This document shows positions 1 to 64,000 of a stretch of DNA of 64,000 nt, piece after piece; the first letter of the stretch is position 1; each line of letters opens with the position of its first letter. The notes under the pieces are model-generated. The model did no database searches, had not been told where the DNA came from, and saw only the letters and a program-made list of their open reading frames with translations. Source of the DNA: Sediminibacterium sp. (GTDB lineage Bacteria > Bacteroidota > Bacteroidia > Chitinophagales > Chitinophagaceae); assembly GCA_007280515.1 (NCBI GenBank), contig QYPL01000004.1, positions 62,001 through 126,000 on the forward strand. The letters run 5' to 3'. The position numbers and the translations under genes were made by a program.

Positions 1-354
1 ACCATTAACACGAATAAACCTGCAGCCCCGAAGGACCCTAAAAAGAAGGCTACCTTTGATGCATTCTATAAAGCACAGTTAGATTCTATAAGAAAAATTA
101 ATGCAAGTTTGGATGCACCCATAAAAGAGAAAGTGGACGCAGCCATTGAATGGATAGACAAAGCTTTTAATGTCATCAAAGACAAAGAAAAATTAGAAAG
201 AGGCGAAAAGAATGTAGCTGCTAGATCCGTAGATTTTTTAGCAACATTATACTCTTATAAAAGAGATAAAGCAAGAGGCAAGGATCAAAAAGCATCTGAT
301 GAATTCGATGCTAAATTTAATATCTATGATAAGCTACACGATAAGTATCAATAG
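1..354 (+). CDS. C-terminal fragment of an unidentified protein (gene begins outside the window)
   Basis: Frame 1 is open from base 1 (TINTNKPAAPKDPKKKATFDAFYK...) to TAG at 352-354; the listed 109 start is an internal TTG. Confidence 0.6.
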   Translation, partial: TINTNKPAAPKDPKKKATFDAFYKAQLDSIRKINASLDAPIKEKVDAAIEWIDKAFNVIKDKEKLERGEKNVAARSVDFLATLYSYKRDKARGKDQKASDEFDAKFNIYDKLHDKYQ

Positions 355-416
355 GTCGGTTGTAAGGTCGGTAGTCGTTAAGTAACAGATTCTTATAAGC
401 TTACTTAGAAAAGCAT

Positions 417-449
417 AAAGTAACCCTCGAGCCATCGGGGGTTTACTTG
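417..449 (+). terminator. Putative intrinsic terminator hairpin
   Basis: AAGTAACCCTCGA-GCCA-TCGGGGGTTTACTT near-complementary arms downstream of the first CDS. Confidence 0.55.
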
Positions 450-681
450 GTTTAGTCTATTTAACATAATGTTAATTATAAGCACAATGTATAGGTTATA
501 ATGGGTCAATTAGCTGTAAATCAATAGTATTAGATATAGTAAGGCATGCATAGGAAATGCTATAACTATAATTTATATCCTGGGTTTATTACTAGCCTAT
601 AGGCAGTATACTATCATTATACTAGTAATTAATTCGAGTCATTATTCAGCAGAAATTAGTATTTTGTATTTCAATTCATAA

Positions 682-2106
<1,425 letters not shown>

Positions 2107-2210
2107 TAATTTATGAACACTAGTAATTATGCTCTTGTTCATTTTCAAGAATTATAAGTAAAATTTTCAACCGACCCCTACTCTATTAAATTTAGTTAAA
2201 ATTAGTTTTT

Positions 2211-3671
2211 ATGAATCGATCTTCTTCCCTCCTATCTATTTTAAGCATTTGCTTATTATCTTTTTCTGCTCAGGCACAGCTTGACCCTAGTGTTCAAAAA
2301 GCCAAAGAAGAAGTAAAAACTATTTTGAATAATGCTTACGAGCAAGATAAAAAAACCAGTAGACAATTGTGGGAATATGCTGAAGTAGGTTTTAAAGAAT
2401 CTAAAAGTGCTGCACTTCATGTACAACATTTACAAGAAGCTGGATTTAAAGTAACCACTGGTGTAGGTGACATGCCTACAGCCTTTATGGCAAGTTATGG
2501 TGCTGGTAAACCTATTATTGGAATTTTAGCAGAGTACGATGCGCTGCCAGGATTAGCACAAGAAGGAGGCAATTCAGAAAAAGTAATTATTGCTGGTAAA
2601 AATGCAGGACATGGTTGTGGTCATGATATTTTTGGAACTGCCTCTGTTTCTGCAGGTATTGCTATAAAAAAATTAATAGAGTCTGGAAAAATAAAAGGAA
2701 CTATTCGTGTGTATGGAAGCCCTGCTGAAGAAGGTGGTGGCGGAAAAGTATATTTAGTAAGATCGGGTGTGATGGACGATTTAGATGTAGCTATTCATTG
2801 GCATCCAGGTAATAAAAATGAAGTGACCATGAAAAGTGCTTTAGCTAATAAGTCGGCGAAGTTCAGATTTTATGGTGTATCGGCACATGCGGCGGCTTCT
2901 CCAGAACAAGGCCGTTCTGCATTAGATGCAGTGGAAGCGATGGATAATATGGTGAACATGATGCGTGAACATATTCCACAAGAAACAAGAATACATTATG
3001 TCATTACCAATGGCGGTAAGGCACCTAATGTAGTACCCGATTTCGCAGAAGTATTTTATTATGTAAGACATCCTAAAAGAGATAAAGTAGTTGAAATATT
3101 TAATAGAGTGACCAAGGCTGCAGAAGGTGCTGCTTTAGGAACAGGCACTACTATGAAATACGAAGTCATTGATGGTACCCACGATTTATTATTGAATAAA
3201 ACCTTGGCCGATGTGATGCAAGTAAATTTAGAATCTGTTGGGGGCATTACTTATACAGAAGCTGAAAAAGAATTCGCCAAGAATTTACAGAAAAGTTTTT
3301 TAGGTAATATTCCTCCTATTGAAGATGCGCAGAAAGTTTTTCCAATGAAAGTGGAATTAACTGGTGGTGGTGGTTCTACCGATGTGGGCGATGTGAGTTA
3401 TACTATTCCTACGGTAGGTTTGAGTACCGCTACCTGGGTGCCTGGAACGCCCGCACATAGTTGGCAGGCCGTTTCTTGTGGCACGACTGAAATGGCTGCT
3501 AAAGGAATGATTAATGCTGCCAAAGTAATGGCCATGACCGCCATTGATTTTTATACCCAACCAGCCACTATTCAAAAAGCGAAAGCAGAATTTATTAAGC
3601 AAAAAGGAGATTATAAATACCAAGCATTATTGGGCGACCGCCCTCCTGCATTAAATTATAGAGATAATTAA
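2211..3671 (+). CDS. M20-family amidohydrolase (AbgB-like), exported
   Basis: Signal peptide; GILAEYDALPGLAQE, GHGCGHDIFG, YGSPAEEGGGGK motifs of M20 amidohydrolases. Confidence 0.85.
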   Translation: MNRSSSLLSILSICLLSFSAQAQLDPSVQKAKEEVKTILNNAYEQDKKTSRQLWEYAEVGFKESKSAALHVQHLQEAGFKVTTGVGDMPTAFMASYGAGKPIIGILAEYDALPGLAQEGGNSEKVIIAGKNAGHGCGHDIFGTASVSAGIAIKKLIESGKIKGTIRVYGSPAEEGGGGKVYLVRSGVMDDLDVAIHWHPGNKNEVTMKSALANKSAKFRFYGVSAHAAASPEQGRSALDAVEAMDNMVNMMREHIPQETRIHYVITNGGKAPNVVPDFAEVFYYVRHPKRDKVVEIFNRVTKAAEGAALGTGTTMKYEVIDGTHDLLLNKTLADVMQVNLESVGGITYTEAEKEFAKNLQKSFLGNIPPIEDAQKVFPMKVELTGGGGSTDVGDVSYTIPTVGLSTATWVPGTPAHSWQAVSCGTTEMAAKGMINAAKVMAMTAIDFYTQPATIQKAKAEFIKQKGDYKYQALLGDRPPALNYRDN

Positions 3672-4684
3672 GTCAATTTATTATACTCTTCTAATAATCG
3701 TATTTGATTAAGCGTTCGCAAAAGGTTCTGGCCTTCATACTTGGCGCCGTAGTATATGTCATTATTTAAATGGTCGCTTAAAAAACGTAGGGCCTGCATG
3801 TAAATCATAAATTGCCCACCATAGAAAAAATGGTCCCTCTCAAAAGACGATAATTCATCTTGCATAAAATGCAAATACCCTTTTTCAAGAGCCTTCCACT
3901 TAGCGGCCTCCACCACTACTTCATTTAAATCTTTTTCTTCCTCTGAAACTTTACATAAACAAGTACGGCACATATCACCTACATCACTTAAAAAATAGCC
4001 TGCCATTACAGTATCTAAATCAATCACGCAAATGGCTTTTTCTATGCCGTTATTTTTTTGAAATAATACATTGCTAATTTTAGTATCGTGATGGGTAACG
4101 CGTTTTTTAACATCGGCATGATGTATAAATGCACTGTAAATATCGACATATTTTTTATGCGCTACTAAAAATGAAATGGCTTCTTTTGTCTCAGTAATTC
4201 TTTGTGCATTGCCTTTTACAATTGCCTCTGAAAATTGATGATACCTTAAATTTAAATTATGAAAATCCGCAAGGGTATCTTTTAATTGATTGGTTTCAAA
4301 AATTTTCAGTACAGAAGTAAAGCCTGCAAATTGCATAGCAGCCTGCTCTACTTGGTTTTCGTTTTCTAAAACACTTAAAGCGTAACCCTCCATTTTATGA
4401 AAGGCCCTGTAATAGCCACCCTCCCACTCTACTAAAGTATTTCCAGATAATGTAGGTACTAAATGGGTGAATAAATAGGAAGGATTATTTTTTTGTAAGT
4501 AGTTAGATATCGCATTAATATTATCATCAATAGCTGATGGGCTTTTGAACACCCTATGATTAATGGATTGTAAGATAAAGTTGCCATTATTTGTTTGAAT
4601 AGAATAAGTACTATTGATTAAGCCCTGCTGAATGGGTTCATAACTACTTACCTTCCAACCATATGATGAAAAAATTTCTTGCAT
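3668..4684 (-). CDS. APH-fold sugar kinase, N-acetylhexosamine 1-kinase (NahK)-like
   Basis: THHDTKISNVLF catalytic loop and CVIDLDTVMAGYFLSDVGDMCRT, closely NahK-like. Confidence 0.75.
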   Translation of the reverse strand: MQEIFSSYGWKVSSYEPIQQGLINSTYSIQTNNGNFILQSINHRVFKSPSAIDDNINAISNYLQKNNPSYLFTHLVPTLSGNTLVEWEGGYYRAFHKMEGYALSVLENENQVEQAAMQFAGFTSVLKIFETNQLKDTLADFHNLNLRYHQFSEAIVKGNAQRITETKEAISFLVAHKKYVDIYSAFIHHADVKKRVTHHDTKISNVLFQKNNGIEKAICVIDLDTVMAGYFLSDVGDMCRTCLCKVSEEEKDLNEVVVEAAKWKALEKGYLHFMQDELSSFERDHFFYGGQFMIYMQALRFLSDHLNNDIYYGAKYEGQNLLRTLNQIRLLEEYNKLT

Positions 4685-4757
4685 ATAAATTTTATACTTA
4701 AAAGTACAAAAAATATGCGCATTGTTCGTACCTTGATGTTAATATAAATGATTGTAT

Positions 4758-5831
4758 ATGAGTATGGATAGAAGAAAGTTTTTGAACCTAAGTGGTTTAG
4801 GTATTTCAAGTTTTACCATTACTGGCTTTATACCTAAAACGGTACAAGATATTACTGGTGGCTCGAATACTATAAGCAATATCAATGCAGTGGTAAACCC
4901 TGTAGTAGTTGCTACATGGGATGCAGGCTTGGCCGCTAACCTGGCTGCTTGGAAAATAATTGGCATGGGTGGTAAGGCTTTAGATGCAGTGGAAAATGGT
5001 GTGAAAGTAACGGAAGATGAAATTAATTGCTGTGTAGGTTTAAGTGGTAACCCAGACAGAGATGGTCATGTTACCTTAGATGCCTCTATTATGGATCATG
5101 AATTTAATTGTGGATCTGTTGCATTTTTAGAACGCATTAAGCATCCAATATCGGTTGCTAGAAGAGTAATGGAAAAAACACCCCATGTAATGCTTGTGGG
5201 TGAAGGTGCTCAACAATTTGCAGTCTCTGAAGGTTTTACTTTAGAACCAGATACCTTATCCAAAGATGCAAAATCATCTTATGAAAATTGGTTAAAAAAA
5301 TCGGAGTACAAACCAGTTATAAATATTGAAAGAAAACAAGCTACGAGTCAATTAGATCCTTCACTGATGGCACCTCATAAATTAAGTAATGGAGAATGGA
5401 ACCACGATACCATTGGAATGATTGCTTTAGATAGTTTTGGAAACTTATCGGGTAGTTGTACCACCAGTGGTGCGGGTTTTAAAATGAGAGGCCGTTTAGG
5501 TGACTCTCCGATTATTGGGGCCGGTTTATATGTAGACAATGAAGTGGGCGCTGTGGTAGCCACTGGACAGGGGGAAGACGTCATTCGTGTGGCAGGTGCA
5601 AGTGCTGTGGTGGAACAAATGAGACAAGGTAAATCACCTGCGGAGGCTTGTAAATTTGTAGTGGAGAGAATAAGAAGAATTAAAAAAGAAAAAGCAAAAG
5701 ATATTCAAGTTTGTTTTATTGCGCTGAATAGAAAAGGCGAAGCGGGCGCATACGCTTTACATAAAGGTTTTAATTACGCAGTACATACCAAGGAGGGTAA
5801 TAAATTATTTGAATCTTCTTCATTAGATTAA
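4758..5831 (+). CDS. N(4)-(beta-N-acetylglucosaminyl)-L-asparaginase
   Basis: Tat-like DRRKFLNLSG N-terminus; NHDTIGMIALD autocleavage Thr motif; CTTSGAGFKMRGRLGDSPIIGAGLYVDNEVGA. Confidence 0.9.
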   Translation: MSMDRRKFLNLSGLGISSFTITGFIPKTVQDITGGSNTISNINAVVNPVVVATWDAGLAANLAAWKIIGMGGKALDAVENGVKVTEDEINCCVGLSGNPDRDGHVTLDASIMDHEFNCGSVAFLERIKHPISVARRVMEKTPHVMLVGEGAQQFAVSEGFTLEPDTLSKDAKSSYENWLKKSEYKPVINIERKQATSQLDPSLMAPHKLSNGEWNHDTIGMIALDSFGNLSGSCTTSGAGFKMRGRLGDSPIIGAGLYVDNEVGAVVATGQGEDVIRVAGASAVVEQMRQGKSPAEACKFVVERIRRIKKEKAKDIQVCFIALNRKGEAGAYALHKGFNYAVHTKEGNKLFESSSLD

Positions 5832-5833
5832 TT

Positions 5834-6559
5834 ATGTCTACAAAACTTGAGATAGCTGTATTTTCAGTAGAAGCTGCAGTCACTGCTTTAAAAGCAGGTG
5901 CGCATAGAATTGAATTTTGTGAGAACCCTCAAGAAGGCGGTACTACCCCCTCTTATGGAAGTTTAAAAACTTTAAGGTCTTATACTACTCAACCAGTATT
6001 TCCTATTATACGTCCTAGAGGAGGTGATTTTTTATATTCAAGATCGGAGTTTGAAGTAATGAAGGCCGATTTACTTATTGTTAAAGAACTAGGCTATTTA
6101 GGAGCCGTTATAGGATTATTGAATGCTGATGGAAGCATTGATACAAATAGAACTAAAGAACTTGTAAATATAGCGGGGCCTACTATGCAAATAAGTTTTC
6201 ACAGGGCCTTTGATAGATGTAATGACCCACTCATTGCCCTAGAAGAAATTATTGAAACAGGTTGTAAACGAATATTAACAAGTGGTCAAGTGCCCAATGC
6301 GGCAGATGCACTACCCTTATTAAAAAAATTAGTAGAACAATCGGGTGACAGAATAATAATTATGCCAGGATCTGGAGTTCGCTCTAATAATATTAAAGAA
6401 ATTATTCAAGCAACAGCTGCTAAAGAAATACATAGTAGTGCAAGACAAATGCATGCAAGTAAAATGTCGTATACAAAAGATTCTATGAAAGAAAATTTAC
6501 AAGCTACTGGAGTAGATGCTGATGAGATCAAAAAAATATTAGAACAATTGCAGGCTTAA
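5834..6559 (+). CDS. cutC: CutC family TIM-barrel protein
   Basis: LEIAVFSVEAAVTALKAGAHRIEFCENPQEGGTTPSYG and IRPRGGDFLYS are CutC hallmarks. Confidence 0.9.
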   Translation: MSTKLEIAVFSVEAAVTALKAGAHRIEFCENPQEGGTTPSYGSLKTLRSYTTQPVFPIIRPRGGDFLYSRSEFEVMKADLLIVKELGYLGAVIGLLNADGSIDTNRTKELVNIAGPTMQISFHRAFDRCNDPLIALEEIIETGCKRILTSGQVPNAADALPLLKKLVEQSGDRIIIMPGSGVRSNNIKEIIQATAAKEIHSSARQMHASKMSYTKDSMKENLQATGVDADEIKKILEQLQA

Positions 6560-6568
6560 TATCAATAG

Positions 6569-6587
6569 CTGAGCTTTAAAAGCTCAG
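6569..6587. terminator. Near-perfect palindrome between convergent cutC and serA (hairpin)
   Basis: CTGAGCTTT-A-AAAGCTCAG. Confidence 0.45.
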
Positions 6588-6603
6588 TGCAAATTAAGAT
6601 CTA

Positions 6604-7842
6604 CTAATACAACATACGGGCTCTAATAGTATGTTTCACTTCTTTTAAAAGTGCAATGGCGGTTTTAGATAATTTAGAATCGACATCTAAAACTACATAG
6701 CCAATTTCATCATTGGTTTTTAAATATTGACCCACAATATTTATTTTATTTTTAGACATCACCGTATTAATGGCACTTAAGACACCCGGTACATTATTGT
6801 GAATATGTAAAATACGATGTGCATTTTCAACTGGTGGTAAACTAATGGAAGGAATAGTATGAGAACCATAAGAAACACCACGCTCTAAATATTGATATAA
6901 TTTTATACTAACATCTTCTCCAATATTTTCTTGTGCTTCTTCGGTAGAACCACCAATATGTGGCGTCAGCATCACGTTGGCTAAGCCTTGTAGCGGAGTG
7001 GTAAAAACATCACCGTTCTTTTCTGGCTCTATAGGAAATACATCAATGGCAGCCCCTCCTATTTTTTTATCAATAATTGCCTTGCTTAAAGCATCAAGGT
7101 CTACTACTTCTCCACGTGCATAATTTATTAAAATAGATCCTTGTTTGAATTGACTAATAACCGACTTACTAATTAAATTTTTTGTTTGACTGGTTTCAGG
7201 TACATGCAAAGAAATAATATCAGAACTACTTACAATATCTTTTATAGATTTTGCGGGCTTCGCGTTTCCTAATGGCAGTTTAGTTTCAATATCATAGAAT
7301 TGAATTTTCATTCCCATGGCTTCCGCCATTATACTTAACTGTGTACCAATATTACCATAACCAATAATGCCCAATGTTTTTCCTCTTAGTTCAAAACTTC
7401 CTTTGGCTTCTTTATTCCAAATACCTTTATGTGCGGCTGTATTTTTATCTATAATTTTACGAATAAGCATAATGGATGCCCCAATCACTAATTCAGCCAC
7501 TGATCTCGTATTACTATAAGGTGCATTGAAAACGGCTACCCCTTTTTGCTTACATGCTTTTAAATCCACTTGGTTAATGCCAATACAAAAACAGCCAATG
7601 GCTTGTAATTTTTTAGCACTCTCTAATACTTTTTTAGAAATAAATGTTTTTGAACGAATGCCTAAAATGTGTACGTCCTTAATAATTTTGATTAATTCAT
7701 CTTCACTCAATGCCCCTGATACCTTTTTAACATCGGTATATCCTTGCTCTTTAAAATACTGAACCGCTTTATCACTTATGTTTTCAAGGAATAAGACCTT
7801 TATTTTATCCTTAGGATAGCTAGTGGCATCAAAATTACTCAT
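6604..7842 (-). CDS. serA: D-3-phosphoglycerate dehydrogenase with C-terminal ACT-like domain
   Basis: GKTLGIIGYGNIGTQLSIMAEAMGM, NYARGEVVDLDAL, TPHIGGSTEEAQENIG; E. coli SerA-like length. Confidence 0.92.
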   Translation of the reverse strand: MSNFDATSYPKDKIKVLFLENISDKAVQYFKEQGYTDVKKVSGALSEDELIKIIKDVHILGIRSKTFISKKVLESAKKLQAIGCFCIGINQVDLKACKQKGVAVFNAPYSNTRSVAELVIGASIMLIRKIIDKNTAAHKGIWNKEAKGSFELRGKTLGIIGYGNIGTQLSIMAEAMGMKIQFYDIETKLPLGNAKPAKSIKDIVSSSDIISLHVPETSQTKNLISKSVISQFKQGSILINYARGEVVDLDALSKAIIDKKIGGAAIDVFPIEPEKNGDVFTTPLQGLANVMLTPHIGGSTEEAQENIGEDVSIKLYQYLERGVSYGSHTIPSISLPPVENAHRILHIHNNVPGVLSAINTVMSKNKINIVGQYLKTNDEIGYVVLDVDSKLSKTAIALLKEVKHTIRARMLY

Positions 7843-7845
7843 GAC

Positions 7846-7853
7846 GCAAAGTT
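7846..7853 (-). promoter_or_regulatory. Bacteroidota -7 element TAACTTTG for serA
   Basis: On the minus strand: TAACTTTG-CGTC-ATG. Confidence 0.45.
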
Positions 7854-7954
7854 AAAAAAAATTAACTGTTTAGTATTCATTAACAATAAATTATGTAATT
7901 CTAGCGTTATTTTTGTAGCTATAAATAGTTATGGCCACCTTATAAAACTAACAG

Positions 7955-9166
7955 ATGTTCATTCGATTCTCCCTCTTACTAGGTTTTTTCTTTTTAAGCA
8001 TTGCTTGTGGCACGGGTCAAGGCCCCCGTTTTCTAAATAATACACAGCCTTCTACTGTTATTAATAATGATGAAAAAGAGCGGTTGATTGCAGAAGTCAA
8101 AGCAAAATATGAGACCCTATTGGGTAATAAAGGTTTTAGCGGTGAGATATTAATTGCCAAAAATGGGGAAGTTATTTTCGAAGATTATAAAGGCTTTTCT
8201 AATTTCTCAGATAAAACGGCCATAGTTCCTGAAACCCCTATTCATTTAGCATCCATTTCTAAAACATTTACAGGCATGGCCGCCCTTAAATTATGGGAAC
8301 AAGATAAGTTAGATTTGAAAGCGTCTGTTACAAAATACCTTGCTAACTTTCCTTATAAAGAGGTGACGATAGAACAATTACTTTCTCATCGTAGTGGCCT
8401 ACCCGATTATACTTATTTCATGGAACCAAATAAGTATAAAACTGTGAAAGTGAAAAATAGAAGAGGCCGTTGGGTAAAAAAATTACAACTCATAAAGGCT
8501 GAAACTCCATTCAGACAAGGGTTGTATAATAATCAGGATGTACTAGACTATATGGTGGCAAAACGTCCTTTACCTGCTTCTAAGCCAGACAGAGTATTTA
8601 AATATTGCAATACTAACTTTGTTATGTTGGCCCTAATTATTGAAAAAATTACAAGTCAAGACTTCCCTACCTATATGGCAGAAACTTTATTTAAGCCATT
8701 GAAAATGGAAAACACATACATATTTAGCGCGAAGAGTATTGATAAGTATACCCCTTCTTATAATGCTCGTATGGTTCCTTATAAAATTGAAAAGTACGAT
8801 TGCATTTATGGCGACAAAAATGTGTACAGCACTGCAAGAGATATGTATTTATGGGATAAGGCCTTAACAGAAGGTACTTATTTAAAAGCAGCTACTTTAG
8901 AAATGGCTTTTCAACCGCAGAGCCCTATTAATAAATACTATCATAACTATGGTTTAGGCTGGCGTATTTTAGCTAAACCTAATGAAGAAAAGCTAATTTA
9001 CCATAATGGATGGTGGCATGGGAATAATACCGTGTTTACCCGCTTAATTAATGAATCGGCTACCATCATTATTTTGGGTAATAAATTCAATAAATCCATC
9101 TATAAAGGCAAGGAAATTGCCTCTGTTTTTACAGGTAAAGTGGATACCACTGCCTTGGTGGAGTAA
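7955..9166 (+). CDS. Serine hydrolase of the class C beta-lactamase-related family
   Basis: Lipoprotein-like signal; SISKTFTGM (SxxK); YCNTNFVMLA (YxN). Confidence 0.85.
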   Translation: MFIRFSLLLGFFFLSIACGTGQGPRFLNNTQPSTVINNDEKERLIAEVKAKYETLLGNKGFSGEILIAKNGEVIFEDYKGFSNFSDKTAIVPETPIHLASISKTFTGMAALKLWEQDKLDLKASVTKYLANFPYKEVTIEQLLSHRSGLPDYTYFMEPNKYKTVKVKNRRGRWVKKLQLIKAETPFRQGLYNNQDVLDYMVAKRPLPASKPDRVFKYCNTNFVMLALIIEKITSQDFPTYMAETLFKPLKMENTYIFSAKSIDKYTPSYNARMVPYKIEKYDCIYGDKNVYSTARDMYLWDKALTEGTYLKAATLEMAFQPQSPINKYYHNYGLGWRILAKPNEEKLIYHNGWWHGNNTVFTRLINESATIIILGNKFNKSIYKGKEIASVFTGKVDTTALVE

Positions 9167-9168
9167 AG

Positions 9169-9198
9169 TTGCCCTTTTTTGCCCTTTTTTGACTTTTA
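9169..9198 (+). repeat. 10-bp tandem repeat x3 in the hppA promoter region
   Basis: TTGCCCTTTT / TTGCCCTTTT / TTGACTTTTA. Confidence 0.7.
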
Positions 9199-9203
9199 CC
9201 CCC

Positions 9204-9211
9204 TATTTTTG
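9204..9211 (+). promoter_or_regulatory. -7 element TATTTTTG of hppA
   Basis: Matches TAnnTTTG; phased upstream TTG triplets. Confidence 0.55.
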
Positions 9212-9251
9212 CAGACCTTAAACGAATCTAAACAAAAGAATAAGTATTGCT

Positions 9252-11657
9252 ATGAAAGATCTTCTATTTTATGCCGTTCCGGCGATGGGTATTGTAGGTT
9301 TATTGTATACACTATTGAAATTCAATTGGGTATCTAAACAAGATGCAGGTAATGACCGTATGAAAGAAATTAGCACTTACATTGCTGAAGGTGCAATGGC
9401 TTTCTTAAAAGCAGAGTGGAAAATCCTTGGCTATTTTGTGGTAATTGTGGCCCTATTATTAGGATTTATGGCTACTAAAAATGCAGAAAGTCATTGGAGT
9501 ATTGCTATCTCCTTTATCATTGGTGCTGTATTTAGTGCAACGGCTGGTTATATTGGAATGAAAGTAGCTACCAAAGCAAACGTAAGAACTGCTCAAGCAG
9601 CTAAAACAAGTTTAGCCCAAGCATTAAAAGTATCCTTTACTGGCGGATCTGTGATGGGCTTAGGCGTATCTGGATTAGCAGTATTGGGATTAGGTGGTTT
9701 GTTTTTAGTATTGAAGCAAATGTTCTATGTAAATGGCGACCCTTCTGAAATGCTAAGAACTATTGAAGTATTAACTGGATTTTCATTAGGTGCTGAATCA
9801 ATTGCTTTATTTGCACGTGTGGGTGGTGGAATCTATACAAAGGCTGCCGATGTCGGTGCTGACTTAGTAGGTAAAGTAGAAGCAGGTATTCCTGAAGATG
9901 ATCCTCGTAACCCTGCAACAATTGCAGACAACGTAGGAGACAATGTAGGTGATGTGGCTGGTATGGGTGCCGATTTATTCGGTTCTTATGTAGCCACTGT
10001 TTTAGCGACCATGGTATTAGGACAAGAAGTTACTGCAGTGGGTGGTGGAAAATTAGTAGATGCCTTTGGTGGTTTATCTCCTATTTTATTACCAATGATG
10101 ATTGCAGGTGTAGGAATATTATTATCTATTATTGGAACTTTCTTTGTAAGAATAAGTGAGAACGCTGGTTTAAATACGGCTACTGTTCAAAAAGCTTTGA
10201 ACATGGGTAACTATGGTTCAATGATTTTAACAGCCATTGCTTGTTATTTTTTAGTGGGTTATATTCTTCCTGAAACAATGTCACTTCGTGGTATTGAATT
10301 TACAAGAAATGGTGTCATTGGTGCAATAGCGGTTGGTTTAATCGTAGGTACTTTAATGAGTATCATTACTGAATATTATACGGCAATGGGTAAGCGTCCA
10401 GTAATGAGTATTATTAAACAATCAAGCACTGGACATGCAACCAATATTATTGGTGGTTTAGCGGTTGGTATGGAATCTACTTTCATGCCTATTATTGTTT
10501 TAGCGGCTGGTATTTTTGGTGCATCTTATTGCGCAGGTTTATATGGAGTAGCGATTGCTGCTGCTGGTATGATGGCAACAACTGCCATGCAATTAGCCAT
10601 TGATGCATTCGGTCCAATCGCCGATAACGCTGGTGGTATTGCGGAGATGAGTGAACTACCTGCTGAAGTGCGTGAGAAGACAGATATTTTAGATGCAGTG
10701 GGAAACACAACTGCTGCAAGCGGTAAAGGTTTTGCAATTGCTTCTGCTGCATTAACTTCATTAGCATTGTTTGCCGCCTTCGTAGGTGTAGCCATGCCAA
10801 ACAATCAACATATTGATATTTATAAAGCAGATGTATTAGCTGCTTTATTTGTAGGTGGAATGATTCCATTTATATTCTCTTCATTAGCTATTCGCGCTGT
10901 GGGTGAAGCGGCCATGGCCATGGTAGAAGAAGTGCGTCGTCAGTTCCGTACCATTCCAGGTATTATGGAAGGTACAGGAAAGCCTGAATATGAAAAATGT
11001 GTGGCAATTTCTACAGAAGCATCCCTTAAAAAAATGATGTTGCCTGGTGCTATCACCATCATCTCTCCTATCTTAATTGGATTTACAATGGGTCCTGAAG
11101 CCTTAGGTGGTTTCTTGGCTGGTGCAACTGTGAGTGGAGTGTTAATGGGTATTTTCCAAAACAATGCAGGTGGTGCTTGGGATAACGCAAAAAAATCTTT
11201 TGAAAAAGGTGTTGAAATAAATGGTGAGATGTTCTATAAAAAATCTGAACCACATAAGGCTTCTGTAACAGGAGATACGGTGGGAGATCCTTTTAAAGAC
11301 ACTTCTGGTCCTTCAATGAATATCTTAATTAAATTAATGTCAATTGTATCATTGGTTATTGCGCCTAGTTTAGCGCAATTACACCCAACTAAAGCAATGG
11401 AGACTAAATCTCAAACTGTTGAAATTTCAGTTATTAATACTGATACTGCAGCAGGTGCTAAAGTCATAAACGATACAACACATACTGTTACTATTACTGC
11501 GAATACTAAAACATTAATACAAGCTTTACAAGAAGAAGGTATTGCTCCAGTAGACAATGTTAAAATTCAAATTAACGATGGTAAGATTACTGTGAATGGT
11601 AAGGCCTTAACCGCGGAGCAGAATGCTAAGTTCTCTTCTTATCTTAAGAAAGACTAG
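9252..11657 (+). CDS. hppA: Membrane-bound, K+-dependent-type ion-pumping pyrophosphatase with periplasmic C-terminal extension
   Basis: ADVGADLVGKVEAGIPEDDPRNPATIADNVGDNVGD; GNTTAASGKGFAI; about 80-residue soluble tail after the last TM. Confidence 0.95.
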   Translation: MKDLLFYAVPAMGIVGLLYTLLKFNWVSKQDAGNDRMKEISTYIAEGAMAFLKAEWKILGYFVVIVALLLGFMATKNAESHWSIAISFIIGAVFSATAGYIGMKVATKANVRTAQAAKTSLAQALKVSFTGGSVMGLGVSGLAVLGLGGLFLVLKQMFYVNGDPSEMLRTIEVLTGFSLGAESIALFARVGGGIYTKAADVGADLVGKVEAGIPEDDPRNPATIADNVGDNVGDVAGMGADLFGSYVATVLATMVLGQEVTAVGGGKLVDAFGGLSPILLPMMIAGVGILLSIIGTFFVRISENAGLNTATVQKALNMGNYGSMILTAIACYFLVGYILPETMSLRGIEFTRNGVIGAIAVGLIVGTLMSIITEYYTAMGKRPVMSIIKQSSTGHATNIIGGLAVGMESTFMPIIVLAAGIFGASYCAGLYGVAIAAAGMMATTAMQLAIDAFGPIADNAGGIAEMSELPAEVREKTDILDAVGNTTAASGKGFAIASAALTSLALFAAFVGVAMPNNQHIDIYKADVLAALFVGGMIPFIFSSLAIRAVGEAAMAMVEEVRRQFRTIPGIMEGTGKPEYEKCVAISTEASLKKMMLPGAITIISPILIGFTMGPEALGGFLAGATVSGVLMGIFQNNAGGAWDNAKKSFEKGVEINGEMFYKKSEPHKASVTGDTVGDPFKDTSGPSMNILIKLMSIVSLVIAPSLAQLHPTKAMETKSQTVEISVINTDTAAGAKVINDTTHTVTITANTKTLIQALQEEGIAPVDNVKIQINDGKITVNGKALTAEQNAKFSSYLKKD

Positions 11658-11722
11658 TTTTTGATATAACTTATTGAGTATTAGTTATTGCTCTTTTAAC
11701 AGAGTCAGTTTTATAAAAAATT

Positions 11723-11762
11723 AACAAAATCCCTCCGATATTTTCGGGGGGATTTTGTTTGT
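11723..11762 (+). terminator. Intrinsic terminator after hppA
   Basis: AACAAAATCCCTCCGA / TCGGGGGGATTTTGTT stem followed by T-rich TTTGTT. Confidence 0.85.
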
Positions 11763-11810
11763 TCCTCCCTATTATTTCGTAGATTGCTTACGAATACAAT
11801 CGTATAATAT

Positions 11811-12188
11811 ATGAATAAGACTATTAGGCCTACCGAAAGTGAATTAGACATTCTTAGTATTTTATGGGAAAAAGACAGCGCCACTGTAAGAGAAGTACAT
11901 GAAGTGGTACAAAAAACAAAGGATGTGGGTTATACCACTACCCTTAAGCTGATGCAAATTATGAACGAGAAAGGGCTTGTTACAAGAAATGTAAGTTCTA
12001 AAACACATATCTATACCCCTAGTTTAAATAGAGAAAAAGCACAGGAGCATTTTGTAGGTAAAATGATACAAACCTTATTTAGTGGCAGCACATCTCAATT
12101 AGTCATGCAAGCCTTAGGAAGACAAAAACCATCTGATAGTGATTTAGCTGAAATTAAATCCATGATTCAAAAACTAGAGCGTAAATAA
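11811..12188 (+). CDS. BlaI/MecI/CopY family transcriptional regulator
   Basis: PTESELDILSILWEKDSATVREVHEVVQ...VGYTTTLKLMQIMNEKGLV. Confidence 0.93.
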   Translation: MNKTIRPTESELDILSILWEKDSATVREVHEVVQKTKDVGYTTTLKLMQIMNEKGLVTRNVSSKTHIYTPSLNREKAQEHFVGKMIQTLFSGSTSQLVMQALGRQKPSDSDLAEIKSMIQKLERK

Positions 12189-12193
12189 ACCTT

Positions 12194-13720
12194 ATGTCAG
12201 TTTTAACCAATATACCATTAGCAATCATTAATAATATAGGCTTTACCGCTATATTGTTTTTGGTATATCAGGTAGCGAAAAGTTTACAGGAAAAAGAAAT
12301 ACTTTCCATTAAAGCAGGGTATCTATTTAGTATGGCAAGTATTTTTCAATGCATAGGCCTAGTTCAATTTATAGGTGTATTATTTTATCCCAAGTTTGGT
12401 TCAGAAATTATAAGTAATGGTTTAGACTTCGTTAATGCAGGTATAAGTTCTTTATTTATGCAGGCTCCTATTGAGTGGCTTTCCTTTATAGGTTTTATTT
12501 ATTGTATGGTATTAGTAGGCTTAATTATTAAAACAATATTTCAATTCTATCAATTATCTACTTTAATAAAAAATTCCAATTTCTCTGATTCAGATAAGTA
12601 TACTTCCTTTATTTATAATTTACCTAATGCATCGAAAGACAATAAAATAAAATTAGGTATTTCAGCTACCATTACAACCCCTATTAGTTTTGGTTGGATA
12701 GAGCCTATTATACTTTTGCCCATTGCCTTGGTGAATCAATTATCGGTGAAAGAAATAGAGAGTATTATTTTACATGAGTGGGCGCATATACTTAGAAACG
12801 ATTATCTAATTAATGTAATTACTAGTCTTGTTCAAGTAATATTATTTTTTAATCCATTCTCTTATTTATTCAATAAAGAAATAAGCCTACAAAGAGAAAT
12901 AGCCTGTGATAGCTATGTAATAAATGCCTCTGTTGAAAAAATAGATTACTTGAATACGCTATATAAAATTGCGACTGCAATGCGTTCAAAGGAAGTAATT
13001 ATTCAAAATACTAGCAAGTGGACAATGGGCTTTTTAAATATGCAAAATGAGCTTTTGTACAGGGTGAAAATGTTGACTAAAACCAATCGATTTAATTTTA
13101 TTCATTCTTCACAACTCATTTTTACTACATTCATCGCAAGCTTATTATTTTTTATTCCATTTAATAAAGCACAAACTAAGTTAGAGACAAAGCTTCAGCC
13201 TATGGTCAGACTAGTATCCATAAAACTGCCAACTAACATTAAAGTAAGAAAGCCAACACCTGTTTTTACCTCTATTCATAAACATAGTCACCTTCTGCCA
13301 AAACATCATGATGAAAATACTGCGATGGTAAATTGGAATGAAGCAAGCCGTCCTTCTAATTTATTGAATAATTCTTACGATGAGATGGTACAAAAAACAG
13401 TGAATTGGATAAAAACCCGTGAGGTAAATAATCAATTTGTGAAGTATCAAGAAAATACAGAAGCTATTGAATTAGAAGTGGCGGAGAAATTATTAATGCG
13501 TACCATTCTTACCCACTACCAATTTAAAAGAGAATTGTTAAATGACCGTTTAACTAATGCTACCGATGAAAAAGAGGCCATAGATTATGTGATGAATAGT
13601 AAAGAATGGCAACAAATGCAACAATTTGAAAAGTGGACTGCTGAATTTTTGAAAAAACATCCTCTACCTGAAGATACTACTACTCTAGCTTCTTTAAATG
13701 CTCGCTTAATTGTCTACTAA
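12194..13720 (+). CDS. M56 family (BlaR1/MecR1-like) membrane metallopeptidase
   Basis: IILHEWAHILRNDYLINV HExxH motif in a multi-TM domain; directly downstream of the BlaI-like gene. Confidence 0.9.
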   Translation: MSVLTNIPLAIINNIGFTAILFLVYQVAKSLQEKEILSIKAGYLFSMASIFQCIGLVQFIGVLFYPKFGSEIISNGLDFVNAGISSLFMQAPIEWLSFIGFIYCMVLVGLIIKTIFQFYQLSTLIKNSNFSDSDKYTSFIYNLPNASKDNKIKLGISATITTPISFGWIEPIILLPIALVNQLSVKEIESIILHEWAHILRNDYLINVITSLVQVILFFNPFSYLFNKEISLQREIACDSYVINASVEKIDYLNTLYKIATAMRSKEVIIQNTSKWTMGFLNMQNELLYRVKMLTKTNRFNFIHSSQLIFTTFIASLLFFIPFNKAQTKLETKLQPMVRLVSIKLPTNIKVRKPTPVFTSIHKHSHLLPKHHDENTAMVNWNEASRPSNLLNNSYDEMVQKTVNWIKTREVNNQFVKYQENTEAIELEVAEKLLMRTILTHYQFKRELLNDRLTNATDEKEAIDYVMNSKEWQQMQQFEKWTAEFLKKHPLPEDTTTLASLNARLIVY

Positions 13721-14366
13721 TTTCTTTTCCTCCTACGCAAAACAACCAATCTAGTATACATACATTAGGAATAAAGCCTTTTGAGGATTCAAATACCTGA
13801 AGGTAAGGATGCTGAATAGCGAACTGCTCATAATTATTAGGTTGCCAAGGAAGTATAGTTTTATAGTTTATATTTAATGCTGTTTCATTAACCTCTTTAG
13901 ATATATTTTCTCTCGATATATTTTCAACAATTTTTATATTTTTTTCATAATCAATGTTTTGTATCAATTCCCATTTGCCCTTAATTGCTTTATGTAGAAA
14001 TTCATGACAGGCTTCTAAAAAATCAACTAAGTTTTCTTTTTTTGTTGAGTAAAGCTTTTCAAGATCGGCTTCATAGTATTCAAAATACGGAGCTCTTTTG
14101 TAACATGTTTTAATGGCCTTGTAATGCTGAGCTTGCCAAGGTGCAACATAGGCAATGAGAATATCCTTAATGGCAGTTTTTTGCTCTCTTCCTCCTACTA
14201 TAGGAATGGTTAAATTCAATGGCCCTTGTGCGCTTAAAATGACCATTCTATTTTTAAAACTCATTTTAGTAAAAGCCCCTTCTTTGTCAAAACATAGCTG
14301 ATTTTGTTTATAGACTAATTCTATAAAGCAAATAGGCCCAAAATATTGATAATCGGTTAGTATCAT
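13680..14366 (-). CDS. WbqC family protein
   Basis: YQYFGPICFIELVYKQNQLCFDKEGAFTKMSFKNRMVILSAQGPLNLTIPI typical of WbqC-like proteins. Confidence 0.8.
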   Translation of the reverse strand: MILTDYQYFGPICFIELVYKQNQLCFDKEGAFTKMSFKNRMVILSAQGPLNLTIPIVGGREQKTAIKDILIAYVAPWQAQHYKAIKTCYKRAPYFEYYEADLEKLYSTKKENLVDFLEACHEFLHKAIKGKWELIQNIDYEKNIKIVENISRENISKEVNETALNINYKTILPWQPNNYEQFAIQHPYLQVFESSKGFIPNVCILDWLFCVGGKEISRQLSEHLKKLE

Positions 14367-14447
14367 GTCTTAACAAAAACTTATGTAAATATATTTTTAC
14401 ATTCTCCAATTATCTAATTATTTTTAATAATTTTAGACAAATCTTTT

Positions 14448-14912
14448 ATGAAGCCTACTGCTTACCTTTTATTAACTGTTGTTTTATTTTTTTCAGCCTG
14501 CGCCGAGCCTAGTCCACTAGTTTTTAAAGGTGTACAATCAATCAAAATTGAGAAAGCCAGTTTTGGTAAGAATAGTTTTAAGGCGGAATTTGCTTATCAA
14601 AATCCTAATCGATTTGGACTAGTGCTTAATAAATTAGATTGTAATGTATTTATCAATGATCAATTATTTACCCAATATAAATTAGATACCAACTTTACCA
14701 TTCCAGCCAATGCTGAATTTGTACTGCCTGCTACCATGGAAATTGAACTAAGCTCTTTATTAAAAAATAGTGTTGATATTTTATTCAACAAGCCAATGAA
14801 AATTGGAATTAAAGGTAATGCCACTATTACGAAAGGCATGTTCACTAAAACCATACCTATTAATTTTGAGACCAGTCAAAAATTAAATTTAGGAGAAGCT
14901 ATTTTGAAATAG
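14448..14912 (+). CDS. LEA type 2-like lipoprotein
   Basis: Lipobox FFSACAEP; ...FKAEFAYQNPNRFGLVLNKLDCNVFINDQL... LEA14/WHy-like. Confidence 0.7.
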   Translation: MKPTAYLLLTVVLFFSACAEPSPLVFKGVQSIKIEKASFGKNSFKAEFAYQNPNRFGLVLNKLDCNVFINDQLFTQYKLDTNFTIPANAEFVLPATMEIELSSLLKNSVDILFNKPMKIGIKGNATITKGMFTKTIPINFETSQKLNLGEAILK

Positions 14913-14941
14913 CTTACTATAAATTGTATACTTAGTTTAAC

Positions 14942-14971
14942 TATTATATATTCCAATATTATATATTCCAA
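14942..14971. repeat. Perfect 15-bp tandem duplication overlapping the pyrE stop codon
   Basis: TATTATATATTCCAA x2. Confidence 0.9.
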
Positions 14972-15590
14972 GTACTTGGACATTCTCTCCATTGCATTAA
15001 TGTTTCTTGGGTTTTGCTATCTACATCCCCTTTTTCTAGGGCTAAGTCAATCAAGCTTGCATAATTAGTTAAAGAATAATAAGGAACGCCTGCAGCTTTA
15101 AAGGCTTCGTCTGCAAGGGCAAATCCATAATTAAAAATAGACACCATACCTACTACTTCAAGTCCAGCCTTTCTTAATACCTCTACTACTTCTAAACTAC
15201 TTTTGCCTGTAGAGATTAAATCTTCAATGACTAAAATTTTATTTGTTGTCGCATAAGCTCCTTCAATTTGATTGCCTAGTCCGTGTTCTTTGGGTTTAGG
15301 TCTTACATATATATAAGGTAGTTTCAATTGATCCGCTGCCATGGCTCCCCAAGGAATACCTGCGGTGGCCACACCTGCTAACATATCGGCCCCTTCAAAT
15401 TTTTCAAAAATAACATTGCACATTTCGCTTTTAATAAAATCTCTTACATAGGGAAAAGATAAAATTTTTCTATTATCACAATAAATTGGACTTTTCCAGC
15501 CACTTGCCCATGTAAATGGATTATTTGGGCTTAATTTTACAGCACCTACTTGAAGTAGTTTTTCGGCAACGGCTTTCTGAATTGTCATAA
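14959..15590 (-). CDS. pyrE: Orotate phosphoribosyltransferase
   Basis: ILVIEDLISTGKSSLEVVEVLRKAG PRPP motif; YVRPKPKEHGLGNQIEG. Likely start MTIQKAV at 15590. Confidence 0.92.
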
Positions 15591-15667
15591 TAATAATTTC
15601 TACTCGCAAATGTAAAGTCAAATTGCTAGATTCACTTCAGGACTTACTAAATAGTATACACATTTTT

Positions 15668-16090
15668 ATGCCCAAACAAATAATAGCAGCCGGTGGCCTA
15701 GTTACAAATGCCCAAGGAGAAATTTTATGGATATTTAGAAGAGGTTTCTGGGATTTACCCAAGGGAAAATTAGATGAAGGGGAAACCATTCAAACTTGTG
15801 CTATTAGAGAAGTAGAGGAAGAAACGGGTATTCGTAATATCAAATTACATGAATTATTAAAATTCACGAATCATCTTTATTTTGATAAACATTTACAAGA
15901 AGAAGTAGTAAAACGCACTTATTGGTTTCATATGACTATTGCAGATATGCAAAAAGGCATACCACAAAGTTCAGAAGATATAGAAAAAATTGAATGGCAT
16001 TCTTTGGTAACGGCTAAATATTGTTTAGAACAAACTTATCCAACTATACTAGAAGTAATTGAAACCTACCGATTAAAAATAAATCAGTAA
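15668..16090 (+). CDS. NUDIX hydrolase
   Basis: GKLDEGETIQTCAIREVEEETGI Nudix box; start MPKQIIAAGG. Confidence 0.9.
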   Translation: MPKQIIAAGGLVTNAQGEILWIFRRGFWDLPKGKLDEGETIQTCAIREVEEETGIRNIKLHELLKFTNHLYFDKHLQEEVVKRTYWFHMTIADMQKGIPQSSEDIEKIEWHSLVTAKYCLEQTYPTILEVIETYRLKINQ

Positions 16091-16125
16091 TATATACTTA
16101 ACTAATCAGTAATATATGTTTAACT
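16082..16125 (+). repeat. 22-bp tandem duplication spanning the NUDIX stop codon
   Basis: AATCAGTAATATATACTTAACT / AATCAGTAATATATGTTTAACT. Confidence 0.9.
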
Positions 16126-16136
16126 AAAGAGTTTAA

Positions 16137-16181
16137 TTATTCAAGCTTTTATATTTAAGCTTCTATTTATTCAAGCTTTTG
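16137..16181 (-). repeat. About 15-bp imperfect tandem repeat x3 overlapping the coaD stop codon
   Basis: TTATTCAAGCTTTT at 16137 and 16167 with a diverged middle copy TATTTAAGCTTCTA at 16152. Confidence 0.8.
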
Positions 16182-16633
16182 ATAACGGCTTCTGGTAAGA
16201 ATGGAGAAGCATCTCCCCCGTTTCTAATAATATCTCTTACAATAGTAGATGCTACAGAAGTATATTTAGGCTCTCCCGTTAAAAAGATAGTTTCAATATG
16301 TCTATCCATGGTGCGATTGGCATCAGCAATGGTTTTTTCATATTCAAAATCGCTTACATAGCGAATGCCTCTTAAAATAAATTTAGCCCCAATGGATTGA
16401 CAAAACTTTACAGTGAGTCCATCATAAATAGCTACTTCTACTTGGGGTTGGTCTTTATAAATTTCTTCAAACCACTGTTTTCTTTGATCTGCTGTAAACA
16501 TAGGATCCTTGGAAGCATTGATACCAATGCCTACCACCACTTTATCAAATAAGGGTAAGGATCTATCAATGATATCAATATGTCCTAAAGTAACGGGATC
16601 AAATGTTCCAGGAAATAAGCATATTCTTTGCAT
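16163..16633 (-). CDS. coaD: Pantetheine-phosphate adenylyltransferase
   Basis: CLFPGTFDPVTLGHIDIIDRS; RGIRYVSDFEYE; TSVASTIVRDI. Confidence 0.95.
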   Translation of the reverse strand: MQRICLFPGTFDPVTLGHIDIIDRSLPLFDKVVVGIGINASKDPMFTADQRKQWFEEIYKDQPQVEVAIYDGLTVKFCQSIGAKFILRGIRYVSDFEYEKTIADANRTMDRHIETIFLTGEPKYTSVASTIVRDIIRNGGDASPFLPEAVIKSLNK

Positions 16634-16687
16634 GGCTTAAAAGTAAGAAAATAGTTAGGAAAAAAGAGATTAAGACCAATTAAGAAA

Positions 16688-17620
16688 TTAAGAAGGGTTG
16701 GATCTACCTGTTAAAAGGTATAAACAAGCCATTCTTACTGCTACCCCATTTTCTACCTGGTCTAAAATGATGGAGTGTGGGCTATCGGCCACATTACTAT
16801 CAATTTCGACACCTCTATTAATAGGGCCAGGGTGCATAATCACTATTTCCTTATTAAGTTTGTCTAGTCTATTTTTAGTGATACCATAAGCTAGGTTATA
16901 TTCTCTTAAAGAAGAGAATAAAGGCTGATTTTGCCTCTCTAATTGAATTCTAAGCACATTGGCTACATCGCACCAAGCTAAGGCTTTGTCGATATTGTAT
17001 TCTACACGCACATCCATGGCTTTTTGTAAATAGGTTGGAATTAAAGTAGGTGGCCCTGAAACCATTACTTCTGCACCCATTTTCTTTAGTAAATAGATAT
17101 TACTTAAAGCAACCCTACTATGCATGATGTCTCCAATGATGGCTACTTTTAACCCGGCTAATTTGCCAGTTTTTTCTTGCATGGAAAAAGCGTCTAATAA
17201 AGCCTGTGTAGGATGTTCGTTAATGCCGTCCCCTGCATTTATAATAGCTGCATTAATATGTTTGGCTAAATAATGGGGTGCTCCGGAAGCGCTATGGCGC
17301 ATGACCACCATATCGACCTTCATGCTAAGAATATTATTAACTGTATCAAGTAATGTTTCGCCCTTGGCTGCTGAGGAATTTGAAACAGTGAAGTTCACTA
17401 CGTCAGCAGACAAGCGTTTTTCAGCTAGTTCAAAAGAAATTCTAGTTCTGGTGGAATTCTCGTAAAAAAGGTTCACAATGGTAACGTCTCTTAAAGTAGG
17501 AACTTTTTTAACGGGTCTTTGTAAAACTTCTTTGAATTGAGTAGCGGTAGATAAAATAAGTTGGATATCCTCGGTTTGGAGGTCCTTGATACCAAGAAGA
17601 TGTTTGGTAGTTAATGCCAT
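16688..17620 (-). CDS. pyrB: Aspartate carbamoyltransferase catalytic subunit
   Basis: FYENSTRTRISFELAEKRL; HPTQALLDAFSM; MHPGPINRGVEI. Confidence 0.95.
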   Translation of the reverse strand: MALTTKHLLGIKDLQTEDIQLILSTATQFKEVLQRPVKKVPTLRDVTIVNLFYENSTRTRISFELAEKRLSADVVNFTVSNSSAAKGETLLDTVNNILSMKVDMVVMRHSASGAPHYLAKHINAAIINAGDGINEHPTQALLDAFSMQEKTGKLAGLKVAIIGDIMHSRVALSNIYLLKKMGAEVMVSGPPTLIPTYLQKAMDVRVEYNIDKALAWCDVANVLRIQLERQNQPLFSSLREYNLAYGITKNRLDKLNKEIVIMHPGPINRGVEIDSNVADSPHSIILDQVENGVAVRMACLYLLTGRSNPS

Positions 17621-17647
17621 TAAAAAACAAAATTAGTATAAATTTTT

Positions 17648-18172
17648 CTAATCAACCAATAAAATAACGTCGTCCACTCCATCATTCTCCTTCCATCTCA
17701 CTTTTACCTTATAAGGACTGATATCTACCATTTCCTTACCCGTAAAGTCGGGTTGTATAGGTAATTCCCTACTGGGCTTGCGGTCTACGAGTACACATAA
17801 ACTTACTTTAGAAGGTCTTCCAAAAGAAAGTAAGGCATCTAGGGCTGCTCTGATGGTTCTGCCGGTAAATAGCACATCGTCTATTAAAATCACCGTTTTG
17901 CCTTCAATACTAAAGGGTAAATCAGTGGCCTTTGCCAAATGTAAATCTGTTCTAACATCGTCTCTGTAAAATGTAATATCTAGCTTGCCATATTTAACTT
18001 GATCGGCGGGTATTTCATTGTGCAAGGCAGCTACAATACGGTCGCTTAAGAATACCCCCCTCGGTTGTAAACCCACAATAACGGCATTGGTTAAACCCGG
18101 ATAAGTTTCTAAAATCTGATTGGCCAGTCTTTTTACGATGCTGGGAAGCTGTTGCTCACTAATAAGCGTCAT
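17648..18172 (-). CDS. pyrR: Bifunctional pyr operon regulator/uracil phosphoribosyltransferase
   Basis: VILIDDVLFTGRTIRAALDAL PRPP motif; GLQPRGVFLSDRI; start MTLISEQQLPS. Confidence 0.92.
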   Translation of the reverse strand: MTLISEQQLPSIVKRLANQILETYPGLTNAVIVGLQPRGVFLSDRIVAALHNEIPADQVKYGKLDITFYRDDVRTDLHLAKATDLPFSIEGKTVILIDDVLFTGRTIRAALDALLSFGRPSKVSLCVLVDRKPSRELPIQPDFTGKEMVDISPYKVKVRWKENDGVDDVILLVD

Positions 18173-18250
18173 GCTATAAAATTTTAATAAAATTACATCC
18201 TTTTCTTGAATTTTAAAGGGAGGAAACCATTCCCTTTGTATTTTGCAGTC

Positions 18251-19333
18251 ATGGTGGGCATTCAACAACTTAAATTAGTCCAGTTTAGGAATTACGTTCA
18301 AAAGCAATTTGAATTCACGCACCGTATTGTGGGTATCGTGGGCAGTAATGGAACTGGTAAGACCAATGTCTTAGATGCCCTATATTATTTATCCTTTACT
18401 AAAAGTTATTTTAACAGGCCCGATGCCCAAAATGTACACCATGCTTATGAGGGTTTGCGTATCGAAGGTTTGTATAGCATTAATAAAACAGAAGTACCTA
18501 TAACTTGTATTATAAGAGAAACTTTAAAAAAGGAATTTTATTTTGATGAGATTATTTATACAAAGCTATCTCAACACTTAGGTAAAATTCCTTGTGTGAT
18601 GATAGCGCCCGACGATGTTCAAATAATTACGGGTAATAGTGAGGAACGTAGAAAGTTAATGGATAGTTTGTTATGCCAAATTTACCCCGACTATCTAAAA
18701 TATTTAATTCAGTACAATAAAGTATTACAGCAAAGAAATAGTTTATTAAAACAAGCAGCAGAGACGGGAAGTATTGACCCTGTCTTATTAGAAACTTTAA
18801 ATGTTCAATTGATAGAAAATGGAATGCCTATTTACACCTATCGAAAACAATTATTAGACGACCTACTGCCAGAAATTTTGGTTTTGTATAATCATTTAGC
18901 CAATAATAATGATAAAATTCAAATTGAATACGAATCTAAATTACATACTCATTCTTTCAATGATTTATTAGACGAAGCTTATTCCAAAGACAGTGTACTT
19001 CAAAGAACCACTGTAGGTATTCATAAGGATGATTTAATCATTACCATTCAAGGACAACCCTTTAAACAAGAGGCCTCTCAAGGCCAAAGAAAAAGCTTAT
19101 TATTTGCCATTCGTTTAGCAGAATGGGAATGTATAAAAAGACATAAAGGCTTCTCTCCTATTTTATTAATGGATGATATTTTTGAAAAACTAGATGAGCA
19201 AAGAATGATTCAGTTATTAGACTGGGTAAGCCATTCCACAGATGGTCAAGTATTTATAACCGATACCCACAAGGATCGTATGGACGACTTATTAGGAAAA
19301 TATTTAGCCGATTATCAGTTGATACAACTATAA
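18251..19333 (+). CDS. recF: DNA replication/repair protein RecF
   Basis: GIVGSNGTGKTNVLDALYYLSFTKSYF Walker A; SQGQRKSLLFAIRLAE; PILLMDDIFEKLD. Confidence 0.95.
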   Translation: MVGIQQLKLVQFRNYVQKQFEFTHRIVGIVGSNGTGKTNVLDALYYLSFTKSYFNRPDAQNVHHAYEGLRIEGLYSINKTEVPITCIIRETLKKEFYFDEIIYTKLSQHLGKIPCVMIAPDDVQIITGNSEERRKLMDSLLCQIYPDYLKYLIQYNKVLQQRNSLLKQAAETGSIDPVLLETLNVQLIENGMPIYTYRKQLLDDLLPEILVLYNHLANNNDKIQIEYESKLHTHSFNDLLDEAYSKDSVLQRTTVGIHKDDLIITIQGQPFKQEASQGQRKSLLFAIRLAEWECIKRHKGFSPILLMDDIFEKLDEQRMIQLLDWVSHSTDGQVFITDTHKDRMDDLLGKYLADYQLIQL

Positions 19334-19346
19334 TTAGCCCTAAATT

Positions 19347-19637
19347 GTGTCCTCTATGGGAACATTTAAATTGGGTGAAGCACTTAAGAACTTTGTACAA
19401 GGAAGTAAATTAAAAAATGGCATTCGTTCTGCTGAAATAGAAACTGTTTGGCTAGAATTAATGGGCGTGACTATTGCAAAGTATACCGACAAAATTTACA
19501 TATTTAATCAAAAGTTGTTTATACAAACCAGTGTAGGCCCTTTGAAAAACGAATTAGGTTTTCAAAAAGTACAAATAATAGAAAGGGTGAATGAAAAGAT
19601 GGGTGAAAATACTATTACTGAAGTCATTATTAAATAA
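19347..19637 (+). CDS. DUF721-like small protein downstream of recF
   Basis: LGEALKNFVQGSKLKNGI...VWLELMGVTIAKYTDKIYIFNQKLFIQTSVGPLKNEL. Confidence 0.75.
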   Translation: MSSMGTFKLGEALKNFVQGSKLKNGIRSAEIETVWLELMGVTIAKYTDKIYIFNQKLFIQTSVGPLKNELGFQKVQIIERVNEKMGENTITEVIIK

Positions 19638-19736
19638 GAAGTACTATTCTTAGTATGCTTCGATTATCCTAATTAAACTTAACTTTTCTAATTTTATTAT
19701 TCTAAATAAATTTTTTAGTATAAAATTATTAGATGA

Positions 19737-20807
19737 TTATTTTCCTAAGTAATCAATGTAACTTGTTTTTTGCATGATGCTAGAACCATTCATTATAAAT
19801 AAACTTGGCCAAACACGAGCAGCTGTTTTTAGCATGGTAATATCCCCTATTAAAATATTTTCTTTAGCTAAAAATTGTTGAGCACCTGCTTTATCAGCTG
19901 TTACAATATATACTAACTTATATTTTTTGTGTAAAGAAGACAGCAAATTCTCCCAAGGTACAGTGGCTTCAATCTTACCTGCTAAAACCAGTACATAAGG
20001 AATTTCGGTGGCAAATAAAGCCTGACTAGTGTCTGCTCCATTTACATTTGTAATTTCAAAATCAATAATGGCGGGAACTAACCCATTGCCTTTACTTACC
20101 ACTACTTCCTTTCTGTTTTTATATACATAGGTAGAATCAAAATTCTCAGGGAAATGATTAGCATCAAAGAAGTAAGTCTTTCCATCTTTCTCAAATTCCA
20201 TTTGTATAGAAATACTATCTTTTATAGCTCCTTCAGGTTCTTTCATTTTATCTATAATATCATTACCCACTTTATAAGGCAGGCAGTCAATGATAGGTAA
20301 ATGGGCTAGCACATAGTATTGACCATAACCTACTGCTGAAGTAGTAAGTAGTAAAACAAATATGCCTACATATTTATGGGTATTGGACTTCGCTTTTTTA
20401 ATATTTAATAGTAAAATGACAATTGAAACTAAAAGTACAATGTCTTTGATAAAGGAGGTTTGGGGTGTTAAAGGAATGCAATCTCCAAAACAGCCACAAG
20501 TTTTAATTTTTCCAGAAAACAATGCATAGCCTGTAAGAAAACTAAAAAAAACAATGAGCCCAAGTAATAACCAAAGTGTTTGCTTGTATGGAAATTGTAT
20601 AAGTAAGGCAATACCTGCTACAATTTCAAGGGTATTCATCACCAAGGCAAATGCTAAAGTATAATCATTTAAAAATTGGATACCCCAAACATCAAAAAAC
20701 TCTTGCATTTTATAGCTAAGCCCTAAAGGGTCATTGGCTTTAATTAAGCCAGAAAAAATAAAAAGTAAACCTACCGACCAGCGTAAAATTTTTAGGAAGT
20801 TTTGCAT
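19737..20807 (-). CDS. BT_3928-type DoxX/MauE-like membrane protein
   Basis: RWSVGLLFIFSGLIKANDPLGLSYKMQEFF; KTCGCFGDCIPL; C-terminal periplasmic domain. Confidence 0.8.
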   Translation of the reverse strand: MQNFLKILRWSVGLLFIFSGLIKANDPLGLSYKMQEFFDVWGIQFLNDYTLAFALVMNTLEIVAGIALLIQFPYKQTLWLLLGLIVFFSFLTGYALFSGKIKTCGCFGDCIPLTPQTSFIKDIVLLVSIVILLLNIKKAKSNTHKYVGIFVLLLTTSAVGYGQYYVLAHLPIIDCLPYKVGNDIIDKMKEPEGAIKDSISIQMEFEKDGKTYFFDANHFPENFDSTYVYKNRKEVVVSKGNGLVPAIIDFEITNVNGADTSQALFATEIPYVLVLAGKIEATVPWENLLSSLHKKYKLVYIVTADKAGAQQFLAKENILIGDITMLKTAARVWPSLFIMNGSSIMQKTSYIDYLGK

Positions 20808-20817
20808 ACCTTATTTT

Positions 20818-21363
20818 TTAATGTTTTCCTTCTGCCATTTGTATTAATGCAAAGGCAGCATAATTTAAGATGTCTACAAAATTAGCATCAATGCCTTCGC
20901 TAATGAGGGTTTTACCATCATTGGTAAGTATTTGTCTAATGCGCATTAATTTCATTAAAATTAAATCGGCATAACTTTCTTGACTCATATCTCTCCAGGC
21001 TTCTCCATAGTCATGATTTTTATCCATCATGGTAGTTTTAGCGAAGAGTACATTTTCATGATATAAAGACTGTACTTGGTCAACAGGGAGTTCGTCTACT
21101 TTAGGGTCGCCTAGTTTTAATTGAATTAAACCAATAACGGCATAATTAAGAATGCCTTTGAATTCAGATTGAATATCGTCTTCTACCTTCTGGGTACCTA
21201 AATCTTGAATGGTTCGAATGCGTAAGGCCTTTATAAAAATTTGGTCTACTACAGAGATAATTCTTAATACTCTCCAGGCAGTACCATAATCCTTTGTTTT
21301 TTTAATAAAAATATCACTGCATGAGGCAATGGCTTGATCAAATTGTGTGGAAGTTTGACTCAT
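20818..21363 (-). CDS. DUF1599 domain protein (duplicated domain)
   Basis: Two internal repeats: KKTKDYGTAWRVLRIISVVDQIFIKALRIRTIQ and DKNHDYGEAWRDMSQESYADLILMKLMRIRQI. Confidence 0.8.
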   Translation of the reverse strand: MSQTSTQFDQAIASCSDIFIKKTKDYGTAWRVLRIISVVDQIFIKALRIRTIQDLGTQKVEDDIQSEFKGILNYAVIGLIQLKLGDPKVDELPVDQVQSLYHENVLFAKTTMMDKNHDYGEAWRDMSQESYADLILMKLMRIRQILTNDGKTLISEGIDANFVDILNYAAFALIQMAEGKH

Positions 21364-21393
21364 TAAATTTCGTCCGATTACTTTGTTAATTAA

Positions 21394-21401
21394 TATCTTT
21401 G
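21394..21401 (+). promoter_or_regulatory. -7 element TATCTTTG of folP
   Basis: TAnnTTTG match 40 nt upstream of ATG. Confidence 0.4.
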
Positions 21402-21440
21402 AACGAATGCAAGATAATCAATTAAGCTTAAATTAAAATC

Positions 21441-22265
21441 ATGTTTAAAATACCTGCCAAAGAACTAGAATGGAAAATTAGTAGCCCCCAGGTAATGGGT
21501 ATTTTAAACCTAACTCCAGACTCTTTTTATGAAGCTAGTCGTCATGCTAATATTGATAGCGCTTTAGCGCAGGCCCATTTATTTATTCAAGAAGGCGCAA
21601 GTATTATTGATATAGGTGCACAAAGTACTAGGCCAGGTGCAAATATGGAGGGTGCAGCAATTGAAATAGAAAGACTCATTCCCTACATTGAAGCCATTGC
21701 CCAAGCTTATCCAAAACAACTTATATCGGTGGATACATTTTATGCTTCAGTGGCAGAGGCTACTTTAAAAGCGGGCGCACATATTATTAATGACATTAGT
21801 TGTGGCGCTTTTGATGAAAATATATTAGCAGTGGTTGCTAAAAATAATGCAGCTTATATTGGTATGCATTTAACGGGTGGAATAGACAGCATGCATAAAG
21901 TGGAAACAAGAGAAGATATTATAGAAACAGTTATAAGTTATTTCCAAACTAAAAAGAAATTATTATCAAAATATGGGATTAATCATTGGGTTATTGACCC
22001 TGGTTTTGGTTTTGGAAAAACAGTAGAGGAGAATTTTACAATTGTTAAAAAAATAGATGAATTAAAAATGTTGGAGCTTCCTATTTTATTGGGGGCATCT
22101 AGGAAATCGAGTTTATATAAAACATTAGGTATTGAATCAAAGGATGCCTTAAACGCAACTACCGTGGCAAATACAGTGGCTATATTAAAGGGTGCTGATA
22201 TTCTTAGAGTTCATGATGTTAAAGAAGCTGCTGAAATTATTCAATTACTACCCTATCTACAATAA
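21441..22265 (+). CDS. folP: Dihydropteroate synthase
   Basis: VMGILNLTPDSFYEASRH; DIGAQSTRPGA; WVIDPGFGFGKTVEENF; GASRKSSL. Confidence 0.95.
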   Translation: MFKIPAKELEWKISSPQVMGILNLTPDSFYEASRHANIDSALAQAHLFIQEGASIIDIGAQSTRPGANMEGAAIEIERLIPYIEAIAQAYPKQLISVDTFYASVAEATLKAGAHIINDISCGAFDENILAVVAKNNAAYIGMHLTGGIDSMHKVETREDIIETVISYFQTKKKLLSKYGINHWVIDPGFGFGKTVEENFTIVKKIDELKMLELPILLGASRKSSLYKTLGIESKDALNATTVANTVAILKGADILRVHDVKEAAEIIQLLPYLQ

Positions 22266-22298
22266 AAAATGCTCCTCTTATTAGGAGAAGCATTTTTT
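22264..22298. terminator. Bidirectional terminator hairpin between convergent folP and the FKBP gene
   Basis: AAAAAATGCTCCT...AGGAGAAGCATTTTTT. Confidence 0.8.
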
Positions 22299-22321
22299 GA
22301 ATTCAAAAAAATATTAATTAT

Positions 22322-22347
22322 ATAATTTATACTTTTCTATAAATTAT
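22322..22347. terminator. Second AT-rich hairpin in the same spacer
   Basis: ATAATTTATA-CTTTTC-TATAAATTAT, perfect 10-bp stem. Confidence 0.5.
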
Positions 22348-22359
22348 TTTTTATACTTA

Positions 22360-23277
22360 TTATTTTTGCATTGCTGGCGGTGGCGGCGGTGCAATAGTAG
22401 CTGCTTTTGGAGCAACAGTTACATCTTTAATTTCAATATCAAAAGCTAGGTTGTCATAAGCTTTGATGACACCATTTGCTTGTGGGCCATAAGCCAACAT
22501 TGCAGGTATATATAAAACGCCCTTTCCTCCTTTTCCAAAATATTTTAATCCAATATCCCAACCTGGAATGACACTACCCGCTCCTACTTTTACATCGTAA
22601 GGTTTAGCAGTAGGATCGTTAGGTTTGATATTAGAATCAAATACTTCACCTTTTAATGTGTATCCTTTGTAAAATACGCTAGCCACTTTTGTAGAATCAA
22701 TTCTGTTGGTAGCATCTCCTGCTTCTTTAGTTACTACAAATACTCCTTCTGGAGATTGTACAGCAGTGATTTTATTTTTAGCCAAGTAAGCAGCAATAAT
22801 GCCAATTTCTTTTGCTTTTTCTTTGTCTTGCTCTTTCTTGTAATCGGCGTCAACTAATTTAACATCAGTGAATACGTCTACAATTTCGGCTTTACCTAAA
22901 ATGATATCTTTAGTTTTGAATACTTCATTCAATTGTAAAACTTTCATGCTTACTAAGGTATCAATACTTAAAGAGAATTCAACCTTGTCTCCTTTTCTAC
23001 ATTTCATTATAACTTCAGTAAATGTATATTTACCTAAACGAGCTGTATCAATAGGGAAATAAACAGGTATAACGCCAAAAGTTGAACTTAAAGTAGTGTC
23101 TTTAGATTTTAACTTGTACTCTACATTTAATTTAACGAATTGACCTTGTTGCAATAATTTTTCATTACCACTACCGTGTGTAATTTTGTAAGGCATACCA
23201 GAGGGGGCTTTTTCATATTGATTACAACTTGCAAACAAGACAATAGCAGCCACTAACTTTAAACTTGATTTTATCAT
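22360..23277 (-). CDS. FKBP-type peptidyl-prolyl isomerase lipoprotein
   Basis: Lipobox LFASCNQ; VFYKGYTLKGEVFDSN; VIPGWDIGLKYFGKGGKGVLYIPAMLAYG. Confidence 0.9.
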   Translation of the reverse strand: MIKSSLKLVAAIVLFASCNQYEKAPSGMPYKITHGSGNEKLLQQGQFVKLNVEYKLKSKDTTLSSTFGVIPVYFPIDTARLGKYTFTEVIMKCRKGDKVEFSLSIDTLVSMKVLQLNEVFKTKDIILGKAEIVDVFTDVKLVDADYKKEQDKEKAKEIGIIAAYLAKNKITAVQSPEGVFVVTKEAGDATNRIDSTKVASVFYKGYTLKGEVFDSNIKPNDPTAKPYDVKVGAGSVIPGWDIGLKYFGKGGKGVLYIPAMLAYGPQANGVIKAYDNLAFDIEIKDVTVAPKAATIAPPPPPAMQK

Positions 23278-23278
23278 T

Positions 23279-24295
23279 TTATTTTAATTGTGTTAATTGT
23301 GATTTATATTCTTTTATTATTGTTTTAAAATCGCTTGCGGTTTCATCCACCGTTTTTGAAGATCTTCCTCCTGCCGCATTGGCATGGCCTCCCCCTTCAA
23401 AATGAGTGCGTGCAAATATATTAACATCGAAGTTACCTTTGCTTCTAAAGCTCCATTTTCTTTCTTCTTCTCTGTCTATGACTATGGCGGCTAACTTAAT
23501 ACCTTCAATTGATAACAAATAATTAACCAATCCCTCTGTATCTCCAGTTTTCAATTCAAATTTATATATATCTGTTTTGGGGATGGCCATCATGGCGGTG
23601 TTTAATTCAGGTATCACCGTCATTCTATTTAAAAAGGCGTTACCCATAAATTTTAACCTGCCTTCTGAAGAATTGTCATAAATTTTTTCATGTATCAAAG
23701 AATGTTCTAGGCCTAATTCTTTCAAATGCGCTACAATTTTATGCACTGAAGCTGAAGTGGATGGGAAACGGAAAGAACCTGTATCGGTCATAAGGCCTGT
23801 ATACAAGCAAGCAGCAATATCTAAGTTTATTAAATTACTATGTCCCGATGCTACGATGAAATTATAAATCATCTCACAGGTAGAGCTCATCATTACATCA
23901 CTAATACCATAAGCAAAAGAGGGTGTATCGGGCTGTTGATGATGATCAATGAGTATTTTTAATGATTTTGATTCTTTAATTATGGGTTCTAAATGTTTAG
24001 TACGATGTAGAATATTAAAATCTAAGCAGAATACATAATCGGCTTCTTGAATAATGCTTGTGGCTTTTTCTTTATGTGATTCAAAATCAGTGACTTGGTC
24101 TGTGCCAGGCATCCAATCTAAAAAGGAAGCCCAATTGGTGGGAGAAATAACCGTTACCTCATGCCCCAATTGCTTTAAAAAATGGTATAGACCCAAACTA
24201 GAGCCCATCGCATCGCCGTCTGGCTTTTGATGTGATGTAATTACAGCCTTAAAAGGTTGATTCAGAATGGGGTAAAATTGTTCAATTGTTTGCAT
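23279..24295 (-). CDS. DHH/DHHA1 phosphoesterase, NrnA-like
   Basis: SHQKPDGDAMGSSLGLYHFL; LIDHHQQPD; GGGHANAAGG. Confidence 0.92.
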   Translation of the reverse strand: MQTIEQFYPILNQPFKAVITSHQKPDGDAMGSSLGLYHFLKQLGHEVTVISPTNWASFLDWMPGTDQVTDFESHKEKATSIIQEADYVFCLDFNILHRTKHLEPIIKESKSLKILIDHHQQPDTPSFAYGISDVMMSSTCEMIYNFIVASGHSNLINLDIAACLYTGLMTDTGSFRFPSTSASVHKIVAHLKELGLEHSLIHEKIYDNSSEGRLKFMGNAFLNRMTVIPELNTAMMAIPKTDIYKFELKTGDTEGLVNYLLSIEGIKLAAIVIDREEERKWSFRSKGNFDVNIFARTHFEGGGHANAAGGRSSKTVDETASDFKTIIKEYKSQLTQLK

Positions 24296-24302
24296 AGAGG
24301 CA

Positions 24303-24310
24303 CAAATTTA
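24303..24310 (-). promoter_or_regulatory. -7 element TAAATTTG for the nrnA-like gene
   Basis: On the minus strand: TAAATTTG-TGCCTCT-ATG. Confidence 0.4.
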
Positions 24311-24332
24311 ATGTAAATCAGATGTTTTTTAG

Positions 24333-24340
24333 TAATTTTG
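24333..24340 (+). promoter_or_regulatory. -7 element TAATTTTG of ndk
   Basis: TAnnTTTG match upstream of ATG 24374. Confidence 0.4.
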
Positions 24341-24373
24341 CGCCTGCAATTAGCAACTACTAATAAAATAACT

Positions 24374-24787
24374 ATGAACCGCACATTTACGATGATTAAG
24401 CCAGACGCCACTTCAAAAGGCTATACTGGAGCAATTTTAGACCAAATTATGAAGGCTGGATTTACCGTTAAAGCCATGAAATGGACAAAATTAACAGTGG
24501 AACAAGCTGGACAATTTTACGAAGTGCATAAAGAGCGCCCTTTTTATGGTGAATTAGTAGCTTTTATGAGTTCTGGACCTATTGTAGCCGCTATTCTTGA
24601 AAAAGACAATGCTGTTGCCGATTTTAGAAAATTAATTGGAGCTACGAATCCTGCTCAAGCAGAAGAAGGAACTATTAGAAAGAATTTTGCAGCTTCTATG
24701 GGAGAAAATGCTGTTCACGGAAGTGATAGTGATGAGAATGCACAAATAGAAGGAAACTTCTTCTTTGCAGCTACTGAGAGATTTTAA
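24374..24787 (+). CDS. ndk: Nucleoside-diphosphate kinase
   Basis: [34 protein letters not shown] active-site motif. Confidence 0.95.
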
Positions 24788-24806
24788 TTTTTCTATATTA
24801 TTTTAT

Positions 24807-26135
24807 TTATTTCTTGCCACCTCTTGAAATTGGTTTGCCGTATTTTTTCTGCATTATCTCTTTCCTATTCTTTCGTACATTCACTTTACTGTTTTTCGCC
24901 GATTTTTCGTGAAAAGCTGGCCCAGATTCTTCTTTCTTAGGCACTTTAATTTGGATAATCTTCATTCGAACTTTTGGCTTCTCGTCCTCGGTGAGAATTT
25001 CTGAAATTTCTAAATCAGCAGGTAATGCCAACATAGGAATTTTTTGCTTCATTAAAGTTTCTATCGCTTTTTGTAAAACTTTTTCTTTCTCTGTAATAAA
25101 GGTAATAGAGATTCCTTTTTTATCAGCTCTTCCTGTTCTACCAATTCGGTGAATATAGTTTTCTGGCACATCGGGCGTATCAAAATTTATTACATGCGTA
25201 ACCTCAGCTACATCGATACCTCTTGCCATTACATCGGTAGCAATTAAATAAGTATATACGCCAGCTTTAAATTGTTTCACCGTATTAAATCGATGATTTT
25301 GTTCTTTGTTAGAATGTATGACCCCTACTCTTTCAGGAAATTTAGCCTCTAATTGTTCGAATAGTTGATCTGCCAAAGCCTTGGTAGCAGCGAATATTAG
25401 CACTTTGGTCATGGCCTCGTTAGTAGATAATAAAAGCTTTAATAAATTAACTTTTGTATTAAAATTAGGAATATCATACCCATTTTGAATAATATTTTCA
25501 AGTGGTGTACCTGTTGGTGCCGCTTCTACTCTAATAGGTGCGCTAAAATAATCATTCATTAATTTTTCAACATCATCGGTGATGGTGGCTGAGAAAAGTA
25601 AGTTTTGTCTTTTAGCGGGAAGTAGTTCTAAAATATTAGTGATTTGTTTTCTAAAACCTAAATTCAACATTTCATCCATTTCATCAATGACTAATTTCTT
25701 AATCATTTTAGTTTTAAATGCGCCGTTCATGATTAAGTCAAATAGTCGACCAGGTGTGGCTACTAAAACATCTGCACCGCTTTCTAATGCAATTTGTTGT
25801 GTATTAATATTCACGCCTCCAAATACACCCACTGCACTCACACTCATATAAGGTGTTAATTTATTAACAGCCTCTACTACTTGTACCACTAATTCTCTGG
25901 TGGGTACTAATATTAAAATTTGAGGATCCTTGTTTTTATCAAATTTCCATTGTCTTAAACAAGGCAATAAATAAGCAAATGTTTTACCTGTTCCTGTTTG
26001 TGCAATACCGCATACATCTCTACCTGACATAACAATAGGAAAAACCCTATACTGTATAGTGGTAGCCTCTGTAAAACCTAGTTCTTCAACGGCTCTTAAT
26101 AAAGGGGTATTTAAATTTAAATCTTGAAATGTCAT
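24807..26135 (-). CDS. DEAD-box RNA helicase
   Basis: AQTGTGKTFAYLLP; VIDEMDEML (DEMD variant); LLFSATI; HRIGRTGRADKKG. Confidence 0.93.
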   Translation of the reverse strand: MTFQDLNLNTPLLRAVEELGFTEATTIQYRVFPIVMSGRDVCGIAQTGTGKTFAYLLPCLRQWKFDKNKDPQILILVPTRELVVQVVEAVNKLTPYMSVSAVGVFGGVNINTQQIALESGADVLVATPGRLFDLIMNGAFKTKMIKKLVIDEMDEMLNLGFRKQITNILELLPAKRQNLLFSATITDDVEKLMNDYFSAPIRVEAAPTGTPLENIIQNGYDIPNFNTKVNLLKLLLSTNEAMTKVLIFAATKALADQLFEQLEAKFPERVGVIHSNKEQNHRFNTVKQFKAGVYTYLIATDVMARGIDVAEVTHVINFDTPDVPENYIHRIGRTGRADKKGISITFITEKEKVLQKAIETLMKQKIPMLALPADLEISEILTEDEKPKVRMKIIQIKVPKKEESGPAFHEKSAKNSKVNVRKNRKEIMQKKYGKPISRGGKK

Positions 26136-26370
26136 ATTGCGTAAATGTGACGCGAAGGTAGTTTATTAAAAGCGCTATTTATGGATAAATATTGAATTAA
26201 TTAGTTTTTAAATGAGTATAAATTAATGAATATCAAATACTTATGAATAAATTAAGACGGAATTCCATAATAGCAAAATAGAAAATTATTGTATTAAAAT
26301 TGCAGGTATACTGCTTTAAAAAAATTATATTTAATAATTGGAAATTTCGCACACTTATAAATATAAATAA

Positions 26371-28041
26371 ATGAAATTCAGTACACAACTAAAGCAGTTC
26401 GGTTTAAATCTATTTAAAATGCTGACAATTTTTATTTTAACGATGCCATCACTGCAGGCATTTAGCCAAAATGATGATAATATTAATAGTAGAGATATTC
26501 TATACCTTACTTCTGGAGGTAAATTACATCCCTTACAAGCTATTATGGATATTAGACATTATAGCATTGCCTTAGAGGTGGATATCGCCAAGCAATCTAT
26601 TAGTGGCAGCACTGAAGTAAGTTTGAATTTGTCTAAAAAAACCGATACTATTTTACTTGATTTAATTCATTTATATAAGGTTACTAAAATTAAAGTGAAT
26701 AATAAAGCAACCGCCTTCTACCAACACGACGATAAAATATTTATAAGTTCAGCTTCAGGTTTTGAAATAGGCAATCAAAAAGTATACATTGAATATAGTG
26801 GTATACCTTCGGTGGCAGTTAAGCCTCCTTGGGATGGTGGATTTACTTGGAAAAAAGATAGTGCAGGGTTTGATTGGATATCCATTAATATTCAAGGGGA
26901 AGGTGGAAAAATGTATTACCCTTGTAAGGATCATCCTAGTGATGAGCCGAATGAAGGAGCCGATTTAAAAATTACAGTGCCTTCTCATTTAGTAGTTGCT
27001 GGCCCAGGCTTATTAATGAATGTAAATACTAAGAAAAATAAGTCTACTTATCATTGGAAAACAAATTATACGATTAGTAACTATTGTATTGTATTTAATA
27101 TAGGAAAGTATAAAGTGTACAAAGATGAGTTAACTACTATACTAGGTAATAAAGTACCTATTGAATATTATGTATTAGAGGTGGATACCATACATGCTAA
27201 AAAAGTTATTGAAACTAAAAAAAGAGATAATAAAATATTAGAAAAATATTTTGGGGAATACCCTTGGGCTAAAGAAAAAATTGGGATTGCTGAAGTACCT
27301 AACTCTGGTATGGAGCATCAAACCATGATTACTTTTGATAACAAGTTTAGGTATAAAACTATTAATGGTCAAGATTATTCAGATAACTTATTTCATGAGT
27401 ATGCACATGAGTGGTGGGCCAATAAAGTAACTAATAAAGACTGGGGCCATATGTGGATTCAGGAAGGTATTGGTACCTATGCTGAAGCTTTAGCGATGTT
27501 GGAAATTGGCGGTCAAACTTCTTATGATGAAATAATTGCTGGCCATAGACGTAATTCAAGAAACAGAAAGGCCATTGTACCAGCGGGTGATGAAATTACA
27601 GAAGAAGAAGTATATTCCGGTGGAGATATTTATGGAAAAGGTTCTTTTTTCATGCATAGTTTAAGATACTTAATTGGAGATGAAATCTTCTTCCCTACTT
27701 TAAAGAAATTATCTACAGACCCTCAGACTACCTATGACAATTTTGTTACTACAATGGATGTAGAAAAATTATTTAGTAATGCTACAGGTAAGGACTTAAA
27801 ACCTTTCTTTGATTTCTTTTTACGTACTACCAACGTTTTAGATATAACAGTGAAAGAAGTAGGTTTTCAAAAATTCCAAATTAAGCAAAATAATTTCTTT
27901 ATGCCTTTACCATTTGAGATTACATCTAATGGTCAAACTACACGTACCCTTATTCCTAGTGAAGGTATTATGGTGAATGCTGCCTTGCCACCTCAAGTAG
28001 ATGCTAAAGGATATTATTTGAAAAAAGTAACGCTACAATAA
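26371..28041 (+). CDS. M1 family metallopeptidase (paralog 1)
   Basis: HEYAHEWWANKVTNKDWGHMWIQEG (HExxH-18-E); SGMEHQT. Confidence 0.9.
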   Translation: MKFSTQLKQFGLNLFKMLTIFILTMPSLQAFSQNDDNINSRDILYLTSGGKLHPLQAIMDIRHYSIALEVDIAKQSISGSTEVSLNLSKKTDTILLDLIHLYKVTKIKVNNKATAFYQHDDKIFISSASGFEIGNQKVYIEYSGIPSVAVKPPWDGGFTWKKDSAGFDWISINIQGEGGKMYYPCKDHPSDEPNEGADLKITVPSHLVVAGPGLLMNVNTKKNKSTYHWKTNYTISNYCIVFNIGKYKVYKDELTTILGNKVPIEYYVLEVDTIHAKKVIETKKRDNKILEKYFGEYPWAKEKIGIAEVPNSGMEHQTMITFDNKFRYKTINGQDYSDNLFHEYAHEWWANKVTNKDWGHMWIQEGIGTYAEALAMLEIGGQTSYDEIIAGHRRNSRNRKAIVPAGDEITEEEVYSGGDIYGKGSFFMHSLRYLIGDEIFFPTLKKLSTDPQTTYDNFVTTMDVEKLFSNATGKDLKPFFDFFLRTTNVLDITVKEVGFQKFQIKQNNFFMPLPFEITSNGQTTRTLIPSEGIMVNAALPPQVDAKGYYLKKVTLQ

Positions 28042-28074
28042 AATATCTAATAAAAATATTTTAATAAAATATAC
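28037..28074 (+). repeat. 12-14 bp imperfect tandem repeat x3 spanning the upstream stop codon
   Basis: AATAAAATATCT / AATAAAAATATTTT / AATAAAATATAC. Confidence 0.65.
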
Positions 28075-28089
28075 AATACTATTAATCTA

Positions 28090-29733
28090 ATGAAAAGAAT
28101 ATTAAATTTATTTACAATTGCAATACTAATTGTATCTCCTTATATTTCAAAGGCAGATACCTACCCTATTAATAAAAATATAGATGTAAAACATTATGTA
28201 TTTAATTTAAGTTTATCAGATGCTGATAATGAAATTACAGGTACCACGCTGGTCACTATTAGTTTTAAGGAAGCGGGTATGAAAAATTTCCGTCTTGATT
28301 TTATTAATAAAACAACTTCAAGGCAGGACAAAGGTATGGTGGTAGATGCTGTTAATAGTTCTAACCTCGCGGTAAACTATACGCATCAAAATGATGAACT
28401 CATCATTAGTTTACCAGCTCCTTCTACTTTAAATCAAACATTAACATTCACCATTCAATACCATGGTATTCCATTCGATGGTTTAAGAATTGGGGCTACT
28501 AAATTAGGTGACCGAAGTTTTTTTAATGAAAACTGGCCTAATCGTGGAAGACATTGGCTACCTATTGTTGACCATCCGCATGATAAAGCTACTTCTGAAT
28601 TTATTGTAAAAGCGCCTTCTCATTATAAAGTGGTGTCTAATGGTTTATTAATGGAAGAATCTGAACTTGGTAATAGTACAAGACTTACACATTGGAAACA
28701 ATCAGTGCCTGTATCTTCTTGGTTATTTGTTTTAGGGGTAGCCGATTTTGCTGTTAAATATGTAGATGAATTCAGAGGAAAATCGATACAAACATGGGTG
28801 TATGCTAAAAACAGGGAAGCAGGTTTTTATGATTTTGATGAGCCCACTAAAAAAGTATTAGAATTTTATTCAAATTACGTTGGCCCTTATGCTTATGAAA
28901 AATTAGCGAATATTCAAACCCCTAGTGTGAATGGTGGTATGGAAACTTCTTCTGCTATATTTTATGGCGAGGATTTAGTAACCGGTAAAAGAGATGACAG
29001 AACTAGAAATGTAGTCATTCATGAAATTGCTCATCAATGGTTTGGCAATGCCATTACTGAAACTACTTGGGACGATGCTTGGTTAAGCGAAGGCTTTGCT
29101 ACTTTTTTTACTTTATTATTTATTGAAAATGCATACGGCAAGGATGAATATACTAAGGGTATTATAAAAGCAAGAAAAACTGTTTATGATTTATCAGTTA
29201 AAATGCCTGACTTCAGTATTGTAAGTGAGAGAACAGCAGAAAAAGAACAAGTGACTAGTGGTCTTACTTATCAAAAAGGGGCTTGGGTACTTCATATGCT
29301 TAGAAATTTAATGGGGGATACAAATTTCAAAAAAGGAATTCAAAATTATTATGCAAAGTATTTTAATGCGAATACCACCACCTCTGCATTCAGAGAAGAA
29401 ATGGAAAAAGTAGTTGGTAAGGATTTAAAATTATTTTTTAAGCAGTGGTTGTATCAGTCTATTAACCCTACTATTAATGCCAGTTGGACTTATAATGCAA
29501 GTGCGAAAAAACTAACTGTGCAGTTACATCAAGCGCAGGGAGATAGGTTTTTATATTCATTACCTGTAGAAATTGGATATTATAAAAAAGGTGCAATCAC
29601 ACCTACTATACTTACCATGAATTTGAAGGATAAAGACCAAGTGTTTAGTTTCCCTTTAGCGACTGCTCCTGAGAAATTGGAACTAGATCCTAGGGCTGTT
29701 TTATTGAATGATGGGAAGATGAGTAAGGAGTAG
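28090..29733 (+). CDS. M1 family metallopeptidase (paralog 2)
   Basis: HEIAHQWFGNAITETTWDDAWLSEGFATFF; NGGMETSSA. Confidence 0.92.
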   Translation: MKRILNLFTIAILIVSPYISKADTYPINKNIDVKHYVFNLSLSDADNEITGTTLVTISFKEAGMKNFRLDFINKTTSRQDKGMVVDAVNSSNLAVNYTHQNDELIISLPAPSTLNQTLTFTIQYHGIPFDGLRIGATKLGDRSFFNENWPNRGRHWLPIVDHPHDKATSEFIVKAPSHYKVVSNGLLMEESELGNSTRLTHWKQSVPVSSWLFVLGVADFAVKYVDEFRGKSIQTWVYAKNREAGFYDFDEPTKKVLEFYSNYVGPYAYEKLANIQTPSVNGGMETSSAIFYGEDLVTGKRDDRTRNVVIHEIAHQWFGNAITETTWDDAWLSEGFATFFTLLFIENAYGKDEYTKGIIKARKTVYDLSVKMPDFSIVSERTAEKEQVTSGLTYQKGAWVLHMLRNLMGDTNFKKGIQNYYAKYFNANTTTSAFREEMEKVVGKDLKLFFKQWLYQSINPTINASWTYNASAKKLTVQLHQAQGDRFLYSLPVEIGYYKKGAITPTILTMNLKDKDQVFSFPLATAPEKLELDPRAVLLNDGKMSKE

Positions 29734-29866
29734 AAATTATGTCCCAAGTTTAGCTGAATTTCAAGCTATTGAGTTCATTTTGAGCCTTAAATCACAGGAT
29801 TTTGGGGGCAAATTTAAGACTAAATAGAAAAATCGGGGTATATTGCATCAAAATTATAAAGGCACG

Positions 29867-31132
29867 ATGACAATTCTTCTACGACAAGTCAAAATTGCAG
29901 ATACAAAGTCGCCTTTTAATGGCTTGGTTAAAGACATTCTTCTCCAAGATCATCAAATCATCTCCATTTCAGATAAATACAAAGGCGAAGCTGATCAAAT
30001 CTTAGAATTAAAGAACGCATTTGTTAGCCCCGGCTTTGTAGACCCCTTTGTTCATTTCTGTGATCCAGGAATGGAACATAGAGAAACCTTGCATACTGGC
30101 GCTGAAGCAGCTCAGCAAGGAGGTTTTACTACCGTTTTTGTAATACCTAATACTCAACCCGTTATTGATACCAAGTCTCAAGTGACTTATATCAAACAAC
30201 ATAGTCAAGAATTGCCCATTCATATTTTACCCATTGGCGCCCTTTCTAAAAAATTAGAAGGCAAGGATTTAGCAGAAATGATTGACATGCACAGTAATGG
30301 AGCAGTTGCTTTCAGTGATGGTTCCTACCCCGTTCAATCTACCCTACTATTTTTAAAAGCCTTACAATATGTAAAAGCCTTCGAGGGTGTGGTTATTCAA
30401 ATGCCTATCGATAAAAGCTTAGGCAGTTTAGGCTTAATGAACGAAGGAATTTTATCAACTAAATTAGGACTACCGGGTATACCCGCCATTGCAGAAGAAT
30501 TAATTATTCATAGAGATATAGAATTACTAAAATATACTAATTCAAAATTACATATCACGGGTGTAAGTACCGCTAAAGGAATTGCTTTAATAGTAGCTGC
30601 AAAAAAAGAAGGACTTCAAATTACTTGTAGCGTAACGCCTTATCATTTATTCTTTACTGAAGAAGATTTAAACAACTACGATACTTTATTAAAAGTATTT
30701 CCTCCACTTAGAACTAAAGAAGATCAAAAAGCATTAATAAGCGCTGTTGAAAATGGCACAGTAGATTGTATTAGCACACATCATATGCCTCAGGACTGGG
30801 ATGGTAAAACCATCGAATTTGAAAACGCCAAAGCGGGTATAGCCTCTATTGAAACTAGTTTTGCTGCTGTGAAGCAAGCCATACCTTCTTTATCTGAACT
30901 AAGATTATCAGCATTGTTTTCAAGTAATGCTAGAAATATCTTCAGCCTTTCTTCAGCAACTATTGCAGAAGGCGCTGAGGCTGAATTAACGCTGTTTAGT
31001 ACAAAAGGATCGACGAACTTATCGAAAACTCATTCGAAAAGTAAGTCTGCCAACTCTCCTTTCTGGGATATAACCTTAACAGGTAAAGTTTTAGGAACTT
31101 ATGTAAAAGGGAAGTTATCAATAAACAAATAA
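29867..31132 (+). CDS. Dihydroorotase-like protein, probably noncatalytic (PyrC'-type)
   Basis: FVSPGFVDPFVHFCDPGMEHRETLHTGAEAAQQGGFTTVFVIPNTQPV family signature with substituted metal ligands. Confidence 0.85.
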   Translation: MTILLRQVKIADTKSPFNGLVKDILLQDHQIISISDKYKGEADQILELKNAFVSPGFVDPFVHFCDPGMEHRETLHTGAEAAQQGGFTTVFVIPNTQPVIDTKSQVTYIKQHSQELPIHILPIGALSKKLEGKDLAEMIDMHSNGAVAFSDGSYPVQSTLLFLKALQYVKAFEGVVIQMPIDKSLGSLGLMNEGILSTKLGLPGIPAIAEELIIHRDIELLKYTNSKLHITGVSTAKGIALIVAAKKEGLQITCSVTPYHLFFTEEDLNNYDTLLKVFPPLRTKEDQKALISAVENGTVDCISTHHMPQDWDGKTIEFENAKAGIASIETSFAAVKQAIPSLSELRLSALFSSNARNIFSLSSATIAEGAEAELTLFSTKGSTNLSKTHSKSKSANSPFWDITLTGKVLGTYVKGKLSINK

Positions 31133-31183
31133 TTTCTCTAAATAATTATTCTAATAAATTACTCTAATAAATTACGCTAATAA
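31127..31183 (+). repeat. 13-bp tandem repeat (4 full units plus partial) starting at the stop codon
   Basis: AAATAATTTCTCT / AAATAATTATTCT / AATAAATTACTCT / AATAAATTACGCT / AATAA. Confidence 0.85.
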
Positions 31184-31193
31184 ATAAAAAATT

Positions 31194-31715
31194 ATGGAAA
31201 CTAAAATTACTACACATATTGTCAAAGGTTTAATATTAAGTGCTATCTCTATTGTATTTAGTGTAGTTATGTATGTATTTAATTTATTTGAATACAGCTG
31301 GTTAAGCTGGATAAATACGGCTATTATAATGGGTGGGTTAATTTATGGTAATATATTGTATGCTAATCAAAATAGTAATAATGTAACATTTGGTAATTTA
31401 TTTGCACATGGTTTTAAAACGACAGCTGTTATTATTGTTATTACCACCGCTTATACAGTACTAGCTTTCAAAGTATTATTTCCAGACATGATTGATATTA
31501 TTTTAGAAATATCTAGAAAGAAAATGTTAGAAAATCCTAAAATGACAGATGAAATGATTGAGCAAGCCATGAGCATGACTAAAAAATTCTTTGTACCCTT
31601 TGCAATAGGGGGTACTATTTTAGGAACAGGTTTTACTGGGGCCATTGCATCACTTATTGGAGCAGCTGTTGCTAAGAAGAACCCTATAGATCTTTTCTCT
31701 AATCCTGCTTCTTAA
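31194..31715 (+). CDS. DUF4199-like membrane protein
   Basis: TM-rich; YSWLSWINTAIIMGGLIYGN, KNPIDLF C-terminus typical of DUF4199. Confidence 0.75.
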   Translation: METKITTHIVKGLILSAISIVFSVVMYVFNLFEYSWLSWINTAIIMGGLIYGNILYANQNSNNVTFGNLFAHGFKTTAVIIVITTAYTVLAFKVLFPDMIDIILEISRKKMLENPKMTDEMIEQAMSMTKKFFVPFAIGGTILGTGFTGAIASLIGAAVAKKNPIDLFSNPAS

Positions 31716-31724
31716 TAATTATTT

Positions 31725-32672
31725 ATGCAAATTTCTGTAGTTATACCTTTATTGAATGAAGCCGAATCATTACCTGAATTAATACAGTGGATTGACCGTG
31801 TCATGCAAAAAAATAATTATTCTTACGAAGTAATTATGGTTGACGATGGCAGTAAGGATAATAGCTGGCAAACCATACAAACTTTAAGAACTACCTACCC
31901 TTCTTTAAAAGGAATTAAGTTTCAACGCAATTACGGAAAGTCTGCAGCATTAAATGAAGGCTTCAAAATGGCTCAAGGAGATATTGTAGTAACCATGGAT
32001 GCCGACTTGCAAGATTCACCCGACGAGATTCCTGAATTTTATGATATGATTACCAAAGAAGGGTATCATTTAGTAAGTGGATGGAAGAAAAAAAGATATG
32101 ATAATACTTTAACTAAGAATATTCCTTCGAAAATATATAATGCGGTAGCAAGAAGAAGTTCTGGTATCGTATTACACGATTTTAATTGCGGTATTAAGGC
32201 CTATCAATTAAAAGTGATAAAAAGTATTGAAGTATTTGGAGAGATGCACCGCTACATTCCTATTTTAGCTAAATGGGCTGGGTTTACTAAAATTGGGGAG
32301 AAAGTAGTGGTACACCAAGCTAGAAAATACGGCACTACTAAATTTGGTTGGGAGCGTTTTGTAAATGGATTTTTAGACTTAATGACCATTCAGTTTTTAT
32401 CGAAATTTGGTAAAAAGCCTATGCAATTTTTTGGTTTAATTGGTAGCTTATTTTTCTTAATTGGTTTTATTTCTTTTGGTAATATTGTTTTTGATAAATT
32501 TATGAACCCCGATTTCGGCGTTACCAACAAGCCTGCGTTTTATATTGCCTTGGTTTCTATGATTATTGGTGTTCAATTATTCTTAGCAGGTTTTATTGCA
32601 GAATTAGTAAATCGCAACGCTGTTGATAGAAATTCTTATCTAATTGAAGATAAATTGGGTTTCAATAGCTAA
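31725..32672 (+). CDS. Family 2 glycosyltransferase with two C-terminal TMs
   Basis: SVVIPLLNEAESLPEL; EVIMVDDGSKDNSW; MDADLQDSPDEIPEF. Confidence 0.92.
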   Translation: MQISVVIPLLNEAESLPELIQWIDRVMQKNNYSYEVIMVDDGSKDNSWQTIQTLRTTYPSLKGIKFQRNYGKSAALNEGFKMAQGDIVVTMDADLQDSPDEIPEFYDMITKEGYHLVSGWKKKRYDNTLTKNIPSKIYNAVARRSSGIVLHDFNCGIKAYQLKVIKSIEVFGEMHRYIPILAKWAGFTKIGEKVVVHQARKYGTTKFGWERFVNGFLDLMTIQFLSKFGKKPMQFFGLIGSLFFLIGFISFGNIVFDKFMNPDFGVTNKPAFYIALVSMIIGVQLFLAGFIAELVNRNAVDRNSYLIEDKLGFNS

Positions 32673-32688
32673 TTAGTAATCTTTTCAC

Positions 32689-33825
32689 ATGAATAAGAAA
32701 GTGATTATTATTGGGTCGGCTTGGCCACTAAGAGCAGGAGGATTAGCCACTTTTAATGAGCGATTAGCCAAACAGTTTATTCAAGAAGGTTTTGATACCA
32801 GTATTTATACATTCTCTTTACAGTATCCAAGCTTTTTATTTCCAGGTTCTACTCAGTTGTCTAAAGAACCAGCACCCATTGGTTTAAAAATTAAAGCCTG
32901 TATTAACTCCATTAATCCACTAAATTGGTTGAAACTGGGTAATGAACTTAGAAATTTAAAACCCGATTTTATTGTTGTTCGTTTTTGGATGCCTTTTTTT
33001 GGCCCTTGCTTAGGGACAATACTAAGAATAGTGAATCGTAATAAATTCACAGAAATTATTTGCATAGCCGATAATGTAATACCTCATGAGAAAAGAATGG
33101 GAGACACAGTATTAACTAGGTATTTCTTTTCATCTATTCACCGTTTTGTAACCATGAGTGAAAAGGTAAACCAGGACTTAAAAACCTTTACCCAAAAACC
33201 TTCTATCAATATTGTTCACCCTATTTATGATAATTTCGGGGACATTATTAATAAAGAAGAAGCGCGTACACATTTATCCTTACCTATTCATGAAAAGATT
33301 ATTTTATTCTTTGGCTTTATTAGAAAATATAAAGGCTTGGATTTATTATTAGATGCCATGAACGACCCCCGCATAAAAGAAGCTAATATTAAATTATTAG
33401 TAGCAGGTGAATTTTATGATAATAAAGAGCAGTACGAATCTATTATTTCAAAAAATAATTTAGCAAACTGCTTATACTTAAGAACTCAATTCATAGACAA
33501 TAGCGAAGTTAAATATTATTTAGGCGCTGCCGATTTTGTAATTCAACCTTATAAGCAAGCAACTCAAAGTGGGGTTACACCCTTAGCCTACCATTTTGAA
33601 AAGCCCATGCTGGTAAGCAATGTGGGAGGCCTTGCAAGCTTAGTACCTCATTTAAAAGTGGGTGTGGTTACCGAACCTAATGCAAATGCTATTGCCTCAG
33701 GTATTATACAGTTGTATGAATTAGGAGAAACCCATTTTTTAAAGCACCTTTGTGAAGAAAAAAAGAAGTTTAGTTGGGATAAATTAACGGCTGCTATTAT
33801 AGAAAAGAAATTAACTGAATATTAA
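32689..33825 (+). CDS. Family 4/1 glycosyltransferase
   Basis: GFIRKYKGLDLLLDAM; FVIQPYKQATQSGVTPLAYHFEKPMLVSNVGGL. Confidence 0.88.
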   Translation: MNKKVIIIGSAWPLRAGGLATFNERLAKQFIQEGFDTSIYTFSLQYPSFLFPGSTQLSKEPAPIGLKIKACINSINPLNWLKLGNELRNLKPDFIVVRFWMPFFGPCLGTILRIVNRNKFTEIICIADNVIPHEKRMGDTVLTRYFFSSIHRFVTMSEKVNQDLKTFTQKPSINIVHPIYDNFGDIINKEEARTHLSLPIHEKIILFFGFIRKYKGLDLLLDAMNDPRIKEANIKLLVAGEFYDNKEQYESIISKNNLANCLYLRTQFIDNSEVKYYLGAADFVIQPYKQATQSGVTPLAYHFEKPMLVSNVGGLASLVPHLKVGVVTEPNANAIASGIIQLYELGETHFLKHLCEEKKKFSWDKLTAAIIEKKLTEY

Positions 33826-33826
33826 A

Positions 33827-33904
33827 TTATTGGACTAGAATATTGGACTAAAAAATTAGATTAAAATATTAGATTACGATATTAGATTACGATATTAGAT
33901 TAAT
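33827..33904. repeat. 13-bp tandem repeat, 6 units
   Basis: TTATTGGACTAGA / ATATTGGACTAAA / AAATTAGATTAAA / ATATTAGATTACG / ATATTAGATTACG / ATATTAGATTAAT. Confidence 0.92.
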
Positions 33905-33925
33905 AAATACAGTATAATTAATTAT

Positions 33926-34501
33926 ATGCAAACAAAAATAAACAGTATCATTAATGCTTCTATTCAAGTGAAGCAAGACATATTAGAAAAAGGAGAATTA
34001 GCTGCCACCCTTGAAAAAGTAATTGCAGTTATTACCCATGCCTTTAAAAATGGTAACAGTGTTTATTTTGCAGGTAATGGAGGAAGTGCTGCAGATGCAC
34101 AACATTTAGCTGCTGAGTTTTCTGGGCGTTTCTACAAAGACCGTAAAGCCTTACCTTCTGAAGCCTTACATTGCAATACCTCTTATTTAACAGCGGTAGC
34201 CAACGACTATAGTTATGATGTAATTTATTCAAGGTTACTCGAAGGATTAGCTAAACCAGGTGATGTATTAGTAGGTTTAAGTACTTCAGGAAATTCAGGT
34301 AATATTGTAAAAGCCTTTGAAAAATCTAAAGAATTAAAAGTAGTAACGGTTGGTTTTACAGGAGCTGAAGGTGGTAAAATGAAAGAGCTAAGTGATTATT
34401 TAATTAATGTTCCTTCCACCGATACCCCTCGTATTCAAGAAAGTCATATTTTACTAGGCCATATAATTTGTGAACTAGTCGAGAAAAATATTTTCGGATA
34501 A
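33926..34501 (+). CDS. gmhA: Sedoheptulose-7-phosphate isomerase
   Basis: FAGNGGSAADAQHLAAEFSGRF; GLSTSGNSGNIVKAFE; SIS fold. Confidence 0.92.
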   Translation: MQTKINSIINASIQVKQDILEKGELAATLEKVIAVITHAFKNGNSVYFAGNGGSAADAQHLAAEFSGRFYKDRKALPSEALHCNTSYLTAVANDYSYDVIYSRLLEGLAKPGDVLVGLSTSGNSGNIVKAFEKSKELKVVTVGFTGAEGGKMKELSDYLINVPSTDTPRIQESHILLGHIICELVEKNIFG

Positions 34502-34514
34502 TTCTAATTCTATT

Positions 34515-34578
34515 GCTAAATAATTATAATTCTAAATAGTTATAAGTTTAAATAATTATAAATTTATATAATTAAAAA
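34515..34578. repeat. 16-bp tandem repeat, 4 units
   Basis: GCTAAATAATTATAAT / TCTAAATAGTTATAAG / TTTAAATAATTATAAA / TTTATATAATTAAAAA. Confidence 0.85.
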
Positions 34579-34596
34579 GATAGATAAATTCAATAC

Positions 34597-35148
34597 ATGT
34601 TTAATTTTAATACCATAGATAAGAACTGGACTTTATTTTTAGATAGAGATGGGGTCATTAATTTTGAAAGAAATAATGACTATGTTACAACTTGGGCTGA
34701 ATTTGAGTTTTACGATGAAAGTAAAAAGGCCCTGCCCCTTTTAGCACAAAAATTTTCAACCATTGTTATAACCACCAACCAAAAAGGTGTAGGTAGGGGA
34801 ATAATGACAGAAGATGCTTTAACCACTATTCACCAAAATATGGTGTCGGATATTAATAAAATGGGTGGCAGAATCGATCATATATTTTACTGTACCGATT
34901 TAGAAAACGATTCCATTAATAGAAAACCACAGCCTGGTATGGCATTACAAGCTAAGGAGAAATTCCCTAGTATTGATTTTACAAAGTCTATTATGGTAGG
35001 CAATAGAACTAGCGATATGGAATTTGGAAGAAATGCAGGACTGCACACTGTATTTTTAGCCACTACACATCCTGAAACGGCCTTTCCTAATACTTTAATA
35101 GATTACAGATTCAATCATTTACTAGAATTTGCAAATGCCATTCAATAA
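34597..35148 (+). CDS. gmhB: HAD-IIIA phosphatase, GmhB-like
   Basis: LFLDRDGVINFE; ITTNQKGVGRGIM; RKPQPGM; MVGNRTSDMEFGRNAG. Confidence 0.85.
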   Translation: MFNFNTIDKNWTLFLDRDGVINFERNNDYVTTWAEFEFYDESKKALPLLAQKFSTIVITTNQKGVGRGIMTEDALTTIHQNMVSDINKMGGRIDHIFYCTDLENDSINRKPQPGMALQAKEKFPSIDFTKSIMVGNRTSDMEFGRNAGLHTVFLATTHPETAFPNTLIDYRFNHLLEFANAIQ

Positions 35149-35204
35149 AAAAGCACCTAGTATTCACTAAGCGCTTTTATAATTTTTCAAACTATGTTTT
35201 ATTA

Positions 35205-36989
35205 TTAATCTAATTTAAGTACTGCTAAGAAAGCTTCTTGTGGAATTTCCACATTACCTATCTGACGCATTCTCTTTTTACCTTCTTTTTGCTTCTCTAA
35301 TAATTTACGCTTACGACTAATATCTCCACCATAACATTTAGCAGTTACATCCTTACGCATGGCCGATATATTTTCTCTAGCCACCACCTTAGCCCCAATG
35401 GCTGCTTGTATAGCAATTTGGAATTGTTGCTTGGTTAATAGCTCTTTTAATTTTTCACAAAGTCTACGACCAAAGTCGGAAGCCTTGCCTCTATGAATTA
35501 AAGCACTTAAAGCATCTACCTTTTCGGCGTTTAATAAAATATCCATTTTCACAATATCGGCGTCTCTAAATCCAATTTGTGAATAGTCAAAAGAAGCATA
35601 CCCTCTAGTTTGACTTTTTAATTTATCATAAAAATCAAATACAATTTCCGTCATCGGCATTTCAAAAATTAATTCTACCCTTGTTGGGGTTAAATAACTT
35701 TGATTCAATAAAATACCTCTCTTACTTAAACAAAGGGTAATGATATTTCCAATATAATCGGGAGAGGTTATAATTTGCGCGCGAATATAAGGCTCTTCAA
35801 TATGCTCAATTTTTACAGGATCGGGCATTTCAGAAGGGTTGTTCACGATAATTTTTTCACCTCTAGTGGTATAGGCTATAAAACTTACGTTGGGAACGGT
35901 CGTAATAACTGTTTGATTAAACTCTCTTTCAAGTCGTTCTTGGATAATTTCCATATGCAGTAATCCTAGAAATCCGCATCTAAATCCAAAACCTAAGGCC
36001 TGAGAAGTTTCTAATTCAAAAGTTAAAGAAGCGTCGTTTAATTGTAATTTTTCCATACAATCTCTAAGCTCTTCAAACTCATCGGTGTTCACCGGATATA
36101 TTCCCGCAAATACCATGGGTTTTACTTCTTCAAAACCATTAATCATCTCTCCTGGGTTATTGGCAAGTGTAATAGTATCTCCTACCTTCACTTCTTTAGC
36201 TACTTTAATACCTGTAATAATATAACCTACATCACCTGCTCTCACTTCTGCCTTCGGTGTCATGGCTAATTTTAAAACGCCCACTTCATCTGCATTATAA
36301 TCTCTACCAGAAGCTACAAAACGAATTTTATCATTCTTCTTTAATACCCCATTCATAATTCTATAGTAAACAATAATACCACGAAAACTATTAAACACAC
36401 TATCAAAAATTAATGCTTGTAGTGGCGCTTCAGTATCGCCTACTGGTGCTGGTATTCGAACTGCGATAGCTTGTAAAATTTCTTCAATACCAATACCTGA
36501 ACGGCCACTAGCGAGTAAAATATCTTCTTGCTTACAGCCAATTAATTCAATAATTTGATCGGTTACTTCTGGAATTTTGGCACCATCCATATCAATCTTA
36601 TTTATTACTGGAATAATCTCTAAATTATTTTCCAATGCTAAATATAGATTACTAATAGTTTGTGCTTGTATACCTTGCGAAGCGTCTACTAATAATAGAG
36701 CACCTTCACAAGCGGCTAAGGCCCTGCTTACTTCATAACTAAAGTCAACGTGACCTGGTGTGTCAATTAAATTATAAGTATAAGTAACGCCATTGTGTAC
36801 ATAATTAATTTGAATAGCATGACTCTTAATAGTGATACCTTTTTCACGCTCTAAATCCATATCATCCAAAACCTGATTCATCATTTCACGCTCGGTAATC
36901 GTTTTAGTATGTTCTAATAAACGATCCGCCAAGGTACTTTTACCGTGGTCAATGTGTGCGATGATACAAAAATTTCTAATATTCTTCAT
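35205..36989 (-). CDS. lepA: Elongation factor 4
   Basis: [24 protein letters not shown]; full-length LepA including [34 protein letters not shown]. Confidence 0.97.
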
Positions 36990-37010
36990 GAAGGTGAGAC
37001 TTGCTTTTAA

Positions 37011-37772
37011 TTAAGAGAGTGCGTTTATGATGGCTGTAAATTCAGTGGCAACTAAAGAAGCACCACCTACTAGTCCTCCATCTACATCTGGTTGAGAGAA
37101 TATTTCTTTAGCATTAGAAGCTTTAACACTTCCTCCATATAAAATAGAAATTTCATTCGCTACTGCTTCCCCATATTTACTTGCAAAACAAGATCTAATA
37201 TAAGCATGTATATCTTGCGCCTGTGCACTTGATGCAGTTTTACCAGTACCAATGGCCCAAATAGGTTCATAGGCAATGACCACTTTTACGATAGCATCAA
37301 TAGATAAATGAAATAAAGAATTTTTTAATTGCGCTTCTACAAAAGCATTTTGTGTTTCTGCCTCTCTAATTGCTAAAGGTTCTCCGCAACAAAATATGGG
37401 TGTACTACCAATAGCTAAAACAGCATTTACTTTTTCTGCTAATAATGCGTCTGATTCAGCAAAATATTCACGACGCTCTGAGTGTCCTACAACAATATGC
37501 TTCACACCAATGGATTCTAACATAGAAGCTGAAATTTCTCCCGTATAAGCACCCGCTTCTTTTTGATAACAATTTTGTGCTGCTACAAATACATTGGTTT
37601 TGTTTGCAAATTTTGCTAAGGCTAAAGGAATATAAATAGCGGGCACTGCAAAAATAGCTTCCTGATGAGCGCCTAATGAATAAGAACTAGCTACTAATTC
37701 ATTTAATAAAGTATCTGCTTGAGCAAGAGATAAATTCATTTTCCAATTGGCTGCTGCTATTTGTTTACGCAT
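37011..37772 (-). CDS. tpiA: Triosephosphate isomerase
   Basis: AAANWKMN; HIVVGHSERREYF; AYEPIWAIGTGKTA; ILYGGSVK. Confidence 0.97.
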   Translation of the reverse strand: MRKQIAAANWKMNLSLAQADTLLNELVASSYSLGAHQEAIFAVPAIYIPLALAKFANKTNVFVAAQNCYQKEAGAYTGEISASMLESIGVKHIVVGHSERREYFAESDALLAEKVNAVLAIGSTPIFCCGEPLAIREAETQNAFVEAQLKNSLFHLSIDAIVKVVIAYEPIWAIGTGKTASSAQAQDIHAYIRSCFASKYGEAVANEISILYGGSVKASNAKEIFSQPDVDGGLVGGASLVATEFTAIINALS

Positions 37773-37838
37773 AATAATTTACAGGAAGTTTAGTGGGCTA
37801 TTGATGAGCGCTGCAAAGGTATTAAATTCAATCCTTAA

Positions 37839-39005
37839 TTAGTGATGATTTACCTGATATAAATGCTTCAAAACCTGCTTTTCAGCCTCTGAAATGGAAA
37901 ATCCTTTCAATTTTTTCCAATTATGGATATCTTCTATGGCTTTGTCCAATTGATAGCCTGGGATTATACCCCAAGTGAAATTGGGTATATGCTTAGGAAG
38001 TAGCCCATTTCCAAAGATATTGGCACTAACACCTATATAAGATCCTGTATTTATACTTGATTGAATAGCAAAACGGCTATAATCTCCTACCAGCATACCC
38101 ATCTTTTGACCTACATTTTCCCATTCCCCCTTGAATTCATTCCACATCTGTATTTCCCCCGCTGTATTTTTAATGTTGCTATTACAAGTGCCCGCCCCCA
38201 AATTGCACCAATGACCAATAATACTATCCCCTAAATAACCCTCATGGCCTTTATTGGAAAACCCCATTAAAATGGAATTCTTAATTTCACCTCCAGCAAT
38301 ACAATAAGGGCCAATAGTGGTAGAACCATAAATACTGGTATTCATTTTAACCACCCCTTTTTTACCTAAAACAAAGGGTCCTCTTATTGATGTACCTTCC
38401 ATTATAAGTGACTCATTTCCAATATATATAAACCCATCACTTGCATTTAAATTAGAACATAATACAGTAGCTCCCTTTTCTATAAAAATTTGGTCTTTAT
38501 TAATGACATTATTAGTGGGGTCAATGGGCTCCGATTTTCTTTGACTAGCTACCCATTTAAAATCTCTCTCTATTAGTTTAGCATGGATAGTCAATAACTG
38601 TGACTGATTCAAAACAAGGGAAACCTCCTCCAATACAATGGGTGGCTTCTCAGCCAGTAGAATTTTGGAAATTTGTCTTTCCTTGGTTTTAGTGGCAATC
38701 CATTTTCCTCCAGCAGTCATCAATTTCTCTCCTTCATTTAGTCCATTTATAGCTTTCAATACACCCTCAGAAGGAATACAGGCCACATTAATAAAATAGA
38801 GCGATTCGTTATTTGTTAGAAATTCACTATCCTCATACAAAGCTTGTAAATAAGGGGCTGTATAAACTCCACAAGTTTCATTAGTATACTGCTCCCATCT
38901 TTCTTTAAAAGTAAAAATACCTACCCTGCAAGTGGCCAATGATTGAGTTAAGGTAAAAGGATAAAAATGTTCCCTTTCTGCGATATCTACTAAGATATAT
39001 TGCAT
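37839..39005 (-). CDS. GlmU-like putative sugar nucleotidyltransferase with left-handed beta-helix
   Basis: Hexapeptide region (IYIGNESLIMEGTSIRGPFVLGKKGVVKMNTSIYGSTTIGPYCIAGGEIKNSILMGFSNKGHEGYLGDSIIGHWCNLGAGTCNSN). Confidence 0.85.
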   Translation of the reverse strand: MQYILVDIAEREHFYPFTLTQSLATCRVGIFTFKERWEQYTNETCGVYTAPYLQALYEDSEFLTNNESLYFINVACIPSEGVLKAINGLNEGEKLMTAGGKWIATKTKERQISKILLAEKPPIVLEEVSLVLNQSQLLTIHAKLIERDFKWVASQRKSEPIDPTNNVINKDQIFIEKGATVLCSNLNASDGFIYIGNESLIMEGTSIRGPFVLGKKGVVKMNTSIYGSTTIGPYCIAGGEIKNSILMGFSNKGHEGYLGDSIIGHWCNLGAGTCNSNIKNTAGEIQMWNEFKGEWENVGQKMGMLVGDYSRFAIQSSINTGSYIGVSANIFGNGLLPKHIPNFTWGIIPGYQLDKAIEDIHNWKKLKGFSISEAEKQVLKHLYQVNHH

Positions 39006-39033
39006 TGAATACTTTTGATAAATTTATTACTTG

Positions 39034-39092
39034 TAAAAGCATACAAATTTAGTCAAAGTCTTGTCAAAATCATAGCAAAGTTTAGTCAAAAA
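39034..39092. promoter_or_regulatory. Helically phased CAAA/A-tract repeats in a divergent promoter region
   Basis: A-tracts starting at 39035, 39045, 39055, 39066, 39077, 39088. Confidence 0.6.
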
Positions 39093-39125
39093 GGATAAGT
39101 TCCTAACAGATGTTCATTTTATGCT

Positions 39126-39133
39126 TATTTTTG
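39126..39133 (+). promoter_or_regulatory. -7 element TATTTTTG of pruA
   Basis: TAnnTTTG match 18 nt upstream of ATG 39152. Confidence 0.5.
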
Positions 39134-39151
39134 AAGCCTAATACACTGACT

Positions 39152-40783
39152 ATGCAATTCGGTACCTTCAATTATCCTGTTCCAGTAAATGAACCCGTAT
39201 TAACTTATGCTCCAGGTTCTGCTGAAAAATTGGCTTTAAAACTAGCCATCGCTTCGCTAAAGAAAAAATCATTGGACATTCCCATGATTATAAATGGTAA
39301 AGAAATTAGAACCGATATAAAACAAGCCATTCATCCACCCCATGAAATAAAACATACACTAGGTTATTTTCATGTGGGTAATAAAAAAAATGTAGACCTT
39401 GCTATTAATTCAGCATTAAAAGTAAGAAATATATGGTCGAATATGAATTGGGAAGCAAGGGCACATATCTTTTTAAAAGCAGCCGATTTATTAGCGACTA
39501 AGTATCGTTTTGAAATGAATGCGGCCACCATGCTAGGTCAAAGTAAAAATGCATATCAAGCAGAGATTGACGCTTCTTGCGAGTTAATTGATTTTTTAAG
39601 ATTCAATGTTCATTTTTTAAGTCAGATATATCAACAACAACCTATCTCATCACCTGGCATTCATAATAGAATGGAGTACCGTGGACTAGAAGGTTTTGTA
39701 CTAGCCATTACGCCATTTAATTTTACAGCCATTGGGGGTAACCTACCCGCTTCTGCTGCTATGTGTGGTAATGTGGTAGTTTGGAAACCGGCTAATACAC
39801 AAATTTATTCTGCACAATTATTTATGCGCATCATGAAAGAAGCAGGACTTCCAGATGGTGTTATTAATATAGTGTTTGTAGATGGCCCTACCATTGGTGC
39901 TACTTGTTTTGCGCATCCCGATTTTGCAGGTGTTCACTTTACAGGAAGTACAGGTGTTTTTAATTATATGTGGAAACAAATAGGAGAGAATATTTCAAAG
40001 TATAAAACGTATCCAAGAATTGTGGGTGAAACAGGTGGTAAAGATTTTGTAATGGTACATGAAACTGCCGATGTCGATACTGTAGTGACTGCACTTGCGC
40101 GTGGTGCCTTTGAATACCAAGGACAAAAATGTTCTGCAGCATCTCGTGCTTATTTACCCTCTAATATTGCACCAGTCATTAAAGAGAAATTAGTGAAAGC
40201 TATTAAGACTATGAAGATGGGAACGGTTGAGAATTTCTCTAATTTTGTGAATGCAGTGATTGATGAAAAATCGTTTGATAATATTGCTACATATATTAAT
40301 CAAGTTAAAAAAGATAAAAAAGCAAAAATACTTGTAGGTGGAAATTATAGTAAGAAATTAGGCTACTTTATTGAACCTACTGTTATAGATACCACTGATC
40401 CAAAATACACTACTATGTGTGAAGAAATTTTTGGACCAGTACTTACTATTTATACTTACCCTGCAGCTGAATATGAAAAAACTTTAAAGCTTTTGGATAG
40501 CACTTCTAAATATGCTTTAACGGGTGCCATTATTGCTCAAGACAGAAAAGCCATTGAACTAGCCACTAAATTATTAAGACATGCTGCAGGTAATTTTTAT
40601 ATCAACGATAAACCAACAGGAGCCGTTGTTGGACAACAGCCTTTTGGGGGTGCTAGGGCTTCTGGAACCAATGATAAAGCAGGATCCATGTTGAATTTAT
40701 ACAGATGGTTAAGCGCAAGGACAATTAAAGAGACCTTTAACCCTCCTACCGACTATACTTATCCATTTTTAAAAGAAGCCTAA
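39152..40783 (+). CDS. pruA: L-glutamate gamma-semialdehyde dehydrogenase
   Basis: ITPFNFTAIGGNLPASAAMCGNVVVWKPA; FTGSTGVF; GETGGKDFVMVHETADV; YQGQKCSAASRAY. Confidence 0.95.
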   Translation: MQFGTFNYPVPVNEPVLTYAPGSAEKLALKLAIASLKKKSLDIPMIINGKEIRTDIKQAIHPPHEIKHTLGYFHVGNKKNVDLAINSALKVRNIWSNMNWEARAHIFLKAADLLATKYRFEMNAATMLGQSKNAYQAEIDASCELIDFLRFNVHFLSQIYQQQPISSPGIHNRMEYRGLEGFVLAITPFNFTAIGGNLPASAAMCGNVVVWKPANTQIYSAQLFMRIMKEAGLPDGVINIVFVDGPTIGATCFAHPDFAGVHFTGSTGVFNYMWKQIGENISKYKTYPRIVGETGGKDFVMVHETADVDTVVTALARGAFEYQGQKCSAASRAYLPSNIAPVIKEKLVKAIKTMKMGTVENFSNFVNAVIDEKSFDNIATYINQVKKDKKAKILVGGNYSKKLGYFIEPTVIDTTDPKYTTMCEEIFGPVLTIYTYPAAEYEKTLKLLDSTSKYALTGAIIAQDRKAIELATKLLRHAAGNFYINDKPTGAVVGQQPFGGARASGTNDKAGSMLNLYRWLSARTIKETFNPPTDYTYPFLKEA

Positions 40784-40786
40784 AGC

Positions 40787-40821
40787 ACTGTTTTTTGCTC
40801 TATTTTATGGTAGAAAACAGT
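40787..40821. promoter_or_regulatory. Inverted repeat ACTGTTTT...AAAACAGT upstream of the pdhA -7 element
   Basis: Perfect 8-bp arms, 19-bp spacer. Confidence 0.5.
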
Positions 40822-40828
40822 ATATTTG
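40821..40828 (+). promoter_or_regulatory. -7 element TATATTTG of pdhA
   Basis: TAnnTTTG match 20 nt upstream of the GTG start. Confidence 0.5.
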
Positions 40829-40848
40829 CTGCTCAAAATTAAAGGACT

Positions 40849-41844
40849 GTGGCCCAAAAATTTTCTAAAGAAACATATCTCTATTGGTACGAACTAATGC
40901 AACTAATTCGTCAGTTTGAATCTAAGGCGGAAGAGATGTATAAAATGGCTGGAAAAATCAGAGGGTTTTTCCATGTTTATAATGGACAGGAAGCCATAGC
41001 AGCTGGCTGTATGACAGCTACTAACCAAGAAGACCCCTTCATTACTGGATATCGTGACCATGGTTTGGCCTTGGCTAAAGGATTGAGCCCTAACTCGGCT
41101 ATGGCTGAATTATACGGAAAGGCTACAGGCTGTTCTAAAGGAAAAGGGGGCAGTATGCACCTATTTAGTAAGGAACATTTTTTCTTTGGGGGTCATGGCA
41201 TTGTGGGTGCTCAAATTGGAACAGGTGCCGGTTTAGCTTTTGCAGAACAATACCGTGGTTCAAAAAATGTGGTATTATGCTTTTTTGGCGATGGTGCTGC
41301 AAGACAAGGTATGTTGCATGAGGTATTTAATTTGGCCATGCTTTGGAAATTACCAGTGGTATTTATTTGCGAGAATAACAACTACGCAATGGGTACTTCA
41401 ATTGAAAGAACAAGTAATGTTATTGATATTTATAAATTAGCCGATGCTTATGAAATGCCTTCTGATAAAATAGATGGCATGACAGCAGAAGCCGTTCACG
41501 AAGCGGTGGTAAGAGCTGTGAAAAGAGCCCGTGATGGTGAAGGCCCTACTTTATTAGAAATGAAAACCTATCGATACAGGGGTCACTCTGTATCCGATCC
41601 TCAAAAATACCGTTCTAAAGACGAAGTGGAAGATTACAAAAATCAAGACCCTATTACAAAAGTACATAGCACCATTCTTGAAAATAAATTTGCAACAGCA
41701 GACGAACTGAATGCTATTGATGAAAAAATTGCAGGTATTGTGGAAGCTTCCGTAAAATTTGCAGAAGAAAGCCCATGGCCTGATGATAGTGAATTATTGA
41801 AAGATGTATATATTGATTCATCTTATCCATTTATAGTAGACTAA
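40849..41844 (+). CDS. pdhA: Pyruvate dehydrogenase E1 component alpha subunit (GTG start)
   Basis: GFFHVYNGQEAIAAGCM; GKGGSMHLFSKE; FGDGAARQGMLHEVFNLAMLWKLPVVFICENNNYAMGTS. Confidence 0.95.
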   Translation: MAQKFSKETYLYWYELMQLIRQFESKAEEMYKMAGKIRGFFHVYNGQEAIAAGCMTATNQEDPFITGYRDHGLALAKGLSPNSAMAELYGKATGCSKGKGGSMHLFSKEHFFFGGHGIVGAQIGTGAGLAFAEQYRGSKNVVLCFFGDGAARQGMLHEVFNLAMLWKLPVVFICENNNYAMGTSIERTSNVIDIYKLADAYEMPSDKIDGMTAEAVHEAVVRAVKRARDGEGPTLLEMKTYRYRGHSVSDPQKYRSKDEVEDYKNQDPITKVHSTILENKFATADELNAIDEKIAGIVEASVKFAEESPWPDDSELLKDVYIDSSYPFIVD

Positions 41845-41860
41845 TTTTTAATAAAAATAT

Positions 41861-42514
41861 ATGAGCGAATTACACCAAGAAAAACACCCTTTTGTAGATT
41901 TTGTAAAGAAAAATCAAAAAGTCTTAACCTATACTTTAACTGCTTTAGTAGTGGTTGTATTAGCTTATTTTGGCTATACAGAATTGTATCAAAATCCAAG
42001 AGAAGCTAAAGCTGCAGATACAATGTATACTGCAGAAAAGTATTTTGGTTTAGACTCTTCTAATTATGTACTAAACGGAGATGGCACCAATAAAGGTGTA
42101 TTATATATTATAAAAGAATATAGTGGTACCAAGGCAGCTAATTTAGCTAAATACTATGCTGGTATTAGCTATTACAGAATGAACGATTATAATAAGTCTA
42201 TTGAATATTTAAAGGATTTCTCTACTTCTGCTAAACAAGTACAAGCTATCGCTTACGGAACTATTGGAGACGCTTATTCCGATTTAAAAAAGAACGACGA
42301 AGCAATAGACTATTATAAAAAAGCAGGCGGTCATTTCCCAGAAGATGAAGGTATTTCTTCTGAATATTTATACCGTGCGGCCTCTTTATTAGAATTAAAT
42401 GGTAAGGCAGATGATGCCGTTGAAATATATAAAACAATTAAGTCTAAGTATCCTAAAACAGATAAGGGATTCCAAGCTGATAAATTTATCAATAGATTGA
42501 AGGTTCAGCCTTAG
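41861..42514 (+). CDS. TPR-containing membrane-anchored protein (YfgM-like)
   Basis: N-terminal TM TYTLTALVVVVLAYFGYTEL then TPR repeats. Confidence 0.75.
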   Translation: MSELHQEKHPFVDFVKKNQKVLTYTLTALVVVVLAYFGYTELYQNPREAKAADTMYTAEKYFGLDSSNYVLNGDGTNKGVLYIIKEYSGTKAANLAKYYAGISYYRMNDYNKSIEYLKDFSTSAKQVQAIAYGTIGDAYSDLKKNDEAIDYYKKAGGHFPEDEGISSEYLYRAASLLELNGKADDAVEIYKTIKSKYPKTDKGFQADKFINRLKVQP

Positions 42515-42559
42515 TTTATTTTAGCTTAATTATTACATAAGTATTCTTATTTTTGGTAC

Positions 42560-43279
42560 ATGACAGTTCAGCTATTTATACCTTGTTTTATGGATCAATT
42601 GTATCCGCAAGCTGCTTTTAATACTATTAAAGTATTAGAAAAAGCAGGTTGTAAAGTAAAATACAATGAAAAGCAAACTTGCTGTGGTCAGCCCGCATTT
42701 AATGCAGGCTTTTGGAGTGAGTCCAAAGATGTATGCACCAAATTTGTACAAGACTTTGATGGCGCCGATTATATTGTAAGCCCTAGTGCCAGTTGTACAG
42801 GTTTTGTAAGAAATAATTTTGGTAAAATTTTCGAGAATAATGCCTTTCAAAGTCCTGCAAAAAAAGTAACTAATAGAATTTTTGAGCTTTCAGAATTCTT
42901 GGTTAAAATATTAAATGTAACCGACCTAGGTGCCAAATTTGAAGGCAAGGCTACTTATCACGATAGTTGTGCAGGTTTAAGAGAATGTAATATTAAACAA
43001 GAACCGAGACAATTATTATCGAAAGTGGCTGGTTTGGAATTAGTAGAAATGAATGAAGTAGAAACTTGTTGTGGTTTTGGAGGAAGCTTTGCGGTGAAGT
43101 ATGATACCATTAGTGTATCAATGGCGGATCAAAAAATTGAAAATATAATTAATACTAAAGCCGAATATTTAATTAGCACCGATTCAAGTTGTTTAATGCA
43201 TTTAGATGGCCGTTTAAAATTCAATGGTAATAATGTACAAATACTACATTTAGCGGATGTATTAGCGAGTGGGTATTAA
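42560..43279 (+). CDS. CCG-domain Fe-S protein, LutA/YkgE-like
   Basis: QTCCGQPAFNAG; CHDSCAGLRE-type YHDSCAGLREC; ETCCGFGGSFAVKY. Confidence 0.88.
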   Translation: MTVQLFIPCFMDQLYPQAAFNTIKVLEKAGCKVKYNEKQTCCGQPAFNAGFWSESKDVCTKFVQDFDGADYIVSPSASCTGFVRNNFGKIFENNAFQSPAKKVTNRIFELSEFLVKILNVTDLGAKFEGKATYHDSCAGLRECNIKQEPRQLLSKVAGLELVEMNEVETCCGFGGSFAVKYDTISVSMADQKIENIINTKAEYLISTDSSCLMHLDGRLKFNGNNVQILHLADVLASGY

Positions 43280-43299
43280 TCCCCTATTATTTTAGAAGC

Positions 43300-43347
43300 T
43301 TACTAAACTTTTAAATTACCTATCTTTAAAATTACTACACTTTCAAA
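43300..43347. repeat. 16-bp tandem repeat, 3 units
   Basis: TTACTAAACTTTTAAA / TTACCTATCTTTAAAA / TTACTACACTTTCAAA. Confidence 0.85.
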
Positions 43348-43358
43348 ACTATTTCCCT

Positions 43359-43769
43359 ATGGCCTATTGGTTAATTAAATCAGAACCTTTCAAATATTCT
43401 TGGGATCAGTTTGTCAAAGACAAAAAAACATTTTGGGATGGTGTAAGAAATTATGGCGCCCGCAATAATTTAAGGTCAATGAAAAAAGGCGACCTAGCTT
43501 TTTGGTACCATAGTAATGAAGGCATGGAAATTGTAGGCATTGCTAAAGTGGTTAAAGAATCTTATCAAGACCCTACCACAGAAGAAACCGCTTGGTTAGC
43601 TGTAGACTTTGCGCCACATGAAAAGTTAAAACATCCTGTTAAATTATCCGATGTGAAAGCCAATACCAATTTAGCGAATATGGCCTTGGTTAAATTAGGA
43701 CGATTATCGGTACAACCTGTTACAGATAAAGAGTGGAAGGAAGTAATGAAAATGAGCCAGGGTAAGTAA
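43359..43769 (+). CDS. EVE domain protein
   Basis: MAYWLIKSEPFKYSWDQFVKDKKTFWDGVRNYGARNNLRSMKKGDLAFWYHSNE. Confidence 0.93.
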   Translation: MAYWLIKSEPFKYSWDQFVKDKKTFWDGVRNYGARNNLRSMKKGDLAFWYHSNEGMEIVGIAKVVKESYQDPTTEETAWLAVDFAPHEKLKHPVKLSDVKANTNLANMALVKLGRLSVQPVTDKEWKEVMKMSQGK

Positions 43770-43793
43770 GTACCTTAATAATAATTGGGGGTA

Positions 43794-45026
43794 TTACTTA
43801 AAAAATACATAGCCAATAAGTATGGCAATGACCACTCCTATTATATCGGCAAAAATTCCTGCCCATAAAGCATACCTTACTTTTTTAATGCCTACACTTC
43901 CAAAATAAAGTGCAATTATATAAAATGTAGTATCTGCAGAACCCTGAAAAATGGACGCTAATTTACCCACAAAAGAATCGGGCCCTTGGGTTTGAAATAT
44001 ATCTAACATCATTCCTCTAGCCCCACTCCCACTGAGTGGTTTCATGATAGCAACTGGGAGCGCTCCTATAAATTCTGTATTCATTCCCGTTAATTGAATT
44101 AAATAAGTAATAGCATTTAAAATATAATTCATGGCACCGCTATCTCTAAATACACGAATAGCCACTAACATAGCTACTAAATAAGGTATGATTTTAATAA
44201 TTACCTCAAAACCATTTTTAGCACCTTCAATAAAGGCGTCAAATACAGATACTTTTTTATAAGCACCTCCTAGTATAATAGCTACAATAATAACTAGTAA
44301 TAATCCACTACCTATTACTTTAGAAAAAATTTCTTTATTAGCAGAACTCAAAGAGTTCACTCCAAATAGTACACCCGCCATTATTAATATTAAACCTACT
44401 AACCAACTAATTAATACCTTATCCCATTTTAATTTTTGATAAAATCCTACCATTAATATGGAAGCCAAAGTAGTTCCAATAGTAGCTAAAACGCAGGGTA
44501 TAAAAATACTAGCTGCATCTTGAGAGCCTGCTGCTAACCTATAAGATATAATGGTTAAAGGAATTATGGTAAGTCCACTGGTATGTAAAACCAAAAACAT
44601 AATTTGAGCATTGGTGGCCTTTTCTTTTTCGGGGTTTAAACTTTGTAAACTCTCCATGGCTTTTAAACCAAAAGGAGTGGCTGCATTATCTAATCCTAAC
44701 ATATTGGCAGAAAAATTCATCACCATCTGGCCCATGGCTGGATGATTGGCGGGTACTTCTGGGAATAAACGACTCAGAAATGGATTCATCCATTTGGCTA
44801 GCTTTTGAATAGCACCAGCTTTTTCAGCAATATTCATAAGACCTAAGAAAAAGACCATGGTGCCTGCTAGTGGGAAGGCAACATCGATTACAGAGGACTT
44901 TGCCGAATCAAAGATACCATCGGCTAATAACTTGAAAATGGTCGTATCGCCCAAAAAAACTAGTTTACATAGGGCAATTATAAAGGCAATTACAAAAAAA
45001 GCCATCCAAATAATATTCAAGGCCAT
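43794..45026 (-). CDS. SpmA-SpmB-type nucleoside recognition (Gate) domain membrane protein
   Basis: MNFSANMLGLDNAATPFGLKAMESLQ; LPVAIMKPLSGSGARGMMLDIF; STADTTFYIIALYFGSV-like tail. Confidence 0.88.
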   Translation of the reverse strand: MALNIIWMAFFVIAFIIALCKLVFLGDTTIFKLLADGIFDSAKSSVIDVAFPLAGTMVFFLGLMNIAEKAGAIQKLAKWMNPFLSRLFPEVPANHPAMGQMVMNFSANMLGLDNAATPFGLKAMESLQSLNPEKEKATNAQIMFLVLHTSGLTIIPLTIISYRLAAGSQDAASIFIPCVLATIGTTLASILMVGFYQKLKWDKVLISWLVGLILIMAGVLFGVNSLSSANKEIFSKVIGSGLLLVIIVAIILGGAYKKVSVFDAFIEGAKNGFEVIIKIIPYLVAMLVAIRVFRDSGAMNYILNAITYLIQLTGMNTEFIGALPVAIMKPLSGSGARGMMLDIFQTQGPDSFVGKLASIFQGSADTTFYIIALYFGSVGIKKVRYALWAGIFADIIGVVIAILIGYVFFK

Positions 45027-45074
45027 AATCTATTGTTTATGGTTCTAATATAGTCAATTTTGAGTTTAGAATTG

Positions 45075-45082
45075 TATTTTTG
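45075..45082 (+). promoter_or_regulatory. -7 element TATTTTTG of ychF
   Basis: TAnnTTTG match 22 nt upstream of ATG 45105. Confidence 0.45.
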
Positions 45083-45104
45083 CGCTCTTAAAACAATAGA
45101 AATT

Positions 45105-46202
45105 ATGGCTTTACAGGCAGGGATTGTGGGATTACCCAATGTAGGAAAATCGACCTTATTTAATGCAGTTAGTAATAGTGCAAAAGCACAGGCAAGTAAT
45201 TACAGATTCTGTACCATTGAACCCAATGTAGGTTTAGTGGATGTACCTGATAATAGATTGCAACAATTGGCTGATTTAATTATTCCCAATAAAATTGTCC
45301 CTACTCAATTAGAAATAGTAGACATTGCTGGTTTAGTAAAAGGGGCAAGTAAGGGCGAAGGTTTAGGTAATAAATTCTTAGCCAATATTAGAGAAGTGAG
45401 TGCCGTGATACATGTGATCAGATGTTTTGAAGATGAAAATGTATTAAGAGAAGAAGGTGCTATTAACCCTATTGCCGATAAAGAAATTATTGAAACTGAA
45501 TTACAGTTAAAAGATTTAGATAGCGTAGATAGGAAAATTCAACGCTGCGAGAAAATGGCTAAAACCGATCCTAAGGCTAAAGTGGAATTAGAAGTTTTAC
45601 AAAAATGTAAAATACACTTAGAGCAAGGAAAAAGTATTCGTTCATTGGATTTGTCTAAAGAAGATAAACTAGCTATTGCAGATAGTTTTTTATTAACTGA
45701 AAAACCGGTTATGTATGTAGCCAATGTGGATGAGGCTTCCATGCATACAGGAAATAAGTTCTCAGCCATGTTGGTTGAAATGGCCAAAGCAGATGGTGCG
45801 GAAGTAATTGTAATGTGTAATAATATTGAATCGCAGATTGCAGAACTCGAAGACCCTGCAGATAGAGCGGTATTTATGGATGAATATAAAATGACTGAAC
45901 CTGCTCTAAACCGTTTAATTCAGTCGGCTTATAAATTATTAAACTTGGAAACTTATTTTACAGCAGGGGTGCAAGAGGTACGCGCTTGGACTGTTGGCAA
46001 AGGCTGGAAAGCTCCACAAGCTGCTAGTGTCATTCACACCGATTTTGAAAAAGGTTTTATTAAAGCAGAAGTAATTGCTTTTGATGATTTTATTAAATTC
46101 AAAAGTGAAGCCGCTTGTAGAGAAAATGGGAAATTAAGAATTGAAGGAAAAGAATATATTGTGAAAGATGGAGATGTGATGCATTTCAGATTTAACGTGT
46201 AA
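45105..46202 (+). CDS. ychF: Redox-regulated GTPase/ATPase YchF
   Basis: MALQAGIVGLPNVGKSTLFNAVSNS; DIAGLVKGASKGEGLGNKFLANIRE. Confidence 0.97.
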   Translation: MALQAGIVGLPNVGKSTLFNAVSNSAKAQASNYRFCTIEPNVGLVDVPDNRLQQLADLIIPNKIVPTQLEIVDIAGLVKGASKGEGLGNKFLANIREVSAVIHVIRCFEDENVLREEGAINPIADKEIIETELQLKDLDSVDRKIQRCEKMAKTDPKAKVELEVLQKCKIHLEQGKSIRSLDLSKEDKLAIADSFLLTEKPVMYVANVDEASMHTGNKFSAMLVEMAKADGAEVIVMCNNIESQIAELEDPADRAVFMDEYKMTEPALNRLIQSAYKLLNLETYFTAGVQEVRAWTVGKGWKAPQAASVIHTDFEKGFIKAEVIAFDDFIKFKSEAACRENGKLRIEGKEYIVKDGDVMHFRFNV

Positions 46203-46247
46203 TTTTACAGTAGAGCAAAATAGTATACTAGATCAGATTAAATAGCA

Positions 46248-47057
46248 ATGAATAAACAAGCCTCTATATTATTGGTTTTATTTACGACTGCCTTCTTCGC
46301 ATGTAATACGGATAATAATGATGTGAATAATGAAAATGCCATACCTGCCCCTACTGCTATTTCTTACGAAGTCGTAAAGGTTTACCCTCATGATACAAGT
46401 TCTTATACACAAGGTTTAGAATGGTCTGGCAATAAATTATTAGAAAGTACAGGACTTGAAGGAAAAAGTTTTTTGCAAATGCTTGATTCCAATATGAAGC
46501 TAGTAGGTAGTAAAGTAAAATTAGACAAAGAATATTTTGGAGAAGGCAGTACTCTTTTTCAAGATAAAATTTATCAACTTACTTGGAAAAGTCATAAAGT
46601 TTTTGTTTATGATGCCAAAACATTCAAAAAGATAAACGAGTTATACTGGCCCTATGAAGGTTGGGGACTCACACATAACGATACCTCCTTAATTGTTTCT
46701 ACTGGCGAAAGCAATATCTATTTTGTAGATCCCCTACATTTTGCCATACAGAAAACATTGGGTGTCTTTAATAACTATGGTTATTTGAGTAATATAAACG
46801 AACTAGAATATGTGAATGGTCAACTATTTGCGAATATCTATGGTCGTAACGAAGTAGTTGTAATTGATATAGTTAGTGGGCAAGTAAAAAGCAGTATCGA
46901 TTTTACGAATATACTTTCTCAAGCGGGTGTAAAATATAATCCTTTAAGTATTGATGCTGGCTATGTACTCAATGGCATTGCTTATCAGCCTAATAAAAAA
47001 ACTTTCTTTGTAACAGGAAAATGCTGGCCTGTTTTGGTGGAAATTCGGTTGCGTTAG
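46248..47057 (+). CDS. Glutaminyl-peptide cyclotransferase lipoprotein
   Basis: Lipobox FFACNTD; YPHDTSSYTQGLEW; TWKSHKVFVYDAKTF; LNGIAYQPNKKTFFVTGKCWPVLVEI. Confidence 0.93.
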   Translation: MNKQASILLVLFTTAFFACNTDNNDVNNENAIPAPTAISYEVVKVYPHDTSSYTQGLEWSGNKLLESTGLEGKSFLQMLDSNMKLVGSKVKLDKEYFGEGSTLFQDKIYQLTWKSHKVFVYDAKTFKKINELYWPYEGWGLTHNDTSLIVSTGESNIYFVDPLHFAIQKTLGVFNNYGYLSNINELEYVNGQLFANIYGRNEVVVIDIVSGQVKSSIDFTNILSQAGVKYNPLSIDAGYVLNGIAYQPNKKTFFVTGKCWPVLVEIRLR

Positions 47058-47971
47058 AAATTTTGCTCTATTTTTTTTATTTCATAAATAATAGAGCTTC
47101 CTTTGTCTGCATTGCGTAAAGCAGTTAAATTGGAAATACAGCCAATGAAAAAAGCGCGCAACATTCCTAGCATTCCAGATTCTTTATATTTTTCACTTAG
47201 CAGGCTTACATAAAAGCTATCGAACCACATGGGCAGCTTTTGCACAATACTCATTTTATGTTTTTTGGCTAAATAATGCATCGACAAAGGAGAGAAATGA
47301 TATAAATGTCTTGGTACATCATAGGCAGCCCAGTATTTTTTATAAAAACCTGCATCATAGCTTGTGTAATTCGGTACAGCAATGACAAGTCGACCATTTG
47401 GTTTCAATAATCTATGAAATATCTTCATATACTCATTTAAATCATGTACATGTTCTAATACATGCCATAAAGTAATCACTTCAAAACTAGCGCTGTCTAA
47501 ATCATTTAGTTTTTCGATGGGTAGTAACTGAATATTATAATTTTCAAGTGCTTTATTTCTACTAGATTCATTGGGTTCTAAAGCAGTCACTTTCCAGCCT
47601 TTTTTAGACATTGAATGAGCAAATGCTCCAGTACCAGCGCCTACTTCAAGTAATTGACCCTTATGGCCTGTAAATAGAGATTGTACCCAATTCGTCTTCT
47701 GTGTAAGTGTAATATTTCTTACTTTATGATAGATTTGATTTACCAAGCCTTCTTTTGAATCGGTATGTGATATATAAGATGGGAAATTATAATAAGGTGT
47801 AATGGCTTCTTTACTTGGTGCTGGATCGGTATATTCTAATGTACAATGGGAACATTGAATAATTTGAAAATCTTCCCCTGTAAGTGAGTAATCCTTGGTA
47901 TACAGTAATGTTGAAATGTCTTCTTTATTACAAATGGGACAAGGTGAAAATTGTTTATTATTTTCAAGCAT
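47054..47971 (-). CDS. Class I SAM-dependent methyltransferase with N-terminal Cys motif
   Basis: CPICNKEDISTLLYTKDYSLTGEDFQIIQCSHC; LLEVGAGTGAFAHSM; WHVLEHVHDLNEYM. Confidence 0.9.
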   Translation of the reverse strand: MLENNKQFSPCPICNKEDISTLLYTKDYSLTGEDFQIIQCSHCTLEYTDPAPSKEAITPYYNFPSYISHTDSKEGLVNQIYHKVRNITLTQKTNWVQSLFTGHKGQLLEVGAGTGAFAHSMSKKGWKVTALEPNESSRNKALENYNIQLLPIEKLNDLDSASFEVITLWHVLEHVHDLNEYMKIFHRLLKPNGRLVIAVPNYTSYDAGFYKKYWAAYDVPRHLYHFSPLSMHYLAKKHKMSIVQKLPMWFDSFYVSLLSEKYKESGMLGMLRAFFIGCISNLTALRNADKGSSIIYEIKKIEQNF

Positions 47972-47973
47972 AT

Positions 47974-48456
47974 TTAAAAAGATTTAAATACTATAGCAGC
48001 TATGGCTATGATGGATAAAACAAGCGCTATCCATTGCCATTGAATAGATTTTTGTTTTTCCAATTCTTCATTTGCATTAATGGGACTAATGGTAATGTCT
48101 TTGTAATAATGGTTTGATGTAAAATTACTTACCCACGTATACTCGTTATTATTTTTTTCTACACTTCCTAAATTCCCAATAGATAAACTTGTCTCTTTCG
48201 CTTCAAAACTATTTTGTAAAAATTGGTCAAATTGAATATTTGCTTGTTCGTTAGAAATAGATAAAGCTTCTGACAAATAGTTATAAAAATGGGAGTTGGG
48301 TTTCTTTTTATCAGTTGAAAATAAAATAGTTACTTCGGGTGCATGTAAGGTATCTCCTATCCAACTTGCTGGCTTTTTACTCAAATGTAGTGTACCAACA
48401 TTAGTAAGCACTAATTCATTGTTTTGTATAAAATATTGTTCAAGAATTTTTTCCAT
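47974..48456 (-). CDS. HU-like (CCDC81-type) domain protein with C-terminal TM
   Basis: VLTNVGTLHLSKKPASWIGDTLHAPEVTILFSTDKKKPNSHFYNYLSEALSISNEQANIQFDQFL, then TM WQWIALVLSIIAIAAIVF. Confidence 0.6.
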   Translation of the reverse strand: MEKILEQYFIQNNELVLTNVGTLHLSKKPASWIGDTLHAPEVTILFSTDKKKPNSHFYNYLSEALSISNEQANIQFDQFLQNSFEAKETSLSIGNLGSVEKNNNEYTWVSNFTSNHYYKDITISPINANEELEKQKSIQWQWIALVLSIIAIAAIVFKSF

Positions 48457-48458
48457 AG

Positions 48459-50369
48459 TTATTTATGAAACGAATATACGATACCAGCAATTAATTGTAC
48501 TCCTAAAGAGGGATATTCTGCCCAACGTTGATACTTTTTATCTAATAAGTTCTCCCCTTTTGCCCAGGCCTTCAAGTGCGTGGTTAATTGATAATTAAAG
48601 GAGGCGTTTAAAACCAGCGTGTTCTTTAAATCATAAGCATTATTGGCATCATTTTGGAAGGAAGCGCCTGTCCAATATTGCATACCCCCATCTATTGACC
48701 ATTTTTTTCTAGGAAACCAACTAAGCGCTCCATTAAGATTCAAAGGTAAAATCCCCCAAGCATTAGTATTTTCCTTGATGGAATTAAATTGAATATACTT
48801 AGCATTTGCTTTTAGAATAAATTGGTTGCTTATTTGATAACGCATGGAAGAAACAAATTCTAAAGTAACGGCTCTATTTTCAAATATAGGTTGGTATTGT
48901 AAACCCAAAAATTGCGATTTAGCTACATTATTGATTCTGTTAAAAAAAGGTATATTATGATAATCATTTAAAGATAACCCAAAACTATATTGTAATGATT
49001 TAGATGCATTAATATAAAGATCTAATGCCTTTTTCTCTTGGGTAGTAATTTTTAAAATAGTGGGTGCAGCTAACCATGGATTTATCATAGATAGACTAGC
49101 ATAATTATTATTGGTTAAAATAGTTTGCCAATTAGCCACTAATAAATAATTAGTATCATTTAATTTTTTACTAAACTGTACAAGGGGAAATAAAGCAAAT
49201 TCTTTAGTAGTGAAACTAGGGTTAACACCTACTTTAATACTAGCATTCCATTTATTTAGTTCAATAGAGGGTTGAATTATAAATATTGAATTAGTCTGAT
49301 TCGCATAGTTGGTATGTGAATACTTATTATAATTATAACTAAAATCTAAATTAAATTTACCAGTACCTTTTAATGTAAAGCTTATTGGGTTGAACATTTC
49401 TACCCATATATTATTGGTAGAGGCAAGCCCTTTAAAATTTTCAAATTTAATAGTGGGATTAAATAGTTTATTTAAGACCTTATTACTAGAATTTTCATTC
49501 ACCCATTTAATAGAAGTTCCAAACAGCGTAAAGGGTTGTGCGTAGTCTGCTAAGGATAAACTACTGTTATCTGGTACTAAACCAAACCTGTAGCGCTGCG
49601 TATTTTGGTAAAATGCTTCTGTTTGAATAGCATTATTTTGATTCATTTTTATATTACCAATATATGCAAAATTTTTATGGGTAAACTGCTGAAGATATTG
49701 AATACCATTAGATGTTTCAAAACTAGCCTCAAAGGCATGTGAATGCTTATTTTCATCTACTGCATTATAGCTAGCTTCAAAAAACTGATTGTTATAATTA
49801 CCGAATCCAACTTTTAAATTAGTGGTATTAACTGGGAAAGAAGTCTCATTTTCTTTGTAAGATCTTGGGATTAAAGAGATAGGTCTATATTGAAAGCTTA
49901 AATTTTGAGTGGGTACTTGATAATTTAGCGATGTAAAAGTTGTATCGGTTTGATTCGCCGCTTTTGTGAAATTTAATTTTGCAATATTTTTAAGTTGTGG
50001 CTTAAAGGCTGAAATAATACTCACTTCTTTTTCAGGAATAGTATCGAGCTTGGGTGTTGCTATATTCTTGGTTGTTAAAAGTTTAGATAAATCGGCGGTT
50101 TCAATATTTAAATTAGCTGCATTTTTTCTACGCAGGACTTTATTGTTCATTTTATAGTTCGCAGTAATTTTACTTTTACTAACATTTTTTTTCTTACTTA
50201 TCTTTTTACTTTTATTTGCCTTAGCAGATTTCTTTTTTTTATTAGTAGCTACTTTTTTACCGGCAGTAGTAATATTTGCCTTTTTCTTATTTGTTTGCTG
50301 GGCATTACCCACTGTTAAGAAACATACAATACAAATGAATAAAAAACTATATTTTAAAAAATACTTCAT
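48459..50369 (-). CDS. TonB-receptor-like outer-membrane beta-barrel with Lys-rich N-terminus
   Basis: Signal peptide; NLLDKKYQRWAEYPSLGVQLIAGIVYSF receptor-type C-terminus. Confidence 0.75.
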   Translation of the reverse strand: MKYFLKYSFLFICIVCFLTVGNAQQTNKKKANITTAGKKVATNKKKKSAKANKSKKISKKKNVSKSKITANYKMNNKVLRRKNAANLNIETADLSKLLTTKNIATPKLDTIPEKEVSIISAFKPQLKNIAKLNFTKAANQTDTTFTSLNYQVPTQNLSFQYRPISLIPRSYKENETSFPVNTTNLKVGFGNYNNQFFEASYNAVDENKHSHAFEASFETSNGIQYLQQFTHKNFAYIGNIKMNQNNAIQTEAFYQNTQRYRFGLVPDNSSLSLADYAQPFTLFGTSIKWVNENSSNKVLNKLFNPTIKFENFKGLASTNNIWVEMFNPISFTLKGTGKFNLDFSYNYNKYSHTNYANQTNSIFIIQPSIELNKWNASIKVGVNPSFTTKEFALFPLVQFSKKLNDTNYLLVANWQTILTNNNYASLSMINPWLAAPTILKITTQEKKALDLYINASKSLQYSFGLSLNDYHNIPFFNRINNVAKSQFLGLQYQPIFENRAVTLEFVSSMRYQISNQFILKANAKYIQFNSIKENTNAWGILPLNLNGALSWFPRKKWSIDGGMQYWTGASFQNDANNAYDLKNTLVLNASFNYQLTTHLKAWAKGENLLDKKYQRWAEYPSLGVQLIAGIVYSFHK

Positions 50370-50375
50370 AATGGG

Positions 50376-53300
50376 TTATTTAATTGTTGGTGTTTCTGTA
50401 AGTTCTTTCAACTTTTGAGCAGCAACAATTTTAAGTGGTTCAATAGTGGCATTATCGGCCACACTCTTATAGGTAGCGATGGCATTAAATGTATCCTTCT
50501 GTGCAACATAAATATCTCCTAATAAAATATATGTTTTAGTGACCCAGAATTCATAAGAAGCTTGTTTTTTAATAATATCAAAAGCAGTTTTCTCCGCCAA
50601 GCTTAATTTATTTTGTAATAAATATAAATTGGCTAATTGGTAATGGGCTTCCGCTGTAATAACACTAGACCCGGTTTTAATTACTTTATTTAATATTTGA
50701 ACTGCTGCACTAGTATCTCCCGCTATTAATTTCTGATGATAAATGGTCATATTGGCCATTTCAATATCATCCATGGCGCTATTTTTATCGGCTATAATTT
50801 GTAGAGCAATATTATTTGCATCTAACCATTTCCCAGCTTTATATTGGCATCTTAATAGACCTTTATTGGCTTCAGTACTATTTTCTTTCTGTGTAGCAAT
50901 TTGTAATAATATAGAAAAATATTTTTCAGCTAAATCGTAATTTTGATAATTAAAATAATTTAATCGGGCGGCAATAAGTGCAGCTCTTTCAGCATAGGCA
51001 TTGGGTGCTATATCTGCTATTTTTGAAAAATAAACCAAGGCAGTATCATAGGCTTGTTTTGAATAAGCTATTTCTGCCATTAAATGGGTGGCTTCTAGAC
51101 TATACTTGCCATTGGGATATTTTTGTAAATAACTGCCAAAGCCTATGGCCGATTCTGTATATTTTTTTTGCTCATACTTAATTATGGATGCCCTAAATAT
51201 TAAAGAATCTTGTTCATTGACTGTCAAAGGATGTCCATAATCGTTCATAAAATGAACGTATAATTCTGGGGTTTGATCCTCTATAAAAATATTACGAATA
51301 TATTCAATGGCATTTTCACTTTCAATAGATTTAGGATAGGTTGCATATAATTCTTTGAAAGTATTAAGTGCCATTTGATTTTTATCCAAATTAAAATATA
51401 CAATACCTAATTTATAATAGGCTTGAGGATAAAATTGTATCGCTGATTTATCTAAGCTAATTTTAGTTAAAGGCGCAATAGCATCTTGAAACTTTTCTTG
51501 GCTTACATAAGTATCTGCCAATTCCATTCTTGCATCATTTATATAAGTTGAACTTGAAAAAATTGTTTCGTAACCAGTAAGCATTTTAATTTTCTCGTTC
51601 ACCTTCCCTATCCCACCTAATATAGTAGCTTTTTGTAAAAAAGCATAGTCAGCATAAGTCCAAGATAAATCTATGACATGCTGATAAGTTGCTAAGGCGT
51701 CATTCATTTTCTTTAACATCATTTGACAATCTGCAACTCTTACATAGGCATCTTGTTGAAAATGATCTAATGCTATACCTGGATCTATACTTGATATCTC
51801 TTTAAACTGTAAGAATGCTTTTTGATATGCTCCATTTTTTAAGTAACAATAACCTAATATATAACGGGCATTAGTAACATTGACTTCTCCATTATTTATA
51901 GGATCCAACATGTATTTCTGTAAATAGCTAATCGCATCGGTAACGAGGCCCATCTTATAACTTATTTCACCTAACCAAAAATGAGTAGCTGATAAATAAT
52001 TGCCATTATAAGGGGCATTTCTTAACTGATTCAATAATCCATAAGCTTTTTCTACTTCCCCGTCATTGATATAATTACAGGATAATCCATATAAAATGGC
52101 CGAATATATTTTTAATAATTCAAGCGATGGAGTTTCAATTAAAACATAAGCCTCCAATGCCTGTTTGAAATTATTATTATAAGCTAAGGCAGTAATCCAT
52201 AAAGATTTTGATTCTGTAAAGTAAATAGACTGAGGATAGTTTTCCATAAACTTGTCTAAAACAGTGACCGCAATACTGTACTCTTTTAGTTCTACTAGTA
52301 GCTTTCCATAATTGAATAATGAAATTTCTTTTTGTGCTAAATTGATACTTTTAGAAGCACAGAGCATAAAAGCATTTTTAGCTCCCTTTTTATCATTTAC
52401 TTTTAAATAAGCGGTGCCCAATAAATACATACTATTTTGACCTAAGGAATCGTTCACATTGGCTAATTTCTTAAACCCTGCAATAGACTTTTCCCATTGT
52501 TGATCCTGGAAATAACAAAAAGAAAGTTGGTATAAATCTTGTACTTCCACATTGTCTTGTGCAGCCACATATTTTGCTAAGTAAGGAACCGCTTTTTGAT
52601 ATTGTTTTTTCTCAAATAATAAATGCCCCATTAACTGCTGTAATTGTAGGTTATAATACTGACCTTCTAATTGCAAAGCTTTTTCGCAATTGATCATGGC
52701 AGCGTCAATATCTCCATTGAAATAGTAGATCTGACTAATATAAAAGGGAGTTAAACTTGCATAAGCATCATTATTACCGGCAATTTCAAAACAAGCTAAA
52801 GCCAAGGGAAACTCCTTTTTTTGTAGTGCAATAAAACCCGCATAGTAATTGGCATCGGTATAAAAGTTCGATTGCTTCAGCTGTCTAATACTATTTAATA
52901 AACTAGTAGCCTTATCCCAATTACCTAATTTAAAATATAAATAGCCTTGTAGGAATTTCATGGTAATCAGTTCTTCATTGCTCAAATCGGCAATACTAAC
53001 TTTATCAAAAGCATTCAAGGCCTCCTGGGTATTTTGTTTTTTAACATAATAGTCCCCTAAAAAAAAGTTCATTCTAGCAGTATAAATCTTGTTAGTAGAT
53101 ACTTTTAAATATTGAATGGCTAAATTTTCAGCGGCAGGTTTTTGTAGAACAAGAGACAAGTAAATGTAGTAGTAATTAATATCCTCTCCTATATTATCTT
53201 TTCTTATATTTTCTTGATTTGACTTAAAATGATAAGCCGATTGTATGTATTGAAAAGCAGCTACTGTGTCCTTTTGATGTAGTGCATTGATCCCTTTTTG

Positions 53301-53408
53301 GAAAACGGGGTCTAAAGGACTTGCATTTTGGCTATATTGAGCTTTTGCATGAAATACAAAAATCATTAATATAAAAAGACCCCAGATTCTACTAGTCAAT
53401 GATAACAT
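50376..53408 (-). CDS. Large periplasmic TPR protein (1010 aa)
   Basis: Signal peptide followed by many TPR units across the full length. Confidence 0.85.
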   Translation of the reverse strand: MLSLTSRIWGLFILMIFVFHAKAQYSQNASPLDPVFQKGINALHQKDTVAAFQYIQSAYHFKSNQENIRKDNIGEDINYYYIYLSLVLQKPAAENLAIQYLKVSTNKIYTARMNFFLGDYYVKKQNTQEALNAFDKVSIADLSNEELITMKFLQGYLYFKLGNWDKATSLLNSIRQLKQSNFYTDANYYAGFIALQKKEFPLALACFEIAGNNDAYASLTPFYISQIYYFNGDIDAAMINCEKALQLEGQYYNLQLQQLMGHLLFEKKQYQKAVPYLAKYVAAQDNVEVQDLYQLSFCYFQDQQWEKSIAGFKKLANVNDSLGQNSMYLLGTAYLKVNDKKGAKNAFMLCASKSINLAQKEISLFNYGKLLVELKEYSIAVTVLDKFMENYPQSIYFTESKSLWITALAYNNNFKQALEAYVLIETPSLELLKIYSAILYGLSCNYINDGEVEKAYGLLNQLRNAPYNGNYLSATHFWLGEISYKMGLVTDAISYLQKYMLDPINNGEVNVTNARYILGYCYLKNGAYQKAFLQFKEISSIDPGIALDHFQQDAYVRVADCQMMLKKMNDALATYQHVIDLSWTYADYAFLQKATILGGIGKVNEKIKMLTGYETIFSSSTYINDARMELADTYVSQEKFQDAIAPLTKISLDKSAIQFYPQAYYKLGIVYFNLDKNQMALNTFKELYATYPKSIESENAIEYIRNIFIEDQTPELYVHFMNDYGHPLTVNEQDSLIFRASIIKYEQKKYTESAIGFGSYLQKYPNGKYSLEATHLMAEIAYSKQAYDTALVYFSKIADIAPNAYAERAALIAARLNYFNYQNYDLAEKYFSILLQIATQKENSTEANKGLLRCQYKAGKWLDANNIALQIIADKNSAMDDIEMANMTIYHQKLIAGDTSAAVQILNKVIKTGSSVITAEAHYQLANLYLLQNKLSLAEKTAFDIIKKQASYEFWVTKTYILLGDIYVAQKDTFNAIATYKSVADNATIEPLKIVAAQKLKELTETPTIK

Positions 53409-53524
53409 GCTGCTTGTTTATTAATTACCTAAAATTACGCTCTACTTATAAAACGAAGCTTATTTACCCCTTATTGTGGAAAAACAGAATTCATTCGTAA
53501 ATTTGTCAACAATAACAATAAAAC

Positions 53525-53935
53525 ATGTACGAATTCAACTCCCAGGTAAGAGTAAGGTATGCCGAAGCCGATCCTATGAATGTGGTTTATTATGGCAATT
53601 ATGCCCAATATTTTGAAGTAGGCAGAGTAGAAAGCTTAAGAAACCTAGGCATAAGCTACAAAGGCATTGAGGATATGGGCATTATGCTACCTGTAGTGGA
53701 ATTAAATATTAAGTATTTGAGACCTGCCAAATACGACGACTTGTTGACTATTAAAAGCCAGATCAAGGAAATACCGATAGATCATAGAATTGTATTTGAT
53801 CAGGAAATTTATAATGAGGAAGGGAAATTATTAACCATTGGTAAAGTGAAGCTTTATTTTATGGACAGTAAACTGGGAAAAAGAGCTAGTATGCCAGCTA
53901 CTATGCTAGAAAAACTAAGCGCTTATTTTAGATAA
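53525..53935 (+). CDS. YbgC-like acyl-CoA thioesterase
   Basis: VRYAEADPMNVVYYGNYAQYFEVGRVESLR hotdog motif. Confidence 0.9.
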   Translation: MYEFNSQVRVRYAEADPMNVVYYGNYAQYFEVGRVESLRNLGISYKGIEDMGIMLPVVELNIKYLRPAKYDDLLTIKSQIKEIPIDHRIVFDQEIYNEEGKLLTIGKVKLYFMDSKLGKRASMPATMLEKLSAYFR

Positions 53936-53981
53936 AAACCGCTGTTTTTTAGTTTACTTTGCACCCTATAACCCCGATACA

Positions 53982-55238
53982 ATGAACCTTATTCAAGCAA
54001 CTATTATTACTATCGGAGACGAGTTATTAATTGGTCAAGTAATTGATACAAATAGCGCCTTTATTGCGCAAGCACTATTTAAAATTGGCATACCTGTTAA
54101 CAGTCGAATTGCGGTGGGCGATAACAAAAAAGATATAATTAATGCCTTAGATACAGCTTCCCAAAAAAGTAAAATAATTATACTCACCGGCGGTCTTGGG
54201 CCTACAGCAGATGATATTACCAAACCCCTACTCAATGAATATTTTGGGGGCAAAATGGTTGTGCATCAACCTAGCCTTGACCATATCACTTATATTTTTG
54301 AGACCATCCATAAAAGACCCATGATTGAGCGAAACCGAAAGCAAGCCGAAGTGCCTGATGTTTGCGAAGTTTTATTCAATGAAAAAGGAACTGCTCCTGG
54401 AATGTTATTTAAAAAAGAAGGTGTTTATTATTTCTCTTTACCCGGTGTGCCACACGAGATGAGATGGCTAACCGAAAATCAAGTGATACCAGTTATACAA
54501 AAATCATTTACCACCAATTTTATTGCGCATAAAACTCTTTTAACGGCAGGTATTGGAGAATCCTTTTTAGCAGAACATATTGCCCATTTTGAAAAGGCCT
54601 TACCTGCAAATATTAAACTTGCCTACCTACCCAATATAGGTATGGTTCGTCTTAGATTAACTGGGTCTGGTCAAGATGAAAAAGTACTAGCAAAAGAAGT
54701 GAATGCTCAATTCGAGGCTTTGAAAGAGGCCGTTAAAGAATATTTAGTGACCGACGCTGATGAAACCATGGAAATAGTGGTGGCTAATTTATTAAAACAA
54801 AGAAAGCAAACAGTGTCCACTGCCGAAAGCTGCACAGGTGGTTATATTGGCCATTTATTATCCAAAAATGCAGGCTCTTCTCAGTTTTATACAGGAGGCA
54901 TTATCAGTTATGATAATCGAATCAAAACAGAGTTTTTAGATGTTCCTACTGAAATCTTACTAACAGTGGGAGCAGTAAGTAAAGAAGCGGTAGAACAAAT
55001 GGCCTTAGCGGTTAGAAAAAAAATGAATACAGATTATGCTATTTCGGTGAGTGGTATAATGGGGCCGAGTGGCCAAACCGATGAAAAGCCATTGGGAATG
55101 GTTTGGGTGGGTGTGGCAAGTAAAGAAAAAGTAGTTTCTAAAGTATTTTATCTAAGGTTTGACAGGTTAAGGAATATAGAAGTAACGGCTAATCAGGCTA
55201 TAAATTTACTTAGGTTATTAATAATCAATAAGATTTAG
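53982..55238 (+). CDS. cinA: CinA family protein
   Basis: TIGDELLIGQVIDTNSAFIAQAL; TGGLGPTADDITK; STAESCTGGYIGHLLS. Confidence 0.95.
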   Translation: MNLIQATIITIGDELLIGQVIDTNSAFIAQALFKIGIPVNSRIAVGDNKKDIINALDTASQKSKIIILTGGLGPTADDITKPLLNEYFGGKMVVHQPSLDHITYIFETIHKRPMIERNRKQAEVPDVCEVLFNEKGTAPGMLFKKEGVYYFSLPGVPHEMRWLTENQVIPVIQKSFTTNFIAHKTLLTAGIGESFLAEHIAHFEKALPANIKLAYLPNIGMVRLRLTGSGQDEKVLAKEVNAQFEALKEAVKEYLVTDADETMEIVVANLLKQRKQTVSTAESCTGGYIGHLLSKNAGSSQFYTGGIISYDNRIKTEFLDVPTEILLTVGAVSKEAVEQMALAVRKKMNTDYAISVSGIMGPSGQTDEKPLGMVWVGVASKEKVVSKVFYLRFDRLRNIEVTANQAINLLRLLIINKI

Positions 55239-55241
55239 TCT

Positions 55242-55249
55242 TATTTTTG
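55242..55249 (+). promoter_or_regulatory. -7 element TATTTTTG upstream of the E2 gene
   Basis: TAnnTTTG match 15 nt upstream of ATG 55265. Confidence 0.45.
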
Positions 55250-55264
55250 CTAAAATTAACTCAT

Positions 55265-56761
55265 ATGCCAATTGTGGATCTAGTTTTACCTAAGTTGGGT
55301 GAAAGTATCATGGAGGCGACCATTTTAAAATGGCACAAAAAAGTAGGTGATACTATTCAACTAGATGAAACACTATTGGATATTGCTACCGATAAGGTAG
55401 ATAGCGAGATTCCTTCCACAACAGAAGGTACCATTACAGAAATATTATTTGAAGTCAATAGCGTCGTTCCTATTGGAACAGTTATAGCAAGAATTAGCAA
55501 CACTAAGAGTGCTGCTGCTCCTATTTCAGAAAAGATAATAGTTCCTATTACAGAAAATATAGTAGCACCCAAAATTGAAAGCATTGTAACTAATGAACCT
55601 AAGGTTAATGTAGAGGTCCCTTTTGTACCAGCAGTCACTATTCAAAAAGAAATTATAGTAGATAACAAGGTTAAAGCAAATCCAATTGTAGAAGCTAAGT
55701 TTTATTCCCCCTTGGTTTTAAATATTGCTCAAAATGAAGGTGTGGGCATGGATGAATTACAGCATATTAATGGTACAGGAACCAATGGAAGAATTACCAA
55801 GAAAGATATTTTAGATTTTATTGCGCGCAAAAAATTGGGTATTCACTTACCAAATCCAATTTTAAGCGAGGAAATTAAAATTGAAGAATTTAAAGTTCAG
55901 GAAATTATAAAAGAGCCAACAGTAAACGAACCTGCTACAAGACCCTTACTCAATAAGCCATTAGATGTATACGAAAATACAAGTTCTAATTTCTCTACTT
56001 CTTCCAAACTAGCTAATCCTAATGAGGTTATTGTGACAGGAGCCACTGAAATTATTGAAATGGATCGAATGCGTAAGCTCATTGCGAAGCATATGGTGGA
56101 TAGTGTTCAAACTAGCCCGCATGTAACTTCTTTTGTGGAAGTGGATGTAACCAATATGGTTGTATGGAGAGATAAAGTAAAAGAATTATTTGAAAGAAGA
56201 GAAGGCACCAAGATTACTTATACCCCTATGTTCTTAGAATCTATTGCTACTGTGCTTGAGCAATTCCCAATGGTTAATTGTAGTTTAGAAGGCGATCAAA
56301 TTATTCTTAAAAAAGATATAAATATTGGAATGGCCACTGCCCTACCAACAGGTAATTTAATTGTGCCGGTTATTAAAGGAGCCAACCAATTAAGTATTGT
56401 AGGTATCACAAAGGCTGTTAATAATTTAGCACAAGCTGCTAGAAATGGTCAATTAAAACCAACCGATACACAAGGGGGTACTTTCACTGTTACCAATGTA
56501 GGTTCTTTCGGAAGTATTATGGGTACCCCTATTATTAATCAACCTCAAGTAGCTATTCTAGCATTAGGCGCTATTAAAAAAAGAGCCGTGGTGGTAGAAA
56601 CACCATCTGGCGATGCTATACTAGTGCGTCATATGATGTTTATTAGCATGAGCTATGATCACCGAATTGTGGATGGAGCCATGGGTTCCAAATTCTTATC
56701 CGCTGTGGGTAAAGAAATTGAAAATTGGGATCCCAATAGACAGTGGTTTCAATACGTTTAA
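55265..56761 (+). CDS. 2-oxo acid dehydrogenase dihydrolipoyl acyltransferase (E2)
   Basis: LLDIATDKVDSEIPS lipoyl; YSPLVLNIAQNEGVGMDELQHINGTGTNGRITKKDI; SYDHRIVDGAMG. Confidence 0.95.
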   Translation: MPIVDLVLPKLGESIMEATILKWHKKVGDTIQLDETLLDIATDKVDSEIPSTTEGTITEILFEVNSVVPIGTVIARISNTKSAAAPISEKIIVPITENIVAPKIESIVTNEPKVNVEVPFVPAVTIQKEIIVDNKVKANPIVEAKFYSPLVLNIAQNEGVGMDELQHINGTGTNGRITKKDILDFIARKKLGIHLPNPILSEEIKIEEFKVQEIIKEPTVNEPATRPLLNKPLDVYENTSSNFSTSSKLANPNEVIVTGATEIIEMDRMRKLIAKHMVDSVQTSPHVTSFVEVDVTNMVVWRDKVKELFERREGTKITYTPMFLESIATVLEQFPMVNCSLEGDQIILKKDINIGMATALPTGNLIVPVIKGANQLSIVGITKAVNNLAQAARNGQLKPTDTQGGTFTVTNVGSFGSIMGTPIINQPQVAILALGAIKKRAVVVETPSGDAILVRHMMFISMSYDHRIVDGAMGSKFLSAVGKEIENWDPNRQWFQYV

Positions 56762-57324
56762 TAATTCAAACCCCAGGTTCTTCCTTTCATTACAGCAGGC
56801 ACCCCTTTAGATAACCATTCTGGCATCGGAGCACCTTTTAAATAACTATCAAAGAATTGTTGTTCTCTTATTTGAATATCTTTTCTATTTCTACGCTCTA
56901 CTAAATTATGGGCTTCGTTATTATACACTAATAACCAAACCTTTTTATTCAAGCGCTTCATATCACTATACATTTCAATACCTTGATACCAAGGCACTGC
57001 ATCGTCAGCGTCATTACTCATAATCACTAAAGGTGTTTTAATATTAGGCAAAGAGAATAATGGAGAGTTCTTAATATATAAATCGGGTCTTTCCCATAAG
57101 CTTGCGCCTAGTCTTGTTTGTGATTTTTCATATTGGAATTGACGACTAATACCCGGGCCCCAACGAATACCAGAATAAGCACTCGTCATATTCACCACAG
57201 GCGCTCCTGCCCAAGCTGCAGCATATAAATTAGTTTTTGTAATCAAATAAGCAATTTGATAGCCACCCCAGCTTTGTCCTTGTAAGCCTACCTTGGTGCT
57301 ATCCACAAAACCTTTTTGTATCAT
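56758..57324 (-). pseudogene. 5'-truncated S9 (prolyl oligopeptidase-type) peptidase: catalytic domain only
   Basis: GLQGQSWGGYQIAYLI, SNDADDAVPWYQG, YNNEAHNLVER intact; no beta-propeller; in-frame stops directly upstream of ATG. Confidence 0.85.
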
Positions 57325-57706
57325 GGCTTATCAAGGCGGGGCGCCTTATACCCCATATGATAATAACTTAAGTAAATTAAATTTTGCCACCTTAGGCACA
57401 GGCATATTTGACTACTCTAAATTAAACACCCTACGCAATAGACCCTTTCAATCAAGTGATTTAAGAATAGATAAAAAATATAATTATAAAAAATCGACAT
57501 TTGATTTTTATATAGATATTACAAATTGGTATGGGGCTAAAACCGTATCTCCTCCCTATTATATATTTTCTTATGAGGCAAATGGAAATTTTAAAACAAC
57601 AGATGGTTTAGCGCTTAAAAAAGATGGATCTAACGCCATACCTTCTTTATACGAAAACAATACCATTTTTGTTACACCAACAGTAGGCTTTATTTTTGAG
57701 TTCTAA
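57322..57706 (+). pseudogene. 5'-truncated TonB-dependent receptor-like C-terminal fragment
   Basis: AYQGGAPYTPYDNNLSKLNFATLGTGIFDYSKLNTLR...DLRIDKKYNYKKSTFDFYIDITN...VTPTVGFIFEF terminal barrel strands. Confidence 0.85.
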
Positions 57707-57745
57707 TTATTGTCTAAGTAAATTTTAATTGCGCCTTAATCAAAT

Positions 57746-58642
57746 TTAGGTTTGGTGAATGCGGTGCTGTTTCACCACCCTTCTCATTTGTATAATTACA
57801 GATAGCATTATACATGCAATACCTGTGTAAAAACTAAGTCCTAATTGTTTTTGTTCTTTAAAAAGGATAAAGGCTAAAATAATACCATATACCGGCTCTA
57901 AGTTTAATGTTACATTCAATGTAAAGGCGCTGATATGTTTTAAAGAAGAAAGCATAAGATGTGTTGACCATACAGTACAGCCTATGGCTAATATTGATAA
58001 CCAAAACCAGTCCATAGAGGTTGGTATTAAACCTATAGGATTAAAGCCTGTATTATATCCTAGCAATAATACCAAAGGTAGTAAAAATAATAAGCCCCCT
58101 GTCATTTCATAGGATTGAATGGTCTGTACATCAATATGACTAGTAAATTGTTTATTAATGATAGAAAAAATGGCTGCAAAAAATGCAGAACATAATCCTA
58201 CAATAATTCCAAGTCTAAACTGAGTATCAAAATGAAAAATGAGTAATATGCCTAATAAACTTAATAGTCCTATCAGTATTTCATTAAATTGAAATTTAGT
58301 ATGTTTCCATAATGGTTCTAAAAATGAACTAAACAAACTAGTACTAGAAAAACATACTAAGGCAATAGATACATTGGCTAGTTTAATACTTTGGTAAAAA
58401 CAAACCCAATGAAGTGCAATAATAGCACCTGTGCCTAGCAAGGAAAGTTTAGTTTTAAGATTATACGAATGAATGTTTTTTCTAAATAAAGCCAATACCC
58501 ATAACACAATAACGGTAAGTAGTATTCGATAGAATACTAAAACTAAGCCATTGAGCTTAATTAAAAAACCTAAGGAACCAGTTAGTCCCGCTAAAAAAAC
58601 GAAAATATGTAATTGTAATAAGGCCTTCTTAAAAGTTGACAC
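57746..58642 (-). CDS. EamA/DMT family transporter
   Basis: Ten hydrophobic segments; FTLNVTLNLEPVYGIILAFILFKEQ. Confidence 0.88.
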   Translation of the reverse strand: MSTFKKALLQLHIFVFLAGLTGSLGFLIKLNGLVLVFYRILLTVIVLWVLALFRKNIHSYNLKTKLSLLGTGAIIALHWVCFYQSIKLANVSIALVCFSSTSLFSSFLEPLWKHTKFQFNEILIGLLSLLGILLIFHFDTQFRLGIIVGLCSAFFAAIFSIINKQFTSHIDVQTIQSYEMTGGLLFLLPLVLLLGYNTGFNPIGLIPTSMDWFWLSILAIGCTVWSTHLMLSSLKHISAFTLNVTLNLEPVYGIILAFILFKEQKQLGLSFYTGIACIMLSVIIQMRRVVKQHRIHQT

Positions 58643-59384
58643 GAATACGCTTTATCATTTTAATAAAACTTCCAGTGGTTGACTGCCACTGCATATTTAA
58701 TACACCTAACATCGCTTCTTTAATAATACCCTTGGACATTTTACTATTACCAATTTTACGATCGACAAATGTAATAGGCACTTCTTTAATCTTATAGCCT
58801 AATTTCCATGCTGCAAATTTCATTTCAATTTGAAATGCATATCCAATAAATTGAATGGAGTCCAAATTAATATCGGCTAGTACTTTGTTCTTATAACAAA
58901 TAAAACCAGCTGTAGGGTCCTTTATAGGCATGCCCGTAATTAATCTTGTATATGCCGAACCTCCAATACTATAAATTCTTCTATCTAATGGCCAGTTTTC
59001 TGTTTCACCCCCTTTTACATATCTACTTCCAATAGAAACATCTGCTCCTATTTCTTCACAAGCAGCTAATAATCGGTCTAAATCATTGGGATTATGGGAA
59101 AAATCAGCATCCATCTCAAATATATAATCGTAATTTTTTTCTAAAGCCCATTTAAAACCTTCTATATAGGCAGTACCTAAACCTAGCTTGCCATGTCGTT
59201 TTAAAATAAATAATCGTTCTATGAATTTTCCCATTAAAGATCCTACAATATCCGCTGTTCCATCGGGTGAATTATCGTCTATGATTAGGACATGATAATC
59301 TGAAGAGAGTCCAAGTACTGCATGTAAAATAGCAGAGATGTTCTCTTTTTCATTGTAAGTTGGTATTAAGACTATTTTTTTCAC
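58629..59384 (-). CDS. Polyprenol monophosphomannose synthase-like GT2 (GTG start likely)
   Basis: VLIPTYNEKENISAIL; IIDDNSPDGTADIV; EMDADFSHNPNDLDRLL. Confidence 0.92.
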   Translation of the reverse strand: MKKIVLIPTYNEKENISAILHAVLGLSSDYHVLIIDDNSPDGTADIVGSLMGKFIERLFILKRHGKLGLGTAYIEGFKWALEKNYDYIFEMDADFSHNPNDLDRLLAACEEIGADVSIGSRYVKGGETENWPLDRRIYSIGGSAYTRLITGMPIKDPTAGFICYKNKVLADINLDSIQFIGYAFQIEMKFAAWKLGYKIKEVPITFVDRKIGNSKMSKGIIKEAMLGVLNMQWQSTTGSFIKMIKRIRVNF

Positions 59385-59440
59385 TATAAAACTGGGGGCT
59401 GTTCGTATAAAAATACGAAAAAAAGGCAAAAAACTAATTC

Positions 59441-60208
59441 CTACTTATGCAGAATGGACTTATTGAGAATTTCAGTCAATTTTTGCTTGGTATGAAGGGC
59501 AAAATCGCCTTTCATCATCCAATCATAGTATTGCGGTTCCTCCTTAAGTACTTGAATAACAGGCTTGCCCTTGTGTTTACCAAAATTAAAAACTTCTACC
59601 CCATTTTCAAATACAAAACGGCGTGCAAAATCAATAATTTGATCTTCTCCCGTAAATTTAACAATAGATTCTACTGAATTTCCAATTTGAGGGTATTTCT
59701 CAAGCTGTGCTTCTAAAATTTCCCAAGTAGCAGTAGCATCCACTTCAGCACTATGGGCATCTTCCAAATTTTTATTACAATAAAATTTATAGGCAGCTGT
59801 TAAGGTTCTTTGCTCCATCATATGAAACACTTTCTGCACATCTAATAATTTTCTGTTTTCAATATCGGCGCTAATACCCGCTCTTAAAAATTCTTCATTT
59901 AACATGGGAATATCAAATCTATTGCTATTATAGCCTGCTAAATCTGAAGCTTCAATAAACTGTTTTACTTCATTCGCTATTTGCTTGAAACTGGGTGCGT
60001 CTTTCAGCATCTCATCAGATATACCATGCACATCAGATGCAGCCTTCGGAATAGGCATTTCTGGGTTCACTAACTTTCTTTTTACTTGCTTAGTTCCATC
60101 AGGCATAATTTTTACAATAGCAATTTCTACAATTCTATCGGTACTTACATTAATGCCTGTAGTTTCTAAATCAATAAAACAAATAGCCCTGTTAAGTTGT
60201 AAACGCAT
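59441..60208 (-). CDS. DnaQ-like 3'-5' exonuclease
   Basis: CFIDLETTGINVSTDRIVEIAIVKI; HGISDEML; AHSAEVDATATWEIL. Confidence 0.92.
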   Translation of the reverse strand: MRLQLNRAICFIDLETTGINVSTDRIVEIAIVKIMPDGTKQVKRKLVNPEMPIPKAASDVHGISDEMLKDAPSFKQIANEVKQFIEASDLAGYNSNRFDIPMLNEEFLRAGISADIENRKLLDVQKVFHMMEQRTLTAAYKFYCNKNLEDAHSAEVDATATWEILEAQLEKYPQIGNSVESIVKFTGEDQIIDFARRFVFENGVEVFNFGKHKGKPVIQVLKEEPQYYDWMMKGDFALHTKQKLTEILNKSILHK

Positions 60209-60290
60209 ATAATTTATTATAAGTGTAAAGTTAGTTAATCTTACTAACTAAAATCATGATTAGATATTTATTTAGTTCCCATTTAATGCT

Positions 60291-60298
60291 TAAATTTG
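60291..60298 (+). promoter_or_regulatory. -7 element TAAATTTG upstream of ytxJ
   Basis: TAnnTTTG match 18 nt upstream of ATG 60317. Confidence 0.4.
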
Positions 60299-60316
60299 CT
60301 ACCAAACTTAGACCTT

Positions 60317-60652
60317 ATGCAATGGAATCCCATAGTTGATAGCAAGCAGATTGAAGCCATAAAAGCTGCCTCTTTTAACAAACCTCAATTGATTTTAAAA
60401 CATAGTACCACTTGTAGTATAAGTAAAATGGCTCTTGCTAGATTAGAAAGAGCAGCTACGCCTAATAATGTAGATTTTCACTTTTTAGACTTATTAAATT
60501 ATAGAAATATTTCAAAAGAAATTGCCGAAAGCTTTGATGTGTCCCACGAATCACCGCAGGTATTGTTAATTAAAAATGGCTATTGTGTTTACGACGAAAG
60601 TCATGGAGGCATTCAAATGGAAGAAATAGAAGAACAGGCAGTTCAAGCTTAA
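60317..60652 (+). CDS. ytxJ: Bacillithiol-system redox protein YtxJ-like
   Basis: LILKHSTTCSISKMALARLERA; DLLNYRNISKEIAESFDVSHESPQVLLIKNG. Confidence 0.85.
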   Translation: MQWNPIVDSKQIEAIKAASFNKPQLILKHSTTCSISKMALARLERAATPNNVDFHFLDLLNYRNISKEIAESFDVSHESPQVLLIKNGYCVYDESHGGIQMEEIEEQAVQA

Positions 60653-60658
60653 TAAATT

Positions 60659-61840
60659 TTATACAAGCTCAATCACCATCGCAGAAGCACCACCACCTCC
60701 ATTACATATAGCGGCTGCCCCATATTTTGCTTTATTCTTTTTAAGAATATGAATTAAGCTTACCATAATTCTGGCTCCACTACATCCCAGTGGATGACCT
60801 AATGCCACTGCACCACCATGTACATTTACTTTACTAGCATCTATTTTTAAAATTTCTGTATTCACAATACCCACTACTGAGAAGGCTTCGTTAAATTCAA
60901 AAAATTGAATATCGTTTATTGTTAAATTAGCTTTCTTTAATGCTTTTGGCATTGCTAGTGAAGGTGAAGTCGTAAACCATTTTGGATCTTGTTCTGCATC
61001 GGCAAAACTTTTTATAATAGCAATGGGCTTTATACCTAATTCATTTGCTTTAGCCGCACTCATTAAAACAACGGCAGCTGCTCCATCATTCATAGTGCTT
61101 GCATTGGCTGCTGTAACGGTTCCATCCTTACTAAAGGCTGAATTTAATTGAGGTAGTTTATCAAAATTTACTTTTGAAGGCTCTTCATCTTTATCTATAA
61201 TAATGGAGGATCCCTTTTTTTGTGAAATTTCAACAGGCACAATCTCATCTTTAAACCAACCATTTTCAATAGCAGCTTGCGCTTTTTTATAACTATTCAC
61301 CGCAAAAGCGTCTTGCGCTTCTCTACTTACACTGTATTTTGTGGCACAGGCATCTGCAAAATTACCCATGGCTACTTTATCGTATACATCTACTAAGCCG
61401 TCTTTTGCTAAACCATCTTGCATTACTGTATCACCGTATTTATTACCCCATCTTTGGGTGGTATTATAAAAAGGGACATTACTCATGCTTTCCATTCCAC
61501 CTGCTATAATTACATCGGCATCGCCTAACATAATATTTTGAGCAGCAATGGCAATTGACTTCATTCCACTAGCACATACTTTATTAATAGTGGTGCAAAT
61601 AACTTTATCGGGAAGCCCCGCCGCTTTAGCAGCCTGTCTTGCTGGCGCTTGACCCAATCCAGCTTGAATAACAGAGCCCATAATTACTTCATCGATTAAA
61701 TCTTTAGATAGTCCTGCTTTCTCTAATGCTCCTTTAATAGCTATGCCTCCTAAATTGGTTGCAGAAATACTACTAAGACAACCCCCAAAAGAGCCAATGG
61801 GTGTTCTTACTGCGGCCACGATATAGACTTCCTTATTCAT
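60659..61840 (-). CDS. Acetyl-CoA acyltransferase (thiolase)
   Basis: TTINKVCASGMKSIAIAAQ; GGMESMSNVPF; NVHGGAVALGHPLGCSGARI; CNGGGGASAMVIE. Confidence 0.95.
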   Translation of the reverse strand: MNKEVYIVAAVRTPIGSFGGCLSSISATNLGGIAIKGALEKAGLSKDLIDEVIMGSVIQAGLGQAPARQAAKAAGLPDKVICTTINKVCASGMKSIAIAAQNIMLGDADVIIAGGMESMSNVPFYNTTQRWGNKYGDTVMQDGLAKDGLVDVYDKVAMGNFADACATKYSVSREAQDAFAVNSYKKAQAAIENGWFKDEIVPVEISQKKGSSIIIDKDEEPSKVNFDKLPQLNSAFSKDGTVTAANASTMNDGAAAVVLMSAAKANELGIKPIAIIKSFADAEQDPKWFTTSPSLAMPKALKKANLTINDIQFFEFNEAFSVVGIVNTEILKIDASKVNVHGGAVALGHPLGCSGARIMVSLIHILKKNKAKYGAAAICNGGGGASAMVIELV

Positions 61841-61896
61841 ACTTAAAAGTTTAATTCTATTATCTAATGCATCCTATATAATATATGTAAATACAT

Positions 61897-62778
61897 TTAT
61901 GAAGTGGGTAATACTTCATTTGGAGCATCTACAGTAATCTCTGGAATTAAATGTATCCCATCCTCTTCAATACTTATTAATTTTAATTTATACAAGATCC
62001 CTACATTCATTTTAAAGGCTTTTTTACTCATGCCAAAAAATGCATAAATATCGTCAGGGGCTGATTTGTCATGGTAAGGCAAGAAACCTTTATGTGATTT
62101 TAGCAAACTCATAATTTTTTGATTGTCATCGGCTAACTTTTCGCCCCCTTGTTTACCTAATCCAATATCTAATTTATTGTCTTCTCTAATTTTCTTTACA
62201 AAGGCTTCATCAATAAGTTGACCAATATGTAAATGCGTAAATACTTCGTTTTTATATACTAAACCTTGGTGCACTTGATTCACAATGACTACATACCCAA
62301 TTTCTGATTCTCTATATACTTGTATTTTAACTTTTTCGCCCTCTTTAACGGTTAAATGGTCGTTGCTAATTTGTTTGTCAATTTTTTCCGTTGCAGCTAC
62401 TCTTCCAGTTTGTGCGTCAATATATAGTTTCACTAAATACTTACCCCCCAAACGCATAGTGGATAGTTGTTGAGAGACAGGTACAAAAACATCTTTCATT
62501 AAACCCCAATCTAAAAAAGCACCTTGTGAAGTTACTTCTACTACTTTTAAAGCAGCAATATCCCCTACTACTGCAAAAGGTTCTTGGGTAGTGGCAATTA
62601 GCCTGTTATCAGAGTCGTGGTAAACAAATACACTAATGGTATCTCCTATTTGTAAGCCTGAAGGCACAAAACGTTTTGGAAGTAAAATACCTTCCCCACC
62701 ATCATCCATATAAAAACCAAAATCAACTTTTCGGTCTACACGCATCAAATTAAACTGACCTACATTTATGGTTGACAT
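61897..62778 (-). CDS. CvfB-like S1 RNA-binding protein
   Basis: EGILLPKRFVPSGLQIGDTISVFVYHDSDNRLIATT; GAFLDWGLMKDVFVP S1-type repeats. Confidence 0.9.
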   Translation of the reverse strand: MSTINVGQFNLMRVDRKVDFGFYMDDGGEGILLPKRFVPSGLQIGDTISVFVYHDSDNRLIATTQEPFAVVGDIAALKVVEVTSQGAFLDWGLMKDVFVPVSQQLSTMRLGGKYLVKLYIDAQTGRVAATEKIDKQISNDHLTVKEGEKVKIQVYRESEIGYVVIVNQVHQGLVYKNEVFTHLHIGQLIDEAFVKKIREDNKLDIGLGKQGGEKLADDNQKIMSLLKSHKGFLPYHDKSAPDDIYAFFGMSKKAFKMNVGILYKLKLISIEEDGIHLIPEITVDAPNEVLPTS

Positions 62779-62793
62779 GATTTCTATTTTTAA

Positions 62794-64000
62794 TTAAAAC
62801 AATTCTGGTTGTGAATCGTTGGGGTCTTTTATGACTACTTTATTTTCCCAAGCCATTTCAACGGTTTTAGAGAAGTCGACTAATTTAGTACCAATGGCTT
62901 TCCAACCCATTATATCCACCATCTTACTCACTTTGAACTTCGTCTTCCTTACCTGAGTGCCTCTTCCCGTATGAACCGCTAATATGGGTTCTGCAAATGT
63001 TGATACAGCCTCCACATAATTACCTGCTCCTTCTTTTATAAAAGAGAAAGGTGTTTTTAAAGTAGTGGTTTCAATAAGGAAGCGTTTAATATTAAATTGT
63101 AATTTATCCTTATCTAAATAAACAGCGGTTACAATTTTTTCTGGATCAAACTTCTCCATAAAAATTACTTTTTCTGGGTCGAAACGTTGACTTTGTTCTG
63201 TATCGGTTACTTCATAATTACCATCCTTGGTAATGACTAATAACTTCTCATCTTCAAAGGTACCCAAATAAATCCCTTTCTCATCGGTATTTAAACGGCC
63301 AAACTTGTCATCAAACCATAATTTACGACCCGTTAAGGTACTTTTACCTGCTTCTTTCAATTTAATCGCCTTTACTGGATACTTAGTTACCTGATTGCCC
63401 ACACTACTTCTTCCTTTTACTTCCAAGGTATCAAAAAGAAAGTCGAACTCTTTAATACGGGCAGAGCAGTTGGGACTTAATATCACTTTCACCGATTCTG
63501 CTTCCCCATTCATATTCACGGACATATAATGCACTTTAGATTTCTCTGTGCTCTTGGCTAAAAAATATTCTTTATCACGGGTTACACCAGTTACATTAAA
63601 TCGTTTAGCATAGGTAATGCTAGATGCACCATCCGAATAAACCATATTATAGGTAGTGCGCTCATCATTTTTTTGGAAGACGGCTGCATGTATAATATCT
63701 TTTCCAATAAATACTTTATCAGAAACCTTTACCACTTTCATCACACCCGATTTAGCAAAGGCAATAATATCATCATAGTCGGTACAATCAAATAAGAATT
63801 CATCTTTTTTCAAACCTGTGCCTACAAAGCCTTCTGCTCTATTAATGTATAATTTAGTATTGGCAATCGCTACTTGCTTTACATGGATAGTATCGAATTC
63901 TTTGATTTCTGTCTTACGCTCCTTTCCCTTACCATATTTCTTAGTTAAGTTCTCATAATAGGCCACACAATAATCCACTAAATTGGCTAAATGATTCTTT
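62794..64000 (-). CDS. DNA topoisomerase IV subunit A-like, C-terminal part (continues past window edge)
   Basis: (KNHLANL)VDYCVAYYENLTKKYGKGKERKTEIKEF; frame open to base 64000; C-terminal beta-propeller-like region. Confidence 0.85.
   Translation of the reverse strand, partial: KNHLANLVDYCVAYYENLTKKYGKGKERKTEIKEFDTIHVKQVAIANTKLYINRAEGFVGTGLKKDEFLFDCTDYDDIIAFAKSGVMKVVKVSDKVFIGKDIIHAAVFQKNDERTTYNMVYSDGASSITYAKRFNVTGVTRDKEYFLAKSTEKSKVHYMSVNMNGEAESVKVILSPNCSARIKEFDFLFDTLEVKGRSSVGNQVTKYPVKAIKLKEAGKSTLTGRKLWFDDKFGRLNTDEKGIYLGTFEDEKLLVITKDGNYEVTDTEQSQRFDPEKVIFMEKFDPEKIVTAVYLDKDKLQFNIKRFLIETTTLKTPFSFIKEGAGNYVEAVSTFAEPILAVHTGRGTQVRKTKFKVSKMVDIMGWKAIGTKLVDFSKTVEMAWENKVVIKDPNDSQPELF

Follow-up and report, generated by a model that had tools for sequence, protein, structure and literature searches.

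A conserved TPR-barrel-HU operon of Bacteroidota as a candidate Tol-Pal-like envelope system

The Tol-Pal system consists of YbgC-TolQ-TolR-TolA-TolB-Pal-CpoB. Its proton-powered arm acts on outer-membrane partners at the septum (PMC12204202). A 2025 survey could identify no tol-pal loci in Bacteroidetes, leaving unanswered what stabilizes the outer membrane during division (PMC12204202). PorE, a proposed tether between the outer membrane and the wall of Bacteroidetes, has been put forward as a stand-in for the missing Tol-Pal system (PMC12204202).

Here we describe a locus from Sediminibacterium sp., found in a stretch of 64,000 nucleotides (hereafter, the window), whose genes for a TPR protein, an outer-membrane barrel and an HU-CCDC81 protein belong to an operon that elsewhere in the phylum continues into motor genes. 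Like Tol-Pal, this system combines a putative proton-channel pair and a putative TonB_C-like arm with a periplasmic TPR protein and division-gene neighbours, and in Chitinophagaceae it is accompanied by a YbgC/FadM-type thioesterase gene. Unlike Tol-Pal, its operon has the barrel and an HU-SPOR protein instead of TolB and Pal, its TPR protein is ~1000 amino acids long, and its motor proteins fall below the curated TolQ and TolR cut-offs. The barrel fold and motor architecture are shared with TonB-ExbBD and its transporters of the BtuB and FepA type; however, the barrel lacks a plug, TPR and HU-SPOR subunits are added, and the operon ExbB stands apart from the main Ton ExbB clade. As in prokaryotic HU-CCDC81 proteins, the third gene of relatives matches both defining domains (Pfam PF18174 and PF18175), joined to a transmembrane helix and SPOR, whereas the window copy is without SPOR. 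These families were reportedly defined by Burroughs et al. in 2017, and part of the HU-CCDC81/TPR/barrel/motor neighbourhood may already have been noted there. The present system is offered, like PorE and in the same phylum, as a stand-in for Tol-Pal, but PorE is one multidomain lipoprotein with no motor of its own, whereas the operon brings a motor. Within the open-licence literature searched the system is uncharacterized, and its novelty is claimed for that scope.

The four-gene unit and its products

The first-pass annotation had described a tight unit of four minus-strand genes, and the four ORFs are present as described (Table 1). The spacing it gave, 6, 4 and 2 bp, holds for the first and last gaps, while the middle one measures 2 bp. 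At the far end, the stop of the methyltransferase gene and the end of the convergent glutamine cyclotransferase gene share 4 bp. The divergent spacer contains a match to TTG-N21-TAnnTTTG only toward the thioesterase strand, and a search for structured RNA in the region found none. Records L232-L235 and L240, of Sediminibacterium type, share the gene order and nearly the same spacing, and the unit is therefore no chance arrangement of one genome.

Table 1. Features of the four-gene unit and its flanks, in window positions.
Feature	Position	Strand	Remark
YchF gene	45105-46202		convergent flank of the four-gene unit
Glutamine cyclotransferase gene	46248-47057		convergent flank of the four-gene unit
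Class I SAM methyltransferase gene	47054..47971	-	305 aa; ORF coordinates
HU-CCDC81 tandem protein gene	47974..48456	-	160 aa; ORF coordinates
Outer-membrane barrel gene	48459..50369	-	636 aa; ORF coordinates
TPR protein gene	50376..53408	-	1010 aa; ORF coordinates
Divergent spacer, 116 bp	53409..53524	.	the one intergenic space upstream of the unit that could hold a promoter
YbgC/FadM-type acyl-CoA thioesterase gene	53525..53935	+	divergent context; TIGR00051 above cut-off

The flanks also recur. YchF and glutamine cyclotransferase hold the same position beside the unit in many family loci. The YbgC/FadM-type thioesterase often adjoins the unit in this family, being labelled in 24 of the loci sampled, and the window copy scores below the cut-off of the tol-pal-specific model TIGR02799. 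A gene for a small DoxX-like membrane protein (~135 aa; named from sequence reading) often lies between the thioesterase and TPR genes in L088, L091, L034 and other family loci.

The N-terminus of the TPR protein is signal-like, the sequence matches TPR families, and the AF2 model (pLDDT 88.7) is helical throughout, with ~54 helices; the protein is accordingly predicted to be an exported periplasmic solenoid. Its nearest named relatives, at 87-88% identity, come from Sediminibacterium and Chitinophagaceae MAGs, and a fold search returned generic scaffolds only, such as SKI3, CTR9 and IFT-A. The protein exceeds the cut-off of TIGR02795 (CpoB/YbgF) as seven repeat stretches within the 1010-residue solenoid. 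Orthology to CpoB/YbgF is not accepted, as it is repeat stretches of a long solenoid that match this 119-position model. Identity with PorW/SprE (46.8 bits against an NCBIfam equivalog cut-off of 250) or with BamD (36.9 against 81.4 bits) was likewise rejected.

The second gene had been read as a plug-less, receptor-type barrel, and its AF2 model bears this out. A signal peptide is followed by a disordered tail (residues ~23-179) and, from residue 181, by a barrel of the TonB-receptor type, for which Foldseek returns BtuB (E 1.1e-16) as well as PfeA and FepA. An N-terminal plug domain was sought in the window barrel; Pfam gives no match, and residues 22-179 are modelled as disordered. The region at the plug position is thus disordered and, in the window lineage, very rich in lysine. 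The earlier description of the whole barrel as Lys-rich applies to this N-terminal tail (29 K/R against 5 D/E in residues 23-130) and not to the rest of the protein. Full-length homologues are found through the class and the phylum. A barrel profile matches 54 of 54 near-complete family genomes, nearly always as a single copy, the match in G323 being the C-terminus of a receptor only.

The membrane-anchored HU-like protein is indeed a shortened HU-CCDC81 protein, with one transmembrane helix at its extreme C-terminus (hydropathy peak at 142). The gene looks like an orphan in single-sequence searches, and its homology rests on profile comparison: hhalign aligns residues 6-111 with the HU-SPOR profile at 96.1% (E 3.6e-9). 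Barrel-adjacent counterparts in relatives score above the Pfam cut-offs for HU-CCDC81_bac_1 and _2 and carry a transmembrane helix, followed in most of those scanned by a C-terminal SPOR domain; PDB matches of the HU-SPOR profile include FtsN and DedD. The window protein stops just past its helix, and a search for SPOR domains throughout the window genome (1.82 Mb in 30 contigs, ~90% complete) found none. The third gene is therefore normally an HU-CCDC81 tandem with a transmembrane helix and SPOR, of which the window copy has lost the SPOR. A match to EssA (17 bits, below cut-off) was taken as chance. In L034 (G021), two genes of the HU-SPOR type lie within 11 kb of each other, at 647-1558 and 10691-11668.

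The methyltransferase matches the Methyltransf_23 family, and the CxxC pairs reported at its N-terminus are real, with Cys 11, 14, 40 and 43 conserved in 48 of 49 orthologues; the N-terminus is probably zinc-ribbon-like. Of the 40 family loci, 17 have the methyltransferase gene immediately behind the HU gene, as does one order locus but no other of the 120 loci read, and because of this family-limited distribution it was rejected as a core partner. It is an accessory addition of Chitinophagaceae, present in about half of the family loci. A defence role for the unit was also rejected, PADLOC giving only a generic methyltransferase-domain match.

The neighbourhood across the phylum and its motor genes

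The neighbourhood was read outward from the barrel in a total of 120 loci, to which the family and the order contributed 40 each, the class 16 and the remainder of the phylum 24. The loci were picked by barrel matches, and the frequencies are thus given a barrel and not given a genome; ORF calls were mechanical, so that some gaps and starts are approximate, and lineage names outside the named records are inferred. In 109 of the 120 loci the gene immediately upstream of the barrel is that of the TPR protein, and in 86 the one immediately downstream is that of HU(-SPOR). The core of TPR, barrel and HU is hence kept far beyond the genus, than which it is far older, and the earlier suggestion of an undescribed envelope complex is well supported for these three proteins.

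Some lineages depart from this order. In Flavobacteriaceae, TPR and barrel are kept beside a divergent FtsE-type gene, and the HU-SPOR gene is unlinked, adjoining genes named, from sequence reading and not by family search, as a thioesterase and a dprA-like gene. In Bacteroidales-type loci (L269-L274, L277, L310), gyrB follows the TPR-barrel pair. In 17 of the 80 family and order loci, the TPR gene is preceded by one for a TonB receptor; in 13 of the 40 order loci (e.g. L036, L045, L046, L049 and L060) the gene immediately upstream encodes a receptor of ~760 aa whose N-terminal domain is carboxypeptidase-like.

Outside the order, the HU-SPOR gene is usually followed by genes of the ExbB/TolQ, ExbD/TolR and TonB/TolA-like types and often by folC. 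The run TPR-barrel-HU/SPOR-ExbB-ExbD-TonB is consecutive in ten of the loci read, with gaps mostly below 100 bp, and the same six genes are found in named genomes of Pedobacter, Nubsella, Desertivirga and Pararcticibacter. In family f43, the run extends from the barrel to TonB with no recognized TPR gene adjoining, and ftsK lies upstream in several loci. The motor proteins score above the Pfam cut-offs for MotA_ExbB and ExbD. TolQ is the best NCBIfam match of the operon ExbB, at 65.6-86 bits against a cut-off of 221, and the operon ExbD reaches 33-52 bits against the 127.3 set for TolR. TonB-like proteins diverge fast. The one that adjoins ExbD in most intact operons scores 23.5 bits against 24.6 for TonB_C in L128 and has no Pfam match in L112.

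Two ExbB genes are present in the window genome. On contig C4, one copy forms part of a canonical Ton cluster, ExbB-ExbD-ExbD-TonB, whereas the second (C30:24227) is followed by an ExbD that starts like the operon ExbD of L112. In a tree of 68 sequences, this second ExbB falls within a group (support 100/98) with ExbBs from the operons of Sphingobacteriales-type loci. A separate clade (100/100) holds 14 of 17 Ton-labelled sequences, among them that of the window genome; the three others sit on a long branch elsewhere. A relative of the TonB-like protein is encoded on C14 (E 4.8e-9 in the genome search and 1.9e-16 in the locus), directly before folC. Since this TonB-folC pair is the tail end of an intact operon, the arrangement reads as a broken operon whose parts were kept, apparently in three pieces: the four-gene unit, ExbB-ExbD and TonB-like-folC.

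The second ExbB is present in 16 of 16 barrel-bearing family genomes tested. Two genomes, G323 (99% complete) and G392 (83% complete), have no true barrel match and only the Ton ExbB. The chance of this 16 versus 2 split is 1 in 153 by simple counting, which ignores kinship and the incompleteness of G392. G323, a 3.3 Mb genome of the same family without barrel or operon-type ExbB, represents a probable natural loss of the system. Order-level genomes without a barrel match are unusable as losses, as the operon-type ExbB is still there and the single-protein query is weak.

Candidate functions of the system

That the TPR protein, barrel, HU protein and motor exist as a conserved system is very probable. 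Their anatomy would place them on one line, from the cytoplasm (HU) through the inner membrane (transmembrane helix, ExbBD), the wall (SPOR) and the periplasm (TPR solenoid, TonB-like arm) to the outer membrane (barrel). The explanation we consider best, and hold with evenly divided confidence, is a machine driven by the proton-motive force that ties the outer membrane, the wall and the inner membrane together through a dedicated ExbB-ExbD-TonB motor. The TPR, barrel and HU genes would supply its periplasmic, outer-membrane and inner-membrane parts, and we infer a physical complex through which force is transferred. The proton-driven motor, TolQ-TolR-TolA-like, would sit in the inner membrane, with a TonB/TolA-like arm that would span the periplasm and pull on the TPR solenoid, on the disordered tail of the plug-less barrel, or on both. 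The HU-SPOR protein would place the machine at denuded septal peptidoglycan, and its cytoplasmic HU tandem may link the machine to the nucleoid or divisome. The outer membrane would thereby stay attached to the wall and constrict with it, a Tol-Pal-like job. In Sediminibacterium-type Chitinophagaceae, the machine would have had its operon split, its SPOR lost and the methyltransferase added.

This trans-envelope machine is favoured by the adjacency of TPR and barrel and of barrel and HU, the six-gene runs and the SPOR of the third gene; by the detached motor genes that the window genome keeps and the grouping of its second ExbB; by the joint presence and absence of barrel and second ExbB; and by the division-gene neighbours of f43 and Flavobacteriaceae. 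The unlinked HU-SPOR gene of Flavobacteriaceae weakens it, and a septal-wall role cannot be essential in the window lineage, where SPOR is gone. For a Tol-Pal-like function in particular, the prospects are slightly less than even. The reported lack of tol-pal loci in Bacteroidetes favours it (PMC12204202), and the motor scores and the missing operon TolB and Pal speak against it. Neither TolB nor Pal was recognized among the neighbour genes whose products were read, and the system is for this reason not filed as Tol-Pal. Its outright equivalence to Tol-Pal in Bacteroidota is proposed more tentatively: the barrel and giant TPR protein would replace TolB-Pal and HU-SPOR would couple septal wall, inner membrane and nucleoid, with the operon split in Chitinophagaceae and SPOR dropped in part of that family.

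The same genes could serve a dedicated TonB-type transporter, in which the TPR protein would gate the plug-less barrel channel and its own ExbBD-TonB would drive the import or the export of a single class of substrate, be it glycans, lipids, lipoproteins or proteins. The barrel has the fold of TonB-dependent transporters, the third motor gene resembles TonB, and the receptor genes in front of the TPR gene, including those with the carboxypeptidase-like domain, fit transport equally well. A barrel without a plug, however, is at odds with such a transporter, as is its near-universal single copy, a pattern foreign to substrate-specific receptors; nor would the transporter explain SPOR, HU and the division-gene neighbours, making transport rather unlikely. 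Chance or co-regulation might instead have assembled independent modules, namely a TPR-barrel outer-membrane unit, an HU-SPOR division or nucleoid protein and ExbBD-TonB as a general second Ton system. While TPR and barrel are hardly ever parted, the HU-SPOR gene of Flavobacteriaceae is unlinked, and so are ExbBD and TonB in Chitinophagaceae, as modules would be. Yet distant lineages of the phylum share the full gene order, and the detached ExbB groups with the operon ExbBs in the tree and is lacking in the genomes that lack the barrel, which renders this account improbable. Very improbable is an accessory role in T9SS, in gliding or in the assembly of outer-membrane proteins, for which the TPR protein would be a scaffold like PorW/SprE or BamD. 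This reading draws on the sub-threshold matches to both models and on sprA, present in 22 of 22 operon-bearing genomes tested, which also makes T9SS co-occurrence uninformative as a discriminating test; but such scores are expected of any TPR solenoid, and no T9SS or BAM gene was recognized in the neighbourhoods read.

The SPOR that usually accompanies the HU gene and the TolQ/R/A-type motor that follows it change what the putative four-gene operon is. If the proposed trans-envelope machine is true, it would be an example of a Tol/Ton-type motor in the service of a plug-less barrel. Cultured genera carry the operon as a defined set of genes, in full in Pedobacter and as its TPR-barrel core in Flavobacterium, and it represents a testable candidate for the Tol-Pal system that Bacteroidota reportedly lack.
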